This document shows, piece after piece, positions 1 to 64,000 of a stretch of 64,000 bases of DNA (position 1 is the first letter of the stretch; the number at the start of each line of letters is the position of its first letter). The notes beneath the pieces are model-generated. The model was not told where the DNA came from, did no database searches, and saw nothing but the letters and a program-made list of their open reading frames with translations. The stretch comes from Elusimicrobia bacterium GWB2_63_22 (GTDB lineage: Bacteria; Elusimicrobiota; Elusimicrobia; Elusimicrobiales; UBA9959). Where the stretch lies: positions 78,289 to 142,288 of the forward strand of contig MGUA01000039.1 of assembly GCA_001799735.1 (NCBI GenBank), written 5' to 3'. The position numbers were made by a program, and so were the translations under genes.

Positions 1-182
1 GGGAATCAGAGAAGAGCGCCGATTTTTTGGTGCGCACCCAGGTCGGGGACATTACCGTGGCCGACTTCGACCGCTGCGTGGAGGCGGGGGAAAGCGGCCT
101 GACCGAGGCTTACCGGCGCACCGACGCGGCCAGGGAAGCCCTGCTGATCTACTCCGCGCCCCGGCTGGTGGAAAAATTATGA
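1..182 (+). CDS. Patatin-like phospholipase, C-terminal fragment
   Basis: Partial gene entering from the left edge; the frame runs from base 3 to a TGA at 180-182 and shows the last 59 residues. The stretch FLVRTQVGDITVADFDRC, followed by an AGE segment, resembles the tail of RssA/NTE-type patatin proteins, where a V-x-P/T-x-[VL]-G-[DS]-I motif precedes a helix that ends in a Gly-rich turn. Patatin proteins are serine-aspartate lipid acyl hydrolases, but the GxSxG and DG[GA] catalytic motifs lie outside the window, so activity cannot be judged. The stop overlaps the start of the next gene (ATGA), which indicates translational coupling. Family assignment rests on a short segment and is tentative. 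Confidence 0.5.
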   Translation, partial: ESEKSADFLVRTQVGDITVADFDRCVEAGESGLTEAYRRTDAAREALLIYSAPRLVEKL

Positions 183-1153
183 GGGCCGCTCCCGTCCTCG
201 CCCTGCTGCTCTGCCTGGGAGTCCCGGCGCGGGCTTTCTGGTTCGGCAATTCCTCCGACGAACGCGCGGGCGAACTGTTGGCGCAGATGCGTTCGGCCTA
301 CGCGGGAGGGGATTGCCAGGCCGCGCTCGACATGTCCGAAACTTTCTTCGCCGAGAAACCGCCGGCCAATATGCGCGAGGCGGCCTACGGCTACATGGGC
401 CGCTGCTACGAGGCCACCGGGTCCCTGAACAAGGCCGTCAGCCTTTACAAGCTGGCGCTGGGCCTCTACCCGGAGAACGTCCTGTTCTCCTACAGGCTGG
501 CCCTGATCTACAACCAGTCCGGCTTCCCGCACCTGGCCGCGCCGCTGTTCCTGGATGTGCTGAAGGCGAAGAGCGACGATATCGAGGCCACCCTCGGCCT
601 GGCCCGGGCTTACGCCGCGCAGGGGTTCCTGGGCCGGGCGAAAGGCTATTATTCCAGGGCGGTGATCCTGCAGGACTTCGGCGACGCGGACGCGCTGGAG
701 GAATACGCCCGCTGCATGCTCAGGAAGGGGGATTGGGCGGAGACCGTTTACATCGCCGGCAAAGGAGCGCAGGCCGCGCCGCGCTCGCCCGTCTGGCTGC
801 TGCTGGAGGCCAGGGCCCTGGCCGGCCAGGGGAAATATTATAACGCCGTAGCGCTGCTGGAGTCCGCGCTGCTGCTGGAGCCCGCCCGCGGGCTGCGCCT
901 GGAACGCGCGCTCTACCTGCTGATGGGCGGCCTGCCGAAGCGGGCCATGGAGGCCGCAGAGTCCGAGCTGGCCGCGGGGGCCGACCCGCTGGCCTCGATG
1001 ATCAAGGGTATGGCGCTTTATTCGCTGAACCGCAGGGGCGAGGCCGGCCCGTATCTCGAAGCCGGCCGCGGCGCGGGCCCTTTCGCCTGCAGGATAGGCG
1101 CCGCCCTGCTGGGCGAAGCCCGGGAGAGGGCGGAGGACGCGTGCAAAAAATGA
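179..1153 (+). CDS. Exported tetratricopeptide-repeat protein
   Basis: A 324-residue protein. Residues 1-19 form a signal peptide (basic start, Leu-rich core, cleavage after ARA). The rest is alpha-helical with degenerate TPR units, for example around ANMREAAYGYMGRCYEATG and SPVWLLLEARALAGQGKYY, spaced by about 34 residues. TPR domains act as protein-binding scaffolds in the periplasm, often in envelope assembly. The gene overlaps its neighbours on both sides by four bases (ATGA), so it is the middle of a coupled operon with the patatin gene and dapF. No catalytic motif is seen; the exact partner is unknown. Confidence 0.75.
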   Translation: MRAAPVLALLLCLGVPARAFWFGNSSDERAGELLAQMRSAYAGGDCQAALDMSETFFAEKPPANMREAAYGYMGRCYEATGSLNKAVSLYKLALGLYPENVLFSYRLALIYNQSGFPHLAAPLFLDVLKAKSDDIEATLGLARAYAAQGFLGRAKGYYSRAVILQDFGDADALEEYARCMLRKGDWAETVYIAGKGAQAAPRSPVWLLLEARALAGQGKYYNAVALLESALLLEPARGLRLERALYLLMGGLPKRAMEAAESELAAGADPLASMIKGMALYSLNRRGEAGPYLEAGRGAGPFACRIGAALLGEARERAEDACKK

Positions 1154-1941
1154 AATTCTGGAAAATGTCCGGGGCCGGCAACGACTTTGTGCTGCTGACC
1201 GGGGGCGGCCTGGGGACAGGCGCCCTTAAAAAGCTGGCGGTGCGGCTCTGCGGCCGGCGGCTGGCGATAGGCGCCGACGGCCTGCTCTACGTGAACAAGG
1301 GCCGCGGCGGGGGCGTGGATGTGCGCTATTTTAACTCCGACGGCTCCGAGGCCTTCTGCGGCAACGGTTCGCGCTGCGCGGCCTGGTGGGCCTGGCGCTC
1401 CGGCCTGGTAAAGAGCCGGAAGTTCAGCCTCGCTACCCTGGCCGGGGTCCTCCCGGCGGAGATAGCCGGCAGGGACAGCGTCAGGATGCGGATGCCCGAC
1501 GTGGCGTCCGCCGCGCTGAACTTTAAGGGCCGCTACCCCTCCGGAGTGAAAGCAGTGCATTTTTTAAATACCGGCGTGCCCCACGCGGTGGTGCCGGTGG
1601 GAGACGCGGAGAAAGTAGACGTGGAGGGGCTGGGCCGCGCGCTGCGCTATAACAGGGCTTTTGGTCCCGCCGGCGCCAATGTGAATTTCGTGAGCCTGCG
1701 CGGCGGCCTGGCGCGGATACGCACCTACGAGCGCGGCGTGGAGGGGGAAACCCTGGCCTGCGGCACCGGGATAACGGCGGCGGCGGTGGCGCTGGCGCTG
1801 TCGGGCAAGGTTAAGCCGCCCGTGCGGCTGGCGGCTCGCAGCGGCGGCAGGTTCAAGGTCTGGCTGACGGTTTCGGGCGCGGGGGCTTCGGACATCCGCA
1901 TACAGGGCCCCGCAAAAATAGTTTTCAAAGGGGAGATCTGA
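1150..1941 (+). CDS. dapF: Diaminopimelate epimerase
   Basis: Interconverts LL- and meso-diaminopimelate in the lysine and peptidoglycan pathway. The 263-residue product has the two catalytic cysteines in their family motifs: Cys70 in FCGNGSRC and Cys204 in ACGTGITAAA, plus GAGNDF near the N-terminus and the GVEGET substrate loop just before Cys204. Length is slightly under the usual 270-280. The ATG at 1150 overlaps the stop of the TPR gene (ATGA) and puts GAGNDF at residues 8-13; an in-frame GTG at 1141 is possible but less likely. It sits directly upstream of dapA, and a DapL-type aminotransferase lies at 35.2-36.4 kb, so an aminotransferase route to diaminopimelate is likely. Confidence 0.95.
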   Translation: MKFWKMSGAGNDFVLLTGGGLGTGALKKLAVRLCGRRLAIGADGLLYVNKGRGGGVDVRYFNSDGSEAFCGNGSRCAAWWAWRSGLVKSRKFSLATLAGVLPAEIAGRDSVRMRMPDVASAALNFKGRYPSGVKAVHFLNTGVPHAVVPVGDAEKVDVEGLGRALRYNRAFGPAGANVNFVSLRGGLARIRTYERGVEGETLACGTGITAAAVALALSGKVKPPVRLAARSGGRFKVWLTVSGAGASDIRIQGPAKIVFKGEI

Positions 1942-2825
1942 TGCTTAAACTAAAAGGTTGTTTCACCGCTATCGTAACCCCGTTCCGGAACGGGAAAGTG
2001 GACCTGGACGCGCTTAAAAAAATCGTGCGTGCCCAGCTGGCAGGCGGCGTAAGCGGCCTGGTGCCCTGCGGCTCTACGGGCGAGGCGGCCACGCTTTCTC
2101 CGGAAGAATACGAGCTGGTCATAAAGACGGTGGTGGGAGCGGTAAAAGGCCGGGTGCCCGTAGTGCCCGGCGTCGGCACCAATTCCACGGCCAGGTCCGC
2201 CGAGATGGTCAAGAAGGTCTCGGCGCTCGGCGTGGACGGGCTGCTGGCGATAGTGCCCTACTACAACAAGCCCACGCAGGAGGGCATGACCGCTCATTTC
2301 TCCGAGCTGGCCAAGGCCACCAGGCTGCCCATCATCCTTTACAATATCCCGGGCCGCACCGGCGTCAACATGCTGCCGGCCACCGCGCTGGGCCTGCGCA
2401 GGAAGTTCTCCCACATAGTGGGGATCAAAGAGGCCTCCGGCAGCCTGGACCAGGTGAGCGAGATCCTCAACGGCGCCGACGACGGTTTCGCCGTGATGAG
2501 CGGCGACGACTCGCTGACGCTGCCCATGATGTCGGTGGGAGCCAAGGGCGTTATTTCGGTGGCGTCCAACGTGGCGCCGGCGAAGGTGGCGCGCATGTGC
2601 GAGCTCTTCCTGGCGGGAGACGTGGTGGGCGCGGCCGCCATACACCACGACCTTTTCCCGCTGGTGAAGGCGCTCTTCGTGGAGACCAACCCTATCCCCG
2701 TCAAATACGCGGCTTCGCTGCTGGGCCTGTGCCAGCCCGAGCCGCGCCTGCCGCTGCTGCCTCTCTCCGAGGCCCGCCGCGCCGGCCTGAAAGAAGCCCT
2801 GCTCAAAGCCGGCGTGATAGACTGA
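1941..2825 (+). CDS. dapA: 4-hydroxy-tetrahydrodipicolinate synthase
   Basis: Condenses pyruvate with aspartate semialdehyde, the first committed step towards diaminopimelate and lysine. The 294-residue product is a full-length class I aldolase barrel. Visible active-site features are CGSTGE (Thr46), YYNKPTQEG, the catalytic Tyr134 in LYNIPGRTG and the Schiff-base Lys163 in VGIKEASG. The start codon shares bases with the dapF stop (ATGA), so the two are coupled. The gene is followed by a large palindromic element (2849-2973) that lies between convergent genes. Confidence 0.95.
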   Translation: MLKLKGCFTAIVTPFRNGKVDLDALKKIVRAQLAGGVSGLVPCGSTGEAATLSPEEYELVIKTVVGAVKGRVPVVPGVGTNSTARSAEMVKKVSALGVDGLLAIVPYYNKPTQEGMTAHFSELAKATRLPIILYNIPGRTGVNMLPATALGLRRKFSHIVGIKEASGSLDQVSEILNGADDGFAVMSGDDSLTLPMMSVGAKGVISVASNVAPAKVARMCELFLAGDVVGAAAIHHDLFPLVKALFVETNPIPVKYAASLLGLCQPEPRLPLLPLSEARRAGLKEALLKAGVID

Positions 2826-2848
2826 ACTGTTTGGTTTTGTCCGGAGGG

Positions 2849-2973
2849 CTGGCCGGGGCTTACCCCCCGCGCCCTTTGGGGAAAGGGGGGCCCCGCTTAA
2901 TTCCCAGCGGGGGGGAAACCGCGCAACGGTTTCCCTGCGGCAAGCCAGGGCGCGGGGGGTAAGCCCCGGCCAG
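2849..2973. repeat. Long palindromic element, copy 1
   Basis: Two perfectly complementary 27-base arms (2849-2875 and 2947-2973) enclose a 71-base core. The core holds TTGGGGAAAGGGGGGCCCC and an inner hairpin GAAACCGCGCAACGGTTTC. The core recurs at 22152-22282 (inverted) and about 22851-22974, while the arms differ between copies. The element fills the gap between the convergent dapA and mtgA genes and could act as a two-way transcription stop, although no T-run follows it. Confidence 0.8.
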
Positions 2974-3000
2974 ACCGGCGCCAAGTCTAAATCCTCAGAA

Positions 3001-3865
3001 TTATTCCAACGGTGGTTCCCCGGAGGCGGGGGCGGTGCTTACGGCCGCCTCGTCCGGGGCGCTGACGGTTATTTCGGTGGAAGAGATCACTTCAAAAGAA
3101 TCTTCAAGGGCCGCGTCGTCGGCCTCGTCGGGCAGGTAGCCGGAGGCGCGCATGCGGGCTACTATCTGGCTCTTGCGGCGCTCCATAAAGCGGGTCCCGC
3201 CGGTCGGGTTGTAGCGGCGCGGGCTCGGCAGGGCCGCGGCCAGGGCCGCGGCCTCCTCCGGGGTCAGCTTCGGCCGCGCTATGGCCGAAATAGGCCTGGG
3301 CCGCAGCTTCGGCGCCCCAGATGCCCTTGCCCCACTCGGCGATATTCAGGTAGAGCTCGAAGATACGCCGCTTGCCCAGCTCACGCTCCAACCGCCGGGC
3401 TATAAGTATCTCTTTTATCTTTCGCAGCGGGTTCTTGGAGGGGGAGAGATAGAGGTTCCTGGCCACCTGCTGCGTTATGGTGCTGCCGCCCTTGGCGAAG
3501 CGCCGCGTCTTCCAGTCGGTTTCGATGGCTTTTTTCGTGCTCTCCCAGTCCACGCCCTTGTGGCGGTAGAAGCCGTCGTCCTCCGCCACCAGCACGGCGT
3601 GCTTGAGGTTCTCCGAGATCCCGCTCCACGGCGTCCAGACCAGCCTGCGCGGCAGTTTCCTGCCGAGCTTCGCGGCCTGCCGCTCTTTGAGCCGCATGAA
3701 GGAAGTTTCTGCGGGATTCTTTTTCTTGAATTCTGAAACGTCCGGCAGCCACAGCACGTAGAGCGCGCTCGCCAGGAAGATAAGGCCGACGAGGCCCGCC
3801 AGGGCGGCGAGTTCCCTGCCGCCCAGCAGGCGGAAGCGGATAAAACGGGGGGACGTCTTGGGCAT
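3001..3865 (-). pseudogene. mtgA: Monofunctional peptidoglycan glycosyltransferase, frameshifted
   Basis: Encodes a GT51 enzyme that polymerises lipid II into glycan strands. The N-terminal part (from 3865) has a membrane anchor at about residues 17-37, then the GT51 motifs EDDGFYRHKGVDW and KGGSTITQQVARN and the IAEWGKGIWG motif. After AYFG the frame breaks: the family continuation ARPKLTPEEAA, then ALPSPRRYNPTGGTRF and the C-terminal tail to 3001, is in another frame. Removing one base near 3283-3284 (GGCC read as GGC) restores FGIARPKLTPEEAA, so this is a one-base insertion, either a real mutation or an assembly error. It is the last gene of the leftward polysaccharide operon, 21 bases after the FAD-enzyme gene. 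Confidence 0.85.
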
Positions 3866-3886
3866 GCGGCGCGGCGGTCCGGCGCC

Positions 3887-5182
3887 TCAGCGGAGGACCG
3901 AGGAGGCGGCCTCCAGGCCTTCCTTGACGCTCTCTTCCATGAAGGAGTATTTCCAGGCGCCGTAGCGCCCTATGGACAGCGCGGAGCGGGACTTGAGCCA
4001 GTCGAAAATTACCGGCAGGGCGCGGGCGCGCTCGCGGTTGTAGACGACGTAGGCGCAGGGGATCTTCAGCCAGAGCTTTTCTACTACCTGGCCGGCGCTC
4101 TTCAGGAGCCCGCAGGCCTTCAGGCCCCGCAGGATCTCCTCCTCGGCGGAGGCCAGGTCCAGCGGCTCGCCCGCCGTGGCCAGTTCTATATAGAAAGAAG
4201 CGTGGCCGCGGGGCGCGGCCCTCCTCGAGAAATTAGAGGCGAGGCCAGCCCGGTAGAAGGGGAACTCCGCTCCGGGGAAATAGCCCCAGTGCATGTCGTT
4301 CTTTACCCCTTTCACGCCGAGGTTCAGCACATAGACCGTGTTATGGCGCAGGGCGGCCGCGGCGCGCTTCACGGCGGCCGGGGCGTCCTCGGCCATGGCG
4401 ATAAAGCTGTGGAGCGGGGAGGTGTTTATGAGCCTGCTGAAATTGACCGGGCCGAAATGGCGCACCATAGCCACGCCCTTCTTCAGGTTTACGCTCTCCA
4501 CCTCCAGGCCGAGCCGCAGCCCGCCCAGCCCCGCGGAGAAAGCCGTGGCCAGCGCGCCTATGCCGCCGGACTTCGGGTAATGGAAGACCGTATTGTAGCC
4601 CAGGCCCTCAGACTTTTTGCCGTAGGCGCCTTCTATCACCTCCGCCGGTTTAGGCATCGGTACAAAAGGCGCGCACCATTCGGTGGTGAGGCGTTCCAGG
4701 GGGTAGCGCCAGAGCTTGGCGTTGTAGGGCAGCATGAAATGCTCCGAGATGCCGCCGCCGAAGACCCGCCGGGTCCAGCGGCTGAAGACCTCGGAACCGT
4801 CGCCGGGGCCGCCGCCCGCTTTGTAGGCCTTAAGGAAGCCGCTGACGCATTCCGACTTTACCCGGGGAGGCATGCCGGAGAGGTTAGCCTGGAAAGGGTA
4901 AGGGGTCCAGCTCTTGTGCGCGTAGATCCTGGCGTCGCGCTTTATGCGGGCGCAGTTGCCCTTCAGGGCGTCGAGGATCAGCTTTGAGGTCTTAGGCCAG
5001 CGCAGGTGCAGCAGGTGGCCGGAGTAGTCGAAGGAGAAGCGGCCTTTTTTTACCGTGGCGGCCAGCCCGCCGGGGCGGCTCTCGCGCTCGGCTATCAGGT
5101 AAGGCTTCCTGCCTTCCAGTGCCGTGCCGGCCGAGAGCCCGGCCAGACCGCCGCCGATGATGAGGGTGTGAGTCTTCAGCAT
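3887..5182 (-). CDS. FAD-dependent amine-oxidase-like enzyme of polysaccharide cluster
   Basis: A 431-residue flavoprotein. The N-terminus has the Rossmann FAD motif IIGGGLAGLSAG (residues 8-19), the acidic residue that binds ribose, then PGGLAATV and FDYSGHLLHL, a pattern shared by UDP-galactopyranose mutases and protoporphyrinogen-oxidase-like proteins. The C-terminal IGRYGAWKYSFMEES also fits the FAD-binding end of this superfamily. The start at 5182 is chosen because the FAD motif then lies at the N-terminus and an AGAGG ribosome site precedes it; the frame is open further upstream but would run into the neighbouring gene. Its place between a glycosyltransferase and mtgA suggests sugar-nucleotide rearrangement or glycan modification; true galactopyranose mutase activity is not shown. 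Confidence 0.75.
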   Translation of the reverse strand: MLKTHTLIIGGGLAGLSAGTALEGRKPYLIAERESRPGGLAATVKKGRFSFDYSGHLLHLRWPKTSKLILDALKGNCARIKRDARIYAHKSWTPYPFQANLSGMPPRVKSECVSGFLKAYKAGGGPGDGSEVFSRWTRRVFGGGISEHFMLPYNAKLWRYPLERLTTEWCAPFVPMPKPAEVIEGAYGKKSEGLGYNTVFHYPKSGGIGALATAFSAGLGGLRLGLEVESVNLKKGVAMVRHFGPVNFSRLINTSPLHSFIAMAEDAPAAVKRAAAALRHNTVYVLNLGVKGVKNDMHWGYFPGAEFPFYRAGLASNFSRRAAPRGHASFYIELATAGEPLDLASAEEEILRGLKACGLLKSAGQVVEKLWLKIPCAYVVYNRERARALPVIFDWLKSRSALSIGRYGAWKYSFMEESVKEGLEAASSVLR

Positions 5183-5192
5183 AGTGTTCCTC

Positions 5193-6308
5193 TTAAATAT
5201 TCCGTAAGGCCTCCAGTATCCCGGCGCCCAGCACGCGGGAGGAGGCCCTGCGTTCAAAAAGTTCCCTGCCGGCTCCGCCCAGGCGGGCCCGCAGCGCCGG
5301 GTCGTCCTTAAGGCGGGCCACCGCTCCGGCTATCCCTTCGGGAGAGGCCATGGGGACCAGCAGGCAGTCGGCGCCGTCTGTCAGCAGCTCCGCGGCGGCC
5401 GGCGACCCGCCGGTTATCAGCGGCCTGGCCAGCGCCAGCGCCTCGAAAACTTTATTAGGGATCACCCTGGCCGCCTTGTCCGTGGAGCCGAAGACCCCCA
5501 GGCAGACGTGAGCGGCGGCTATGGCCGCCGAGATCTCCTCCTGGGTGGAGGAATTTACGAATTCAGCCCTCTTCAACCCCAGCTGCGCGGCCAGCGCCCG
5601 GGCGGCGGGGAGGCCTTCACCGGCCCCGTCGAAACGGAAGATAATGTCTTCCCTGTCCTTGAGCAGCGCGGCGGCGCGCAGTATGTATTCCACCCCGTGC
5701 AGCGGGATGTAGCGGCCGGAATAGAGGACGGTGAAGGTTTCGGACGCGGGGGCCGGCGCCGGGGGCGGCAGCCGCGTGGTCCCCACGAAACTGCGGAGGA
5801 ATTTCTCCCTGGGCAGGCCGAAGGCGGAGCAGAAATACTCTATGTGGGCGTCGGTGTCCAGCAGCGCCAGGTCGGCCAGGCGGCAGGAATATTTGTCCAC
5901 CAGGAAGAGCAGCCGGGCCTTTAGCGAACCGGGCTTTATGGCCGGGCGGTCCAGCACGAAGGCCTCGTAGAGGGACAGGAAGGCGTCGAATACCACCGGC
6001 ACCCCGCGCAGGCGGGCCAGCAGCGCCGCCGGGAACATGTCGAAATGGCCGGAGTAGCCTACGAACATATAGTCAGGCTTCGGCGAGAACAGGAAGCGGA
6101 GGGAAAGCTTTACATAGGCGGCCAGCCAGCGCAGCAGCAGGCCGGGGGCGAACCAGCCGGAGCGCGCCCGTGAGAGTTTGTCCGACGTGCCGCTCCACAG
6201 GGGCTCGTGGCATTCCGTCACCTCGGCGCCGTTCTCGCGCAGGCCGGCTATCACGGTCAGGTTGCGCGGGTAGGCGCTGTCGTAGGTGCCCCAGTAGATT
6301 ATCTTCAC
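5193..6308 (-). CDS. Family 4 glycosyltransferase
   Basis: A 371-residue GT-B glycosyltransferase. The N-terminal acceptor domain begins MKIIYWGTYDSAYPRN and the C-terminal donor domain shows the GT4 pattern VLYSGRYIPLHGVEYILRAA, then NKVFEALALARPLITGG with the conserved Glu that contacts the nucleotide-sugar, and LLVPMASPEGIAGA. It likely adds one sugar to the lipid-linked repeat unit on the cytoplasmic face. Its start overlaps the end of the upstream membrane-enzyme gene by four bases and its end is 10 bases before the FAD enzyme. Confidence 0.85.
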   Translation of the reverse strand: MKIIYWGTYDSAYPRNLTVIAGLRENGAEVTECHEPLWSGTSDKLSRARSGWFAPGLLLRWLAAYVKLSLRFLFSPKPDYMFVGYSGHFDMFPAALLARLRGVPVVFDAFLSLYEAFVLDRPAIKPGSLKARLLFLVDKYSCRLADLALLDTDAHIEYFCSAFGLPREKFLRSFVGTTRLPPPAPAPASETFTVLYSGRYIPLHGVEYILRAAALLKDREDIIFRFDGAGEGLPAARALAAQLGLKRAEFVNSSTQEEISAAIAAAHVCLGVFGSTDKAARVIPNKVFEALALARPLITGGSPAAAELLTDGADCLLVPMASPEGIAGAVARLKDDPALRARLGGAGRELFERRASSRVLGAGILEALRNI

Positions 6309-7612
6309 CGGCCGCCCCCGTCGGCGCGGCCGGGGAACAGGCGCGCCAGCGCCAGCGCCGCTATGACCAGCATCAGCGGCTGTATGGCCAGCCGGTAGCG
6401 GGCCAGGCCTTCGTTGGCCATGGAACTCACCAGGGAGATATAGAGGATAAGGGAATAGGCGTAGGCCAGGAAGAAATTCCCGCCGGAAAGCAGCAGGCGC
6501 GCGTTGACGGCGGTGAACCAGGCCAGCAGCGCGAAGACGAGCCAGTAGAACGGGTGCATGCTGACCGCCACTTTCAGCAGGACCGCCCCGGCCTGGCCCG
6601 AGCGCAGGCCGCTTTCCGCCGAGACCGGCAGGCGGTCCGCCAGGCCGAACTTGGCGTAGAGGTTATGCGCCGAGAAGAAGAAATAGAACAGCTCCACCGC
6701 GCTCTCCTTCATATAGGAGAAGGGGCGGCGCAGGATGCTGAGCCGGAAGATGCTCCTGAAATCCGCGTCCATCGCCTCGGCGGGCACGCCGGCGGCCTTC
6801 ATGGCCGCCACGGCGGCGTGCACTACGGGGGCCTTCTGGTCGCGGGCCGCCCGGCCCGCCGGCAGGTTGGCCAGGAAGTAGGGCTTCGCCGCGCTGCCCG
6901 CCGGGAATTCCAGGTGGTTCACCACGCGGCCTACGTAATGGTAGCTCTCCAGCGGCAGCAGGGCGTAGTAGCCCTTGTCCAGGTAGTTGCGCAGGCTCCA
7001 CAGGTTCATGGCCAGCAGCGGCGCGGCCAGGAACAACCCGGCGGCGGCCAGGCGGCTCTTTAACGGCCGCCGGTCCAGCAGGAAGAAAGGCAGGGCGAAG
7101 AAAGGATAAAGCCGCAGGGCCGGCTTGGTGAGCGTGCCGGCGGCGATGAACAGGCCGCAGAGGAGTATCCAGCGCCGCTGCCCGTCCCGGCCGTAAAGCC
7201 AGGCGGCCCAGGCGGACAGGCAGAGCAGCAGGGAGAAGAAGAAGTCCGACAGGATGGCGTGCTGGTAGCTGTTGAAGAGCAGGTCGCAGAAGTAGAGCCC
7301 GGAGAAGATAAGCTTCTGTCTGTCCGTCTCCAGCGTGCGCACTAGGGCGAACCATAAGACCAGGCCCAGTACGTGCTGGGCGATTATTACCGGCAGGTCG
7401 GTATGGCCGAACAGCAGGTAGAAGAAGGAAAGGAAGGCCGGGTAGCCGGGCAGGCGGGACTCGGCGCCCAGGCCGCCGGAGCCCAGGTACTGCAGGGCCA
7501 CGGAGACGTAGCCGGCCGAATCCGGCTCGGTGAACGGGGAGAAGGCCAGCAGGAAAAAAAGCTGCTGGGCCGCCAGCAGCAGGAAGGCCGTCAGCAGCTG
7601 CTTATTTTTCAT
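6305..7612 (-). CDS. Polytopic membrane glycosyltransferase (GT-C type)
   Basis: A 435-residue protein with about ten hydrophobic segments. An acidic motif EPDSAGYVS sits at the start of the first long loop after the first membrane segment, the place of the catalytic acid in GT-C enzymes of the GT39/ArnT kind that use polyprenyl-phosphate sugars. The residue pattern SRLPGYPAFLSFFY after it also matches this group. It overlaps the GT2 gene upstream by 11 bases, and such GT2 enzymes often make the polyprenyl-phosphate donor. The specific sugar and acceptor cannot be told. Confidence 0.7.
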   Translation of the reverse strand: MKNKQLLTAFLLLAAQQLFFLLAFSPFTEPDSAGYVSVALQYLGSGGLGAESRLPGYPAFLSFFYLLFGHTDLPVIIAQHVLGLVLWFALVRTLETDRQKLIFSGLYFCDLLFNSYQHAILSDFFFSLLLCLSAWAAWLYGRDGQRRWILLCGLFIAAGTLTKPALRLYPFFALPFFLLDRRPLKSRLAAAGLFLAAPLLAMNLWSLRNYLDKGYYALLPLESYHYVGRVVNHLEFPAGSAAKPYFLANLPAGRAARDQKAPVVHAAVAAMKAAGVPAEAMDADFRSIFRLSILRRPFSYMKESAVELFYFFFSAHNLYAKFGLADRLPVSAESGLRSGQAGAVLLKVAVSMHPFYWLVFALLAWFTAVNARLLLSGGNFFLAYAYSLILYISLVSSMANEGLARYRLAIQPLMLVIAALALARLFPGRADGGGR

Positions 7613-8555
7613 GCTTCTGCTGGAAGAGCACCCTCTCCAGGATCTTGCGGTTGGTATGCGTCAGGTTGGCCAGCACGCCCATGAGCAGCGTGAAGACGCC
7701 GATGATCAGCAGGGCCGTGCCCAGCGTGAGCGACTGGATGTACCCGGTGGGCACGTTCTGCATGACGGACAGGGTGACGTAATAATACAGGAAGCGCAGC
7801 ACCAGCGCCAGGCCCGGCAGGCCGAAGAGCACGGCGAAGAAGAGGAAGAGGCGCAGGGGCGAATAGACGTAGTAGAGCGTCAGGATGTCGCGCGCGGAGC
7901 GCAGCACGTACTCCACGCTGCTCTTCATCAGGCGCGAGGGGCGCACCGGCGGGTTGGCCTTCACCTCGATGACGGCTATGCGCACCCGCTGGCTGGCCAG
8001 GCGGATGAGGGTCTCGAGGGTGTAGGTGTACTCGCTCACTATCACGTCCAGCCACAGCGCCGATTCCCGGCTGAAGGCGCGGAAGCCCGAGGTTACGTCG
8101 GGCACGTCCTGGCGGCAGATGGCCGAGACCACCCGGCTGCCGGCCCGCTGGGCGAGCTTCTTGGTCCAGGAGAAATGTTCTATGGCCTCTATGTCGCGGC
8201 AGCCGATAACGAACTCGGCCCTGCGCTCTATGATGGGGCGCACCAGGTCTGCGATGCGGGCGGCGGGGTACTGGTTGTCGGCGTCGGTGTTGACTATCAT
8301 GTCGGCGCCCATGCCCAGGGCGGCGTCTATGCCGGCCCTGAAGGCCGCGGCCAGGCCCTGGTGGGAGGGAAGGCTGACCACTTTCTTCACCGCCGGGTGG
8401 CGGCGCGCGGTCTCGGCGGTGGCGTCGGAGCTGCCGTCGTCTATGACCAGCGCCTCTATGCTGTCCACGCCGTCTAGCTTTTTCGGCAGGGCGTCCAGCG
8501 CTTGCGCCAGGTGCTCCGCCTCGTTATAGCAGGGGATCTGGATGACCAGTTTCAT
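7602..8555 (-). CDS. GT2 glycosyltransferase, polyprenyl-phosphate sugar synthase type
   Basis: A 317-residue protein. The GT-A domain shows IPCYNEAEHL, the nucleotide-binding VIDDGSSDAT and the metal-binding NTDADNQYP, followed by two C-terminal membrane segments at about residues 230-300. This is the architecture of bactoprenol/dolichol-phosphate mannosyl- or glucosyltransferases, which load a sugar on a lipid carrier for GT-C enzymes. Two or three such GT-C-like membrane proteins are encoded in the same operon (6.3, 10.4 and 11.8 kb), which makes this the probable donor synthase. Its start overlaps the stop of asnB by four bases. Confidence 0.85.
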   Translation of the reverse strand: MKLVIQIPCYNEAEHLAQALDALPKKLDGVDSIEALVIDDGSSDATAETARRHPAVKKVVSLPSHQGLAAAFRAGIDAALGMGADMIVNTDADNQYPAARIADLVRPIIERRAEFVIGCRDIEAIEHFSWTKKLAQRAGSRVVSAICRQDVPDVTSGFRAFSRESALWLDVIVSEYTYTLETLIRLASQRVRIAVIEVKANPPVRPSRLMKSSVEYVLRSARDILTLYYVYSPLRLFLFFAVLFGLPGLALVLRFLYYYVTLSVMQNVPTGYIQSLTLGTALLIIGVFTLLMGVLANLTHTNRKILERVLFQQKHEK

Positions 8556-10429
8556 AGCATGCCTTTGTGCTGTTCAACCCATTCCAAGAAGCAAATTATA
8601 CTAAATAACTTAAAAGCATTATCGTCGGAGCCGTTCATGTGCCCGTCGAAGACCGCCTGCAGGGCCCGGGGGTCGAAATAATCCCTGGCGGCGCCCCCGA
8701 ACAGGTAGCCGGCCGCGAAATCCTTCAGCTCGCCCTTGAACCAGGGGGCCATGGGCAGGTGGAAGCCCATCTTGCCCTGGTCGAGGATATAGTCCGGCAG
8801 TTTGCCGCGGTAGTGGCTCCTGAACAGCCGCTTGGAGGTGAGGCCGCGCAGCTTCAGGTTATCCGGCAGTGAGAAAAGGAATTCGGCCAGGCCGTTCTCC
8901 AGCAGCGGCGGGCGCATCTCCAGGGAGTTGGACATGGTGAAGGTGTCGCACTGGTCATGGCCCATGTTGCACATCCACACCTTGATGTCGGCCGCCGAGG
9001 CGCGCGACAGGAAGGACCACTCCTTCTCCGTCTCCGCGAAGGCGGCCTCGTAGGCCGCAAAGCTGTCGTGCCGCGAGGCGTCGGCCAGGGCGGGGGTGAA
9101 CAGGCGCTCCTTCTCCTCCTCGGTGAAGATGGTGCGCCAGGAATAATGCGCCTTCTCCCGGCCGTAGGCCACGCCCTGCGCGAACTTTTTAAGCTTGTAG
9201 TCCAGGGCGATGCGGCCCGGGAAGTTGGGCAGCGCGCCGGCGAGCCCGGCCAGGCCGCGCTTTACCCCGCCCGGCAGCGGGCTGAACAGCCGCCATAATT
9301 TGTCGGCCTGATAGGTGGGGTAGCCGAGCATCAGCTCGTCGCCGGCCACGCCGGTGATGACCACCTTGAGGCGCTTGGCGGCTTCGGCGCTGAGCAGCTG
9401 CAGCGCCATAAAGGCCGGCGTCACCGCCAGCGAGTGGTGGTAGGCCGCCGCCTTCTTGAAATTGTCCTTCACCCAGGCCGGGGTCATGGTCAGGAAGGTC
9501 GCGTCCAGGTCGTAATCGCCGGCCAGGCGCCGCACCAGCGCGCCCTCGTCGAAATGGCCGCTGTCGAAGCCGACCGTGTAGGAAAGGATCTTGCCGGTGA
9601 GGTGTTTGCGGGCCTCGTAGAGCAGGATGTTGGAGTCCAGGCCGCCGCTGAGGAAGATGCCCACAGGCACGTCGCTTCGGAGCGAGATCTTGACCGCGTG
9701 CTCCACCTTGGCCGAGAAAAGCTCCGACGCCTCGGCCAGGCCCAGCCGCCCGTAGGCGGGGTCCTTCTTCATGGCCCAGTACTGGCGCCGCTCCAGCCTG
9801 CCGCCGGAGGAAAGTTTCAGGAGGGAGGCGGGCTTGAGCAGCTTCACCTCCTTGAGCATGGTGTCTTCCGCCGGGAAATAGCCGTAGCTGAAGTAATCCC
9901 ACAGGGCGGCCGTATCCAGCGTAAAGCGGCGGCCCAGGGCCTGCAGCACCTTGATCTCCGAGGCGAAGGCGAACCCGCCCGCCTGCGTGTAGTAGACCGG
10001 CTTTATGCCCCAGCGGTCGCGGACCAGGTAGAACTCGTCCTTGCGCGAATCGTGCAGGGCGATGGCGAAGAAGCCGTTGAGCAGGCCGAAGGCGCCCTCG
10101 CCGTGCTCCTCGAAAAGGTGCGCTATCACCTCTGTGTCGGAGGAGGTGGCGAACCGGTGGCCCCGCGCCTCCAGGCCGCGCTTGAGCTCGACGTAGTTGT
10201 AGATCTCGCCGTTGAGCATCACGGCCACGGAGCGGTCCTCGTTGTAGACGGGCTGGTCGCCGGTCTTGAGGTCTATGATGGCCAGCCGCCGCATGCCCAT
10301 GCCGAGGCTGCCGCGCGAATAGACGCCCTCGCCGTCGGGGCCGCGGTGGGTCATCAGGGCGCACATGCCCCTGAGCAGGGCCTCGGGCACCCCGCCCCTC
10401 TTATCGTAGACGCCGCAGATGCCGCACAT
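8552..10429 (-). CDS. asnB: Asparagine synthase (glutamine-hydrolysing)
   Basis: A 625-residue two-domain enzyme. It starts with MCGICGVY, where Cys2 is the glutaminase nucleophile, followed by the class II amidotransferase motifs RGPDGEG and NGEIYNY. The synthetase domain has the PP-loop SGGLDS at about residue 260. In polysaccharide operons such AsnB-like enzymes often amidate sugar acids or other acceptors rather than make free asparagine; here both neighbours are glycan enzymes, so amidation of a uronic or amino-sugar component is a fair guess. It overlaps genes on both sides. A cluster of AT-rich codons marks the last 70 bases. Confidence 0.9.
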   Translation of the reverse strand: MCGICGVYDKRGGVPEALLRGMCALMTHRGPDGEGVYSRGSLGMGMRRLAIIDLKTGDQPVYNEDRSVAVMLNGEIYNYVELKRGLEARGHRFATSSDTEVIAHLFEEHGEGAFGLLNGFFAIALHDSRKDEFYLVRDRWGIKPVYYTQAGGFAFASEIKVLQALGRRFTLDTAALWDYFSYGYFPAEDTMLKEVKLLKPASLLKLSSGGRLERRQYWAMKKDPAYGRLGLAEASELFSAKVEHAVKISLRSDVPVGIFLSGGLDSNILLYEARKHLTGKILSYTVGFDSGHFDEGALVRRLAGDYDLDATFLTMTPAWVKDNFKKAAAYHHSLAVTPAFMALQLLSAEAAKRLKVVITGVAGDELMLGYPTYQADKLWRLFSPLPGGVKRGLAGLAGALPNFPGRIALDYKLKKFAQGVAYGREKAHYSWRTIFTEEEKERLFTPALADASRHDSFAAYEAAFAETEKEWSFLSRASAADIKVWMCNMGHDQCDTFTMSNSLEMRPPLLENGLAEFLFSLPDNLKLRGLTSKRLFRSHYRGKLPDYILDQGKMGFHLPMAPWFKGELKDFAAGYLFGGAARDYFDPRALQAVFDGHMNGSDDNAFKLFSIICFLEWVEQHKGML

Positions 10430-11763
10430 TAATTGAACCTCCCGGCCACGTCGCCCAGGCGGGTCAGCACCTGGTAGGCGAAGTTGGCGAAAAGCAGGAG
10501 CGAGGCTATGGTCCCGGCGGCCAGCGGCCCGCGTATGCCGGCGGTCTCCCCGGCTTTTATCCTGGCCAGCAGGCCCGGCAGCAGCAGGGCGCCGTGCGAG
10601 GCCAGCAGCAGCATGGCCGGCACCAGCGGCAGGCGCATGCGCGTGTTGGCCGAGAAAAGCGTGATAAAAACCACGGCCAGGATGGCCACTATCATCGCCG
10701 GGCCGAAGGCGCCGCGGTCCCTGAAAGCGAAAGCCATGCCGAACGCGCAGAGCGGGAACAGCAGCATGTGCTGCAGAGCGGCCGCCGCGAACAGGAACTT
10801 CCTGGCCGGGTACTCCGCGCCGTAGAAGACGAAGGAGGTGGCGAAGGTCAGGTGCTTGGAGGCGCGCAGGACGGTGAGCTTCAGCTCCTTCAGCGGGTTG
10901 TCGCGCATGAACTCCAGCGCCTTGGCGAGGAAGACCCGGTTCTTCTCCACCGGGGAAAGAGATTCGTCGAAATAGAACTTGCCGTAATCGTGGTCCAGGA
11001 AGTAGTAATCGCAGCCGCCCGTGGCGTAAGGGTTGTGGCCGACCAGCACCGCCGAGGCCCAGTGCGGCTCCAGCAGCACCGGCGCCTTGTACACCAGCGT
11101 ATTGCGCACGCCCCAGGGCAGCAGGGTCAGCAGCGCCATGCCGGTAAAGATGGCTGCCCTCCGCAGCCAGGGGCCGTTCCTGTCGCGCAGCCAGGTCCAG
11201 ACCAGGAAGCCGGGCAGCAGGGCGAGGAAAAGTCCCTTGGCCAGGCAGGTCAGGCCGAACAGGAACCCGTTGGCCCAGGGCGAACCGTCCTTTACGAAGC
11301 GCCAGGTCAGCAGGGCTACCAGAAAGATGCCCAGGTTCTCGGCCAGCAGCAGCGAAGAGTACCAGACCGTGTCCGCGTAAAGCACGGACAGCGCCAGCGC
11401 CAGCAGGGCGGTCCTGCGGCCGAATATCTCCCGGGCGGCCAGGTAGGTGAAGAGGCCGGCCAGCGCGACCAGCAGCGAGTTGAAAAGGTAGAGCGGGTAG
11501 TAGCCGGCCCCGAAGAGCCGGGAGACGCCGGCCAGCAGGGCCGGGTACAGCGGGGTCCAGTTGGCGGTATAGGGCTGGCCGTTAAGGATGCCGAGCCGGG
11601 CCTTATCCCATTCCGCCATATCGTTCCACGGCGGGATGGCGCCGGCCGCCCAGGCATAGGCCGCGCGCAGCAGGAAGGCCGCCAGGACAAGCAGCAGCAC
11701 CGCGCCCTGCTCCGAGCGCGCCCACGCCGCGAACCTTTGTTTCAAGCCGTTGTTTTCCTGCAT
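10429..11763 (-). CDS. Polytopic membrane glycosyltransferase (GT39-like)
   Basis: A 444-residue protein with about ten membrane segments. After the first segment, the motif IPPWNDMAEWDKAR carries acidic residues in the expected catalytic position of GT-C enzymes, and NWTPLYPALLAGVSRLFG and YLAAREIFGRRTALLAL follow the usual GT39/PMT pattern. It probably transfers a lipid-phosphate-linked sugar on the periplasmic face. It ends on the start of asnB and lies three bases after the 602-residue membrane gene, so it is co-transcribed. Confidence 0.7.
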   Translation of the reverse strand: MQENNGLKQRFAAWARSEQGAVLLLVLAAFLLRAAYAWAAGAIPPWNDMAEWDKARLGILNGQPYTANWTPLYPALLAGVSRLFGAGYYPLYLFNSLLVALAGLFTYLAAREIFGRRTALLALALSVLYADTVWYSSLLLAENLGIFLVALLTWRFVKDGSPWANGFLFGLTCLAKGLFLALLPGFLVWTWLRDRNGPWLRRAAIFTGMALLTLLPWGVRNTLVYKAPVLLEPHWASAVLVGHNPYATGGCDYYFLDHDYGKFYFDESLSPVEKNRVFLAKALEFMRDNPLKELKLTVLRASKHLTFATSFVFYGAEYPARKFLFAAAALQHMLLFPLCAFGMAFAFRDRGAFGPAMIVAILAVVFITLFSANTRMRLPLVPAMLLLASHGALLLPGLLARIKAGETAGIRGPLAAGTIASLLLFANFAYQVLTRLGDVAGRFN

Positions 11764-11766
11764 GTG

Positions 11767-13575
11767 TTAAAGCGCCCTGCCTCCCGGGGCCGGGCTGAGC
11801 AGCAGCAGCCGGTTGCCGTGGTAGTCGAAAAGTTTTTTCTGGAATTTTCCCGTGGCCAGCAGGTCGTCGGCGATGGTGGTGAAATTTGTCTCCAGCCCGG
11901 AGAACGGGCTGTAGGGGAGCAGCAGGTAGTCGTAGCCGCCGGCGCGGAAGAGCTCCGCGGCTTTCCGCGCCGTAAAGTCCGGGGGCAGGGTCCTGTTCCA
12001 AACGACGTCGGCGGTCATGCCGTGCTTGGCCAGGTAGAAATGGCTCGGCTCCACTTCCATGGGGGCGAAGACGGAAGGCCGCCCGCCGCCATCCCTGAGG
12101 TGCTGCACCACCTCCCAGTAGGGGAAGCATTCCTTGGGGAAGTTGAAAAAAGTTTTTCGCTGGTAGGGGTCCCCGGCCAGGACGGCCTGATAGGCGAAGA
12201 GGCCGACGATGAGCGCGTAGGCCGGCCTGAAGCCGCGCAGCTCGAACTTTAGCGTAGAGGCCCAGCCGGCCAGCAGCAGCACCAGCGCCACGTAGGAAGG
12301 CTGGGCGTGGCGGATGTAGCCTACGGCTATGCTCGCGGCGATCATCACAAAATAGGCGGCCGCGAAATAGAGCAGCAGCCCTACCGCCAACCCCCGCCTG
12401 GCGTAGGCGGCCGACGCCGCCCCGAACAGCAGCAGCGCCGTCGCCAGCGCGCCGCAGGTCCAGTAGACGGTCTTGAGGTTCATCAGCATCAGGCCGGCGT
12501 CCGCCAGGTTGTGCAGCTGCAGCCCGGCGTCCCTTATGCCGTAGGCCGCGCTGAGCAGGATGAACGGCAGCCCCGCCGCCGCCGGTATGGCCAGCGTCTT
12601 GAGGCCGTAGAGCCAGGCGTCCTTCTTTTCAGGGGAGCGGTACCACAGGAAGGCCAGGGCCGGCAGCATGGCGGCCATCAGGCCCAGCGGCAGCTGCTTG
12701 TAGAACAGGCCGGCGGCCAGCCAGAAGGAGCATTTCAGGAACTGGTCCCTGTCCGCTCCGGCCGCGGCCTTGATGAAATGGTAGATGGCGGCGGTGAAGA
12801 ACAGCACCGTGCCGGCCTCGAGCTCGCTGCTCAGGGACAGGTTGAACAAGGTGGGGAAGAACGCTATCAGCAGGTAGGTCGGGCGTTTGGGCGGGGAGAA
12901 GCCCAGGAATTTGAGGAAGCGCAGCATGGCGATGGCCGCCAGGGTCAGCAGGGCGAACTGCACCGCGCGCGGGGCCGCCTCGTGCACGCCCAGCAGCAGG
13001 TACGCCGGGAGATAAAGGAATTTGCTGACAGGCGGGTAGCGCAGGATGGTCTCGTAGCGGCCTATGGCGTCGGCCAGGCCGTAGCGCAGGTCGGCCAGGA
13101 ACCAGAGGTTGCCGAGGGCGGCCAGCGCCAGCGCGGCGGCGCCCCGGCCGGGCAGGGCCGCTCCCCGCCTGTACAGGCGCGCCGCCCCGGCGGCGAGCAG
13201 GCCCGCGAGGGGGAGGAAGATGACAGGCAGCAGCCTGATGTCCAGGCCGACGGCCGAGGTGATGCGGCCGAGCAGCCAGGCGGCCGGGCCGGCGTGGGAC
13301 TGATCGTCGGCGCCGGTCTGCAGCGGGGTGAACCAGAGCGGCAGGGCCACTGCGGCTACCAGCAGGATGGCCGGCCAGAGCTCCTTCAGTTCGGGCAGCG
13401 AGAGGTCGAGGGAAACCTTTTCGAGCGGGCTGTACAGCAGGCCTGCCGACAGCAGCACGAAGAAATTCAGCAGGGCCCACTGCGCCGCCGGCGGCAGCGG
13501 CAGGTTCCACACCGGGTAGACCACGTAAGAGGCCCCGGTAAGGAGGAAGAGCGCCCAGTTGAGTTTCAGTTTCAT
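11767..13575 (-). CDS. Large polytopic membrane protein, possible GT-C glycosyltransferase
   Basis: A 602-residue protein with 12 or more hydrophobic segments and a soluble C-terminal part of about 100 residues. The first long loop holds FTPLQTGADDQSHAGPA, an Asp-Asp pair at a position like the catalytic acid of GT-C enzymes. No O-antigen polymerase motif is evident. The gene sits between two glycosyltransferase genes with one- and three-base gaps. Role in transfer or polymerisation of the surface glycan is inferred from context; a Wzy-like polymerase cannot be excluded. Confidence 0.55.
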   Translation of the reverse strand: MKLKLNWALFLLTGASYVVYPVWNLPLPPAAQWALLNFFVLLSAGLLYSPLEKVSLDLSLPELKELWPAILLVAAVALPLWFTPLQTGADDQSHAGPAAWLLGRITSAVGLDIRLLPVIFLPLAGLLAAGAARLYRRGAALPGRGAAALALAALGNLWFLADLRYGLADAIGRYETILRYPPVSKFLYLPAYLLLGVHEAAPRAVQFALLTLAAIAMLRFLKFLGFSPPKRPTYLLIAFFPTLFNLSLSSELEAGTVLFFTAAIYHFIKAAAGADRDQFLKCSFWLAAGLFYKQLPLGLMAAMLPALAFLWYRSPEKKDAWLYGLKTLAIPAAAGLPFILLSAAYGIRDAGLQLHNLADAGLMLMNLKTVYWTCGALATALLLFGAASAAYARRGLAVGLLLYFAAAYFVMIAASIAVGYIRHAQPSYVALVLLLAGWASTLKFELRGFRPAYALIVGLFAYQAVLAGDPYQRKTFFNFPKECFPYWEVVQHLRDGGGRPSVFAPMEVEPSHFYLAKHGMTADVVWNRTLPPDFTARKAAELFRAGGYDYLLLPYSPFSGLETNFTTIADDLLATGKFQKKLFDYHGNRLLLLSPAPGGRAL

Positions 13576-14988
13576 TTAATGCAGCTTCAGTTTGACGAAA
13601 GCGATGAAAGCCATCTTGAACAGCAGCAGGCCGTGGCGGAAGCGGCTGATCTTGGTGACGCCGTACTTGCGCTCCTTGTAGCTGACCGGTAGCTCGGTGA
13701 TCTTCAGGTTAAGTTTGCTCGCGCCGAAGAGCAGGTCGAAATCCCCGAACGGGTCGAAATCCCCGAAGTAGGAACGGCCGGCCTTTATCTTCTCGTAATC
13801 CGAGCGGCGCAGCACCTTGGTGCCGCAGAGCGTGTCCTTTATGCTCTGGCCCAGCGTCCAGGTGAAGATGAGCGAGAAGGTCTTGTTGCCGATCATGTTG
13901 AGAAAGCGCATCGCGCCCTTCTCCATGGGATAGACCAGGCGCGAGCCGTTTATGAACTCGCCCCTGCCCTCGGCTATAGCGGCGTAGAATTTCTCCAGGT
14001 CCCGCGGCATGACGGTCAGGTCCGCGTCCAGGATCATCAGGACGTCTCCGGAGCTGGCCTCGAAGCCTTTGCGCACCGCGTCGGCCTTGCCGAAGGCCCC
14101 GCCCTGGAGCAGCACCTTCACCGGGATCTCCGGGTGGCGCGCCGCCGCCTCTTTTATCTTTCCCACCGTGCCGTCGTCGGAGTTGCCGTCCACGAACACC
14201 AGCTCGGTGCCTTTGCCCAATTTGGGGAGCTCGTTAAAAAGCCGCTCCATGTTGCCGGCCTCGTTGCGGCAGGGGACCATTACGGAAACGCTCAGCTGCT
14301 CCGGCTCCTTCTGCTCCGGAAAAGGCCGCGCGATGATGAACTGGATCATGCAGAGGTTGCGTATCCCCGGGATCTTTGCGACGTACTTGTTTACGAGATC
14401 GGAGAGCAGCGGGATGTAGAAAGGCAGCAGGAAGCGGCGCCCCTTCTTGACCGCTTCGAAGCCGTTGAGGTACAGCAGGTTCTCTATGTCGCCGAGGGTC
14501 AGCCAGTTGTGGTACGGCTCGGGGCCTTTGAGCCCGACCTTTTCCGACAGCTTCACCAGCGGCTCCCAGAGGTGGTTGTAGGTGGTGATGATGACGCGGG
14601 TCTTGGGGGAGGAGACCTTCTGCAGGCTGCGGAAAGCCAGCCAGATATCGTCCAGGTGGCCGAGCAGGTCCTGCATGACGATATAGTCGAACTTTTTGCC
14701 GAGGTCCAGGTCCTGCGCGTCGCCTATCCGGAAACAAACGTCCGGGTGGTTGCGCGCCGCCGTCTCCACCATGCGCGGGCTCACGTCCACGCCCGTGCCG
14801 TTCTCGCCGGAGAGCGCCGCTATCAGCTCGCCGGTGGCGCAGCCGATCTCCAGGGTGGAGGCGCCGCGGGGCACGGCGAAAGAGAAGAAATTATAGAGCT
14901 CGCGGTGGTAGTACCAGTTGCGCTTGCGCCACTTGTTCCGGGACTCCGCCTCCCTGTCGAAGAAAGCTACCGCTTCGTTCTTTATCAT
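13576..14988 (-). CDS. Fused SAM methyltransferase and GT2 glycosyltransferase
   Basis: A 470-residue protein of two catalytic domains. Residues 1-220 form a class I methyltransferase with motif I LEIGCATGE, an acidic GVDVS turn, GDAQDLD and FDYIVMQDLLGHL. Residues 230-470 form a GT2 domain with MVPCRNEAGN, VFVDGNSDDGT and ILDADLT and a C-terminal hydrophobic helix. The GT2 part is of the DPM1 kind. The fusion suggests one protein both methylates and transfers a sugar, or ties two steps of repeat-unit synthesis together. Start at 14988 overlaps the stop of the epimerase gene by four bases; the frame is continuous with no sign of an assembly join. Confidence 0.8.
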   Translation of the reverse strand: MIKNEAVAFFDREAESRNKWRKRNWYYHRELYNFFSFAVPRGASTLEIGCATGELIAALSGENGTGVDVSPRMVETAARNHPDVCFRIGDAQDLDLGKKFDYIVMQDLLGHLDDIWLAFRSLQKVSSPKTRVIITTYNHLWEPLVKLSEKVGLKGPEPYHNWLTLGDIENLLYLNGFEAVKKGRRFLLPFYIPLLSDLVNKYVAKIPGIRNLCMIQFIIARPFPEQKEPEQLSVSVMVPCRNEAGNMERLFNELPKLGKGTELVFVDGNSDDGTVGKIKEAAARHPEIPVKVLLQGGAFGKADAVRKGFEASSGDVLMILDADLTVMPRDLEKFYAAIAEGRGEFINGSRLVYPMEKGAMRFLNMIGNKTFSLIFTWTLGQSIKDTLCGTKVLRRSDYEKIKAGRSYFGDFDPFGDFDLLFGASKLNLKITELPVSYKERKYGVTKISRFRHGLLLFKMAFIAFVKLKLH

Positions 14989-15953
14989 GCCCGCCCCTTT
15001 GCCTGTGCCCGGAAATCCGGGTTTGAATCTATGACGTCCCGGATGGAGTCTTCTATGCGCCGCGGGACCGCGGCCTTCATGAAATCGGCGCGGAAAGCCG
15101 CGTCCTCGGTCCAGAAATAGTCGCTGAGCAGGGCCAGCGCCCCGGCCGGCACGGCGGACCGCAGGAAAGCGGGCAGCCGGTTCAGCTTCGGCAGGGGGAG
15201 CCGCGGCGGCGTACGGCCGTTCAGGGAAGTCAGGATGAGGGAGAAGATCTCGCCGGCGGTCCTGGATTCGGTCAGGGCGGAGTAGGTGCCGCCGGAGGGG
15301 GCGCCCGGGGCGAGGGCGCCGGCCAGCGCCAGGGCCAGGTCTTCCACGTGTATCAGGGGCAGCCTGCCGGGGAAGTCCAGCAGGGCCAGCGGGCTGTTGC
15401 GCACGGCCAGCGAGACGAACCTGTTGATATGGGAGCGCGGCCGCATGCCGGCGCCGTAGACGAAGGAGGGGCGGAAGATGGTGAAGGGGATGCCGGCGGC
15501 GGCAACCGCCCCTTCTGCCAGGCGCTTGGAGCGGCCGTAGGCGGAGTCCGGCGGGAAGCTCTCGCCGGAACGCATCGGGCCCGTTATGGGGCCGGGCCGC
15601 CGGCCCGCGGCGGCTATGGAGCTTATGTAGACGAATTTCTTTATCCGGCCGGACTCTTTCAGCGTCGAGAGGAGAGCCCGGGTGGAGGTGTAGTTCAGGG
15701 CGGCTCTATCTTCGGAGGCCGAGAGTTCCGGTTCTCCGGCGATGTGGAAAACGATGTCGGCGGCCAGCAGTTCCTGCCTGAAGGTTCCAGGGTTTTCCAG
15801 GTCGCCGGTGAGCCAGGCCTCGCCGGGGGCCGGGGCGGCCGCGGGCCTGCGGGAAAGGCAGAAGGCGGTGTCGCCGGCGGCCAGCAGGGGCCTAAGGGCG
15901 CCCAGGAAGGCCCTGCCTATAAAACCGCTCGCCCCGGTGATAAAAACGTTCAT
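14985..15953 (-). CDS. NAD-dependent sugar epimerase/dehydratase (extended SDR)
   Basis: A 322-residue extended short-chain dehydrogenase. It begins with the NAD motif FITGASGFIGRAF (TGxxGxxG), has DIVFHIAGE, YISSIAAAG with the catalytic Ser, and the YGRSKRLAE motif with catalytic Tyr and Lys. Such enzymes modify nucleotide-activated sugars by epimerisation, dehydration or reduction. The substrate is not identifiable. The gene lies one base downstream of the radical SAM gene, within the polysaccharide operon. Confidence 0.85.
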   Translation of the reverse strand: MNVFITGASGFIGRAFLGALRPLLAAGDTAFCLSRRPAAAPAPGEAWLTGDLENPGTFRQELLAADIVFHIAGEPELSASEDRAALNYTSTRALLSTLKESGRIKKFVYISSIAAAGRRPGPITGPMRSGESFPPDSAYGRSKRLAEGAVAAAGIPFTIFRPSFVYGAGMRPRSHINRFVSLAVRNSPLALLDFPGRLPLIHVEDLALALAGALAPGAPSGGTYSALTESRTAGEIFSLILTSLNGRTPPRLPLPKLNRLPAFLRSAVPAGALALLSDYFWTEDAAFRADFMKAAVPRRIEDSIRDVIDSNPDFRAQAKGRA

Positions 15954-15954
15954 T

Positions 15955-17355
15955 TTAATTCCCGGTCCCCGTGCGGTTGAGCGCCAGTTTGAGGGCCAGG
16001 CGGGTGATCTCCCGCAGCCGCTTCCAGGAGCGGATATTGCGCAGCTGGTTGAGGATGAAGGAGGGCGAAAAATAGATGGAGCGCATGGAGGACCGGTACA
16101 GCGCCTGCACCTCCCCGGCGGTCACGGTGGGGTGGGCAAAATTGAGCTTCTTCATGGACTCCAACGGGGAGACGGAGCCGTCGGTGGTCTTGATCTCGCC
16201 GGCCAGCGCGGTGAGCGGCTCCACCCAGAGGATGTTGAGCGAGACGTAGTCGAAGCCCGCGTCGCGCACGAACCTGACGGAGCGCTTCATGTCCTCCAGG
16301 GACTCTTCCGGCAGGCCGAGGATGATGAAGACGGAGGCGTGGATGCCGTGGCGCTTGCATTCCCGCAGGATCAGCCGCACCTGCTCGTCGCTGAAACGCT
16401 TGCCGTAGCGCCGGCGCACCTCGTAATTGCCGCTTTCGAGGCCGAACTCTATGCAGCGGCAGCCGGCGCCGGCCATGGCGGCTATGGTTTCCGGGGACAT
16501 CAGGTCGAAACGGGAGGAGCAGAACCAGCGCAGTTTTATGCCGCGCGCCTGCACCAGCGCGCAGAAGTCCAGCAGTTTCTGCCGGTGGTAGCCGAAGGAA
16601 TAATCGTGGAAGTAGACCTCTTCCATGCCGGCGGCCTCCATGGCGGCCATCTCGTCAGCCAGGTTGGCGGGGTCGCGGGTGACCACCCGGGAGTAGAGCT
16701 GCGGGCCCCAGCAGAAGGGGCACTGCATCTTGCAGCCGAAGGAGCCCATCGCGGCCGTCATCAGGCCGCCGGTGCTGTCGTAGTGGAAGTAGGCCGGGTC
16801 CCGGAAGATCTCGTGGCGCGGCCTCGGCAGCCGCAGGTCCTGCGGCAACTCCTCCTTGCGGCCCAGCAGGGCGCCGTCCTGGAGCCGGAAAACGTTGGAG
16901 AGGCGCTGTGTGCCGGGATTGAGCATAAGCTCCGGCAGGTTATTGAAGGCGTAGTCGTAGACCAGGGCCTTGATGAAGGGGTTGGCCCGCAGCACGGCCT
17001 CCATGTGGCCCGTCTCCAGCCTGTCCTTGTGGTTGGCGAGGAGGAAAATGTCGGTGTCGGGGCAGAGCCGCTTTACTTCCTCCAGCTGCCGGAAATCGGC
17101 CGCTTCGTCGAAAGGGTTGTAGGCGGCGACTATGGCGTCGTAGCGCCTGCCGGCCAGAAATTTTTCAACGGAGGCGCCCCTGTCCACCTGGAAGTCCTTG
17201 TGCTCCAGCTCGAACCCGGCTTCGGCCAGGATCCCGCTGAGGCAGATAAGATCCACCAGCGGCCAGATATAGTTAGGCTCGCCTACCTTGGCCCTGTGCA
17301 GGATCCTGTAGCAGGGAACGTCGGAGGGAAGGTTGAGGAGGAGTACTTTTTTCAT
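15955..17355 (-). CDS. Radical SAM enzyme with B12-binding-like N-terminal domain
   Basis: A 466-residue protein. The N-terminal 160 residues have the layout of a cobalamin-binding fold (MKKVLLLNLPSDVP, then a strand DAIVAAYNPFD), but the DxHxxG cobalamin signature is not evident. The radical SAM core has the cluster motif CKMQCPFC (CxxxCxxC) at about residues 206-213, followed by FHDYSFGYHRQKL and CIEFGLESGN, typical of this B12/rSAM group. Members of this group in glycan loci modify sugars or lipids by methylation or rearrangement. It is 15 bases downstream of the fucose synthase gene. Confidence 0.8.
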   Translation of the reverse strand: MKKVLLLNLPSDVPCYRILHRAKVGEPNYIWPLVDLICLSGILAEAGFELEHKDFQVDRGASVEKFLAGRRYDAIVAAYNPFDEAADFRQLEEVKRLCPDTDIFLLANHKDRLETGHMEAVLRANPFIKALVYDYAFNNLPELMLNPGTQRLSNVFRLQDGALLGRKEELPQDLRLPRPRHEIFRDPAYFHYDSTGGLMTAAMGSFGCKMQCPFCWGPQLYSRVVTRDPANLADEMAAMEAAGMEEVYFHDYSFGYHRQKLLDFCALVQARGIKLRWFCSSRFDLMSPETIAAMAGAGCRCIEFGLESGNYEVRRRYGKRFSDEQVRLILRECKRHGIHASVFIILGLPEESLEDMKRSVRFVRDAGFDYVSLNILWVEPLTALAGEIKTTDGSVSPLESMKKLNFAHPTVTAGEVQALYRSSMRSIYFSPSFILNQLRNIRSWKRLREITRLALKLALNRTGTGN

Positions 17356-17370
17356 CCCAGGGGCCGCGGG

Positions 17371-18306
<936 letters not shown>

Positions 18307-19443
18307 TTACTTCGCCGCGCCCACGGAAAGGGAAGCCTTTACCGCGTCGGTCACGGTCTTGATCTGCTCGTCCGAGAGCTCCGGGTACATCGGCAGCGAG
18401 AACACGGTGTCCATCACGGCGTCGCAGGCGGGCAGGTCGCCGCGCTTGCCGCCCAGGTGCGCGTAGGCCTCCTGCAGGTGCAGGGCTATCGGGTAGTAGA
18501 TCTGGTTGGCTATGCCAACCTCGGTCAGGTGCTTCTGCGCGTTGTCGCGCTTGGCCTTGGTGTCGAAGCGCAGGGTGTAGTAGTTGAACGAGTGGCGCGC
18601 GTTGGCGGGCACGACGGGGGTGACGCAGAGGCCCTTGAGGGCCGCGGCGTATTTCTCCGCGACCTTGTTGCGCATCTCGGTCCAACCCTCCACGTGTTTG
18701 AGGCGGATGGAGAGGATGGCGGCCTGCACGGTGTCGAGGCGGCTGTTGAAGCCCTCCATCTCGTGGTGGTAGCGCACCTTGCTGCCATGGTTGCGCAGCT
18801 GTTTGAGCGTCTCGTAGATCTTGTCGTCGTTGGTGGTGATAGCCCCGCCGTCGCCGAAGGCGCCGAGGTTCTTGGCCGGGAAGAAGCTGAACGTGCCGCA
18901 ATGGCCCATGGCGCCGCAGTACTTCCAGTCCTTGCCGCCCATCTTGTACTTGGCGGTGAAGGCCTGTGCGGTGTCTTCCACCACGATCAGGTTATGCTTG
19001 GCCGCTATGGCCATTATGGCGTCCATGTCGCAGGGCATGCCGTACAGGTGCACCGGCACTATGGCGCGGGTCCTGGGGGTGATCTTTTTCTCGATGGACT
19101 TGGGGTCGAGGTTGAAGGTGACCGGGTCGATGTCCGCGAAGACGGGGATGGCGCCGACCTGGGAGATGGTCTCGGAGGTGGCGATGAAGGTGAAGGGGGA
19201 GGTGATGACCTCGTCGCCCTTCTTGATGCCGCTGGCGATGAAGGCCATGCGCAGGGCGTCGGTGCCGTTGGCCACGCCGACGGCGTACTTGGCGCCGTTA
19301 TGGGCGGCGAATTCTTTCTCGAACTTGGTCACTTCTTCGCCGAGTATGAAATTGGCCTTATTGAAAACATTTTTTACCGCGGTCTCGATCTCGTCCTTGA
19401 TGGGGGCGTAACCGGCAAGCATATCTACCATGGGTACTTTCAT
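18307..19443 (-). CDS. DegT/DnrJ/EryC1/StrS sugar aminotransferase
   Basis: A 378-residue PLP enzyme that aminates a keto-sugar nucleotide. Motifs are GTDALRMAF (phosphate cup), VPVHLYGMPCDMD, VVEDTAQAF and the PLP lysine in FFPAKNLGAFGDGGA, with FNSRLDTVQAAIL and RYHHEMEGFN further on. It is the first gene of the leftward polysaccharide operon, with a GGAGG ribosome site eight bases before the ATG and a promoter at 19473-19501. The exact amino sugar (for example a viosamine or bacillosamine type) cannot be assigned. Confidence 0.92.
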   Translation of the reverse strand: MKVPMVDMLAGYAPIKDEIETAVKNVFNKANFILGEEVTKFEKEFAAHNGAKYAVGVANGTDALRMAFIASGIKKGDEVITSPFTFIATSETISQVGAIPVFADIDPVTFNLDPKSIEKKITPRTRAIVPVHLYGMPCDMDAIMAIAAKHNLIVVEDTAQAFTAKYKMGGKDWKYCGAMGHCGTFSFFPAKNLGAFGDGGAITTNDDKIYETLKQLRNHGSKVRYHHEMEGFNSRLDTVQAAILSIRLKHVEGWTEMRNKVAEKYAAALKGLCVTPVVPANARHSFNYYTLRFDTKAKRDNAQKHLTEVGIANQIYYPIALHLQEAYAHLGGKRGDLPACDAVMDTVFSLPMYPELSDEQIKTVTDAVKASLSVGAAK

Positions 19444-19472
19444 TGGAACCTCCGTTTTGACTTACATGGAGT

Positions 19473-19501
19473 ATTGTATAAAAATAGCCGGCCCCTAACA
19501 A
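19473..19501 (-). promoter_or_regulatory. Promoter of the polysaccharide operon
   Basis: On the minus strand TTGTTA (19496-19501) is followed after 17 bases by TACAAT (19473-19478). This lies 30 bases upstream of the DegT aminotransferase start and is the only clear promoter for the genes down to mtgA. Confidence 0.65.
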
Positions 19502-19509
19502 ACGCGTAT

Positions 19510-19528
19510 TATAATTATTTGTTATAAT
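19510..19528 (+). promoter_or_regulatory. Tandem -10 boxes before the rightward GT2 gene
   Basis: Two TATAAT hexamers, at 19510-19515 and 19523-19528, lie 11-24 bases before the ATG at 19539. No convincing -35 or ribosome site is visible. Use of the second box would leave a leader of only a few bases. Confidence 0.55.
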
Positions 19529-19538
19529 CTAGCCGGCC

Positions 19539-20255
19539 ATGAAAGTTACCATAGTTATCCCGTCCTATAACGAGATGAAAACGCTGCCGGCCGTCCTGAA
19601 GGCGGTGGCCGCGCTCAGCCTCGATAAGGAAGTGGTGGTGGTGGACGACGGTTCCCGCGACGGCACCCGGGAGTGGCTGGAGCGGGCCATAGCGGCCAAA
19701 GAATTCCCCTGCGACCTGCGGCTGATAAAGCACGAGGCCAACAAGGGCAAGGGCGGCGCGCTGATCACCGGCTTCAACTCCTCCGCCGGCGACATCGCCA
19801 TAGTGCAGGACGCCGACCTGGAATACGACCCCGCGCAGATCCCCGATCTCGTCCGGCCCATACAGGAGGGCCGCGCCGACGCGGTCTTCGGCTCGCGGAT
19901 GCTGACGGCGAGGACCTACACCTATAGCCGCATCTACCTGGCCGGCAACAAGCTGCTCACCTTGCTGGTGCACCTGCTGTTCGGGCTGAAGGTCACGGAT
20001 TCCTATACCTGCTACAAAGCTTTCCGCACGCCCCTGCTCCGGAAGATGAAACTGAGCTCCACGGGCTTCGAGATAGAGGCCGAGATGTCCTGCAAGACCG
20101 CCTTCCTGGGCCTGCGCTTCCTGGAGCTGCCGATAAAGTACATCTCCCGCTCCAGGCAGGAGGGCAAGAAAATAAACTACCGGGACGCCGTGAAGGGCGT
20201 GCTGAAGATCCTGTGGCTGCGGCTTACCCTCAGGGCGGCGGATTTCAACCTATGA
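19539..20255 (+). CDS. GT2 glycosyltransferase (DPM1-like)
   Basis: A 238-residue soluble GT-A enzyme similar to dolichol-phosphate mannosyltransferase catalytic domains. It shows IPSYNEMKTL, VVVDDGSRDGT, NKGKGGALITGF and QDADLEYDP, then a C-terminal GFEIEAEMSCK and PIKYISRSRQEGKKI, typical of the family. No C-terminal membrane helices. It opens a rightward operon with the RmlD-like and WecA-like genes, divergent from the large polysaccharide operon, so all may serve one glycan. No ribosome site precedes the ATG. Confidence 0.85.
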   Translation: MKVTIVIPSYNEMKTLPAVLKAVAALSLDKEVVVVDDGSRDGTREWLERAIAAKEFPCDLRLIKHEANKGKGGALITGFNSSAGDIAIVQDADLEYDPAQIPDLVRPIQEGRADAVFGSRMLTARTYTYSRIYLAGNKLLTLLVHLLFGLKVTDSYTCYKAFRTPLLRKMKLSSTGFEIEAEMSCKTAFLGLRFLELPIKYISRSRQEGKKINYRDAVKGVLKILWLRLTLRAADFNL

Positions 20256-21118
20256 AGGCGCTCATCATAGGCGCGGCCGGCCAGGTGGGGGGGACCCTCG
20301 CCGCGCAATGCGTCAGGCGCAGGATAGAGGTTTACGGCACCTCCCGCAAGGGGCAGGGCTTCCTCTACCTCGACCTCGCCGACGCGGCCTCCATAAAAGA
20401 TTCCTTCGAAAAGGCAAAGCCCGATACGGTCTTCCTTTGTTCGGCCATGACCCACGTGGACAACTGCGAGCGGGACCCCGAGCTGGCCCGCCGCGTCAAC
20501 ACCGTCGGGACCGGGCTGGTGGCGGAGGAATGTTCCCGGGCCGGGGCGCGGCTGGTCTATTTCTCCACCGAATACGTTTTCGACGGCGCCGCCGGACCTT
20601 ATGACGAGGAGGCTCCCGTTAACCCGGTCAGCGTTTACGGGCGCACCAAGCTGGAGGGGGAACAGGCGGCGCTGGCGGCCGGCGGGCTGTCGGTGCGCAC
20701 CACCGTGGTGTACAGCCATAACCCGGCCTCCAAGAATTTCATCATGCAGCTCATCAGCAACCACCGCTCCGGCGCCAGGATGCGCGTGCCGTCGGACCAG
20801 TTCTCCAATCCCACCTACGCGCCCGAGCTGGCCTCGGCCGTGCTGGACCTGGTGGAGAAGAACGCCTCCGGGGTCTATAACGTGGTCGGCCCCGACTGGC
20901 TGAACCGCTACGATTTCGCCGTAAAGGCCTGCGCTGCCCTCGGCTTCTCCCCCGATTTCCTGGAGCCCCGGCTCACGGCGGAGCTGGGCCAGGCCGCGCT
21001 CCGGCCGCTGAAGGCCGGGCTGCGCACCGAGAAACTGGCGGCCAAGCTGGGCCGCCGCCTGCCGCCGGTGGAGGACAGCCTGCGCAAGATCGCCGCGATC
21101 ATGAAGCAATATGAATGA
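20252..21118 (+). CDS. dTDP-4-dehydrorhamnose reductase-like SDR
   Basis: A 288-residue extended SDR of the RmlD type. The start at 20252 overlaps the previous stop (ATGA) and places the NAD motif IIGAAGQVGGTLA at the N-terminus. Other motifs are THVDNCERDPELA, the VNTVGT helix, YFSTEYVFDG, YGRTKLEGE (catalytic Tyr, Lys) and a C-terminal GVYNVVGPDW. RmlD enzymes reduce dTDP-4-keto-rhamnose; close relatives act as MAT2B-like or other sugar reductases. The other rhamnose genes (rmlA-C) are not adjacent, so substrate is unproven. Confidence 0.75.
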   Translation: MKALIIGAAGQVGGTLAAQCVRRRIEVYGTSRKGQGFLYLDLADAASIKDSFEKAKPDTVFLCSAMTHVDNCERDPELARRVNTVGTGLVAEECSRAGARLVYFSTEYVFDGAAGPYDEEAPVNPVSVYGRTKLEGEQAALAAGGLSVRTTVVYSHNPASKNFIMQLISNHRSGARMRVPSDQFSNPTYAPELASAVLDLVEKNASGVYNVVGPDWLNRYDFAVKACAALGFSPDFLEPRLTAELGQAALRPLKAGLRTEKLAAKLGRRLPPVEDSLRKIAAIMKQYE

Positions 21119-22148
21119 CCTGACGCTGAATTTCAAGCTCTACCTGCTGGCCTTCCTGCTGCCGCTGGGCCTGTCGCTGGCGCTGACGCCGCTGCTGCGC
21201 GCGCTTGCCATCAGGTTCGGCCACCTGGATACGCCCACGCACATCAAGACGCACAAGCAGCCGACGCCGCTGCTGGGCGGTACCGCGGTGTTCCTGGCCT
21301 TCGCGGCGTCGCTGCTGTTCATGCGGTTCTATACCTCTTTCCCCACCGGCACGCTGCGCGACCTGCGCGTGCTCCTTATCGGGGGCGGAGTAATGTTCGT
21401 GCTGGGCCTGATAGACGATTTTCGCAAGCCCAACGGGCTGGGCGTGCGGCTGAAGTTCGTGGTGCAGTTCCTGGTGGCGGGGTTTACTGTCTATTACGGC
21501 ATCCGGATCAACTTCATCCACCCGGATTACCTGAATTTCCTGCTGAGCGTGGTCTGGATAGTAGGGGTGTCCAACGCTTTTAATATCGTGGATATCATGG
21601 ACGGGCTGTCGGCGGGGCAGGCGGCGCTGGCGGCTTTCGGCTTCCTGCTGATAGCGCTGCCGTCGGAGTCTATCTACGTGAACTTCGCGGCGGCGGCGCT
21701 GGCCGGCGCGGCGGCGGGCTTCCTGCCCTACAATTTATCGAAAAAGCACAAGATCTTCATGGGCGACTCGGGCAGCCTGGTCTGCGGCTACCTGCTCTCC
21801 GTCCTGGCGCTCGGCACGCGCTACACCGACGTGAACCCGCTGGGCGTGTACGCGCCGCTGTTCATCCTGGCGGTGCCGATCTACGACACTTTCTTCGTCT
21901 CGGTCATGCGGCTGCGCCGCGGGCTGTCGCCGTTCGTGGGCAGCAAGGACCACTTCGCGCTGCGGCTGGAGAAGCTCGGGCTCTCGCGCCGCCGCATCGT
22001 GGGGCTGGCCTCCATCACCACGCTGTGCCTGGCGGTCTTCGCCTGGCTCATCACGCAGGTCACCCTCCCCTGGGGCGTGGTCATCATCCTCTTCCTGCTG
22101 ACGGAATTCCTCCTCTTCAGCCTCGCCATCGCCAAAATTAAAATATAG
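21111..22148 (+). CDS. Polyprenyl-phosphate phosphosugar transferase (WecA/MraY family)
   Basis: A 345-residue membrane enzyme with about ten segments. It links a UDP-sugar phosphate to undecaprenyl phosphate, the initiating step for a lipid-linked glycan. Family motifs are LIDDFRKPNG (Asp pair), FNIVDIMDGLSAG (NxxDxxDG), FMGDSGSL and the cytoplasmic loop GSKDHFALRLEKLGLSRRR with the HxxxR-type motif. The pattern is nearer WecA/TagO/WbpL than MraY. It overlaps the reductase gene and ends the rightward operon. With the facing cluster it would supply the initiation step of a surface polysaccharide. Confidence 0.9.
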   Translation: MNDLTLNFKLYLLAFLLPLGLSLALTPLLRALAIRFGHLDTPTHIKTHKQPTPLLGGTAVFLAFAASLLFMRFYTSFPTGTLRDLRVLLIGGGVMFVLGLIDDFRKPNGLGVRLKFVVQFLVAGFTVYYGIRINFIHPDYLNFLLSVVWIVGVSNAFNIVDIMDGLSAGQAALAAFGFLLIALPSESIYVNFAAAALAGAAAGFLPYNLSKKHKIFMGDSGSLVCGYLLSVLALGTRYTDVNPLGVYAPLFILAVPIYDTFFVSVMRLRRGLSPFVGSKDHFALRLEKLGLSRRRIVGLASITTLCLAVFAWLITQVTLPWGVVIILFLLTEFLLFSLAIAKIKI

Positions 22149-22151
22149 TCC

Positions 22152-22282
22152 GGGGCTGACCGGGGCATGGTCCCGGGCTCCTGTACTGCAGGGAACCGTT
22201 GCGCGGTTCCCCCCGCCCTGGGGAACTTATGGGCGGGGCCCCCTTCCCCAAAGTCGCCCGGGACCATGCCCCGGCCAGCCCC
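22152..22282. repeat. Long palindromic element, copy 2 (inverted core)
   Basis: Arms 22152-22178 and 22256-22282 are 27 bases each with one mismatch. The core between them, read on the minus strand, matches copy 1 and copy 3: CTTTGGGGAAGGGGGCCCCG and then GGAACCGCGCAACGGTTCC. A further smaller hairpin follows at about 22309-22332. The element starts three bases after the WecA-like stop codon. Confidence 0.8.
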
Positions 22283-22369
22283 TCCCGGATTTAGATAACG
22301 GGCTCGGGCCTCCGGGAGGGCCTTCCGAACCCATACACCCGCCGCCCCTCCGCCGCCGCGCAAATTAAG

Positions 22370-22375
22370 TATACT
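22370..22375 (+). promoter_or_regulatory. -10 box of the small membrane gene
   Basis: TATACT lies 28 bases before the ATG at 22403; a GGGGAG ribosome site is at 22391-22396. No clear -35. Confidence 0.45.
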
Positions 22376-22402
22376 GTCCCCATCGTTATTGGGGAGATTC
22401 TA

Positions 22403-22756
22403 ATGTCAGAATCCACGCGTATATTTAAAGGAATTGCTGCAGGATTGGGGTATCTTTCTATCCCTTTCTTCGTTTTATTGCTCAGTAACGTGTCGTCTTG
22501 TGCCGGTTCTAGTTCCGAGTACTGTGCCAGGAATGGAAGTTTTGCTTGCTCGATATTTTATGCCAATTTCCCATACTTGCTGGCTGGCCCTGTATTATTG
22601 ATTTTGGGCCCGCTTGTACTAATCTGGAATATCGCAAAGTTTAGGGAGAGGGAAGAGGAGACAACGCTTGATGTTTGTGCTGTTTTAATTGGCATAGTAT
22701 CCGTAGTACTACACATGTATATGTGGATGGCAGATCCGTCTTGTGGGATTAAGTAG
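22403..22756 (+). CDS. Small AT-rich membrane protein, unrecognised
   Basis: A 117-residue protein with three predicted membrane segments (about residues 13-31, 53-73 and 89-108) and five cysteines outside or at the ends of them. I recognise no family. Base composition is unlike its neighbours: 132 of the 300 bases from 22441 to 22740 are G or C (44 percent), and codons such as ttt, att and tta are common, which suggests recent acquisition. It has its own -10, ribosome site and intrinsic terminator and is flanked by two inverted copies of the palindromic element. Confidence 0.7.
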   Translation: MSESTRIFKGIAAGLGYLSIPFFVLLLSNVSSCAGSSSEYCARNGSFACSIFYANFPYLLAGPVLLILGPLVLIWNIAKFREREEETTLDVCAVLIGIVSVVLHMYMWMADPSCGIK

Positions 22757-22809
22757 TAGACGAAGGATTAGGCTGAATTAACAACGAAGACGTTTTCAAT
22801 TAAGCAAAG

Positions 22810-22838
22810 CCGCCGGGGAGCCGGCGGTTTTTGTTTTT
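22810..22838 (+). terminator. Intrinsic terminator
   Basis: Stem CCGCCGG/CCGGCGG (22810-22816, 22821-22827) followed by TTTTTGTTTTT. It ends the small AT-rich gene. Confidence 0.85.
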
Positions 22839-22850
22839 GGAGGTGGGACT

Positions 22851-22974
22851 GGCGCGGACGGGAGGGGGTTGGTTCCGAGCGACTTTGGGGAAGGGGGGCC
22901 CCGCTTCGGGGGGGAACCGCGCAACGGTTCCCTGCAGTACAGGAGCGAGGGGCCAAGCCCCTCCCATCCGCGCG
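22851..22974. repeat. Long palindromic element, copy 3
   Basis: Imperfect arms of roughly 25-30 bases (about 22851-22880 and 22945-22974) surround the shared core CTTTGGGGAAGGGGGGCCCC plus the inner hairpin GGAACCGCGCAACGGTTCC. Arm mismatches are mostly of the G-T type, so a folded RNA could still pair. Core orientation is the same as copy 1 and opposite to copy 2. Placed between the convergent AT-rich gene and the OsmC gene. Confidence 0.75.
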
Positions 22975-22990
22975 ATTAATAGAGATAACG

Positions 22991-23380
22991 CTAGCCGGCT
23001 GTGATTTCGAACTTGGGGGGATTGTCCATGGTGCGTTTGACGAGGCACTGTTCGGCGGCTTTTACGAGGGCCGGCAGGTACTTGGCGGGGAAGTCCTTGG
23101 GGGGGGTGATCTTCATTACGGTTTTACTGAGCAGGTGCGTCTCGGGGCTCACCTCGAAGGAGACCGTGATGCCCAGGCCCTCGGCGCTGAGACCCCGGCT
23201 CTGCACGAAGCCCAGCGCGAAGATGCCGGCGCAGGTGCCCAGCGAGGCCAGGAACAGGTCGAAGGGCGTGGGGGCCGAACCCTCGCCGGAGGGGGCCGGC
23301 TGGTCGGTGGCTATCTCGAAGCCGTGCCAGTTGGCGCTCACTTTCTTGCCGCCGGGAAAAGTTATATTCATTTCGCTCAT
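22991..23380 (-). CDS. OsmC-family peroxide-detoxifying protein
   Basis: A 129-residue protein of the OsmC/Ohr fold, thiol peroxidases that reduce organic hydroperoxides. The N-terminal beta sheet has a GEGSAPTPFDLFLASLGTC helix with the first conserved Cys, and the second redox Cys lies in AAEQCLVKRTMDNPP. Length is short but usual for the YhfA-like subgroup. GGAGG lies seven bases before the ATG. The function in oxidative stress is inferred from the family. Confidence 0.85.
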   Translation of the reverse strand: MSEMNITFPGGKKVSANWHGFEIATDQPAPSGEGSAPTPFDLFLASLGTCAGIFALGFVQSRGLSAEGLGITVSFEVSPETHLLSKTVMKITPPKDFPAKYLPALVKAAEQCLVKRTMDNPPKFEITAG

Positions 23381-23394
23381 AATTGCCTCCTCAC

Positions 23395-23422
23395 ACTGGA
23401 TCCCGGCTTGCGCCGGGATGAC
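23395..23422. repeat. Short REP-like palindrome, copy 1
   Basis: ACTGGATCCCGGC, a short loop, then GCCGGGATGAC. Similar in form to the copy at 23482-23509. Both have the actgga...atgac frame of REP-like repeats seen in many bacteria. Confidence 0.6.
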
Positions 23423-23451
23423 GTTAAATCTCTCTTCACTAAGTTAGATGC

Positions 23452-23478
23452 AAAAAGAGCCTGAAAGTTTCAGGCCCT
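23452..23478 (-). terminator. Intrinsic terminator of the HD-GYP gene
   Basis: On the minus strand GCCTGAAACTTTCAGGC forms a hairpin followed by TCTTTTT. It is about 40 bases beyond the stop codon at 23517. Confidence 0.75.
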
Positions 23479-23481
23479 TAA

Positions 23482-23509
23482 ACTGGATTCCGGCTTTCGC
23501 CGGAATGAC
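23482..23509. repeat. Short REP-like palindrome, copy 2
   Basis: ACTGGATTCCGGC, loop, GCCGGAATGAC: same outline as the copy 87 bases earlier, with paired changes in the stem. Confidence 0.6.
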
Positions 23510-23516
23510 TGACCGT

Positions 23517-24677
23517 TTAGTAGTTATGCCGGTGCAGTTCTTTCGTGATGCCGGGGATGATGGTGGTCTTGCCGTCGCCGATGGCCTGCATCTTGAGGAT
23601 CTCGCCGTACACCTTGTCGAAGGCGCCCACCACTTCCGGATCGAAGGACTTGCCGCTCTCCTCGAGGATGTACTCGCGGGCCTTCTCCGCGTCCCAGCGG
23701 GGCTTGTAGACGCGCGGCATACAGAGCGCGTCGAAGACGTCGGCCACGGAGACGATGCGGGCGTAGATCGGGATCTGCGGGCCTTTCAGCTTGGCCGGGT
23801 AGCCGGTGCCGTCGAACTTCTCGTGGTGCGAGCCGGCCACCTTGCAGGCGATCTGCAGCAGCGCGCTCTCGGCGTTGCAGAGGATCTTCGCGCCGTAGAC
23901 GGTATGCTTCTTCATCTCTTCGAATTCGTCCGTGGTGAGCTTGCCGGGCTTGAGCAGGATGGCGTCGGCGATGCCGACCTTGCCGATATCGTGCAGGGGG
24001 CTGGCGTAGCGGATGTTCTCCACCTCGCGCTCGGGCAGGCCCAGGCCGTGCGCTATCAGGGCGGAGTACTCGCTGATGTGGCGCAGGTGGATAGCCGTGT
24101 CCTGCTGGTCGCGGTATTCCGCGGTGACGGCCAGGCGGTAGATGGTCTCGAGCTGGGATTTGGAAAGGCTCTCGTAAAGCTGGGCGTTCTCGATGCCCGA
24201 GGCCGCCAGGGAGCTGATCAGCTGCAGGATGCCCTCGTCGTCGATGTCGAACTGGCTGCCGTTCTTGTTCATCGCCTCGAACACGCCGATAATGTGGCCG
24301 CCCACGTTCTTGAGCGGCACCGCGAGGATGCTGCGGGAGCGGTAGCCGGTCAGGCGGTCGATCTCGTGGGTAAAGCGGTCGTCCTTGTAGACGTCCTGGA
24401 TGTTGAGGGTCAGGCCCGAGGAGGCCACGTGGCCGGCGATGCCCTTGCCGAAAGGCACCCGTATCTCGGTATGCTGCATGCCGAGCGCCACTTTGGACCA
24501 AAGCTCGTTCGTCTGCCGGTCCAATATAAAGACGCTGCAGCGATCGCAGTTGAGGATGGTCTTGACCTGCTCGGCTATCAGCTCAAGGAGCCTGTTAAGG
24601 TTGGTCTCCTTGGATACGACGCCGCCGAAATTGACGAGCAGGCGCAAGCGGTTTTCCAGTTCTTCGGCCCTGGTCAT
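23517..24677 (-). CDS. GAF and HD-GYP phosphodiesterase
   Basis: A 386-residue cytoplasmic signalling protein. Residues 20-165 form a GAF sensor domain (LNRLLELIAEQ, FGKGIAGHVASSG, LAVPLKNVGGHIIGVFEAMN). Residues 180-370 form an HD-GYP domain with HLRHISEY, the HD pair in SPLHDIGKVGI, HTVYGAKIL, HHEKFDGTGYP (the GYP motif) and SVADVFDAL. HD-GYP enzymes hydrolyse cyclic di-GMP to GMP; the GAF part likely sets activity by a small ligand or redox state. A -10 box lies six bases before the ATG (see 24684-24692), so the mRNA may be leaderless. A terminator follows it. Confidence 0.93.
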   Translation of the reverse strand: MTRAEELENRLRLLVNFGGVVSKETNLNRLLELIAEQVKTILNCDRCSVFILDRQTNELWSKVALGMQHTEIRVPFGKGIAGHVASSGLTLNIQDVYKDDRFTHEIDRLTGYRSRSILAVPLKNVGGHIIGVFEAMNKNGSQFDIDDEGILQLISSLAASGIENAQLYESLSKSQLETIYRLAVTAEYRDQQDTAIHLRHISEYSALIAHGLGLPEREVENIRYASPLHDIGKVGIADAILLKPGKLTTDEFEEMKKHTVYGAKILCNAESALLQIACKVAGSHHEKFDGTGYPAKLKGPQIPIYARIVSVADVFDALCMPRVYKPRWDAEKAREYILEESGKSFDPEVVGAFDKVYGEILKMQAIGDGKTTIIPGITKELHRHNY

Positions 24678-24683
24678 AGCGTT

Positions 24684-24692
24684 ATTTTAGCA
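24684..24692 (-). promoter_or_regulatory. Extended -10 of the HD-GYP gene
   Basis: On the minus strand TGCTAAAAT ends six bases before the ATG at 24677; transcription would start at or next to the initiation codon. Confidence 0.5.
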
Positions 24693-24712
24693 TTATCGCG
24701 CTCAAGAAACGG

Positions 24713-26182
24713 TCATTTTCCGGCGACTTCATCCAGGAAGACGCTGTAGTGCACGGCCCTCGCGGAAGGGTAGGCCTTGCGCAGGCCGGCGTTGATCTGG
24801 ACCAGGCAGGAGGTGCCGCCTACGATCACGGTGCCGGCCTGCACCGAGGCGATGTTGCCCAGCTTGCGGTCCAGGACCTTGTTGGAGAGTTCCGGCTCGG
24901 TAAAGGCGAACGCCCCGGCGCCGCCGCAGCACCAGTCGCTCTCCGGCATTTCCACAAAGGACCCGCCGGCCAGTTTATGCAGCACGGCCCTGGGCTCCTT
25001 CCTGATGCCCTGCCCGTGGCAGGCGCGGCAGGAGTCGTGGTACGTAACCCGCCCGGCCTTCGCCAGGGCGGCCTTGTCGGCGTGCCCGGCCTTTTCCGGC
25101 GGGATGAATTCCAGGATGTCGCGCACGGCCGCGGCGAAGGCCTTGGCCCTGGGCCGCCAGTCCGGGTCGGCCGTAAAGAGCTGCTCGTAGGATTTCATGA
25201 AGGCCGCGCAGGAGGAGCAGTCGGCTATCAGCGGGAACTCCCCGAACCGCTCCTTTAGCTCCTCGTAGCGGAGGATGTTCCTGCGGGCGAACTCGCGCGC
25301 CGCCTCGAGCCGGCCGTAGTTGTGCGCCATCAGGCCGCAGCAGATGTTCTCGGCCAGCACGCCTTCCCCGGCGCAGCGCTTGAGCACGCGCACGGTGGCC
25401 AGCGCCACTTCGGTGAAAAGGTAATTGGGCCCGCAGGGAGCGAAGTAGACCCAGTTCACGGCCTTCTTGTCGCCGGGAGCGAGGTCCGGGTCTTTGCCGA
25501 GGACTTCGGAGGCGAAGCGCAGCGGCACGTGGTTTACCGAGCCTTCGGCCTCGGAGATGCCGGGCATGCCCAGGAAATCATAAAGGCCCATTTTCGTGGC
25601 CAGGCGCGGCAGGCCGGTCTTCTTGACCAGGTAGGCCAGCTTGAGCCAGAAGCCGAAGACGGCCGGGGCGTTGAGCAGCGTGTTGATGGCCGCCCTGGCG
25701 AAAAAATTATCCCCGTAGCCGTCCTGCGCGCGCCGGCCTTCCAGCACTATGTCCGGGGTGGGCACCTTGGCGTAGCAGGCGCTGGTGCAGGCGCCGCAGA
25801 GCAGGCAGGTGGAGAAGGCCTCCTCGGCGTCGGCGGGGTTCCTGGCCCGGCCTTCCACCAGCATGCGCACGAACTGGTTGCGGCCGCGCGCGGAGATGGT
25901 CTCGCGGCCCGTCAGCATGTAGGTGGGGCAGGAGGTCTCGCAGTAGCCGCAGCGGTTGCACTGGGCCGTGGCGTCGTAAAGTTTTCTCTCGCCCAGGTCG
26001 GTGAGCAGCGCGGGCAGGTGGCGGTCGGCCTGCTCGTGGAGGTACAGCTCGTTGATGTCGCCGTGGAAGCCGGACATCCCGGGCGCTTCCGCGGCGTAAT
26101 CAGGCAGCGAAACGTCCTTAACGGAGGGGGTGCCGCCGTCGCCGTCGGTGCTGGACGCAGTGGCTTTCACATGGTGTATCAC
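24713..26182 (-). CDS. glcF: Glycolate/lactate oxidase iron-sulfur subunit
   Basis: A 489-residue protein that carries electrons from the flavin subunit. The N-terminal half has two [4Fe-4S] motifs, CNRCGYCETSCP and CLLCGACTSACY, each followed by a distant Cys-Pro or Cys-Tyr. The C-terminal half has two CCG-type domains (CCGLMAHNYGR and CCGGAGAFAF), which bind a further cluster. The GTG start at 26182 overlaps the stop of the flavin gene (GTGA), so the two are coupled. It is called GlcF-like; an LldE/heterodisulfide-reductase-like role with another 2-hydroxyacid is possible. The N-terminal 60 residues are longer than in GlcF of model bacteria. Confidence 0.85.
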   Translation of the reverse strand: MIHHVKATASSTDGDGGTPSVKDVSLPDYAAEAPGMSGFHGDINELYLHEQADRHLPALLTDLGERKLYDATAQCNRCGYCETSCPTYMLTGRETISARGRNQFVRMLVEGRARNPADAEEAFSTCLLCGACTSACYAKVPTPDIVLEGRRAQDGYGDNFFARAAINTLLNAPAVFGFWLKLAYLVKKTGLPRLATKMGLYDFLGMPGISEAEGSVNHVPLRFASEVLGKDPDLAPGDKKAVNWVYFAPCGPNYLFTEVALATVRVLKRCAGEGVLAENICCGLMAHNYGRLEAAREFARRNILRYEELKERFGEFPLIADCSSCAAFMKSYEQLFTADPDWRPRAKAFAAAVRDILEFIPPEKAGHADKAALAKAGRVTYHDSCRACHGQGIRKEPRAVLHKLAGGSFVEMPESDWCCGGAGAFAFTEPELSNKVLDRKLGNIASVQAGTVIVGGTSCLVQINAGLRKAYPSARAVHYSVFLDEVAGK

Positions 26183-28233
26183 CGTTTCTCCTCCAGGTGC
26201 CTGTAGATCCAGGGGTTGAGCAGGTTGCCCGGGTCCAGCCGCCGCTTAAGGCTCAGGTGGCAGGAGTCGGGTTCAAAAAGGTTCGCTGCTTCCGCCGGGG
26301 CCGGGTGCCGGCGGTCCCGGGCGGGCTTGGCGGAAAGGGCGAAGGTAGCGGCCAGGATCACGCCGTAGGCGCCCATGGAGCCGCAGAACAGCTTCACGGC
26401 GTCGTAGCCGGCCACGTTCTTGACGGTCTTGCCGCCGAGTTCCAGCATTTCCCCGTCGGGGGTGACGACTTCCAGCCCCAGCAGGTAGTCGCGCAGTTCC
26501 GGGCAGGTCTTGGAGGCTATGACGCCGCCTACGCTGCCGTCCACGTCCGGCAGGTCCAGGTAGAGGCCTTCGGCCTCCAGCTGGCGCCTGAATTCTTTAA
26601 AAGGCAGCCCCGCCTCCGCGCGGGCCGTCAGGTTGGCGCGGTCGGCCTGCACGGCGCCGTTGAGGCTCCGCAGGCCCAGGGGCTTGGCGCCTTCCATGAT
26701 GTGCTCCGGCTTAAGCCTGGTGCCCAGGCCGGTGACCGCGGTGCGCTCGCCGCGGCCGGCGCGCAGGCGCAGCTCGTCGACAATGGCCCGGGCCGCGGGG
26801 CTCAGCGAGGCGCGCGAGGCCAGGCCGCCGCTCTCGCCGCGCTGGTCCGAAGCCACCGGCAGGATCTTATCCGGGTTGGCCAGGCCTGCGGGGTCGAAAG
26901 CGTCCTTGATCTTCTGGAAGAACTCCAGCTCCTCTCGGCCGTAAAGCCAGTTCATGGCCACGCGTTTCTCCACGCCCACGCCGTGCTCTCCGGAGATGGT
27001 GCCGCCGAGCTTTATGCAGGACTTGAGGATCTCGTAGCCGGCCTTTTTTACGCGCTTTACTTCCTGGATGTCGCGGCGGTCGAAGATGATGTTCGGGTGC
27101 AGGTTGCCGTCCCCGGCGTGGAACAGCAGGCCGGCGGTCAGCTTGTATTTGGAAAGGATCTCGCGGGTCTCCCTCAGGGCTTCGGGCAGGCGCGGGCGCG
27201 GCACCACGCCGTCCTCCACCAGTACGTCGGGGGCCAGGCGGGCGAGCGCCGGGTAGGCGCCTTTGCGGGCCTGCCACAGCAGGTCGCGCTCGGCCTCGTC
27301 CGCGGCCACCCTGAAGGCCGAGCAGGCGTTGGCGGAACAGATATGCTCCGTCAGCTCCAGCTCGCGCTTTACCTGCACGGCGTCGTCGCCGTCGAGCTCT
27401 ATGATCAGCACCGCTTCTGTGTTCTTTGGAAATCTGTCAGACTTGCCGCCCAGGGAGGAATCCAGCGAGACCTTGTCCATGGCCTCCAGGGCCCGGGGCA
27501 CTATGCCGTCGCTGATGATGCGCGTGACGGCCAGCATGGCGTTGTCGAGGGAGTCGAAAGCCGCGGAGGCCGTCTTTATATGCGCCGGCCTGGGGAGGAT
27601 CTTGAGCCAGGCGTGCGTCACTATGCCCAGCGTGCCTTCGGAGCCCACCATCAGGCTCATCAGGTCCGGCCCCGGGTCTCTGTAGGACCAGGTCTTGACC
27701 TCGCCTTCGGGGGTCACTATCTCCAACTTGTCCACGTTGTCGGAGGTAACGCCGTATTTCAGGCAGAGCGGCCCGCCGGCGTTCTCGCCGATGTTGCCGC
27801 CTATGGTGGAGACTTTCTGGCTGGCCGGATCCGGGGCGTAGAAATAACCGAACGGTTCCAGCGCCCGCTGCAGCTCCATGTTCACCACGCCGGGCTCCAC
27901 CAGCGCCAGCCGCGCCGCGGTGTCTATCTGGCGGATCTTCTTGAGCCGGCACATGTTCAGGATCACGCCGCCCTTGAGCGGGATGGTGCCGCCGGACAGG
28001 TTGGTGCCTGCCAGGCGGGGCAGGAACGGGATGCCGGCCTTGTAGAGGATCCTGACCACGGGCGCCACCTGGGCGACGTCCGTAAAGGCGATGACGGCCT
28101 CCGGGCGGGCGCGGGCCATGCCGGCGTCGTAGGAGTACATCAGGATCTCGGCCTCGTCGGTGCGGACGTTCTCTCCGCCGACCAGGGCTTCGAGCTCGGC
28201 ACGCACCGCGCTGATCTTGTCTCGTTTGAACAT
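26179..28233 (-). CDS. glcD: Fused GlcD-GlcE flavin oxidase
   Basis: A 684-residue flavoprotein. Residues 1-450 are a GlcD/D-lactate-dehydrogenase type FAD enzyme: LAGTNLSGGTIPLKGG, TIGGNIGENAGGPLCLKYG, GSEGTLGIVTHAW and the C-terminal cap with FHAGDGNLHPNI and SGEHGVGVEKR. Residues about 480-684 resemble GlcE, a second FAD-binding domain (GSVGGVIASKT, LGGKTVKNVAGYDAVKLF). In E. coli GlcD and GlcE are separate subunits, so this is a fusion. With the GlcF gene it should oxidise glycolate, D-lactate or another 2-hydroxyacid. The start at 28233 is the first Met before the family homology begins; an in-frame extension upstream would overlap a terminator. Confidence 0.88.
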   Translation of the reverse strand: MFKRDKISAVRAELEALVGGENVRTDEAEILMYSYDAGMARARPEAVIAFTDVAQVAPVVRILYKAGIPFLPRLAGTNLSGGTIPLKGGVILNMCRLKKIRQIDTAARLALVEPGVVNMELQRALEPFGYFYAPDPASQKVSTIGGNIGENAGGPLCLKYGVTSDNVDKLEIVTPEGEVKTWSYRDPGPDLMSLMVGSEGTLGIVTHAWLKILPRPAHIKTASAAFDSLDNAMLAVTRIISDGIVPRALEAMDKVSLDSSLGGKSDRFPKNTEAVLIIELDGDDAVQVKRELELTEHICSANACSAFRVAADEAERDLLWQARKGAYPALARLAPDVLVEDGVVPRPRLPEALRETREILSKYKLTAGLLFHAGDGNLHPNIIFDRRDIQEVKRVKKAGYEILKSCIKLGGTISGEHGVGVEKRVAMNWLYGREELEFFQKIKDAFDPAGLANPDKILPVASDQRGESGGLASRASLSPAARAIVDELRLRAGRGERTAVTGLGTRLKPEHIMEGAKPLGLRSLNGAVQADRANLTARAEAGLPFKEFRRQLEAEGLYLDLPDVDGSVGGVIASKTCPELRDYLLGLEVVTPDGEMLELGGKTVKNVAGYDAVKLFCGSMGAYGVILAATFALSAKPARDRRHPAPAEAANLFEPDSCHLSLKRRLDPGNLLNPWIYRHLEEKR

Positions 28234-28239
28234 AGGTGT

Positions 28240-28274
28240 AAAAAAGCGGCGCGGAGGGGGACGGCCCCCTCCGC
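28240..28274 (-). terminator. Intrinsic terminator after tryptophanase
   Basis: Minus-strand stem GCGGAGGGGG/CCCCCTCCGC with a four-base loop, then GCCGC and six T. It separates tnaA from the oxidase genes, which begin only seven bases further on. Confidence 0.8.
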
Positions 28275-28284
28275 CGGGCACGCT

Positions 28285-29670
28285 TTACTTCGCCGGTTTC
28301 AGCTTGGCGGTGAAATGCGGCAGTATGGCCGGGGCTTCCACTACTTCCAGGCCCTTTATGGATTTCTTGTTCTTCGCCAGCCAGCCGAAGACCTCTATCA
28401 CGTAATCTATGTGGCTCTGCGTGTAGACGCGGCGCGGCATGGCCAGGCGCACCAGCTCCATGGGGGCGGCCTGGTAGACGCCGTGCTTGTCGCGACGCCC
28501 GAACATCAGCGTGCCTATTTCCACGCCGCGTATGCCGCCTTCCAGGTACAGGGCGCAGGCCAGGGCCTGGGCGGGGAAATTGGCCGGCTTGATGTGCGGC
28601 AGGAACTTCTTGGCGTTCACGTAGACGCCGTGGCCGCCGGGGGGGTTGATGATCGGCACGCCGTGCTTGAGCAGGCCTTCGCCCAGGTAGGCGGCCGAGC
28701 GGATGCGGTACTGCAGGTAATTCTCGTCGAGCACCTCGCGCAGGCCTATGGCTATGGCCTCCAGGTCGCGGCCGGCCAGGCCGCCGTAGGTGCTGAACCC
28801 TTCGGTGAGGATGAGCATCTGGCGGGCCTTCGCGGACCAGTCGCGGTTGTTCATCGCCAGGAAGCCGCCCATGTTGACCAGCGCGTCCTTCTTGGAGCTC
28901 ATCCAGGCGCCGTCGGCCAGCTCGAACATCTCCTCGGCGATCTCGCGCACCGGGCACTGCGCGTAGCCCTTCTCGCGCAGCTTTATGAAATAGGCGTTCT
29001 CGGCGAAGCGGGCGCAGTCGAGGAACATGGGGATGCCGTGCCTGCTGCAGAGCTCGCGCACGGCCTTGAGGTTCTCCATGGAGACCGGCTGGCCGCCGAG
29101 GGAGTTGTTGGTGACGGTCATCACGCACAGCGGGATATTCCTGGCGCCCTTGGCCTTTATGAACTTCTCCATCGCGGCCACGTCGGCGTTGCCCTTGAAC
29201 GGCGCGGGCTTGTCGAAGTCCAGGGCCGCCTTCACGGGGAAATCCATGGCCTCGGAGCCGGCGAACTCCACGTTGGCGCGGGTGGTGTCGAAATGGGAGT
29301 TGGAGATGATGGTCCGGCCCTTGCCGCCGATCACCCCGAACAGGATCTTCTCGGCCGCGCGGCCCTGGTGCACCGGGATCACCTCGGCGAAGCCGGTCAG
29401 GCCCTTGATCTCGGTCTCGAAGTTGTAATAGCTGCGGGCCCCGGCGTAGGATTCGTCGCCGACCATGATGCCGCCCCACTGCGCCGCGCTCATGGCGCCG
29501 GTGCCGGAATCGGTCAGCAGGTCTATGAGGACCTTCTCGGCCCTGATGTTGAAAAGATTGTAATGCGCCTGCTCCAGCGCCTTAAGGCGCTCTTCGCGGG
29601 TGGTCAGGCCCAGCGGCTCCACGCTCTTTATCTTGAAGGGTTCGATTATCGTTTTCCATTTCCATTCCAT
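28285..29670 (-). CDS. tnaA: Tryptophanase
   Basis: A 461-residue PLP enzyme of the tryptophanase / tyrosine phenol-lyase pair, splitting its amino acid to an aromatic compound, pyruvate and ammonia. The PLP lysine is in MSSKKDALVNMGG (Lys261). Three residues that tell the two apart favour tryptophanase: Asp128 in HFDTTR (Thr in tyrosine phenol-lyase), Ile385 in GVEIG (Arg in tyrosine phenol-lyase) and His452 in PHFTAKL (Phe in tyrosine phenol-lyase). Length fits both. It lies 13 bases downstream of the DUF1646 transporter gene and is followed by a terminator. The lower similarity at the N-terminus leaves some doubt about substrate range. Confidence 0.87.
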   Translation of the reverse strand: MEWKWKTIIEPFKIKSVEPLGLTTREERLKALEQAHYNLFNIRAEKVLIDLLTDSGTGAMSAAQWGGIMVGDESYAGARSYYNFETEIKGLTGFAEVIPVHQGRAAEKILFGVIGGKGRTIISNSHFDTTRANVEFAGSEAMDFPVKAALDFDKPAPFKGNADVAAMEKFIKAKGARNIPLCVMTVTNNSLGGQPVSMENLKAVRELCSRHGIPMFLDCARFAENAYFIKLREKGYAQCPVREIAEEMFELADGAWMSSKKDALVNMGGFLAMNNRDWSAKARQMLILTEGFSTYGGLAGRDLEAIAIGLREVLDENYLQYRIRSAAYLGEGLLKHGVPIINPPGGHGVYVNAKKFLPHIKPANFPAQALACALYLEGGIRGVEIGTLMFGRRDKHGVYQAAPMELVRLAMPRRVYTQSHIDYVIEVFGWLAKNKKSIKGLEVVEAPAILPHFTAKLKPAK

Positions 29671-29682
29671 TGAGGTTCTCCT

Positions 29683-30732
29683 TTATTTTACGAAGACGGT
29701 CATCAGGACGAAGTAAAGCAGCATCAGGGCCCCGCCGAAAGGCAGCGCGGCCTTGGCCCATTCGCGGGATTTTATCCCGAGCTTGGCCGAGCTGACTATA
29801 TTGGGGATATTCCCGGGGATCAGCATGCCGCCGGAAACCAGCAGCCCCATCAGGATGAAAGTGATCTGCCTGTCGGTCATCGACGGGGCGATCTCCGCGG
29901 CGGCCAGCGTGGCGTTGTCGAGGATGGCCGAGACGGAGTTGACCCAGTAGAGCGCCCAGGTGGGCAGCAAGACGATGTAGCGCTCGGCCAGCGGGGTGAG
30001 GCCAGACCCGAGGAAGATCAGCGCCATCACGAAGATGTAGACCTTGAGCGCGCGCAGCAGGATGTCCTTATTGGAATCCTGGGCGTCCTCCTCCAGGCCT
30101 ACTTTGTCGGAAGCCTGGCTCCCGGCGCCGCGGGCGGCGAGGGCCGCGCAGAGCAGTACCCCGGGGACGATCCAGACGCCGACCTGCTTTGCCAGATAGA
30201 AAAAATCGGCGAAATGAGGCGGGCCCTTCAGCTTGGCCACCACGATGGTGGACAGAGGCTCGCCCAGCGGCGTCAGGGCGGCGCCCAGGCCGATGGCGTA
30301 GCAGGCGTAGACGGTGAGCTTTATCTCGTAGTCCCGGTTGAGCTTGAGCAGCGTGACGATCTCCGCGAGCATGATGGCGGCCACTATGGCCGTGAAGACG
30401 CTTGAGCCCAGGCCGAGCACGGTGACGAGGATGAAGATGGTCCAGGAGATGCCCAGCCGCGCGGTCAGGGCTTCTATCCAGCCGCTCAGGCGCGGGCGGA
30501 TGAGCTTGAACAGCCAGCCTACTATGGCGACGGCGGCGGTTATGGCCAGCGGCTCCTTAAGGGCTTCTTTTACGAGGTGCAGGCTCCAGAGGCCGGAGAT
30601 GGTAACGGCCGCCAGCCCCATCACAAAAAGAAAAGCCTCAAGTTCTTCTTCCACGCGCTTTACGGAGAAGGGGAGTACGAGCGTCAGGCACATCACTACG
30701 GCCAGGCCTGCTATTATCAGGTAATCGGACAT
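29683..30732 (-). CDS. DUF1646 family membrane transporter
   Basis: A 349-residue protein with about ten membrane segments. The pattern GLGAALTPLGEPLSTIVVA, DNATLAAAEIAPSM and SGGMLIPGNIPNIVSS is characteristic of DUF1646, relatives of NhaD/ArsB ion transporters. Two acidic or polar re-entrant loops (TPLGEPLST and IPGNIPN) look like an inverted-repeat transporter core. It precedes tnaA in one operon and may move a cation or an amino acid or product linked to tryptophan breakdown; that link is inference. The ATG has an AGGA ribosome site and faces the patatin gene across an 82-base gap. Confidence 0.75.
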   Translation of the reverse strand: MSDYLIIAGLAVVMCLTLVLPFSVKRVEEELEAFLFVMGLAAVTISGLWSLHLVKEALKEPLAITAAVAIVGWLFKLIRPRLSGWIEALTARLGISWTIFILVTVLGLGSSVFTAIVAAIMLAEIVTLLKLNRDYEIKLTVYACYAIGLGAALTPLGEPLSTIVVAKLKGPPHFADFFYLAKQVGVWIVPGVLLCAALAARGAGSQASDKVGLEEDAQDSNKDILLRALKVYIFVMALIFLGSGLTPLAERYIVLLPTWALYWVNSVSAILDNATLAAAEIAPSMTDRQITFILMGLLVSGGMLIPGNIPNIVSSAKLGIKSREWAKAALPFGGALMLLYFVLMTVFVK

Positions 30733-30768
30733 AAGTTTCCTGCCAGGTTAAGGGTCGGTTCAGTCATT

Positions 30769-30777
30769 TGCTACAAT
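30769..30777 (+). promoter_or_regulatory. Extended -10 of the patatin operon
   Basis: TGCTACAAT, 37 bases before the ATG at 30815. No good -35 at the usual distance. The same AT-rich gap must also hold the leftward tnaA-operon promoter. Confidence 0.5.
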
Positions 30778-30814
30778 AATATTCTATTAATTTAGGGAGG
30801 CGTAAAAAAGCGAT

Positions 30815-31747
30815 ATGTTCAAGTTCAGGCGGCCGATAGGGCTTTTTCTCTGCGGCGGGGGCGCGCTGGGCTCCTGGCAGTCCGGGGTGCTGGCCGAACT
30901 GGTCAAGCAGGGCCTGCATTTCGACGCCGTGGCCGGGTTCAGCGTGGGCTCGCTCAACGGCGCCGCGTACTGCTACAACAAGACCGGCGAACTGCGCCAG
31001 ATCTGGCGCAACATGAAGCCCTCCGCCATCCTGAAGCTGAAGCCCCGGTACTACAATATCCCGCTGGAGCTGTACCAGCAGGACGGCGGCAGCCTCGCGA
31101 ATACTATAAATTTTTTCTTCCAGAACCAGGTGGCCAAACTGACGCTGTTCTCCAATAAGCCCGTCTACGAGTTCCTCAACGGCTGGCTGGCGCGCAGCGG
31201 CCCGCAGTTCCCGCGCAACATCAAGTTCTACGTCATCAGCCACGCCGTGGAGATGAAGCTGCCCTATATCGTGCGCTTCGACGGGTCCACGCAGAGCCAT
31301 AACCTTTCCTTCAACGACGCGCTGATGGCCAGCTGCGCCATCCCCTCGGTCTTCCCGCCCGTGCCCGTAGAGGAGCACGGCCGCCGGTACCACCTGGTGG
31401 ACGGCGGCGTGATCGGCATCGCCACCATAAACCTCAGCCTGTTCGAGGGCTGCCGCACCGTGATCATGATCGGCAACTCGCGCGACCAGGACATGAATTT
31501 CCCGGGGGTCGGGCCGTTCGGCTACTTCGAGCACAAGGTGCGCCGGATGCTGGCCCTGCATACGCAGAAGATCTACGAATCGCGCGTGTTCATGAAGTCG
31601 GAGCCGGACGTCTACCTGATAAAGCCGCCCATGGACCTCGGCCTGAACCTGCTGGAGTTCGACGGCGAAAAATGCGGCAAGGCCTACGACATCGGCGAGG
31701 CCGAGGCCAAGATCTTCCTGAACGGTCTGGAACAGGGCAACAGATAA
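30815..31747 (+). CDS. Patatin-like phospholipase
   Basis: A 310-residue cytoplasmic lipid hydrolase of the RssA/patatin family. The oxyanion motif GGGALGSWQSG is near residues 13-23, the serine nucleophile is in GFSVGSLNGA (GxSxG) and the catalytic Asp in LVDGGVIG. All parts of the Ser-Asp dyad are present. A second patatin-like gene fragment ends at base 182. The GGGAGG site lies about 14 bases from the ATG, which is unusually far. It heads a run with TauE/SafE, DUF1634, TPR and nucleotidyltransferase genes. Confidence 0.88.
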   Translation: MFKFRRPIGLFLCGGGALGSWQSGVLAELVKQGLHFDAVAGFSVGSLNGAAYCYNKTGELRQIWRNMKPSAILKLKPRYYNIPLELYQQDGGSLANTINFFFQNQVAKLTLFSNKPVYEFLNGWLARSGPQFPRNIKFYVISHAVEMKLPYIVRFDGSTQSHNLSFNDALMASCAIPSVFPPVPVEEHGRRYHLVDGGVIGIATINLSLFEGCRTVIMIGNSRDQDMNFPGVGPFGYFEHKVRRMLALHTQKIYESRVFMKSEPDVYLIKPPMDLGLNLLEFDGEKCGKAYDIGEAEAKIFLNGLEQGNR

Positions 31748-31748
31748 T

Positions 31749-32588
31749 ATGTTCGAACTTACCGCGCTGAGCTTCTCCGTCCTGATCGCCTTCGGCTTTT
31801 TTATAGGCCTGCTGGGCTCCGCGCTGGGCGTGGGCGGCGGTATCTTCATGGTGCCTTTCCTGGTGCTGGCGCTCAAGGTGCCCATCCACCAGGCCGTGGC
31901 GGCCTCCCTGGCGGCCATCGTGGCCACCTCCAGCGCCGTAGCCGCGGTTAACGTGGAGCGCGGCCTGGCCAATATCAGGCTGGGGATCACCCTGGAGGTG
32001 ACCACCGCGATAGGGTCCATAGCCGGGGCGCTGCTGGCCAACCGCCTGCCGGGCAGCGCCGTGCAGCTGCTGTTCGGGCTGACCCTGCTGCCGGTTTCCG
32101 TGCTGATGTTCCTGAAGGGGCGGCGCTCGCTTAAGGCGCAGCCAGCGACCGGAGCGGCGGGCAAGACCTCTGCCTTCGATTCTGCTTTCTTCGACCCGGC
32201 GGCCGGCGGGCATACCCCGTACGCGGTGAAGAACATGGCGCCGGCCTCGGCAGCCTCTTTCTTCGCGGGCTCGCTTTCCGGCCTGCTCGGTATCGGCGGC
32301 GGCGTGGTGCAGGTGCCGGTGATGACCCTGCTGTGCGGCGTGCCCATGAAGGCCGCGGCCGCCACCAGCAATTTCATTATAGGCGTGTCGGCGGCCGCCA
32401 GCGCCTACGTCTACTTCAGGAAAGGCCTGATGCCGCTGGAGCTGACGGCCGTGATAGTGGTGGGGGTGCTGATAGGGTCTTTTGTCGGGATCTACGCCCT
32501 TTACCGGCTGCGGTCCGAAAAACTGCAGATGGCCTTCTCCGCGCTGACGCTGCTGGTCGCGGTGAAGATGCTGCTGAAGGCTTTTTAA
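31749..32588 (+). CDS. TauE/SafE-family anion exporter
   Basis: A 279-residue membrane protein with about eight segments in two repeated halves, each starting with a Gly-rich signature: GSALGVGGGIFMVPFLVL and GLLGIGGGVVQVPVMTLL. The family exports sulfite, sulfoacetate or related organic sulfur anions; substrate here is unknown. The halves are split by a soluble linker near residues 130-165. It starts one base after the patatin stop and is followed by a DUF1634 gene, a frequent companion. Confidence 0.88.
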   Translation: MFELTALSFSVLIAFGFFIGLLGSALGVGGGIFMVPFLVLALKVPIHQAVAASLAAIVATSSAVAAVNVERGLANIRLGITLEVTTAIGSIAGALLANRLPGSAVQLLFGLTLLPVSVLMFLKGRRSLKAQPATGAAGKTSAFDSAFFDPAAGGHTPYAVKNMAPASAASFFAGSLSGLLGIGGGVVQVPVMTLLCGVPMKAAAATSNFIIGVSAAASAYVYFRKGLMPLELTAVIVVGVLIGSFVGIYALYRLRSEKLQMAFSALTLLVAVKMLLKAF

Positions 32589-32589
32589 T

Positions 32590-32865
32590 ATGTTCCAGGA
32601 AAAAGATTTCGCCAGATTGATACAGCGCACCCTGCTCGCGGGCGTCTTCCTGAGCCTGTTCCTGATCTTCGCCGGGCTGGGGCTCTCCATCGCCGGGTCC
32701 CCGGCCGGGACCGGGCTGCTGCGCGCCGGGGTGCTGGCCCTGCTGCTGACCCCCGCGGCGCGCGTGGTGATGCTGATCTACGGCTACTGGCGGGGCGGTG
32801 AAAAATACTTCGCGCTGGCCTCTTTCGTCGTGCTAGCGCTGCTGCTGGTCTCACTACTTGTATGA
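32590..32865 (+). CDS. DUF1634 small membrane protein
   Basis: A 91-residue protein with three hydrophobic segments. The order (short cytoplasmic start with IQRTLLAGVFLS, a Gly-rich loop, LRAGVLALLLTPAARVVM, then a last helix) matches DUF1634, which commonly sits beside TauE/SafE transporters and may assist them. It starts one base after the transporter stop and overlaps the next gene by four bases. Confidence 0.8.
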   Translation: MFQEKDFARLIQRTLLAGVFLSLFLIFAGLGLSIAGSPAGTGLLRAGVLALLLTPAARVVMLIYGYWRGGEKYFALASFVVLALLLVSLLV

Positions 32866-34094
32866 AAAAACTTCTGCTCTCCTTCCTGCTGCTCCTGCCG
32901 GGCGCGCTCCGCGCCGGCGCTGCCGATCTTTCCGACGACGGCCTCGGGCCGGCCCTGGTGGACCTCAACGCCTCCACGCGGCCCTTTGTGCTCAGCCCCG
33001 GGGCCGACGAGCGCTATGACCGCGGCATCGCGCTGATGTACCGCCTGGAGTTCGACAAGGCCGAGGGCGAGTTCCGCGAGCTGGTGGCCCTGGCCCCGCA
33101 GGACCCGGCCGGCTATTTCGCCCTGGCGGCGCTGGCGTGGTGGCGCTATTCGCAGAATTTCGACATGCAGAGCGGCCTGGCCGCGGTGGAAAAAGATTTC
33201 ATGGTGAACGCGGACAAGACCATAGAGCTCTCCAAAAAGATGGTCTCGGCGGGGCGGGACCTGGACCAGGCCTACTTCTTCATGGGCGGCGCCTACGGGC
33301 TGGAGGGCCGCTGGTACGCCGTGCAGCGCAGCTGGTGGCGGTCCTACACGCACGGCAGGAAAGGCCGCAAGTTCCTCAAGAAATGCGTGGAGCTGAATCC
33401 GGCCGTCTATGACGCCTTCCTGGGCCTCGGGATCTTCGACTATTACGCGGCCACGCTGCCGGGAACGATCGGCCTGGCGGCCAAGCTGTTCGTGGGCGGC
33501 GACAGGCAGCGCGGCATAGAGTACGTCAGGCTCGCCAAGGAGAAGGGGCGCTTCTTCAAGATGGAGGCCAGGCTCTTCCTGATAGAGATCTACTCCATGC
33601 ATGAAAAAGATTTCAGGGCGGCGTACGCCGAAACGGAGGAGCTGAAAGCTGTGGACCCCTCCAACATGCTCTTCCGCGTCGGAGAGATCATGACGCATAT
33701 CCAGGCCGAGGACTGGAAGGGCGTGCTGGCCGAGTGCGAGGCCTTTCTCGGCGCCTGGCAGATGAAGCAGCAGAAGGGGCTGGAACAGCAGTTGGCCATG
33801 ATCTATCTTTCCGCCGGCGACGCGCTTATCGCCCTCAACCGCTACGAGGAAGCCGTGACCTGGCTGACCACCGGCATAGAGAAGACCGGGTTCCCCGAGA
33901 AGGGGTGGGTCACCTACTGCTACCTGCGCCGGGCGCAGGCGCTGGACCTGCTGGGCCGCCGCGCCGAGGCACTGGCGGACTATAGAACGGCGGCGGCGCG
34001 GGACAATTTCTGGGATTCAAAAAAATACGCGAAGGCGGGGCAGAAGAAGGCCCCCGATTACCGGGAGGTCTACCGCCAGATGACGGTGGATTGA
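32862..34094 (+). CDS. Exported TPR protein
   Basis: A 410-residue protein with a Sec signal peptide (residues 1-20, basic start then a long Leu run, Ala cut site). The mature part is helical with TPR-like units (ERYDRGIALMYRLEFDKAE, AYFFMGGAYGLEGRWYAV, RAQALDLLGRRAEALADY). A conserved stretch YDAFLGLGIFDYYAATLP occurs in the middle. Likely a periplasmic scaffold; no catalytic motif. Its start overlaps the DUF1634 stop (ATGA). Confidence 0.72.
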   Translation: MKKLLLSFLLLLPGALRAGAADLSDDGLGPALVDLNASTRPFVLSPGADERYDRGIALMYRLEFDKAEGEFRELVALAPQDPAGYFALAALAWWRYSQNFDMQSGLAAVEKDFMVNADKTIELSKKMVSAGRDLDQAYFFMGGAYGLEGRWYAVQRSWWRSYTHGRKGRKFLKKCVELNPAVYDAFLGLGIFDYYAATLPGTIGLAAKLFVGGDRQRGIEYVRLAKEKGRFFKMEARLFLIEIYSMHEKDFRAAYAETEELKAVDPSNMLFRVGEIMTHIQAEDWKGVLAECEAFLGAWQMKQQKGLEQQLAMIYLSAGDALIALNRYEEAVTWLTTGIEKTGFPEKGWVTYCYLRRAQALDLLGRRAEALADYRTAAARDNFWDSKKYAKAGQKKAPDYREVYRQMTVD

Positions 34095-34105
34095 GCTGTT
34101 TATCA

Positions 34106-34111
34106 TATAAT
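34106..34111 (+). promoter_or_regulatory. -10 box of the nucleotidyltransferase gene
   Basis: TATAAT, 21 bases before the ATG at 34133, which also has a GGAGGAG ribosome site. No clear -35. Confidence 0.45.
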
Positions 34112-34132
34112 ATCGCTCGGGAGGAGAACTTT

Positions 34133-35140
34133 ATGTCTAAAACCGAATTTACGGCCGTGGTGCCGGTGGCGGGCACCGGGACGCGCCTGCGCCCGCACAC
34201 CTACACCTATCCCAAGGTGCTGCTCACCGTCGGGGATAAGCCGATAATCGGCCACATCCTCGACGACCTGTCCGCCGCCGGCATAAAGAACGTCTGCCTG
34301 GTGGTCGGCTACCTGGGAGAAAAGATAAGGGAATACGTCGCCAAAAATTATAAGGGCCTAGCGGTGACCTACATAGAACAGTCGGAGCAGAAAGGCCTGG
34401 GCCACGCCATCTGGCTGACCCGGCGCGCGGTGGCCGGCCCGGTGGTGGTGATGCTGGGCGACACCATCCTGGACGCGGACCTGGACGTGTTCCTGAAGTC
34501 CAAAGACGACTGCATCGCCGTGAAGGAAGTGGCCGACCCGCGCCGCTTCGGCGTGGTGGAAACCAAAGGCGGCTACATCTCGGCCATGGTGGAGAAGCCG
34601 GAGCACCCGAAGACCAACCTGGCCATCGTGGGCATCTACTCGTTCCATAACTCCTCGGCCCTCTACAACAGCCTCGGGCGCCTGGTGGATTCCGGCCGGA
34701 CCACCAAGGGCGAGATCCAGTTCACCGACGCCATGGCCGCGATGGTAAAAGAAGGGCACAAGATAAAGCCCGTGCCGATAGACGGCTGGTACGACTGCGG
34801 CAAGCCGGAGACCCTGCTGGAGACGAACCGGCATATCCTCGACAAGAAGAAGTTCTCGCCGAAAGCGAAGAATTCACTCATCATCCCGCCGGTCTACATT
34901 TCGCCCACGGCGAAAGTGACCAATTCTATAGTCGGGCCTTACGCCTCCATCGGAGACGGGGCCAGGATAGACTCCTCCATCATCTCGGACTCCATCGTCA
35001 ACGAGAACGCCTCCATAGTGAACATGAACCTGAGCGGTTCCCTGGTGGGCCCCAGCGCCGCCGTGGCCGGCCGCAAGGACCAGCTCAACGTCGGGGAGAA
35101 CTCCGAGATCCGGTTCGACAGGACGGACTGCGAGGCCTGA
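34133..35140 (+). CDS. Sugar-1-phosphate nucleotidyltransferase
   Basis: A 335-residue protein. Residues 1-235 form a nucleotidyltransferase of the glucose-1-phosphate thymidylyl/uridylyltransferase type, with VVPVAGTGTRLRPHTYTYPK (the GxGTRxRPxT signature and Lys), VMLGDTILD (metal Asp), VEKPEHP and the substrate Lys-Pro/Asp pattern near the end. The C-terminal 80 residues have hexapeptide-like left-handed helix repeats (ISPTAKVTNSIVGPYASIG). It makes an NDP-sugar, probably for the surface glycan. It has a strong ribosome site and is followed by an intrinsic terminator. Confidence 0.85.
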   Translation: MSKTEFTAVVPVAGTGTRLRPHTYTYPKVLLTVGDKPIIGHILDDLSAAGIKNVCLVVGYLGEKIREYVAKNYKGLAVTYIEQSEQKGLGHAIWLTRRAVAGPVVVMLGDTILDADLDVFLKSKDDCIAVKEVADPRRFGVVETKGGYISAMVEKPEHPKTNLAIVGIYSFHNSSALYNSLGRLVDSGRTTKGEIQFTDAMAAMVKEGHKIKPVPIDGWYDCGKPETLLETNRHILDKKKFSPKAKNSLIIPPVYISPTAKVTNSIVGPYASIGDGARIDSSIISDSIVNENASIVNMNLSGSLVGPSAAVAGRKDQLNVGENSEIRFDRTDCEA

Positions 35141-35155
35141 GCGCCCGCGTAAAAT

Positions 35156-35186
35156 AAAAAGGCCCGGGAGACCGGGCCTTTTTATT
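35156..35186 (+). terminator. Bidirectional intrinsic terminator
   Basis: AAAAA, stem GGCCCGG/CCGGGCC with GAGA loop, TTTTT. It serves the nucleotidyltransferase gene on the plus strand and the aminotransferase gene on the minus strand. Confidence 0.88.
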
Positions 35187-35198
35187 TGCGGGGAGCGG

Positions 35199-36374
35199 CT
35201 ATTTAAACCGCGCCCAGTCCAGCGCCTTCAGGCGCTTCAGGGCCTCGTCCAGCCTGGCGTCGGGCTCGGTCAGGGAGAACCGCACGTAGCCCTCGCCGTA
35301 CCGGCCGAAGCCCGAGCCCGGCGCCGTGAGGATGCTGGCTTTTCCCAGCATGAAGTAGACGGCCTCCAGCGAAGCGCAGTTCACCGGCGGCCTGGCCCAG
35401 ACGAAACAGCTGCCGCCCGGGCAGGTGAAGCGCCAGCCGCAGCTCCTCAGGACGGCGCAGAACTTGTCGGCCCGGCGCTTGAAGTGCTCGCGCACCGGCG
35501 GCACGATCTCCTCGTGGTGCTTCAGCCCGAACGCCACCGCGTTCTGTATGGCGTTGAAGGGGCCGGAGTCTATGTTCTCCTTGAGCTGGTTCAGCGCGCA
35601 GACCAATTTTGAGTTGCCCACCACCCAGCCGATGCGCCAGCCGGCCATGCAGTAGGTTTTGGAGGCGGAGTAGAACTCCACCGCCACGTCTCGCGCGCCC
35701 GGCGCCTGCAGTATGCTGGGGGCGGGCTTGCCGAAATACATGTCGCAGTAGGCCGCGTCCTGGGCGATGATCACCCCGTGCCGGCGGGCCCATTTCACCA
35801 GGTCCTTGTAGAAGGCCAGGGTCGCGCCGGCGCCGGTGGGGTTGTTGGGGTAGTTGAGGAAGAATAACTTTGTTTTGGCGAGCACCCTGGCCGGGATCTT
35901 CCCGAGGTCGGGCAGGAAGCCGTTCTTCTCTTCCAGCGGCACGTTGTGGATGCGCCCGCCGGAGAGGATGACGCCGGTCCGGTAGGTGGGGTAGGTGGGG
36001 TCCGGGACCAGGCAATAGTCGCCGGGGTTCATCACCACGAAAGGCAGGTGGGCGATGCCCTCCTTGGAGCCGATCAGAATGGAGATCTCGTCGTTGGGGT
36101 GGAACTTCAGCCCGTGCCGCCGCCCGTGCCAGGCGGCGATCTCCCTGCGCAGGTTCTCGTTGCCCTTGGTGTTGGGGTAGCGGTGGTTGGGAGCTTTCTT
36201 TATCTCCTGCAGGGCGCAGTTTACTATGCGCCTGTCGGTGGGGAGGTCCGGGTCGCCCACGGCCAGGCTGATGATGTCGCGGCCCTTGGCCCGCTCGGCC
36301 TTTTCCTTGCGGTACAGTTCCTCAAAAAGGAACGGCGGGAACGATTTCAGCTTGTCGCTCAGTTCTATTTTCAT
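35199..36374 (-). CDS. dapL: LL-diaminopimelate aminotransferase-like enzyme
   Basis: A 391-residue fold-type I aminotransferase. It begins DKLKSFPPFLFEELYRKEK and has AVGDPDLPTDR, NYPNNPTGAGATL, QDAAYCDMYF, the PLP lysine in YSASKTYCMAGWRIGW and the substrate Arg in GYVRFSLT. This pattern matches the DapL group, which makes LL-diaminopimelate directly from tetrahydrodipicolinate and glutamate; it would pair with DapA and DapF at 1-2.8 kb. An ordinary aspartate aminotransferase of the same branch cannot be fully excluded. It shares a terminator with the gene on the other strand. Confidence 0.8.
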   Translation of the reverse strand: MKIELSDKLKSFPPFLFEELYRKEKAERAKGRDIISLAVGDPDLPTDRRIVNCALQEIKKAPNHRYPNTKGNENLRREIAAWHGRRHGLKFHPNDEISILIGSKEGIAHLPFVVMNPGDYCLVPDPTYPTYRTGVILSGGRIHNVPLEEKNGFLPDLGKIPARVLAKTKLFFLNYPNNPTGAGATLAFYKDLVKWARRHGVIIAQDAAYCDMYFGKPAPSILQAPGARDVAVEFYSASKTYCMAGWRIGWVVGNSKLVCALNQLKENIDSGPFNAIQNAVAFGLKHHEEIVPPVREHFKRRADKFCAVLRSCGWRFTCPGGSCFVWARPPVNCASLEAVYFMLGKASILTAPGSGFGRYGEGYVRFSLTEPDARLDEALKRLKALDWARFK

Positions 36375-36387
36375 GGGTTCTCCGGTG

Positions 36388-37644
36388 CTACTGGCCGATG
36401 AGGCTCAGGGAAGGCAGGTACGTTACCAGGGCCAGCATGACCAGCAGGATCAGCAGGAAAGGGCCGGTGGCGCGGTAAAGGGTGGGCAGCTTCTTGTGAA
36501 AGCGCGAACTGGCCAGGAACAGGTTGAGGCCCAGCGGCGGCAGCATGTAGCCGATCTCCAGGTTCAGCAGGAAGATGACGCCCAGGTGCACCGGGTCTAT
36601 GCCGTACTGCATGGCCACCGGCACTATGATCGGCACGACGATAATTATCGCCGAGAAGATCTCGATCATGTTGATGACGAGCAGGAAGGCGTTGAGCAGG
36701 ATCAGGAAAACCACCTTGCTGGAGACGTAGGTGTGCAGCCAGGCGAAGATCTGGTCCGGGATCTGCGCGTCTATCAGGTAATTAGTGAAGCCGAGCGCGG
36801 TGCCCAGCACCATGAAGATGGCGCCGACGAGCAGCATGCTTTTTACCGCCACGCGGGGGATGTCCTTGAGGAGGTCCAGGTCCTTGTAGATGAAGACCTC
36901 CGTTATGATCACGTAGAAAGCCATTACGGAGGCGGCCTCGCTGGCGGTGAACAGGCCCTTGTAGATGCCGCCTATTATAAGGAAGGGCAGGGGCAGCTCC
37001 CAGGCGATCTCTTTAAGGGAACTTTTAAGCGCGCTCCGGGAGAAGGGGATGCTCTTTACCCCGGCTTTACGCGCGGTGAAGAAGGCGTAGACGGAAAGTG
37101 CCGCCAGCAGCAGCAGGCCCGGCAGCAGGCCGGCCTTGAAGAGGCGGTCTATATCTATCTTGGCCACGATGCCGTATAGGATGATGGGCAGGCTGGGCGG
37201 GAACAGCAGGCCCAGGCTGCCGGTGGTGGTGAGCAGGCCCAGGGTGAACTTTTCCGGGTAGCCCTGCTTGGAGAGCATCGGGTAGAGCAGGCCGCCCAAG
37301 GCTATGATGGTGACCCCGGAAGCGCCGGTGAAGGCCGTGAACAGCGCCGTGGTGAACAGCGCAACTATGGCCAGGCCGCCGGGCATGGTGCCGAACAGGG
37401 CCTCGGCCAGGTTGAGCATGCGGTGCGGGGCCTTGCTCTCGGCCAGGATATAGCCGGAGAAGGTGAAAAGGGGGATGGCGATCAGCGCCGGCAGCGAGGC
37501 CAGGCGCAGCATCTCCACTATTACGGCGGAGGAGTCTATGCCGGCCGCGACGAAAAGGAAGATGGCCCCGCCGCCGATAAGCGTGAAGACCGGCGAGCCC
37601 AGGAAGGCCAGCAGCAGGATCAGGGGGGCTATCAGGAAGCCCAT
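36388..37644 (-). CDS. dctM: TRAP transporter large permease
   Basis: A 418-residue membrane protein with about twelve segments, the sodium-driven channel of a TRAP transporter for organic acids. Typical DctM signatures are IPLFTFSGYILAES and FTGASGVTIIALGGLLYPML and the C-terminal INMIEIFSAIIIVVPIIVP. Start overlaps the small-permease stop by one base. The binding protein is not adjacent here but at 45720-46730, eight kilobases away, so the system appears split. It is 13 bases from the dapL gene. Confidence 0.9.
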   Translation of the reverse strand: MGFLIAPLILLLAFLGSPVFTLIGGGAIFLFVAAGIDSSAVIVEMLRLASLPALIAIPLFTFSGYILAESKAPHRMLNLAEALFGTMPGGLAIVALFTTALFTAFTGASGVTIIALGGLLYPMLSKQGYPEKFTLGLLTTTGSLGLLFPPSLPIILYGIVAKIDIDRLFKAGLLPGLLLLAALSVYAFFTARKAGVKSIPFSRSALKSSLKEIAWELPLPFLIIGGIYKGLFTASEAASVMAFYVIITEVFIYKDLDLLKDIPRVAVKSMLLVGAIFMVLGTALGFTNYLIDAQIPDQIFAWLHTYVSSKVVFLILLNAFLLVINMIEIFSAIIIVVPIIVPVAMQYGIDPVHLGVIFLLNLEIGYMLPPLGLNLFLASSRFHKKLPTLYRATGPFLLILLVMLALVTYLPSLSLIGQ

Positions 37645-38144
37645 CAGAACGGCCCCTCTTCGTGGTCCTTGGGCCGGAAGATGCCGATAAGGGTATGCAG
37701 GCCGATCAGGGCGAAGGAGGCGGGAATGATCATCTCGGCCCAGCCGCCCTTCACGCTCAGGTGGCCGATGTAGAAAGCCACCGAGCCGGCCGCGAACTCG
37801 TCGCGGATGAATTTGTAGGAGGCGTAGAACAGCAGCGCCGAGGCCAGGGCGGTGAACAGGGCCGCGAACACGTCCAGCGGGCGGTGCATGTATTTCGGGG
37901 CGAATTTAACGAAGGCCTCGAGCGCGAAATGGTGGGAGTAGCGCGCCGCCAGGGCCGCGCCTATAAGGCCGGACCAGAGCACCATGTGGCGCAGCAGCGG
38001 GTCCAGCCAGACTATGCCCGAATGAAAAAGAAGGCGCAGCAGCACCTGCATGAAGGAGAGGATCACCATGGAGAAGATGAGCCCCACCACCGCGGCTTTC
38101 TCGGTTTTGACCAGGTACTCCTCGGCCTTGAACAGAACTCTCAT
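37644..38144 (-). CDS. dctQ: TRAP transporter small permease
   Basis: A 166-residue protein with four membrane segments. The stretch GIVWLDPLLRHMVLWSGLIGAALAARYSHHFALEAF is diagnostic of DctQ, which joins the large permease to receive substrate from the periplasmic binding protein. It lies just upstream of dctM. AGGA-type ribosome site in front of the ATG. The neighbouring divergent gene is the metallopeptidase. Confidence 0.88.
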   Translation of the reverse strand: MRVLFKAEEYLVKTEKAAVVGLIFSMVILSFMQVLLRLLFHSGIVWLDPLLRHMVLWSGLIGAALAARYSHHFALEAFVKFAPKYMHRPLDVFAALFTALASALLFYASYKFIRDEFAAGSVAFYIGHLSVKGGWAEMIIPASFALIGLHTLIGIFRPKDHEEGPF

Positions 38145-38215
38145 GTTTTTATTATCCTAAATGCCCCGCCTGCACCGCAAGGCCATGCCAGTGCCGCAAC
38201 AGGGGCCCCGGACCC

Positions 38216-38244
38216 TTGACAACAGCAGGGACTCCTATTAAACT
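38216..38244 (+). promoter_or_regulatory. Promoter of the metallopeptidase operon
   Basis: TTGACA (38216-38221), 17-base spacer, TAAACT (38239-38244); ATG follows at 38294. Confidence 0.6.
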
Positions 38245-38293
38245 TTAACTACTTGGATATATATCGTCTTTGGAACAAGGCCGTCATCTAATT

Positions 38294-40204
38294 ATGAAGA
38301 GAACCCTGATCTTGCTGCTGCTTCTAGTCGTATCCGCGCCTTCCGGGGCCCGTGCGGACCAGTTGTCCGCGGCGGACACCCAGGTGGTCCAGGACTGCAT
38401 CGACAACGTCAACCCCGACAAAGGCACCCTCTCCCCGAAAAAAGCCGACGAGTGCGTAGACAAGTTCAACGAGGACAGCGGGGCGCTCCTGGACAGGGCC
38501 TCCGCCGACTTTCCGCAGATGGCCGTGGAGGCCGCGGCGCGCAACAACGCCCTCAGCGACCTGCGGGACATAATAGCCAAATACGACGGACGGCCCATGG
38601 CCCTCGCTCTTACCCGCGTGCTGCAGGAGCGGAAGGTCCTGCCGCAGATGCGCCTGGGACCGAAACCGGAGTCCCTCAACGACTGGGTGGCCAGACACCT
38701 GTCCTCCAGGGTCACGCCATTCAAGTCCGGCATCCGCAGCTGGGACACCCTCGGGAATATCCGGATCCAGGCAATGAAGACCCAGACCGAGGCCTCCTGG
38801 GCCGAACTGGTGCCGGCGGACAGGGAGAACTCCAATACAGACCGTTACAAGGTCCTCTATTTTCTGGCGCGGGAGAAGACCGAGGAACTCCTGAAAACCG
38901 CCCAGGTCGCGGCCAAGAAGAAAGGCTCTGCCGCCGCCTATGCGCCCCTGGTCCAGGTCCTTAAGGAGGACCTCGCCGTCTTCAACGACAAACCCCGCAT
39001 CGCAAAGCTGGACAAGTTCATGGAGGACTTAGGGGCGGGCGAGGCCGCCGCCGACAAGCCGGCAGCCCCCACCGCGGCCGACAAGAAAACCGGGGAAGTA
39101 CTGGACGCCGCCAACAGGCTAAAGGGTGCCGCCGGCAAGGAAGACGCGTTCCTTGCGCGCACTTTCGACAAGGCCAAGGAGGGTGCCGGGGACGCCGACG
39201 GCGGCGTGGGCATAGGCGGCGGTTCCAAGTTCACGCCCGTGCCGATCACGGAAGCGCAGGCCGCGCAGCTCGGCCCGAAGATGGGCGAAGTAAAGAACGG
39301 CAAGATGACCGGCGCGCTGGCGGAAGAGATGCGCGGCACCAAGGCCGGCGACGAGATCATCGCCTTCTTCGAGGACCCCAAGATTGCTAAGACGGGGGCC
39401 AATAGCCTGAACCTCAAGTTCGTGAAGGGCTCCGAGGCCGACGGCACCGACACCGCGCTCGGCTGGTACAGCAGCGACGACAAGGTCACGAGGATCAACA
39501 CCGACGTGGTGGACAAGTTCTGCGCCTCCCGCAAGATCACTCCGGAGCAGCTGCTCAAGGACGACGCGGCCATGCGCGACCTGGCCACGTATGTAGCCCC
39601 GACCTTCGTGCACGAAAGCGCGCACCACCGGCAGGACGCGTGGAACACCTCCAAAGGTTTCAACTTCCTGCGCTGGACCGACCCCGCGACCGGCAAGGTG
39701 GACAAGTTCTCTCCCTACCAGATGGAGATGGAGGCTGAGGCTTTCGGCATGAACGGCGCCTTCACCGCGGAGAAGGCGCAGAAGCAGGGCCTCACCTATC
39801 TTAAGAAGCTGGACCCGATAGACCGCGACGACGCCGAGCGTTACCTGGAGGACGGCGTGGACGGCCTGCGCAGGCAGTACCACGGCGACAGCTATACCCA
39901 GATCGACTCCATAAAGGGCGAGGCCGCCAGGCAGCTGAGCAACGCGTCCTACACCGCTTCCCGGGTTCAGACCCTCGCGGCCAAGGCCCAGCAGAAGGGC
40001 GTCGGCCTTACTCCGGAGGAACAGCAGGAACTGGGAGAAGGCCGCCAGGCCCTGAAGACCCGCTTTAAGTGGTATGTGGACACGCTCGCCAAGTCCAAGA
40101 CCGATGAACGCAAACTGCTCGGCTGGCGCGACAGCATAGACCCGGAGGGCAAGGTGCTCTCCACCATCAAGATCTCGCTGCTGCCGGGTCAGGGGGACGA
40201 ATGA
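38294..40204 (+). CDS. Exported zincin metallopeptidase, unassigned family
   Basis: A 636-residue protein with a signal peptide (residues 1-21, cut after ARA). The zinc motif HESAHH is at residues 440-445 (HExxH) and a likely third ligand lies in EMEAEAF (Glu480 or Glu482), the spacing of gluzincins. The N-terminal 400 residues are largely helical, with no recognisable domain, and contain an Ala/Lys-rich linker. The C-terminal 130 residues are helical with QLSNASYTASRVQTL. I know no named family with this layout. Start chosen at the ATG that begins the signal peptide. It overlaps the next gene by four bases, so the two exported proteins downstream are co-expressed. Confidence 0.7.
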   Translation: MKRTLILLLLLVVSAPSGARADQLSAADTQVVQDCIDNVNPDKGTLSPKKADECVDKFNEDSGALLDRASADFPQMAVEAAARNNALSDLRDIIAKYDGRPMALALTRVLQERKVLPQMRLGPKPESLNDWVARHLSSRVTPFKSGIRSWDTLGNIRIQAMKTQTEASWAELVPADRENSNTDRYKVLYFLAREKTEELLKTAQVAAKKKGSAAAYAPLVQVLKEDLAVFNDKPRIAKLDKFMEDLGAGEAAADKPAAPTAADKKTGEVLDAANRLKGAAGKEDAFLARTFDKAKEGAGDADGGVGIGGGSKFTPVPITEAQAAQLGPKMGEVKNGKMTGALAEEMRGTKAGDEIIAFFEDPKIAKTGANSLNLKFVKGSEADGTDTALGWYSSDDKVTRINTDVVDKFCASRKITPEQLLKDDAAMRDLATYVAPTFVHESAHHRQDAWNTSKGFNFLRWTDPATGKVDKFSPYQMEMEAEAFGMNGAFTAEKAQKQGLTYLKKLDPIDRDDAERYLEDGVDGLRRQYHGDSYTQIDSIKGEAARQLSNASYTASRVQTLAAKAQQKGVGLTPEEQQELGEGRQALKTRFKWYVDTLAKSKTDERKLLGWRDSIDPEGKVLSTIKISLLPGQGDE

Positions 40205-40800
40205 TGACGCGCAGGAACTTCCTTTTTTATGCTATGTTCTGTCTTATGACGGCTTCAGCGGCTTGCGCCGGCAACACGCCGGCACCAGGTGACAAAAAGG
40301 TGCACAGGGAAGGGAACTTCTTCGCGGCGGTACTGCCGGAGGGCTGGACCATCGTCCCGGCTTCCGGCCTGGGCCTCAGCCCCGAGGAGAAGAAGGTGTA
40401 CGGGGTGTCGCTATCCGGGCCTTCCGACGGCTTGGCCTCCGCGCCGCTGATCTCGGCCCACTATTACGCCCCGGACAACCTGATGGACAAGAACCCCGAG
40501 AAGTATATCCGCGTGCACTCCCTGCCGGAGGGAGCCAAGCCCGCCGCCATGCCGGCCCCGCCGAAGGTTCCCGGAGCCAAGGTAGGGGGCCGCAAGGCCA
40601 GGCTCTTCGTTAACATCACCCACGAGCGCGGCGCGGACCGGACCATAGGCGGTGGCGCCGAGATCTGGGAAGGCTTCGCGGTGATACCGCTGAAGAAAGG
40701 CTATTACGCGCTGAGATATTCCGCGCCCGCCGCGAAATACACGCAATTCCTGCCGGTCTTCGAGGCGTTCGTAGCCTCGTTCAAGCCGCTGATGAAGTAG
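40201..40800 (+). CDS. Exported protein, DcrB/PsbP-like, paralogue 1
   Basis: A 199-residue protein with a signal peptide ending near residue 24. The mature part has the pattern FFAAVLPEGWTIVPA, GLGLSPEEKKVYGV, ISAHYYAPDNLMDKNPEKYIRVHS and a C-terminal VFEAFVASFKPL, which resembles the DcrB/PsbP fold of small beta-rich exported proteins. It is clearly related to the next gene. It overlaps the metallopeptidase stop and may be its substrate, inhibitor or partner; this is inference. Confidence 0.62.
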   Translation: MMTRRNFLFYAMFCLMTASAACAGNTPAPGDKKVHREGNFFAAVLPEGWTIVPASGLGLSPEEKKVYGVSLSGPSDGLASAPLISAHYYAPDNLMDKNPEKYIRVHSLPEGAKPAAMPAPPKVPGAKVGGRKARLFVNITHERGADRTIGGGAEIWEGFAVIPLKKGYYALRYSAPAAKYTQFLPVFEAFVASFKPLMK

Positions 40801-40828
40801 GCCGTACGGCCCAAAAAGGTTCACTGTG

Positions 40829-41392
40829 ATGCTCAAATGGATCCCTCTGATGCTGCTCTCCTGCGCGTGGCCCTGCGCCGCAGCCCAGTCCCAGCTCTAC
40901 ACCGTCAATAACGCCTTCACCGTTACCCTGCCTGCCGGCTGGGCCCGCGAGGCCGAGCCTTACGGGCTTAGCGACAGAGAGAAGCGGGTGTACGGGGCTG
41001 ATTTCCTGTCCCCGGGGGGCGCGGAGTTCCCGGCGCGCATCTCGGTGGATTACTACACACCGGGCAACCTTGAGAGCGGCACCTACGAGAAATACATCAG
41101 GCGGCACTCTAAACCTCCGCTGGGCGCCGCCCTGGACGGCAAGGTCTACGGACCGGTAAAGAGCGGCCGGGCCGGCAACTACTACGCCAAGGTGTTCGAC
41201 CGGAAGACCTTCCAGTTCGTTCCGCCCAGGTCGCTTAAGGCGAAGAAGGTGTTCTTCTACGAGAAGTTCTACGTGGTGACCGTAAGGCAGGGTTTCTACG
41301 TGCTGCGCCTTACCGCTCCCTTGACTACGGCCAAAGCCGCGGTCAAGATGTTCGACGCGGTCGCCGCCTCTTTCATCCCGCTGGCCCGCTAG
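40829..41392 (+). CDS. Exported protein, DcrB/PsbP-like, paralogue 2
   Basis: A 187-residue exported protein with a signal peptide (residues 1-19). It shares with its neighbour the order FTVTLPAGW, GLSDREKRVYGADFL, ISVDYYTPGNL, YEKYIRRHS and the C-terminal FDAVAASFIPLA, so the two arose by duplication. Residues 100-140 differ. A GTG three bases upstream could also start it. It is 28 bases after the first paralogue and ends the metallopeptidase operon. Confidence 0.62.
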   Translation: MLKWIPLMLLSCAWPCAAAQSQLYTVNNAFTVTLPAGWAREAEPYGLSDREKRVYGADFLSPGGAEFPARISVDYYTPGNLESGTYEKYIRRHSKPPLGAALDGKVYGPVKSGRAGNYYAKVFDRKTFQFVPPRSLKAKKVFFYEKFYVVTVRQGFYVLRLTAPLTTAKAAVKMFDAVAASFIPLAR

Positions 41393-41505
41393 CCGCAGCG
41401 GACGGACCTGCTGATGGAAGCCGTGAAGAACGGCCTGACCAGGAAACAAGAATCCTTTAAGAGGTGCTACGGAACAGGGAGGCGGGAGTTTCCCTGATTC
41501 TTTTG

Positions 41506-41511
41506 TATTAT
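41506..41511 (+). promoter_or_regulatory. -10 box of the ferritin gene
   Basis: TATTAT, 33 bases before the ATG at 41544; a GGAGG ribosome site is at 41532-41536. Confidence 0.45.
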
Positions 41512-41543
41512 AAGGGCAGGATTTAGTTACGGAGGAAACCTTA

Positions 41544-42074
41544 ATGAAGATAAATAAAAAAGTTGAAGACGCTATCAACAAGCAGGTCAACGCCGAAATT
41601 TACTCGGCCTACCTCTACCTCGGCATGTCGTCGCGCTGCGCCGAGACCAACCTGAAAGGCATGGCCAACTGGTTCTACGTGCAGGCCCAGGAAGAGATGA
41701 CCCACGCCATGAAGTTCTACCGCTTCGTGCTCGAGCGCGGCGGGCACCCCGTGCTGCCCGCCATAGAGGGCGTGCGCAGCGACTGGAAAAGCCCGCTGGA
41801 AATGTTCGAGGCCGCCTACGAGCACGAGCAGAAGGTGACCGTGCTGATCAGCAACATCATGGACATAGCCCTGGCCGAGCGCGACCACGCCACCGCCAGC
41901 ATGCTCAACTGGTTCATAGACGAGCAGGTGGAGGAGGAGGCCAACGCCTCCGAGATCGTGGAGAAGCTCAAGCTTATCGGCGACTCCAGGGAAGGCCTGT
42001 TCATGCAGGACAAGGAACTTTCCACGCGCGTTTTTGTGGACAGCACCCAGCCCGCCGGCGGCGCGCAGGCTTAA
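41544..42074 (+). CDS. ftnA: Ferritin
   Basis: A 176-residue iron-storage protein with four helices. Ferroxidase ligands are visible: Glu in VNAEIYSAYLYL, Glu/His in AQEEMTHAMKFY, and Glu in FIDEQVEEEANA, with the DIALAERDHATA helix between. No haem-binding Met of bacterioferritin is evident, so non-haem FtnA is preferred. It has its own promoter, ribosome site and terminator. Confidence 0.93.
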   Translation: MKINKKVEDAINKQVNAEIYSAYLYLGMSSRCAETNLKGMANWFYVQAQEEMTHAMKFYRFVLERGGHPVLPAIEGVRSDWKSPLEMFEAAYEHEQKVTVLISNIMDIALAERDHATASMLNWFIDEQVEEEANASEIVEKLKLIGDSREGLFMQDKELSTRVFVDSTQPAGGAQA

Positions 42075-42083
42075 ACGGTATCC

Positions 42084-42118
42084 GGCGGGCCGTCTTAAAG
42101 GGCGGCCCGCCTTTTTTT
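42084..42118 (+). terminator. Intrinsic terminator after ferritin
   Basis: Stem GGCGGGCCG/CGGCCCGCC (42084-42092, 42103-42111) followed by seven T. Confidence 0.88.
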
Positions 42119-42132
42119 ACCCAGGGAGACAT

Positions 42133-43806
42133 ATGCCTACCGATATAGAGATAGCCCGCACCATAAAGCTCAAGCCCGTAAAGGATATAGCCGCCGGCCT
42201 CGGCGTGGCCGAGGACGACCTGCACCTTTTCGGCCGGTACAAGGCCAAGCTGCCGCACAAGCTGATAGACCTGGAGAAGGCCAGGAAGAGCCGGCTGGTA
42301 CTGGTTTCGGCCATCTCCCCGACCCCGGCCGGAGAGGGGAAGACCACCGTCTCCATCGGCCTGACCCTCGGTCTCAACCGGATAGGAAAAAAGACCACCG
42401 TGGTGCTGCGCGAGCCCTCCCTGGGCCCGGTGTTCGGCATAAAGGGCGGGGCCACCGGCGGCGGGTATTCCCAGGTGCTGCCGATGGAGGACATCAACCT
42501 GCACTTCACCGGCGACTTCGCGGCCATAGAGAAGGCGCATAACCTGCTGTCGGCCATCATCGACAACAATATCCAGAACAAGAAGAACAACCTCGGCCTG
42601 GACCCGCGCACCGTCACCTGGAAGCGCGTGATGGACATGAACGACCGCTCGCTGCGCAAGATCATCGTGGGCCTGGGCGGCACCATGAGCGGCGTGCCGC
42701 GGGAGACCGGCTTCGACATCGTGGCGGCCTCGGAAGTGATGGCCATCTTCTGCCTGTCCAACGACCTGCAGCACCTCAAAGAGAAGCTGGGCAACATCTT
42801 CGTAGGCTACACCTACGACCGCAAGCCCGTCTACGCCCGCGACCTCAAGGCCAACGGCGCCATGGCCGCCCTGCTCAAAGACGCGCTGATGCCCAACCTG
42901 GTGCAGACCAGCGAGGGCACCCCGGCCATAATCCACGGCGGGCCCTTCGCCAATATCGCCCACGGCTGCAACTCCATCATCGCCACCCGCATGGGCCTCT
43001 CCCTGTCGGACTACGTGGTGACCGAGGCGGGCTTCGCCTTCGAACTCGGCGCCGAAAAATTCCTGGACATCAAGTGCCGCTACGCAGGTCTCTGCCCCAG
43101 CGCGGCCGTGCTGGTGGCCACCGTGCGCGCGCTCAAGTACCACGGCGGCGTGGGCCTTAAAGAACTGGGTAAGCCGGACCCGGCCGCGGTAGAGCGCGGC
43201 CTGGAGAACCTGGAGAAGCACGTGGAGAATATGAAGCAGTTCGAGCTCTCCCCGGTGATAGCGCTGAATAAATTCACTTCTGATACCGAGGAAGAGATAG
43301 CGGTAGTTAAGGCCAAATGCGCGAAACTAGGCGTGCCGATGGCCGTGGCCGACGTCTGGGGCCAGGGCGGCGCCGGCGCGGTGGAGCTGGCCGGGCTGGT
43401 GGCCAAAGCCGTAGAGGACAACAAGACCTGCGGCTTCAAGCCGGTCTACGAATGGGAGTGGCCCGTAGAGAAGAAGATAGAGGCCATAGCCGGCAAGATG
43501 TACGGGGCGCGGCACATAGACTACACGGCCAAGGCTAAAAAGGACCTGGAAAAGATAAACGCCCTGGGGCTCGATAAACTGCCGGTCTGCATAGCCAAGA
43601 CGCAGAAGTCTCTGTCCGACAATCCCGACCTGATCGGCCGCCCGAAGGACTTTGTGGTGACGGTGCGCGAGATAGAGATCGCCTCCGGCGCCGGGTTCAT
43701 TATCCCGATCACCGGCGACATCATGCGCATGCCGGGCCTGCCCGAGCACCCGGCCTCGGAGAACATAGACATAGACGCGCAGGGGAATATCACCGGCCTG
43801 TTCTAA
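42133..43806 (+). CDS. fhs: Formate-tetrahydrofolate ligase
   Basis: A 557-residue enzyme that activates formate with ATP to 10-formyl-tetrahydrofolate, for one-carbon metabolism or the Wood-Ljungdahl methyl branch. The P-loop TPAGEGKTT is at residues 64-72, with FGIKGGATGGGYSQVLPMED and NLHFTGDFAAI after it. Length equals the family norm. The ATG at 42133 has AGGGAG before it, just after the ferritin terminator; an upstream extension would run into the terminator. No other Wood-Ljungdahl genes are in the window. Confidence 0.96.
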   Translation: MPTDIEIARTIKLKPVKDIAAGLGVAEDDLHLFGRYKAKLPHKLIDLEKARKSRLVLVSAISPTPAGEGKTTVSIGLTLGLNRIGKKTTVVLREPSLGPVFGIKGGATGGGYSQVLPMEDINLHFTGDFAAIEKAHNLLSAIIDNNIQNKKNNLGLDPRTVTWKRVMDMNDRSLRKIIVGLGGTMSGVPRETGFDIVAASEVMAIFCLSNDLQHLKEKLGNIFVGYTYDRKPVYARDLKANGAMAALLKDALMPNLVQTSEGTPAIIHGGPFANIAHGCNSIIATRMGLSLSDYVVTEAGFAFELGAEKFLDIKCRYAGLCPSAAVLVATVRALKYHGGVGLKELGKPDPAAVERGLENLEKHVENMKQFELSPVIALNKFTSDTEEEIAVVKAKCAKLGVPMAVADVWGQGGAGAVELAGLVAKAVEDNKTCGFKPVYEWEWPVEKKIEAIAGKMYGARHIDYTAKAKKDLEKINALGLDKLPVCIAKTQKSLSDNPDLIGRPKDFVVTVREIEIASGAGFIIPITGDIMRMPGLPEHPASENIDIDAQGNITGLF

Positions 43807-43845
43807 CAGCGCCGCGGGGAAGAACCGCAGTCTCAGGGGAAACAA

Positions 43846-43880
43846 GGCCGCCCGGCTTAACCGCGGGCGGCCTTCTTTTT
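43846..43880 (+). terminator. Intrinsic terminator after fhs
   Basis: Stem GGCCGCCCG/CGGGCGGCC with the tail TTCTTTTT. It overlaps the 3-prime end of the leftward gene at 43857. Confidence 0.8.
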
Positions 43881-44564
43881 GGCCCGGGTACGGGCCGCGG
43901 GGATAAAAATGGTATGGCGCTCGTTAAGTCTGTTGAGCAGCGGGGTTATGCGCCCGGCGCTGCCCTTTATGGCCCGGCTTTGTTCCGACACGGAACCGTA
44001 CTGCGCCAGGTACACCGGGGCCGACGGCGGGTAGGCCGCGCGCAGGCCGGCCGCGAAGTCCGCCCTGGCGCCCTCGTTGCCCGGCAGGTTCAGCACGTAG
44101 GGCACAAAGAACAGCGTGTCCATCCCGGGCGTGAACACCGGCCCGTAGAGCAGCGCGGCCGTGTCCGCGACCCGCAGGCCGGCGGGGGAAAATTTGTTGA
44201 GGTTAAACATGTTCACCAGCCCGTCGAAAGAGGACACGGCGGCGAAAACCTTTGTCCCGGCTCCCGCGGCGGCCGCGGCCTTGGCCAGTTCCGGAACCGT
44301 GCGGTTGAGGAACAGCGGGTTGCCGTAAGTAAGGAAACCCACGGTGTCGTGCTTCTTAAGGCCGCCCACGGCCGCCCGGGCGGACTCCCGCAGGTTCAGC
44401 CCCGGGGTGAGTTTCAGCCGCGGGGCGAAAGCGGCGAACTGGCGCGCCGCGGCCTTGTCCAGGCAGTGGGAGTAGACTTCGCCGCACTCGCGCATGGCCG
44501 CCAGGGTCTCCAGCGTCACCTGGCCCGGGTGCAGCCCGTAGGAAAAGATATAGAGTTTTTTCAT
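43857..44564 (-). CDS. Tetrapyrrole-methylase-fold protein
   Basis: A 235-residue protein with the order of motifs seen in class III SAM methylases: YGLHPGQVTLETLAAMRECG at the start, VGFLTYGNPLFLN (the GNP loop), FAAVSSFDGLVNMFNLN (the SS/FD motif) and LFFVPYVLNLPG. No cobalamin, sirohaem or RsmI gene is near. RsmI and the corrin enzymes have a longer N-terminal GxGxG and a C-terminal arm, which are not evident. The fold also occurs in borosin peptide N-methylases, so substrate is open. It ends the leftward TRAP-MalQ operon. Basic C-terminus (ARTRAKKKAARG). Confidence 0.6.
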   Translation of the reverse strand: MKKLYIFSYGLHPGQVTLETLAAMRECGEVYSHCLDKAAARQFAAFAPRLKLTPGLNLRESARAAVGGLKKHDTVGFLTYGNPLFLNRTVPELAKAAAAAGAGTKVFAAVSSFDGLVNMFNLNKFSPAGLRVADTAALLYGPVFTPGMDTLFFVPYVLNLPGNEGARADFAAGLRAAYPPSAPVYLAQYGSVSEQSRAIKGSAGRITPLLNRLNERHTIFIPAARTRAKKKAARG

Positions 44565-44580
44565 GGCAGCCGGCGGGGCC

Positions 44581-45714
44581 TCAGACTATGTCTTCCTCTT
44601 CGGAGGGCGGGAACCAGCGCTGGGCGGCGAAGGTAGGCAGCACCGCGCTGGCTATCAGCACGCCGGTCAGCACCGAGTACTGCGTCGCGTCCAGATAGCC
44701 GGCCCTCACTCCGGACAGCACCGCTATCAGGCCGAAGGTGAGGCCTGTGGACATGAGCAGCGTTGAGTAGACGCCCGCCTTGGGGAACCAGCGCTGCAGC
44801 AGGAAATGCGTCCCGGCGAACTTGGTCAGCTGCTTCACCGCGAACAGCCCGGTGAACAGGAACGGCGCGGCCAGCAGGGCCTCGGCGGAGACCTTCATGC
44901 CGGCCACGATGAAGAAGAACGGGGTGATAAAAGCGTAGGCCACGGTGCGCAGCCGGCTCTTTATCCCGGCCGTGGCGCGCTGCGCCTTGAAGTGCCGGCC
45001 CATGAGCAGGCCGAAGATGAAGGCCGGCAGTATGGCCTGGCTGGACCCCAGTTCGGCCAGGTAGACGAAGCCTAGCAGGATGAAGAAAATATATTTTATC
45101 TCCGGCTCCACCACTTTGCCGGAGAGCGCGGGGTGGCGGATGAGCCACATGGAGAAGCGCCCCGAGAAAGCCAGGAACAGGCCCGCTATTCCCAGGAACA
45201 GCAGGGTGTGGAGGTTCGGCTTGAGAAAGAGCAGGCTGAGGGCCAGCGCCGTCAGGGTGTTGGTCAGGAAGGTGCAGGCCATCAGCAGTTTGCCGGTGCC
45301 GCTTTTAGACCGCCCGGTCTCCACCAGCACGGAGTAGACTACGGCCAGGGAGGTCTCGGACAGGGCTATGCCGGTTATCAGCGAGGCGGGGGCGCTCCAG
45401 CCGGCGGCGTAGCGGGCGAACAGGTAGCCCCCGGCCAGCGGCGCGGCGAAGGACATAAAGCTGACGGCGGCGGCGCGCCTGAAATTATCCCTGAGCAGCT
45501 TTGTGTCCACCTCCGCTCCGGCCAGGAAGGTCAGCACTATGCCGCCGAAGCCGGCGAGCTGCAGCATCCAGTCCTGCGCCTTGACTCCGAGGACCCCGGC
45601 GGCCAGGCCCAGCAGTATCTCGAAGATGGCCACGGAGACGCCCAGCCGCAGGCTGAGCAGGCTGGCCGCGAAGATAATGAGGCCGGCTATCAGGGGTATT
45701 TTGTCGGGTTCCAC
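44581..45714 (-). CDS. Cation/proton antiporter (CPA2 family)
   Basis: A 377-residue protein with about twelve membrane segments, similar to Kef/NapA sodium or potassium/proton antiporters. Signatures are EILLGLAAGVLG, LAGAEVDTKLLRDNFR, GIALSETSLAVVYSVLVE and AFIFGLLMGRHF. There is no C-terminal TrkA-N domain. It is six bases downstream of the TRAP binding-protein gene and may return the sodium brought in by TRAP uptake. This functional link is inference. Confidence 0.8.
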   Translation of the reverse strand: MEPDKIPLIAGLIIFAASLLSLRLGVSVAIFEILLGLAAGVLGVKAQDWMLQLAGFGGIVLTFLAGAEVDTKLLRDNFRRAAAVSFMSFAAPLAGGYLFARYAAGWSAPASLITGIALSETSLAVVYSVLVETGRSKSGTGKLLMACTFLTNTLTALALSLLFLKPNLHTLLFLGIAGLFLAFSGRFSMWLIRHPALSGKVVEPEIKYIFFILLGFVYLAELGSSQAILPAFIFGLLMGRHFKAQRATAGIKSRLRTVAYAFITPFFFIVAGMKVSAEALLAAPFLFTGLFAVKQLTKFAGTHFLLQRWFPKAGVYSTLLMSTGLTFGLIAVLSGVRAGYLDATQYSVLTGVLIASAVLPTFAAQRWFPPSEEEDIV

Positions 45715-45719
45715 CGCGG

Positions 45720-46730
45720 TCAGCTCTTCTTGCCGGTGCGGAAGGCCTTGAGCGAGGCTTCTACTTTTTCAAGCAGTTCCCTGGAATAGAGCTTGCCCAC
45801 CAGCGACAGGCGGGCGGTCTGGCCGGCCGCCTCCAGCTGGGTTACCACGGAGGGGCTGGCCGGCTCGGTGAAGACCAGGCCTTTCTTCTTAAGTATGCCT
45901 ATCGACTGTTCGTTCTCTTTGCGGCTAGTCAGCGTCAGCGCGCGGAAATGTTTGTCGCCCAGCGCCAGCATGGCCTTCTGGTCTTCCGGCTTGAGCGTGT
46001 TGAACACCTTTTTCGAGATCACCACCGCGCCGGAGGCGTTGGTCAGCGGCAGCGCGAAGACATACTTCATGCGGGCGAACCACTGCAGCGCTATGACGGA
46101 GAGGGGCGAGCCGTAGACGCCGTTGATCATGCCGGTCTGCAGCGAGGTCATCACGTCGGTGATGGACAGCGGGATCGGCTTAATGTTGAGCGCCTCGAAG
46201 GTGGCTTCGGCTATGGGGTCGCCTTCCCAGAGCCACATCTTCACGTTCCTGAGGTCTTCGGGCTTGGTGACGGGGATATTGGAGAAGATGTTGACGTTGC
46301 CCACCTCGGCCCAGCCCAGCAGCACGTAGCCGTGGCTTTCGAAGATCCTGCGGAAATCGGCGTCCATCGTCTTGTAGACGTGGTCTATCTCCCCGGCGCT
46401 CTTGAAGAGGAAGGGGGTATCCAGCAGGCGGGCTTCCGGCGCCATCTCGCCTATGCCCACGCCGGTAAAGCCGCCGGCGTGCAGCTGGCCCAGGCGGATC
46501 TTGCGCACCACGTCCTTGTCCTCCCCGGAGACGCCGCCGGCGTAGATCTTGAACTTCACGCGGCCTTCGGTCTTCAGCGAGACTTCGTCGGTGAATTTCT
46601 TCATCGCCTTCATCCAGGTGGAGCCGTCCGGCGCCAGCGTGGCGAACTTCACCACGGTCTGCGCGCGCAGCGGGAGCGGCAGGGCCAGCAGGGAGAGGAG
46701 CAGCAGTTTCAGGGTCTTAGAAAAGTTCAT
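45720..46730 (-). CDS. dctP: TRAP transporter substrate-binding protein
   Basis: A 336-residue periplasmic protein of the DctP/TatP family with a signal peptide (cut after LRA, residue 22). The fold signatures are VKFATLAPDGSTWMKAMKKF, GLRHAG-like LGQLHAGGFTG, NVKMWLWEGDPIAEATFEAL and TGMINGVYGSPLSVIAL. It captures an organic acid or related substrate for the DctQ-DctM permease, which is encoded at 36.4-38.1 kb. It overlaps the TatT gene by 14 bases. Confidence 0.88.
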   Translation of the reverse strand: MNFSKTLKLLLLSLLALPLPLRAQTVVKFATLAPDGSTWMKAMKKFTDEVSLKTEGRVKFKIYAGGVSGEDKDVVRKIRLGQLHAGGFTGVGIGEMAPEARLLDTPFLFKSAGEIDHVYKTMDADFRRIFESHGYVLLGWAEVGNVNIFSNIPVTKPEDLRNVKMWLWEGDPIAEATFEALNIKPIPLSITDVMTSLQTGMINGVYGSPLSVIALQWFARMKYVFALPLTNASGAVVISKKVFNTLKPEDQKAMLALGDKHFRALTLTSRKENEQSIGILKKKGLVFTEPASPSVVTQLEAAGQTARLSLVGKLYSRELLEKVEASLKAFRTGKKS

Positions 46731-47523
46731 CTTTTTTCTCCAGTAGTTTCTTGGCTTTTATCCTGGCCACTTCGTTGGCGAGGCGGGTTTCGCCCTCTAC
46801 GGGCTCCGCGGAAATTATCTCGTTGAGGAGGCGGTCGAAAAGCTCTCCGTCCTGGGCGGCCACGGCGGCCATCTTGGCGTAGAGGTAGCGGCTCAGGTGA
46901 AAGTTCGCTCCGGCGCCCTTCAGCGCCAGCTCAAAGTGCTCCGCCGCTTTTTCCGGGCTGCCGCCCAGCATGCGGGGCCTGATGGCGTGATAGGCTCCCA
47001 GGATGTCCTCCGCGGCGTTATAGTAGTAGCCGGGGTCCAGCTCCAGCAGCTTCAGGGCCGCGGGCTCCAGCGTCGGGATCTCGGCGATGGCCTCGGGGTT
47101 GTCCCGGTTGATGTTCATGTAGAGGGCTTTGCAGAAAGTGTGCCAGAACAGCGGGTGCGCGTCCTTCTTGCGGGCGGTTTCCACTGTGGCTCCGTCCAGG
47201 GCGCGCTCCGCGTAGGCCTGGCCTTTCAGGTAGAAGACGGAGGCGCGCTCCGGGGTTTCGTCCTCGAGGAACATGAAGGCGTAGCCGCAGAAGCCCTGCG
47301 AGGCGTTGACGAGCATGGCCTTGTTGCCGGGGTCGCTGGCCAGCAGGATCTCCATCAGCTGCAGGTTGGCGGGCAGCGCCTCCCGCACGTACTGCGGGTC
47401 GGACTGCGAAAAAACGGCCGGCAGGCCTTTGTCCACCACGCCGGCGGTGACCCTTGCGGCGGTCCGGTTGAGCGAACAGCCGGCCAGCGCGGCCAGCGGC
47501 AGGAGCAGGAGGAGCTTTTTCAT
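46717..47523 (-). CDS. TRAP-associated TatT lipoprotein
   Basis: A 268-residue lipoprotein: lipobox LAGC with Cys16 and a helical mature part built of TPR-like pairs. It matches the TatT component of TRAP-associated TPR (TPAT) systems, in which TatT binds the TatP substrate protein, as described in Treponema. Signature stretches are GFCGYAFMFLEDETPERASVFYLKGQAY, AHPLFWHTFC and YYYNAAEDILGAYHA. It overlaps dctP directly, the usual TatT-TatP arrangement, and lies just downstream of malQ. Confidence 0.85.
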   Translation of the reverse strand: MKKLLLLLPLAALAGCSLNRTAARVTAGVVDKGLPAVFSQSDPQYVREALPANLQLMEILLASDPGNKAMLVNASQGFCGYAFMFLEDETPERASVFYLKGQAYAERALDGATVETARKKDAHPLFWHTFCKALYMNINRDNPEAIAEIPTLEPAALKLLELDPGYYYNAAEDILGAYHAIRPRMLGGSPEKAAEHFELALKGAGANFHLSRYLYAKMAAVAAQDGELFDRLLNEIISAEPVEGETRLANEVARIKAKKLLEKKDELF

Positions 47524-49079
47524 TTTCTTTTCTCCCTGACCAGGGCGGAAAAACTCTCCGCCTCTTCAGAATGTTTTTTCAGGAAATCTTCCGCCGCCGT
47601 GGGGAAGCGGTAGGTCCAGTTGTGGTCGCCCAGCGTGCCCGGGGTATTTACCCGTTCCTTGGAGCCGAAGATGTCCTGGATGGGGAGGATGACTATGCGC
47701 GAATTGGCGTCCAGCAGCGCGCCCAGCGTTTTTTTCCGTGCCTTGGAGAAGACGGGCGGCCTGCCCTCCTCCCCGGAAACGAGCCGCCAGAAAAGCCGCT
47801 TCTCCACGCCGTCCACCGTGTCCCACCAGTCGGCCAGCGGCTCGTTGTCATGGGTGGAGGAGGTGGCCAGCGACACCGGGTGGTAGGTGGCCGGGTCGGT
47901 GTAGTTGCCGTCCTTGGCCTTCTCCCAGCGCATCACCTTGTAGCCGGGGATGCCCAGCTCCGCCAGCACTTCTCCGACGTAAGGGGGGATAAGCCCGAGG
48001 TCCTCGGCCACCGGCAGCATGGCGCTGGCCCCGGCCACGGCCTGCAGGAAGCGCCGGCCGCGCCCGCGCTGGCCGGCCTCGTCCTTGATGTCGAAATCGG
48101 GCTTGAGCGCCACGTCGCGCGGGATGACCCAGGTGCGGAAGAAGCCCACCATGTGGTCGATGCGGAACAGGTCGTAGAACTCGGCGGCCTTCTTCACCTT
48201 GGAGCGCCACCAGTCGAAATTATTGGCCTCTATCACGTCCCAGTTGTAGGCGGGCAGGCCCCAGCGCTGGCCGGTCTCGCTGAAGGCGTCGGGCGGGGCG
48301 CCGATCTCGCGGTTGATGTCGAACTCGGCCTGGCGGGCCCAGACGTCGGAGCTTTCCTGGTTGACCATGAACGGCAGGTCGCCCAGCAGCTTGATGTCCA
48401 GCTCGGCCGCCCTCGCGCGCGCCGCGGTCCACTGGCGGTGGATGGCCCACTGCAGGTATTTGAAGAAGAGTACCTGGTTCTCCTCCCGGGTATGGACTTC
48501 CTTCAGGGCCTCGGCGTTGCGTTCCCGCAAGGGGGTTTCCCAGTGGGTCCAGGAGGTCCAGCTATGGGTGTCCTTGAGGCGGCGGAACACGGCGTAGTCG
48601 TCGAGCCAGCCGGCGTTGGCGCGGCAGAAGGCGCGGAACTCGTTGGCCAGCGCGGAATCCTTGAGCACGTGGTGCTGGTGAAAATAGGTGTAGACTTTCC
48701 AGAGGGTGCTGAACTTGAGGTGCCGGACTTCGTTGTAGAGCACCGACTTGGAGCCGCGCAGCTGCCGCAGGCCGGCCTGGAAGCGGCGGGAGTTGATGTC
48801 CTCCACCAGGGCGGGGGACTCTTTAAGCTCGGGCAGTTCGTCGACGGCGATGTAGATGGGGTCGAGGGCGAAAGCGGAAAGGGCGGTGTAGGGGCAGGAG
48901 ACGCCGGGGGGCATCTCGTTTATGGGCAGGACCTGCAGCAGGTCGAGGCCCATGGCCTTCATGGCGTCGAACCAGAGGGTCATCGAGCGGGTGTCGCCGA
49001 TGCCCCAGTCCTTCTTGTGCCTCATGGAGAAAAGCGGGAAGAGGGTGCCTGTGTGTTTCTTTTCCAGTAATGGGTGCAT
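47520..49079 (-). CDS. malQ: 4-alpha-glucanotransferase
   Basis: A 519-residue GH77 amylomaltase that disproportionates maltodextrins. Motifs are GTLFPLFSMRHKKDWGIGDT, LLQVLPINEMPPGVSCPYTALSAFALDPIYI, LGDLPFMVNQESSDVWA, FRIDHMVGFFRTWVIP (the RxDH acid), VAEDLGLIPPYVGEVLAELG (acid/base Glu) and TSSTHDNEPLADWW. Length is usual. It may process glycogen-like storage or imported malto-oligosaccharides. Start 49079 has no strong ribosome site. It overlaps the TatT start by four bases. Confidence 0.93.
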   Translation of the reverse strand: MHPLLEKKHTGTLFPLFSMRHKKDWGIGDTRSMTLWFDAMKAMGLDLLQVLPINEMPPGVSCPYTALSAFALDPIYIAVDELPELKESPALVEDINSRRFQAGLRQLRGSKSVLYNEVRHLKFSTLWKVYTYFHQHHVLKDSALANEFRAFCRANAGWLDDYAVFRRLKDTHSWTSWTHWETPLRERNAEALKEVHTREENQVLFFKYLQWAIHRQWTAARARAAELDIKLLGDLPFMVNQESSDVWARQAEFDINREIGAPPDAFSETGQRWGLPAYNWDVIEANNFDWWRSKVKKAAEFYDLFRIDHMVGFFRTWVIPRDVALKPDFDIKDEAGQRGRGRRFLQAVAGASAMLPVAEDLGLIPPYVGEVLAELGIPGYKVMRWEKAKDGNYTDPATYHPVSLATSSTHDNEPLADWWDTVDGVEKRLFWRLVSGEEGRPPVFSKARKKTLGALLDANSRIVILPIQDIFGSKERVNTPGTLGDHNWTYRFPTAAEDFLKKHSEEAESFSALVREKRK

Positions 49080-49102
49080 AAGATGTCGTCGCGCGCCCTT
49101 TG

Positions 49103-49480
49103 TTACCTCGCGGCTACCGCCTCTATCTCCACCAGCGCGGCCTTGGGGAGGGCTTTTACCTCTATCGTGGCCCTGGCCGGCGGGTTGGCGCTGAAAAATT
49201 TGCCGTAAACTTCGTTCATCTGGGCGAACTGGCCGAGGTCGGCCATGAAGACGGTGGTTTTGAGCACATTGGCGAGGGTCAGGCCCTCGGAAGCGAGTAT
49301 GCCTTCAAGGTTTTTTATGACGGCCTCGGTCTGGGCCTTTATCTCGGCTGCGGCCATGGCGCCGGTGGCGGGGTCGATGGGCAGCTGGCCGGAGATGAAG
49401 AGCAGTCCGCCGGCCTCTACGGCCTGGGAGTAGGGGCCTATGGCGGCGGGGGCGTTTTTAGTGGAGATGATCTTTTTCAT
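49103..49480 (-). CDS. ridA: RidA-family reactive-intermediate deaminase
   Basis: A 125-residue YjgF/RidA protein that hydrolyses toxic 2-imino and enamine intermediates from PLP enzymes such as tryptophanase or serine dehydratase. Typical are [42 protein letters not shown] and the active-site Arg in PARATIEV. Full length. It overlaps the DUF6485-type gene upstream (ATGA) and is the second gene of the operon. Confidence 0.92.
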
Positions 49481-49677
49481 TTGGTTCCTTTGGCGGTGCG
49501 TATGAAATTTTCTATGGAGCGGTCGTAGGTGCGCTCCGCTTCGGCCGTGAAAAAACAGCCCGGGAGCTCGCCGTTGCTCCTGTGGTAGGCGACGCAGTCG
49601 CAGCAGGCGCCTTTCCTGGAGCAGGGCTCGTAAGTGCAGGCGCAGGCCGCCTTGTTCCGGTCTTTTTTGCAGTCCAT
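49477..49677 (-). CDS. Cys-rich small protein, DUF6485-like
   Basis: A 66-residue protein with a run of conserved cysteines: [27 protein letters not shown], then ELPGCFFT. This resembles DUF6485 proteins, which lack a known function and may bind a metal. It is the first gene of the leftward seven-gene operon, with a TATAAT box 17 bases upstream and AGGGAGA near the ATG. Confidence 0.75.
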
Positions 49678-49693
49678 GTTCGGGTGTCTCCCT

Positions 49694-49699
49694 ATTATA
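49694..49699 (-). promoter_or_regulatory. -10 box of the leftward TRAP-MalQ operon
   Basis: TATAAT on the minus strand, 16 bases before the ATG at 49677. No clear -35. Confidence 0.5.
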
Positions 49700-49750
49700 T
49701 TAAAAAAGCGCCGAGGCGGGGGGGGGCTGGCGAAACGCGAAAAAAGCGTC

Positions 49751-49756
49751 TATACT
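49751..49756 (+). promoter_or_regulatory. -10 box of anchored protein P1 gene
   Basis: TATACT, nine bases before the ATG at 49766; a second TATAAC overlaps it. No ribosome site is visible, so a leaderless or near-leaderless mRNA is likely. Confidence 0.45.
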
Positions 49757-49765
49757 ATAACTGTT

Positions 49766-51310
49766 ATGAAACGCGATCCGTCAAAACCCGCGCTGCTGGT
49801 CGGGCTGGCCATGCTGATGCTCCTCACCGGGGGGTTCTTTACCGTATTGCATGTCGGCATGAGCGCCCGCCAGAACAAGGGGATGTCGCACGGTTTCAGT
49901 TTCCGCGGCGCGGCCCTGGCGGTTTCTACCTACGTGGAGGACCTTGAACGCGGCAGCAAGATCGTAAAATCCCGGTCCGCGGCCCTCTTCGACGAATATT
50001 TCGGCAGCGGCTCCATCGCTTACCCGCCGGAGGGGGCTTACGCTTCTTCGCGCGGCGCGTACGGGCCGGGGGGCGAGGTCGAAGGGCAGTACTCGCCGGA
50101 GGAGAGCGCTTTCGACAAATATTACCAGGACAATTACGGCAGCGGTTCTTCCGATTATTCCCCGTCCTCCTCTTACGGCGGCGCGGGCGTCGGCTCTTTT
50201 GCGGGCGGCGGCAGCGGCGGCAGTTCCCAGGAGACGTCCCCGGCGGCGGCCGGTACCGGGAGAAAAAAGGCGGGGGCGGACGGCGTTGAAGCCGCGGCCG
50301 CGGCTCCTTCCGCAGCGGCGGGCGGGCGCGCGGCCCAGGCGCTGGCGGCGGCCGGCGGCGGCCTTGCCGCGGCCCCTAAGCTTTACGCTTCGCTGCCGTC
50401 TAAAGGCGCGGACAGGGCGTACTCCGGGCTCCCCGCTTCGGGGAGCGCCCCTGGTGAATTTGCCGGGACCTCCAAGACCTCGGCTCTCCGCGATAAAGGC
50501 GCCGGGCTGGACGCGTTCAAGGGCGGCGCCGCGGCTAAGAACCTGGACGGCGCCGACGAAGGTTCGCGCTCCGGGGCGCAGGGCAGCTATAACTCCAAAA
50601 TGGGCGGCGGCGCGGCGGCCGTGGCTGCCGGCGGCGGGGGCGGCGGTGCGGCCCCGGCGGCGTCCGCGGCGGAAAACGTTTCCGGCGGCGGTGCGGCGGC
50701 GGGCGCTCCCGCCGTAACGGCGCCTGCCCCGGGCGATGCCTCCTCCGGGGACATCGGGGCCCTTAGCTACGCGCCCGACTACGGAGCCAATGACGACGGC
50801 AAGCCGTTCCTGGAAAACGTGGTGGTGGAGAGGCGCAACGGCAAAGAAGCGAACTACGTGACCGAGGATGAGGCCCGCGCCAAGCTGGACGAGGGACAAC
50901 TGAAGCCGGGCGCGGCGGCCGAGGAGGAAGCGCCGAGGGAAAAGAGTGCCGGCGGCGACCGCTCCAGCCGGGAGGCCAGGCCCCCGGACCCGGAGAATTT
51001 CGCGGAACTTACCCTGGACCGCAAGCTGGAGCTGAAGAAACGCATCCACGTTTTCCTGAAACGCGTGGAGAGACGTTACGGCGAGATGGACGACATCTTT
51101 TTTACCCCCTGCGGCTCCGGGGACGAGCTTTGCTCCGAACACGGCCTTACCGAAGGCTACCTGACCCTTGAGACCCATGAAAACGCCGAACTGCACCTCG
51201 GGCTCAAGTACATAAACGAGCGCTGGCGCCGCTATACCGTAGGCTTTAACCTGCCCGGCATGAACTACGACAAGCGCACGCGCCGCGGACGCGCTCCCGG
51301 CTCCCGCTGA
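49766..51310 (+). CDS. Gly/Ala/Ser-rich anchored protein P1
   Basis: A 514-residue protein. Residues 7-31 are one membrane anchor, so most of the chain lies outside the cytoplasm. Residues 95-375 are low-complexity Gly, Ala and Ser with scattered Tyr; 375-420 is charged. The last 95 residues look folded: FAELTLDRKLELKKRIHVFLK, RRYGEMDDIFFTPCGSGDELC (two Cys), LTLETHENAELHLGLKYINERW. No family recognised. The start at 49766 begins the anchor with basic residues. It resembles the later P2-P7 genes in composition and anchor, but the C-terminal domain is not shared with them. It is followed by a Mur ligase gene. Confidence 0.6.
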   Translation: MKRDPSKPALLVGLAMLMLLTGGFFTVLHVGMSARQNKGMSHGFSFRGAALAVSTYVEDLERGSKIVKSRSAALFDEYFGSGSIAYPPEGAYASSRGAYGPGGEVEGQYSPEESAFDKYYQDNYGSGSSDYSPSSSYGGAGVGSFAGGGSGGSSQETSPAAAGTGRKKAGADGVEAAAAAPSAAAGGRAAQALAAAGGGLAAAPKLYASLPSKGADRAYSGLPASGSAPGEFAGTSKTSALRDKGAGLDAFKGGAAAKNLDGADEGSRSGAQGSYNSKMGGGAAAVAAGGGGGGAAPAASAAENVSGGGAAAGAPAVTAPAPGDASSGDIGALSYAPDYGANDDGKPFLENVVVERRNGKEANYVTEDEARAKLDEGQLKPGAAAEEEAPREKSAGGDRSSREARPPDPENFAELTLDRKLELKKRIHVFLKRVERRYGEMDDIFFTPCGSGDELCSEHGLTEGYLTLETHENAELHLGLKYINERWRRYTVGFNLPGMNYDKRTRRGRAPGSR

Positions 51311-51375
51311 CTTCCTGCATAGGTCCCTCCTGTATCTCCTTGCCCTGCACGGGGCTAATTATCAATAATTGTGTG

Positions 51376-52728
51376 ATGCGCGACACCATACATTTTTCAG
51401 GCATAGGCGGAGTGGGCATGAGCGCCCTGGCCCAGGTGGCGGCCATGGAGGGGCGCCCCGTAAGCGGCTCGGACCGCGACTTCGACCGGGGCCGCAACCT
51501 CGGCGTTAAGTCCTCGCTCGAGGCGCTGGGCGTAAAGATCTACCCGCAGGACGGCTCCGGGATCAACGGCTCCGCCGCGGAGCTGGCCCTGTCCACCGCC
51601 ATAGAGGACACGAACCCGGAAGTGCTGAAGGCCAGGGAACTCGGCCTGAAGATCAGCCACCGCTCCGAGCTGCTGGCCGCGCGCGTCAACGAATCCGATA
51701 CCATAGCCGTCGGCGGCACCAGCGGCAAGTCCACCGTGGCCGCCATGATCTTCACCGTCCTCGAAGCCGGCGGCCTGGGGCCTTCTATAATAACCGGCGG
51801 CGCGCTGGGGGCGCTCAAAGAGCGCGGCCTTGCCGGCAACGCCTACAAAGGCAAGGGCCGGGTGCTGGTGGTGGAAGCGGACGAATCCGACGGCACCATA
51901 GTCCGCTACCGCCCCAAGACCGGGGTGGTGCTCAATATCAGCAAGGACCATAAGGACCTGGACGTCCTCAATAAAATTTTCGCGGAGTTCGCCGGCAATT
52001 GCGGGCGCGTCCTTGTAAACGCCGACGACGCCCCCGCCCTGGCCGTGCTGCCCGGCGCGCTGAAGTTCGGCTTTGACGCCGGCGGGTGGCAGGTCACGGA
52101 CGTAAAGCCCGGGCCCTTCTCCTCCTCCTTTAAGATAAACGGCGTAGCTTTCGAACTGCCGGCCCCCGGCCGCTATAATATCGAGAACGCCCTGGCCGCC
52201 TGCGCGGCGGCCGCGCTCTACGGCGTCAGCCTTGAGGCCTGCGCGGCGGGCCTCAGGAATTTCCGCGGCGTGGAGCGCCGCTTCGTGCTGGTGGGCGAAA
52301 AGAACGGCGTCACGGTGATAGACGATTACGCGCATAACCCGGCCAAGATCTCGGCGCTGCTGTCCGCGCTGCACCAGGCCGCGGGCCGGCGCGTGCTGGC
52401 CGTCTACCAGCCGCACGGGTTCACCCCTACGCGGCACCTCAAGGCCGAGCTGATAGAAAGTTTCGCCTCGGGCCTCAATCCCGCCGACATGCTGCTCATG
52501 CCGGAGATCTATTACGCCGGCGGCACCGTCACCAAGAATATTTCGTCGAAGGATATTTCCGACGCCGTGGCCGCCGCCGGCCGCAAGGCGGCCTATTACG
52601 AGAACCGGGGGGATATCCCGGCCGCGATCGCAAAGGCCGCGCGGCCGGGGGATATAGTGGTGGTGATAGGCGCGCGCGACGCCACGCTGGCGGCCTTCGC
52701 CGGCGACATTCTGAACGCCCTGCCCTGA
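51376..52728 (+). CDS. Mur ligase family enzyme (MurC-like)
   Basis: A 450-residue Mur-type peptide ligase. It has HFSGIGGVGMSALAQVAA (the UDP-MurNAc-binding motif of MurC and Mpl), VGGTSGKSTVAAM (ATP loop; the usual GTHGKT has Ser instead of His), VVEADESDGTI and VIDDYAHNPAKI, then YQPHGFTPTRHL. These match MurC, which adds the first L-alanine to UDP-MurNAc; Mpl is also possible. The start at 51376 lacks a ribosome site; there is an AT-rich run just before it. It lies 65 bases after the P1 gene and 22 bases before a flavo-diiron gene. Confidence 0.78.
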   Translation: MRDTIHFSGIGGVGMSALAQVAAMEGRPVSGSDRDFDRGRNLGVKSSLEALGVKIYPQDGSGINGSAAELALSTAIEDTNPEVLKARELGLKISHRSELLAARVNESDTIAVGGTSGKSTVAAMIFTVLEAGGLGPSIITGGALGALKERGLAGNAYKGKGRVLVVEADESDGTIVRYRPKTGVVLNISKDHKDLDVLNKIFAEFAGNCGRVLVNADDAPALAVLPGALKFGFDAGGWQVTDVKPGPFSSSFKINGVAFELPAPGRYNIENALAACAAAALYGVSLEACAAGLRNFRGVERRFVLVGEKNGVTVIDDYAHNPAKISALLSALHQAAGRRVLAVYQPHGFTPTRHLKAELIESFASGLNPADMLLMPEIYYAGGTVTKNISSKDISDAVAAAGRKAAYYENRGDIPAAIAKAARPGDIVVVIGARDATLAAFAGDILNALP

Positions 52729-52750
52729 AAATTTAAGGACGGAGATAACC

Positions 52751-53929
52751 ATGAAACCTGAAAAAATAACCACCGACGTCTACTCGCTGCGCGTCAACCA
52801 CTTCAACCGGCGCCTGTTCGACTCCCTGATCCCGCTGCCGGAAGGCACCAGTTACAACGCCTACCTGGTAAAGGGCACGGAGAAGACCGCGCTGTTCGAC
52901 TCCGCGGACCCCGAAAAGGCCGCGGTACTGTTCGAGTACCTTAAGGACGAGAAAAAAATTGATTACGTGATCGCCCATCACGCCGAGCAGGACCATTCCG
53001 GCTCCATCCCGCTGGTGCTGGAGCGCTACCCTGAGGCAAAGGTCGTCACCAACCCCAAGTGCAAAGAGTTCCTGATGACGCACCTGCACCTGCCGGCCGA
53101 CAAATTCATAGAGGTCAAGGACGGAGAGACGCTTTCCCTCGGCGGCAAGACGCTGGAGTTCGTCTACCTGCCCTGGGTGCACTGGCCCGAGACCATGGGT
53201 ACCTATCTGCGCGAGGAGAAGGTGTTGTTCTCCTGCGACTTCTTCGGTTCCCACCTGGCTACCAGCTCTCTCTTCTCCGAGGAGCACATCGTCTACGAGC
53301 CCATGAAGCGCTACTTCGCCGAGATCATGATGCCTTTCCGCTCCAACATCAAGGCCCACCTGGAGAAACTCGCCAAATACGATATCGCCTATATCTGCCC
53401 CAGCCACGGCCCCGTGCACGCCAACCCCAAGTTCATCATGGACATCTACAGGGACTGGGCCGTCAGCGAGCCGCGCAACAAGGCCGTAGTGGCCTATATC
53501 TCCATGCACGGCAGCACTTATATGCTGGTCAACCGCCTGGTGAGCCGCCTGCAGGAGGCCGGTGTCTGCGTGGAGAAGCTTAACCTCGACCAGATGGACG
53601 AGGGCCGGGTGGCCATGTCCCTGGTGGACGCCGCCACCATAGTTATAGGCACGCCCACCGTGCTGACCGGGCCGCATCCCAAGGCCGTGTACGCCGCGCA
53701 CCTGGCCAACCTGCTGCGGCCCAAAGCCAGGTTCGTTTCCGTCATCGGCTCTTTCGGCTGGGGCGGCCGGGCCGTGGAGACCATAGCCGGCCTTATTCCT
53801 AATATAAAGGCCGAGGTGCTCAAGCCGGTGATGATAAAAGGCATGCCCACGGAGGCGGACCTTGCGCAGATAGACGAGCTGGCGGCGCTTATTGCCGAAA
53901 AGCATAAGTCCCTGCCCGCCTGCGGCTGA
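52751..53929 (+). CDS. Flavo-diiron protein (FprA type)
   Basis: A 392-residue A-type flavoprotein that reduces oxygen or nitric oxide. The beta-lactamase domain has all the iron ligand motifs: HHAEQDHSGS (HxExDH), LPWVHWPETM, FSCDFFGSHL and PSHGPVH. Residues from about 245 form a flavodoxin domain (VVAYISMHGSTYMLV, GTPTVLTGPHP, IGSFGWGGRAVETI). No rubredoxin module is fused. Length is usual. It probably protects an anaerobe from oxygen. Good ribosome site GGAGA. It is the last gene before the P2-P7 array. Confidence 0.94.
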   Translation: MKPEKITTDVYSLRVNHFNRRLFDSLIPLPEGTSYNAYLVKGTEKTALFDSADPEKAAVLFEYLKDEKKIDYVIAHHAEQDHSGSIPLVLERYPEAKVVTNPKCKEFLMTHLHLPADKFIEVKDGETLSLGGKTLEFVYLPWVHWPETMGTYLREEKVLFSCDFFGSHLATSSLFSEEHIVYEPMKRYFAEIMMPFRSNIKAHLEKLAKYDIAYICPSHGPVHANPKFIMDIYRDWAVSEPRNKAVVAYISMHGSTYMLVNRLVSRLQEAGVCVEKLNLDQMDEGRVAMSLVDAATIVIGTPTVLTGPHPKAVYAAHLANLLRPKARFVSVIGSFGWGGRAVETIAGLIPNIKAEVLKPVMIKGMPTEADLAQIDELAALIAEKHKSLPACG

Positions 53930-53968
53930 CCGCCGGCGCGCGCGTTTTTTTGCCGGGCCGTCTGGGCC

Positions 53969-53997
53969 TTGAAAATATCGATTTCGTCTGCTAGACT
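53969..53997 (+). promoter_or_regulatory. Promoter of the P2 gene
   Basis: TTGAAA (53969-53974), 17-base spacer, TAGACT (53992-53997), with TGC in front of the -10. The P2 start is at 54085, leaving a leader of about 80 bases. Confidence 0.75.
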
Positions 53998-54016
53998 CTA
54001 AAGGAAGGGTCCTGCT

Positions 54017-54050
54017 TTTTCAGTTTCCCCGCTGCGGGGAAGGGTGAAAA
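54017..54050 (+). other. Strong hairpin in the P2 leader
   Basis: TTTTCA pairs with TGAAAA outside, and TTCCCCG with CGGGGAA around a CTG loop. It lies between promoter and ribosome site, with a T-run (54062-54067) further on. It might regulate P2 by attenuation or RNA stability; that is a guess. Confidence 0.5.
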
Positions 54051-54084
54051 ACGGGCAATATCTTTTTTATATCAGGGGGCTGTT

Positions 54085-55284
54085 ATGGCCGATAACTCTA
54101 ACAACAGGAAAAAAACTCTTTTTGTCTCCGTGCTGCTGTTCCTCGCGGCCGGCGGCGGAGTGTTCCTGTTTCTGGTTATTCAGGGGTCCAACGACCTAAC
54201 CAAGGGGAAAGGCAACACTTTCACCTACGGCTCGGCTGCGCGCGAAGGGGTAGCCTCTTTCTTCAAATATCTCGGGGGTTCCTCCGATGAGGAGAAGATG
54301 TCTGAACTTAAAACAGAGATGGCGGAGATAAGGGAGGACCTTGTCGCTACGGCCCAGGCGGCCAACCCGGACATTTCCGACTGGGTGGCTCCCCCGTCCA
54401 AACCGTCCGCTTCCGCTTCTCCTGCCGCAGTTCCCAGGATGGGCGGGGGCCGCCTTTCCGGGGCTGGTGGTATAGGGGCCGGCGGCAGCAAATCCTCCGG
54501 CGGTTCCTCGCGGTTCAGTGAGGGTTCGGGGCTGGGCAATACCAGGATCTCCAAAAATACGGCTTCCGCCACGGGGACCACGGAAAAGGGCACGCTGGCC
54601 GCCCTTACCAATGCCCGCGCCAAGCTTGGCGAAGGCCTGCGCAGCGGTTCCGCCATGACGGCCAAGGGTAAGTGGGACTCCAGTTTTGGCGTGGGCGGCG
54701 GCGGCGCCAAGGGGGATATGACCTACGGCAAAAGCGGTATGGTGAACCTGGACGGTATAAAGAAAGGGGAAATAGACAATCTTAAAGTAGCTAACGCCAA
54801 ATCCCTTAAGGTAACGGAGCCTGGTGAGTTCCAGCGGGATGAGAAGGCCGAGAGCAAGGATGCCGGCATACAGGCCGCCAAGGCGGCGGCTGAGACGGCA
54901 GCCAAGGAGGCGGCAGAGGCTGCCGCCAAGAAGGCCGCCGCCCAGGCCGCCCTCCAGGCTGCCTCGCAGGGAGTGGGCGGCACGGCCGGCAATCCAGCCA
55001 ACGCCGCCAGTGCGCCTAAGGACGACAGGGCGGGTAACAACGCCAACGCCCTGGCCCAGATCCCCGAAGTGGTGCAGGAGAACGCCACCACGGCCATCTT
55101 TCAGAATCAGCAGACGGACAGCGGGACCACGCTCCAGGATTCCGCTATAAATTTCACCAAGACGGCCGACGGTTTTGAAGCTACCTACACAGGCACTGCC
55201 ACCCCTTCGGGCGGTGGTAAGCCGTTCACGTACACGCAGACGGCTATTATGAAGCCGGACGGCACCATAACCGGGTGGAGATAA
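54085..55284 (+). CDS. Gly/Ala-rich anchored protein P2
   Basis: A 399-residue protein. A basic start (NNRKK) precedes one membrane anchor at residues 12-33. Then come an Asp/Ser-rich stalk, a helical Glu-rich stretch EEKMSELKTEMAEIREDL (possible coiled coil), a Gly/Ser/Ala-rich middle (to about residue 210) and an Ala/Lys-rich helix around 255-300. The C-terminal 60 residues are less repetitive: DSAINFTKTADGFEATY and KPFTYTQTAIMKPDGTITG, with an alternating pattern that suggests beta strands. No catalytic motif. It has its own promoter and an AGGGGG ribosome site, and is the first gene of the array that follows the flavo-diiron protein. Confidence 0.58.
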   Translation: MADNSNNRKKTLFVSVLLFLAAGGGVFLFLVIQGSNDLTKGKGNTFTYGSAAREGVASFFKYLGGSSDEEKMSELKTEMAEIREDLVATAQAANPDISDWVAPPSKPSASASPAAVPRMGGGRLSGAGGIGAGGSKSSGGSSRFSEGSGLGNTRISKNTASATGTTEKGTLAALTNARAKLGEGLRSGSAMTAKGKWDSSFGVGGGGAKGDMTYGKSGMVNLDGIKKGEIDNLKVANAKSLKVTEPGEFQRDEKAESKDAGIQAAKAAAETAAKEAAEAAAKKAAAQAALQAASQGVGGTAGNPANAASAPKDDRAGNNANALAQIPEVVQENATTAIFQNQQTDSGTTLQDSAINFTKTADGFEATYTGTATPSGGGKPFTYTQTAIMKPDGTITGWR

Positions 55285-55294
55285 CAGGGGGGGG

Positions 55295-55323
55295 TTGACA
55301 AGTCAATATTTGTCTGCTATAAT
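55295..55323 (+). promoter_or_regulatory. Consensus sigma70 promoter of the P3 gene
   Basis: TTGACA (55295-55300), exactly 17 bases, TATAAT (55318-55323), with TGC before the -10: a perfect match. P3 starts at 55424, so the leader is about 95 bases. Confidence 0.9.
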
Positions 55324-55349
55324 ATGGTAATCAACTTTGGCCTGAACGT

Positions 55350-55392
55350 CCGCAAGACTGTGTCAGGAAAAGTCTAGACTTATTTTATGCGG
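55350..55392 (+). other. Nested hairpin in the P3 leader
   Basis: CCGCA (55350-55354) can pair with TGCGG (55388-55392) and, inside, AGACT (55355-55359) with AGTCT (55371-55375). It sits in the untranslated leader of P3. Weak but positioned for regulation. Confidence 0.4.
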
Positions 55393-55423
55393 TTGCGGGG
55401 AGCGGGGCTAAATAGGCGGGATT

Positions 55424-56344
55424 ATGATGAAATTTCCGGCGAAAAAAGCTAAATCGACCCAGTACGTCATCGGCGGTACTGTAGGCGTGCTGATACTCGC
55501 TCTCTGGGTTTCCCTTCCGCTGATGAGCGGCTCCTCCATGGACGGGGGCGTTGCGGCCGGGAATCCTTTCAAATCCAAGGTGGCCGACCTTTCGGCCCTC
55601 AGCGACATTCCTTCCGAAGGCGGGGCCCCCGGTTCTCCTCTCAGCGGCGAAATGATAAACAACCCGGCCACCTCCGGAGAGGATATCGCCTCCTCCCTGT
55701 TCCAGTCCGGCCCTGATTCCGAGGTCACCGCCGAAGCGGAGGCCTCCGCGGATACCGCTTCCGGCGCCGTTCCCGCCCCCTCTTCCACTTCGGGCGGCGT
55801 TCCTTCGGCCGGCGGCCCCAGGGGGAAACTCAGCGCGGCCCCTTCCATAACCGGCGGCAATTCCAACTCCATGACGGCCGGCGGCCTGCATAACAAGTTC
55901 TTCGGCTCGGGTTCCAATAAGGCCGAGGTTGCTCCCGCGCTGCCGGGCGCCGACCTTAAAAAGATGGGCGCCAAGGATAACAAGGGCGCCCTGGTGGCCA
56001 TGCTCAGCAACAGCGCCGACAAAAGCGCGCTGGCCGCCAAGAGCGGCAAGATGGACGCCGCGCAGAATGGGGCGGCTTCCGCTTTCGGCGCCTCGGCCAA
56101 GGCGGCCGGTTCGGACCTTGACAATGACTTCGAAGGCCAGGCCATGGATTCCGGCCTGCAGCTCGGGCAGACGGCGCAGGACTTAAAAAAGAGCGACCCC
56201 AGCCTCAGCAAGACCAAGGTCACCCCGCCCTCCAAGCCCAAGGACGCCACTGATGAGAGCGAAGAGATGAAACAGCAGATAAAAATGATGATAATCCAGA
56301 TGGTCCTTAAGGCGATGTTCGCCGGGATGGGAGCCGCTGTCTGA
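55424..56344 (+). CDS. Gly/Ala/Ser-rich anchored protein P3
   Basis: A 306-residue protein. After a basic start comes one membrane anchor at residues 12-34. The mature part is Ser/Gly/Ala-rich; residues 155-235 have regular helical KMGAKDNKGALVAMLSNSADK-like segments, and residues 255-280 hold KKSDPSLSKTKV followed by a PPSKPKDATDE spacer. The SDPSL box recurs in P4. A C-terminal hydrophobic stretch (KQQIKMMIIQMVLKAMFAGM) could be a second membrane contact. Two Met codons (55424 and 55427) could start it. It has the strongest promoter in the window. Confidence 0.6.
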   Translation: MMKFPAKKAKSTQYVIGGTVGVLILALWVSLPLMSGSSMDGGVAAGNPFKSKVADLSALSDIPSEGGAPGSPLSGEMINNPATSGEDIASSLFQSGPDSEVTAEAEASADTASGAVPAPSSTSGGVPSAGGPRGKLSAAPSITGGNSNSMTAGGLHNKFFGSGSNKAEVAPALPGADLKKMGAKDNKGALVAMLSNSADKSALAAKSGKMDAAQNGAASAFGASAKAAGSDLDNDFEGQAMDSGLQLGQTAQDLKKSDPSLSKTKVTPPSKPKDATDESEEMKQQIKMMIIQMVLKAMFAGMGAAV

Positions 56345-56366
56345 TTTTCGGCATTCGGGAGGATTT

Positions 56367-57884
56367 ATGAACAACTATAACGAGAATAAAGAAAAGAAAG
56401 GCGGGTTCCTTTCGTCTCTTTCCGGCCTTTTCCGGGGCGGCTCTTCCGCGATGGGCGGCGCCTCCTCCTCAGGCCTCGGCTCTGCCGGTTCCGCCGGCGG
56501 CGGCTTGGCCGGTCTCTTCGCCACCAAGGCCGGCATAGTCGGCATGGTGCTGGGCGGCGCCACCATAGCGGCCGGCGTCGGCGTGGTCTACAACTTCATC
56601 GGGCCCTCCTCGAGCGGCGTCTACTCCCCCGAGCTGTTCCAGAACACCTACTACGAAGAGGAATCCAACAGGGCCGGGCTTGAGCGCTCCAAAGCGCGCG
56701 ACGCCTCGGGCGCCGCCTCTTCCACCCTGGATATGTTCAGGGAGCAGGCCAGGAAGGACGGCCTGGGCGGCCTTGCCGGCGAGGCCGGCGACGCCGAGGC
56801 GGCCAACGCCGCGGCTGAGGATCCTTCGGCGGCTGACGGCTCGGACGGCGCGGCTTCGGCCGACGCTCCTTCCGCTGACGGGGCTCCCGGCGCGGGCGGC
56901 GCGCCCAAACTGCAGGCTGCTTCGGGCTTTGGCGGCAAGGCCGGCGGCGGCGGCAGCGGCACCTCGATCCCCAGGATGCAGGGCGGCGGCGGGCTGGCGG
57001 GCGGCATAGGCGCGCAGTTCCAGCCGGTCTACAGGGCCCCGGCGCAGGCCAACGCGGGCAAATCCTCCGGCATGCTGGCCTCCGGCAACGCCAGGATCAC
57101 CCGCTCCCCCAAGTACGCGGTCCCGAACTTTAAGAAAAAGGGCGCTTTCGGCCAGGCCAAGTACGCCGGCAACATGAGCAAAAAGGCCGCCAGCTACAGC
57201 GGCGCGGCTTCAGCTTCGGCGGCTACCGATGCCATGATAGGCGAGACCACCGGCTCCGACGACGTGGCCGGCGGCGAGACTGGCGCGGGCCTCGGCGGGG
57301 CTGGTGTTTCCAACGGCCAGAGCCTGAAGGCCAGCGACCCTTCGCTGAGCAGCAATGAATCCACCGTGCCGGAGCCTTCCGAGCCCGAGGACGTGGACCC
57401 CTGGCAGAAATACGAAGATATGGCCATGTACGCGCTTATGGCCGGCGGCGTGCTGCTGATGCTGACCAAGTACCTGGCGGACGCGGCTCTGAAGCTGCTG
57501 CCTGCGGCTACTACTCCTATAGGAGTTGCGGCCTATCTGGCGGCCAGGATGAAGGCCATGATCGCCGGCTACGCGGCCATCGCGGCGGCCGCGGTTGCCA
57601 TCTTCGCCGGCTTTATGATGTTCTCCAAGTACGAGCAGAAGATGATGGGTGGTATCTACATGGCGGCCGGCGCTATGATCATCTGGCAGGCTTATCAGGC
57701 TATGGCCGGCATGGCCGGCCCCGAGACCGACGCGAGCGGCAACAGCACAATGACTATGAGTAACGGCGACAAGTTTACACAGGTGGGTGGCAAAGGCGAC
57801 TGGGTGAAGGTCACGGCCACTGCTGCCCCTGCTGCCCCTGTTGCCCCTGCTGCTGCGCCTGCTGTCCCTGCGGCTAAGCCGTAG
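56367..57884 (+). CDS. Gly/Ala-rich membrane protein P4
   Basis: A 505-residue protein that begins MNNYNENKEKKGGF, an acid-base start shared in outline with P5 and P7. A hydrophobic anchor is at about residues 52-74. Then come a YSPELFQNTYYEEE segment, a TLDMF box, a long Gly/Ala/Ser-rich region, the box GAFGQAKYAGNMSKKAASYSG and SDPSLSSNE. Near residue 347 a DVDPWQKYED motif opens a cluster of about four membrane segments to the end of the hydrophobic part (~450), followed by a Pro/Ala tail. P5 has the same order. The membrane cluster suggests a pore, pilin-like assembly or anchor; no catalytic motif. A GGAGG ribosome site precedes the ATG. Confidence 0.6.
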   Translation: MNNYNENKEKKGGFLSSLSGLFRGGSSAMGGASSSGLGSAGSAGGGLAGLFATKAGIVGMVLGGATIAAGVGVVYNFIGPSSSGVYSPELFQNTYYEEESNRAGLERSKARDASGAASSTLDMFREQARKDGLGGLAGEAGDAEAANAAAEDPSAADGSDGAASADAPSADGAPGAGGAPKLQAASGFGGKAGGGGSGTSIPRMQGGGGLAGGIGAQFQPVYRAPAQANAGKSSGMLASGNARITRSPKYAVPNFKKKGAFGQAKYAGNMSKKAASYSGAASASAATDAMIGETTGSDDVAGGETGAGLGGAGVSNGQSLKASDPSLSSNESTVPEPSEPEDVDPWQKYEDMAMYALMAGGVLLMLTKYLADAALKLLPAATTPIGVAAYLAARMKAMIAGYAAIAAAAVAIFAGFMMFSKYEQKMMGGIYMAAGAMIIWQAYQAMAGMAGPETDASGNSTMTMSNGDKFTQVGGKGDWVKVTATAAPAAPVAPAAAPAVPAAKP

Positions 57885-57928
57885 TAGAGAGTGTTTTATC
57901 CTTAGTTGAGAGAGTGTTTGGAGGCGTT

Positions 57929-59380
57929 ATGAACGACAATCTGCCGGATATTGGTTTTAAAGAAAAGAAAGAGAAAAAAGGCGGAGCCATAGGCTGGATC
58001 CGGGGCAAACTCGGCTTCGGTTCCCGCGGCGCCATGGGCGAGGCTGGCCTCAACCCCAACGTCATGAACGTCGGCAGGGCCATGGGCGGTGCCGGCAAGT
58101 TCGGCGCCTCCTCGTCCGGCATAGGCGGCCTTCTGGCCGGCGGCAAGCTGGGCACCGTGCTCACCATGGCCGTCCTGGCAGCGGCTGTAGGCACCACCCT
58201 GGTGATGAGGGGCGGGGATACCACTTCCGCTCCATCTTCGGCCTTTGATTCCGGCAAAACCGCCGCTTCCAACTATGTGCCGGCTATCTTAAGAAGCCAG
58301 GCCGCCAACCAGGGGTCTTCCCTTGATATGTTCAAGGAGACCAACAAAGGCGCCGGCCTGGCCATGGAGACGGATCCTTCCAAGGCCAATAAGCCGCCGG
58401 AGCCCAAGGCCGAGGAGGCCGCGGGCGAGGAAGCCCAGGGCGATCAGCCCGCCCCCGGGGGCGGTGAGAACATGGCCCAGGACATGATGGGCAAACTGCA
58501 GGGCGGCAACATGGCCTCCCTCACCAGTTCGCTCGGCGGCGGCAGCAACAAGTTCTCCAACATGGGCGGCTTCAGCAACAAGTTCGGCTCCGGCGCTACC
58601 GGCGCCAAGGCCGGCTTCAGCTCGGGCATAGGCGCCGGCTTCTCCGGTATGCCCAAGTTCGATGCTCGCAAGAACAAGATGATGGCGATGAAGGGTTCCG
58701 CGCGCCCCGTCTTCGGCGGCAGCAAGGCCGGCAAGAAGGGCACTTTCGGCTCCGGCGCTTTCGGCCAGGCCAAGGGCATGCGGGCCACCCAGAAGAGCTA
58801 CTCCGGCACCAGCATAGACTCCGCGCGCTCCACCCAGGATAAAGCCTGGGAGGGCTCCACGCCCGACGGCAGCACTGACGGCGGCGCGGGCCTCAGCGAC
58901 GGCGGCGCCGGCGTGGTAACCTCGCCTTCGCTCGATAATTCCACCAGCGGCGGCGGCGGCGGCGGCGCCGATGGCGTGGATGCCACCGTGCCCGACGCTT
59001 CCGGCGCTACGGACGTGAGCCCCTGGGCCAGCACGGTGCAGACCATCATGATGCTGGTCCTGGTCTCCGCCATACTGTCGGCGATAGCGTCGAAGCTGTG
59101 CCAGGCTAAGATCACCTACGTGTTCGGCGCCGTGATAGCCGCTATAGCAGCCATACTGGGCGTAATCGCTATCGTTATGGCCATAGGTCTCATGGGGTCG
59201 CAGGCTTTGATGGGCGGGCTTTACCTGTTGGGCGGCGGCCTGGCCGTTGCCGCGGCCGCCATGGCCCTGATGACCGACAGTTCGGGCGTACTGGCCCCCG
59301 GTACCGCCACCAGCATGATGTGGCTGGCCGCCGGCGCGGGCATCATCGGTATGCTTGGCAGCATGTTAGGCGGCAAGTAG
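57929..59380 (+). CDS. Gly/Ala-rich membrane protein P5
   Basis: A 483-residue paralogue of P4. It starts MNDNLPDIGFKEKKEKKGG and has an anchor at residues 67-86. Shared boxes are SLDMFKETNK, GAFGQAKGMRATQKSYSG and SPSLDNS, then ATDVSPWAS and a group of membrane segments (residues 365-480). The start at 57929 has GGAGG five bases upstream. It lies 44 bases after P4, in a leader that carries a repeated GAGAGTGTTT. The similarity over several boxes supports a duplication, with the low-complexity linkers free to change. Confidence 0.6.
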   Translation: MNDNLPDIGFKEKKEKKGGAIGWIRGKLGFGSRGAMGEAGLNPNVMNVGRAMGGAGKFGASSSGIGGLLAGGKLGTVLTMAVLAAAVGTTLVMRGGDTTSAPSSAFDSGKTAASNYVPAILRSQAANQGSSLDMFKETNKGAGLAMETDPSKANKPPEPKAEEAAGEEAQGDQPAPGGGENMAQDMMGKLQGGNMASLTSSLGGGSNKFSNMGGFSNKFGSGATGAKAGFSSGIGAGFSGMPKFDARKNKMMAMKGSARPVFGGSKAGKKGTFGSGAFGQAKGMRATQKSYSGTSIDSARSTQDKAWEGSTPDGSTDGGAGLSDGGAGVVTSPSLDNSTSGGGGGGADGVDATVPDASGATDVSPWASTVQTIMMLVLVSAILSAIASKLCQAKITYVFGAVIAAIAAILGVIAIVMAIGLMGSQALMGGLYLLGGGLAVAAAAMALMTDSSGVLAPGTATSMMWLAAGAGIIGMLGSMLGGK

Positions 59381-59405
59381 GCTGTTTTTGGTGGGTAGGC
59401 GCCGT

Positions 59406-59430
59406 GCCGCCGGGTTTTATCCCCGGCGGC
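59406..59430 (+). terminator. Terminator-like hairpin after P5
   Basis: GCCGCCGGG and CCCGGCGGC around a TTTTATC loop. The T-run that would make it a classic terminator is missing. Confidence 0.4.
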
Positions 59431-59462
59431 CTCGGGCTTAGTTGAGGCTGATTTTTCCGGAG

Positions 59463-59468
59463 TATAAT
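59463..59468 (+). promoter_or_regulatory. -10 box of the P6 gene
   Basis: TATAAT 52 bases before the P6 ATG at 59520, after TTGAGG at a short 15-base spacing (59442-59447). Confidence 0.45.
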
Positions 59469-59519
59469 AGGTGCGGTCCGGGTTCATTTACCCGCGGGCG
59501 CAGGAGCCGGGGAGGAGAT

Positions 59520-61016
59520 ATGGGCAGCAAGTTCGTAGAAAAACATAAACGCAAATCAGTCTTAGCCGCCCTGCTTTTTATTTTCAGCGGCAGGGTCAAA
59601 TACATCAGCATCATGCTGGTGGTGCTTATGCTTTCCGTGCCCTTCGTGATCTCGGGGGAGACGCTTAACGCCATTATAGAACTGCCCGGCGTGTCGGCCT
59701 TCCTCCGCTCCGTAGGCCTCGGCAGCGTGGTCTCGGCCGTTAACCCTAAATACTCCAACGACCTGCTCAGGGCGGCCCTGGACAAGGCGGCCCTGGACAG
59801 CGAGCAGAATTCTTTCTGGCAGCGGTTCCTCAAGAGCGTCAACGCCACCCTTCCGCCGGCCGGCGGGCCGTCCTCCATGGCCATGCTGCGCGGCGGCGCG
59901 GACCTTTTTGGCCCCGCGGAGCTTAAGGACGAGATCGCCAGGCAGAAGCGCGGCGCGGGCCAGGTAAAAGGCTCCCTTAACGACGAGGAGCGGGCCAAGG
60001 GCGAGAACGCCGACGAGGTAAATCTGGAAGGCCTGCTGGCCGGCGGCGGCGGGGGCTACGGCGACATGATGGGGGAGAACCTGGCGGCCAATTTTGCCGA
60101 CGGCGGCGCAGGCGGCAGCAACGCGCCGTATATGAACCGCACCATGTTCTCCGGCCGCGGGGCCGTGGGCGGGCAGGCGGCCGGCCAGTACAGCAGCGTT
60201 ATGAGCAAGTCCGCCAGCAAAGTGCCGGTGCCCAATTCGCCGCAGAAGGTCAACACCAAGCGCATGGGCCGCGTCTCGGGCTTTAGCTGGAAGAACGTGG
60301 GGTACAAGAGCAAGAACAACAAGATGGACATAAAACTGGGCAACAAGAAACCGATGTTCCAGCTGGCCCAGACCTTCGGCATGACCGGTGCCGCCTACAA
60401 ATCCAAGGATTCGGCGCTGGAATACCAGGCCGCCTATACCGGTACCACCTACGACGGCAACGACGCCAACCTGGACGTGATAGAAACCGACGCCGCCGCC
60501 CCCGCCGTGCCTGACACCGCTTTTACCGGCGACCTGATAGACGGCGCGGTAGAGGCCCAGGAGCTGGCCAAGGCCTGTTCCGACGCCCAGGGCACCCACG
60601 GCGCCGCCATGTCCGAGGACGGCAAGAAGATGGACGATACCGCCAGGACCCTCGGCAAACCGCCCAAGTGCTGCAGCAGCGGCGTGGGCGCCTGGAACGG
60701 CAAGATCGCCAGCATCATGGGCTACTGCTATGATTTTAATGCGCACGAGGCCCAGTTGTCGGCCGCCTGCCAGAACAAGAGCAGCCCCATGGACTGCAAC
60801 AGCTACAGCAAGATGAAGATAAAGCCCTGTTCCAAGCTGAAGTGCTGGCTCATGGTCATCATCATGATCGTGCTGGCCCTGCTGTTCGGCGCGGGCTTCT
60901 TGGTGGCCGCTATCATCGGCGTGGTTGCCGGCGGCTCCATGCTGGGCGGCGACATGTTCGGGCCCATAGGCGGCATGATAGAAGGTTTTATAAGTAAGAT
61001 GGCGGGCGGGGAGTAG
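59520..61016 (+). CDS. Anchored protein P6 with Cys-rich C-terminal module
   Basis: A 498-residue protein. A basic start (KFVEKHKRKSVLAALLF) and GRVKYI lead to an anchor at residues 27-45. The middle is Gly/Ala/Asn-rich with a KKPMFQLAQTFGMTGAAY box that aligns with the FGQAK box of P4/P5 and an AYTGTT that may match SYSG. Residues 380-445 are Cys-rich (PPKCCSSGVG, MGYCYDF, SAACQNK, MDCNSY, KPCSKLKCW), followed by membrane segments to the end. The start at 59520 has GGAGGAG upstream. The Cys module is likely disulfide-bonded outside the cytoplasm; its role is unknown. Confidence 0.6.
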   Translation: MGSKFVEKHKRKSVLAALLFIFSGRVKYISIMLVVLMLSVPFVISGETLNAIIELPGVSAFLRSVGLGSVVSAVNPKYSNDLLRAALDKAALDSEQNSFWQRFLKSVNATLPPAGGPSSMAMLRGGADLFGPAELKDEIARQKRGAGQVKGSLNDEERAKGENADEVNLEGLLAGGGGGYGDMMGENLAANFADGGAGGSNAPYMNRTMFSGRGAVGGQAAGQYSSVMSKSASKVPVPNSPQKVNTKRMGRVSGFSWKNVGYKSKNNKMDIKLGNKKPMFQLAQTFGMTGAAYKSKDSALEYQAAYTGTTYDGNDANLDVIETDAAAPAVPDTAFTGDLIDGAVEAQELAKACSDAQGTHGAAMSEDGKKMDDTARTLGKPPKCCSSGVGAWNGKIASIMGYCYDFNAHEAQLSAACQNKSSPMDCNSYSKMKIKPCSKLKCWLMVIIMIVLALLFGAGFLVAAIIGVVAGGSMLGGDMFGPIGGMIEGFISKMAGGE

Positions 61017-61375
61017 CGTGCCCGCCCAGAGGTATATCTTAAGCCCTGTAGCAAGCCCTGTTCGGAGGATGGTCCCGGTGCGTATAGGCTTCTATTGCGC
61101 GGTGCTCTTTAGATGACGGTGTTGCCGTTATACTGGACTTTCCTCCGGGCCGCCCGGTAGGGGCGGGGACGGGTTTGGCACGGGGTTTTTTGCGGTACGC
61201 ACGTCGGGCGGTCTCCAATGGGCCTAAAGGCCCAGAAGGTTAGGGGCCCAATGACACTTGGCTGCGGCGCGGATATTAGGTAAATTATAATCGGAGAAGT
61301 CTGAAGGCGGATTTTGCGTTGCTCGCTGTTGCTGTAAGGCAATTTAAATCAAGTAAAGTGTTCGGAGGCGGTTTT
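61017..61375 (+). other. Long non-coding gap before P7
   Basis: About 360 bases with no gene that I can support. It contains a short palindrome GGGCCTAAAGGCCC (61222-61235) and a TATAAT box (61286-61291) 84 bases before the P7 start; a possible TATACT lies at about 61129-61134. No RNA gene is recognisable. Confidence 0.5.
61286..61291 (+). promoter_or_regulatory. -10 box of the P7 gene
   Basis: TATAAT, with no good -35. The leader to the ATG at 61376 is about 80 bases; a GGAGG ribosome site follows at 61364-61368. Confidence 0.5.
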
Positions 61376-64000
61376 ATGAACTTCTATAACGACGAAGAAA
61401 ATGAAAAAAAGGCAGGCGCCCCGGTGTTGCCGCGCGCGGCGTCACCGTTTAAGAAAACGTCCGCCTTCGGCAAGACGCCCCTGTTCTCCAGGGCTGCCGG
61501 CGGCATAATGGACCGCCTCAAGAACCTCTCGCGCAAGGACATGGCCCTCGTCGGCCTGGGCCTCAGCGTGCTGACCATGGTGCCCGTGGCCGAATACATG
61601 ATGTCGCAGCCCTCCCCGGACAATGTCCTTGAAGGCGGCTGGGGCGGCAAAGAAAAGCTCGGCAACATGCCCTATGAACCGGGCATCAACGGCTTAAGCC
61701 AGGGCTCCTCCGACGGCTCCGGCGAAGTTATAACCCCGCTGAGCTCCAGGGACCCGATGTCCCTGATCCTGGGCTCGCAGCCCACCCAGCCGGCGGTAAC
61801 CGCTCCCGTCTATACGCCTCCCGCCTCCTCTATGCGCGACGCCATGCGCGACGCCGGCCGCGAGGCCTTCAGCGCTGCCTCCAAGTCCGCGGGCGCGCCT
61901 ACCGTCATCCCCAAGATGGCCGCAGGCCTGCGCGGCATGTCCTCCTTCTTCGGCGGCGGCGAGAGCTCCCGCACCCAGGGCTCCCTGGGCGGCGGCAAGA
62001 TCATAAACGACGCCCGCTCGGCCTCCTCCAAGGCGGCCAAGCGCTCCATGGTGGGCCCGGTGGCCATAGCCGGCTACAAGGGCGTGGCCTCCACCCCGAA
62101 CAGCGCCTCCAAGGGCGCCTTCGAAAAACTGCGCGCCGCGGCCGACAAATCGGCCGGCAACTTCAGCGGCGGCTCGGCCATGAACTCCCTGGACAAAGCC
62201 GCGGCCGACGCGCTTGAGATAGGCAAAGGCGCGGGCGGCATGGGCGCCGGCGGCGACTCCGACAAGACCGGCAAGACCTCCGGCAATTCCGTCAAGGGCT
62301 ACGAGCACAACCGCTCCGGCGAGTCCCTGGCCGAAATGGCCGCCAAGCAGCGCCAGCAGAAGGCGCTGGAATGGGAATTCTTCAAGAAATACGAGATCAA
62401 GAAGCAGATCATCAACGCCATCGTGGGCGCGGTTTCCGGCGTGCTGGGCGATTTTGTAAAGGGCAATATGACCAGCGCCCTGGGCATGGATCCGCCTCCG
62501 GCGGCCAAGTGCTGGCAGCCTATTCTCCAGGACCCGGCGACGATAGCGAGGATCACGAAAGAAAACTTGGGTAATCCGGAAGGGTATGCTAACGCCATGT
62601 GCGGCGCGCTCGGGTCCGTGCAGTTGATTACTACCGTCGGCAAAGAGTCCGCCCAAGGGTTTCAGACCACCTGTCTCTGCGGCAGGGGAAAAACCGCGGA
62701 CTACCCGAAGGGCGCTGTCGCAGTCCCGGGAGCTGGTCCCGGTCCTGGCGGCCCGGGCTATGTTCCTGGCGGCCCCGGCGCCCCTGCAGTGGACCCCGGC
62801 ACCCCCGGCGGCGTAGTCATCGACCCCCAGACCTTCTCCGAGTATGACGCGGTGCTGAAGGGTATGGTGGAAAAAACCGCCGAAGTTCAGGCAAAACCCG
62901 AAACCGCCAAAGACGGCGTAGCCGCGATCGCGGAGGGCTTTCCGAAGCTCAGCAGGATAGTCACCAGCAATTACGCTGTGCGCCTGAGATCTCTTTCCGA
63001 GGCGACCGCGGGCGCCTTCTCCGCCTATTCGGCCAAGGTGATCTCCGCTCAGAGCGCGCACACGGCGCTGAAGCCTGATTATGATGCGTTAATTGTTAAG
63101 CTTGACTCGCTGCCCGCCACTATCAGAACGGGCTCAGCCGGTCCCGGCGCCATAAGTGACGTGAGAGGAACCAACGTCGAAAATATAGCGAGCAATAAGG
63201 ACACGCAAAAATTAGCCGATATAGAAGCCCTGATAACCGAGTGGAAGGCTACCGCCGGTAAAACGTATACGGACTCGGCCGCTATCATCCAACTGGAGGC
63301 CAGACGTGTCAGGGTATACAAAGACCAGGTGGACAAACTTCAGGAAGGCGTCAGAAAAATAGGGGAGAAACAGGCGGGGATAGATGCCGCAGTCTCCGGA
63401 ATTGCCGAAACTGACCCGGCCAAAAAGATCACGGCTCTTACCGGACAGGATGTCGCCGCTGCCGCCACGCCCGGTACGGATACGGCGGCCCCTGCCCCCG
63501 CTCCGGCTCCCGCTCCCGCCGCCAACAAAGACGCTTCCGCTGCGCCTATAGAGACTGCGGCGCAACTGCGCGGTGTTGTGCTTTCCTGGACGCCTACTTA
63601 TGAGCTTGACAGCAAGGCTGTCTCCGGCAAGGAGACCACTGATTGGGAGGCCTGGCGCGCGGATAGCAGCAAAGAACTTGGCCTGGCCGACAATCTTCTG
63701 CTGAGTCAAATGCGCAACAAGGAACTGAGGGAAGTTATCGCGGCAGGGCTTGCGGCCGCTACGGCAGCAGAGGCTAACTTCGGCTACGTTAAAACCCAGA
63801 TGGAAAGCCTCAAGAATCAGCTGATCACCATGGGCGTTCCCCCTGGCTACTTCGGCGGCGGCAACACGGCTGGCAACACGCCTCCGCCCGCAGGCAATAC
63901 GCCTCCGCCCGCCGGCAACACGCCTCCGCCCGCAGGTAATACGCCTCCTCCGGCAGGTAACACCCCGCCGCCCGCAGGCAACACTCCGCCGCCGCCCCCG
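61376..64000 (+). CDS. Anchored protein P7, N-terminal part (runs off the window)
   Basis: An open frame without stop from the ATG at 61376 to the window edge, at least 875 residues. It starts MNFYNDEENEKKAG, like P4 and P5, then has one anchor at residues 57-75 (MALVGLGLSVLTMVPVAE). Residues 90-310 are Gly/Ala/Ser-rich with Lys; then come CWQPILQDPA, AMCGAL and TCLCGRGK (a Cys module), a Gly/Pro spacer, and a long helical part from 480 to 820, with coiled-coil-like segments. The last visible part is NTPPPAG repeated about five times. GGAGGCGG precedes the ATG. Function unknown; the large ectodomain suggests a surface or secreted-structure protein. Confidence 0.65.
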   Translation, partial: MNFYNDEENEKKAGAPVLPRAASPFKKTSAFGKTPLFSRAAGGIMDRLKNLSRKDMALVGLGLSVLTMVPVAEYMMSQPSPDNVLEGGWGGKEKLGNMPYEPGINGLSQGSSDGSGEVITPLSSRDPMSLILGSQPTQPAVTAPVYTPPASSMRDAMRDAGREAFSAASKSAGAPTVIPKMAAGLRGMSSFFGGGESSRTQGSLGGGKIINDARSASSKAAKRSMVGPVAIAGYKGVASTPNSASKGAFEKLRAAADKSAGNFSGGSAMNSLDKAAADALEIGKGAGGMGAGGDSDKTGKTSGNSVKGYEHNRSGESLAEMAAKQRQQKALEWEFFKKYEIKKQIINAIVGAVSGVLGDFVKGNMTSALGMDPPPAAKCWQPILQDPATIARITKENLGNPEGYANAMCGALGSVQLITTVGKESAQGFQTTCLCGRGKTADYPKGAVAVPGAGPGPGGPGYVPGGPGAPAVDPGTPGGVVIDPQTFSEYDAVLKGMVEKTAEVQAKPETAKDGVAAIAEGFPKLSRIVTSNYAVRLRSLSEATAGAFSAYSAKVISAQSAHTALKPDYDALIVKLDSLPATIRTGSAGPGAISDVRGTNVENIASNKDTQKLADIEALITEWKATAGKTYTDSAAIIQLEARRVRVYKDQVDKLQEGVRKIGEKQAGIDAAVSGIAETDPAKKITALTGQDVAAAATPGTDTAAPAPAPAPAPAANKDASAAPIETAAQLRGVVLSWTPTYELDSKAVSGKETTDWEAWRADSSKELGLADNLLLSQMRNKELREVIAAGLAAATAAEANFGYVKTQMESLKNQLITMGVPPGYFGGGNTAGNTPPPAGNTPPPAGNTPPPAGNTPPPAGNTPPPAGNTPPPPP
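63862..63990 (+). repeat. 21-base coding repeat (NTPPPAG)
   Basis: Tandem near-copies of a 21-base unit encoding Asn-Thr-Pro-Pro-Pro-Ala-Gly, starting after GNTAG. Copies differ at third codon positions, so the protein sequence is kept. The array is cut by the window edge. Confidence 0.8.

Follow-up and report, generated by a model that had tools for sequence, protein, structure and literature searches.

Seven uncharacterized membrane proteins (P0 and P2 to P7), six of which are encoded consecutively in the 64,000-nt stretch of Elusimicrobia bacterium GWB2_63_22 DNA analyzed here (the window), can be assigned, with good support, to the Elusimicrobiota Tad pilus locus. Region 56367 to 61016 accommodates three adjacent plus-strand genes, P4, P5, and P6, whose reading frames and peptides lie where a first-pass annotation of the same DNA had placed them. 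ORF analysis located these genes within a longer row that begins with P2 and P3, ends with P7 beyond the window (Table 1), and keeps a collinear gene order across the family f1 relatives. No Pfam family matched P2–P6 at the cut-off, nor did any NCBIfam model match P2–P7, and neither a class III prepilin signal nor a TadE domain was recognized in P2–P6 (Pfam) or P2–P7 (NCBIfam). A single-sequence query retrieved P4 homologues from 49 of 248 genomes of the phylum. Elsewhere in the window, P1 (49763–51310), likewise Gly/Ala-rich, combines an N-terminal TM with a C-terminal domain that is conserved. A Mur-ligase gene and one of flavodiiron type stand between it and the row, but its first 50 residues match P2 (E 4e-5, 70%) and it may belong to the P2–P7 set. 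The C-terminal part of P7 (~63860–64000) carries tandem AGNTPPP units that are not conserved in orthologues.

Table 1. Genes of the P2–P7 row and their conserved boxes, in window coordinates
Feature	Position	Strand	Description	Evidence
P2	54085..55284	+	N-terminal TM, Ala/Gly-rich periplasmic linker, without C-terminal TM	ORF; 22 sequences aligned, family f1
P2 module copy	54583..54717	+	EKGTLAALTNARAKL...KWDSSFG	family consensus; score 33.9 vs P4/P5 profile, 0/100 shuffles equal
P3	55424..56344	+	N-terminal TM, linker, single C-terminal TM	ORF; 25 aligned sequences
P3 module copy	55979..56128	+	NKGALVAML...GAASAF	E 1.2e-6 vs deep P4/P5 profile
P3 LK-x-(N/S)DPSL box	56186..56212	+		D 25/25, P 25/25; P3-P4 linker homology
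P4	56367..57884	+	N-terminal TM, ~270-aa linker, C-terminal three-membrane-helix bundle	ORF; AlphaFold
P4 module copy	57135..57248	+	KKGAFGQAKYAGNMSKKA...ATDAMIGE	Q, A, K invariant (n=26); F at position 290 in 25/26
P4 SDPSL box	57330..57350	+		D25, P26 of 26
P4 EDVDPW	57387..57404	+	start of first C-terminal membrane helix	P23, W23 of 26
P5	57929..59380	+	P4 paralogue over full length	hhalign E 5.8e-42
P5 module copy	58748..58867	+	GAFGQAKGMRATQKSYSG...STQDKAWEG	Q 23/25, A 24/25, W 24/25, G 24/25
P5 TDVSPW	59009..59026	+	start of C-terminal membrane segments	P21, W21 of 25
P6	59520..61016	+	N-terminal TM, linker, Cys-rich helical domain, C-terminal TM	ORF
P6 module copy	60345..60470	+	KPMFQLAQTFGMTG...EYQAAYTGTTYDGND	D313, G314 invariant in 27 rows; profile score 25.6
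P7	61376..64000, on to ~64288 past window end	+	architecture as other P proteins, large C-terminal region	gene call
P7 module copy	62108..62233	+	SKGAFEKLRAAADKSAGNFSGGSA...LDKAAADA	profile score 27.1; conserved f1 to f8

All six proteins of the row carry, between the N-terminal TM and the C-terminus, a module of the form KGAFxx(A/L)...A(F/W/Y)xG, with weaker support in P6 and P7. It also occurs in P0, a 423-aa protein encoded on another contig beside TadE/TadG, for which support comes only through P2. Residue counts on 22–26 aligned sequences per family bore out the GAFGQAK box that the first-pass annotation had reported in P4 (aa 259–265) and P5: G, Q, A264, and K were each found in 26/26 P4 sequences, and K in 18 of the 25 P5 sequences, along with the Q and A listed in Table 1. 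On the other hand, the SYSG proposed to follow it proved to be a chance match in P4: its Y column has Y in only 2 of 26 sequences, against A in 16, and it stays unpaired with the P5 SYSG in the profile alignment. The true second half after GAFGQAK is marked by an aromatic residue (F in P4, W in P5) within A-x-(F/W/Y)-x-G, which reads AFSGE in P4 orthologues, AWEG in P5, and TYDG in P6. Similarly, the QLAQTF box proposed for P6 was upheld (F20, Q20, and L19 of 23 in MFQLAQTF), whereas the AYTG assigned to the second half (Y22, G23 of 23) is not its equivalent, a place that belongs to TYDG (Y, D, and G in all 23). An amphipathic helix was discarded as a common property of the boxes, with hydrophobic moments from 0.01 to 0.47 that were not diagnostic.

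The remaining boxes fared unevenly. As claimed, DVxPW is conserved in P4 and P5 and lies just before membrane segments, the first of which begins in P4 at residue 347, right after the W, and SDPSL is also kept in P3. Of the (S/T)xPSL box attributed to both P4 and P5, SDPSL is conserved in P4 and TSPSL within the P5 family (S20, P22, S22, and L19 of 25), but the two are not aligned with each other in the profile alignment. The sequence between boxes had been described as nearly free, which is wrong given its substantial conservation: in the P4 linker, 81 of 260 columns reach 80% conservation or more, and STLDMFREQARKDG and SPKYAVPNF stand out as further conserved blocks. Overall, the original observation was partly confirmed, and its interpretation as functional assembly or processing sites was partly supported, in that assembly fits one module found in seven families of the same pilus locus, while processing found no support.

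Profile comparisons extended the relationship beyond the full-length homology of P4 and P5. Restricting the profiles to the linkers connected P0 with P2 (E 3.5e-7), P2 with P3 (E 1.6e-4), P3 with P4 (E 6.8e-7), and P4 with P5 (E 3e-18), and with deeper profiles P6 and P7 aligned with P4/P5 exactly at the box, albeit weakly as single comparisons (E 0.011 and 0.0065, respectively). Several of these links were controlled with 100 column-shuffled, composition-preserving profiles, none of which reached the scores obtained in the box register by P6 (shuffled maximum 15.4) or P7 (16.5) against the P4/P5 profile; the real scores of P2 versus P4/P5, P2 versus P3, and P0 versus P2 were likewise unmatched. 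P0 did not rise above column shuffles against P4/P5 and joins the set via P2. An HMM of the P4/P5 box detected class-level P4/P5-type paralogues above 955 shuffled decoys, plus about half of the P3 sequences, but missed P6, P7, and P2, which only profile-profile comparison connects. Retention of the module in families that share little else suggests a constraint common to all seven. A different set of Gly-rich membrane proteins, encoded beside TadG/FtsH in family f5 (L099:1-7398), displays look-alike boxes, for example KKGLRNAAK...AGFGE; these proteins were rejected as module carriers, as the box HMM gave them no support.

Judging from gene neighborhoods in related genomes, the P2–P7 row is very probably associated with the Tad pilus. 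In related orders, the row lies directly downstream of the Tad pilus locus, and a TadG-TadE/FtsH-P3..P7 row is continuous with the core Tad locus in the order-level family f2 (G051, L113+L116; G036, L096+L114) and the class-level family f7 (G240, L103+L115). Pfam identified on L116 of G051 T2SSE/TadA, two T2SSF proteins (TadB, TadC), secretin, RcpC/CpaB, TadE, a class III signal peptide, and TPR repeats in a TadD-like protein; E-values over L113+L116 were 6.6e-64 for T2SSE, 4.2e-41 for secretin, 9.7e-16 for RcpC (PF16976), 2.7e-9 for TadE, and 2.6e-5 for the class III signal. In class-level relatives, the row is preceded by TadE-like, TadG-like, and FtsH-like genes together with response regulators, the TadG-like label denoting a gene next to TadE whose product has a suitable size and a hydrophobic segment at its N-terminus, without a Pfam match. 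Among the 248 genomes, TadG-like proteins are present in 129, P7 in 120, both in 117, and neither in 116, leaving 12 genomes with TadG only and 3 with P7 only, counts that are descriptive because related genomes are not independent. By a hand tally of listed coordinates, TadG-like and P7 are no more than 30 kb apart in about 40 f2 genomes and in at least 9 f7/f8 genomes. The window's own genome distributes the locus among three contigs, which hold the core Tad genes (C21, with TadE and T2SSE), a response regulator-Flp-TadG-TadE-FtsH-P0 row (C1, with the second TadE), and P2–P7 (C39); family f1 shows no linkage between the row and the Tad locus. On C1 (L090, 149000-161490), Flp-like, TadG-like, and TadE-like proteins and an FtsH-like AAA+/M41 protease are encoded in one row. 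Several families keep the FtsH-like gene adjacent to TadG/TadE, an arrangement that is, to our knowledge, unusual for a Tad locus. The same genome (3.06 Mb) yielded eleven T2SSE-type ATPase matches, indicating that it encodes more than one type IV filament or secretion system.

AlphaFold modeled the P4 box as a helix (260-275; pLDDT ~70 in block 261-270) in a linker that is otherwise mostly disordered, and the P6 box was also modeled as helical, with pLDDT <50. The box is thus probably a short helix inside an otherwise disordered periplasmic tether, as far as these models go. The C-terminal helices of P4 (347-376, 384-421, and 425-447) were predicted with pLDDT >90 over most of their length, and since this bundle begins right after DVDPW, DVxPW is best read as the start of a helix at the membrane interface. 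The Cys-rich domain of P6 was predicted as a confident helical hairpin (335-378 and 390-418, pLDDT mostly 86-96), in a protein where C354 is invariant and C385, C404, C418, and C427 are at least 90% conserved. Searches of solved structures with P4/P5, P6, and P7 profiles returned no match, nor did Foldseek find anything in the PDB at E ≤0.001 for the P4 and P6 models. A VirB2/TrbC-type TM hairpin was considered for the P4/P5 C-terminus and rejected, as Pfam gave no match and the best Foldseek hits (E 0.18) were unrelated proteins.

Building on the conserved gene row, its linkage to and co-occurrence with Tad, and the box common to all members, we tentatively propose, at somewhat short of an even chance, that P2–P7 are inner-membrane accessory subunits of the Elusimicrobiota Tad (Flp, type IVc) pilus machine and that their disordered tethers share a docking helix. 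The topology, helicity in vivo, docking, and scaffold role that we infer would be as follows. Each P protein would be anchored by its N-terminal helix, with the N-terminus in the cytoplasm, and would extend a long disordered tether into the periplasm, where the conserved P6 cysteines would fit. There, the box would fold as a short helix and attach each tether to the other tethers or to a single shared partner, for which the RcpC/secretin conduit, the TadE/TadG tip, and P7 are candidates. P4 and P5 would contribute a C-terminal membrane bundle entered just after DVxPW, P6 a disulfide-stabilized helical hairpin, and together the proteins would form a scaffold surrounding the base of the pilus. 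Several points weigh against this proposal. Conservation for a different purpose, for instance as a chaperone or protease site, would leave the same pattern; the box is modeled with modest confidence in P4 and with low confidence in P6; taken singly, the links of P6 and P7 are weak; the f1 row is unlinked; and a few genomes have only one of the two markers. It is possible, if rather unlikely, that the Tad pilus of Elusimicrobiota is supplemented by a scaffold comprising six or more distinct inner-membrane proteins, joined by one docking helix in disordered periplasmic tethers. We know of no comparable heteromeric, motif-sharing layer in type IV filament machines.

In relatives, the row forms one continuous stretch with Flp, TadE, RcpC/CpaB, secretin, TadZ-TadA, TadB, TadC, and TadD, as in a Tad/Flp (type IVc) locus, but none of the P2–P7 families is named as a Tad component in the excerpted text of PMC12307814 and PMC12075869. 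Tad pili themselves are known; their nearest described parts, the conduit formed by RcpC (PMC12307814) and the tips of the Kil system (PMC12075869), are both unlike the P proteins. The Kil system, a Tad-like predation apparatus of Myxococcus (PMC8460266, PMC12075869), is likewise a Tad machine with parts in separate clusters and TadE/F/G-type minor pilins (PMC12075869); however, Kil tips are cleaved minor pilins, whereas the P proteins have no recognized prepilin signal and several bear C-terminal membrane helices. The RcpC/CpaB alignment complex is similarly anchored in the inner membrane and spans the periplasm of the Tad machine, but RcpC forms a folded dodecamer (PMC12307814), unlike the disordered tethers of the P proteins, and Elusimicrobiota encode a separate RcpC (Pfam PF16976). 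A title search of the literature found no relevant paper on the P2–P7 gene set or on Elusimicrobiota Tad pili. The shared box and the Tad locus together point to an undescribed assembly added to a known pilus machine, and would give a cellular process to a run of low-complexity genes that lack annotation and occur in several families of one phylum. Tad loci may include membrane accessory proteins particular to a lineage; outside the phylum, distribution was covered by a single-sequence scan, and we therefore do not claim phylum specificity. The invariant Q-A-K offers a defined, substitutable motif bearing on a shared docking site of disordered tethers in a pilus machine.

The boxes could alternatively be the slowest-evolving remnants of one duplicated ancestral family, whose copies may differ in role and need no common partner. 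The full-length paralogy of P4 and P5, the N-terminal TM and linker of every member, and a paralogue number that varies between genomes all agree with such a reading, which we nonetheless consider unlikely, given that a short segment was retained in all seven families while most else diverged beyond recognition, suggesting a common constraint. It is improbable that the P proteins are cargo or surface material, that is, a Gly/Ala-rich fiber or adhesin exported through the Tad pore: their very high Gly/Ala/Ser content and the outer-membrane-type protein encoded next door would suit this role, but the N-terminal anchor, the C-terminal membrane bundles, and the fixed locus order fit membrane subunits, and Pfam recognizes no class III signal. 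Quite improbable, too, is that the boxes are protease processing sites releasing linkers or C-terminal domains. An FtsH-like AAA+/M41 gene indeed lies beside TadE/TadG in f1, f7, and f8, but FtsH usually degrades whole proteins, and the f2 loci L095, L096, L098, and L113 retain the row without an adjacent FtsH gene. Moreover, neither Pfam nor NCBIfam recognized a prepilin, sortase, or signal-peptidase-like site in any box, the central box residues differ between families, and DVxPW sits at the start of a membrane helix. Finally, chance matches in low-complexity sequence, the first-pass annotation's own counter-explanation, do account for the P4 SYSG and could for the unproven equivalence of P5 TSPSL with SDPSL, but are hardly credible for the main box and were refuted there by the (near-)invariance of GAFGQAK across orthologues and by profile links that exceed the composition-preserving controls.

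Next to P7, many relatives encode a deoxyhypusine synthase family protein (L051:3038-4087 and its f1 equivalents; Pfam PF01916, E 3e-94) between P7 and the outer-membrane-type gene, a position from which it is absent in the window's genome.
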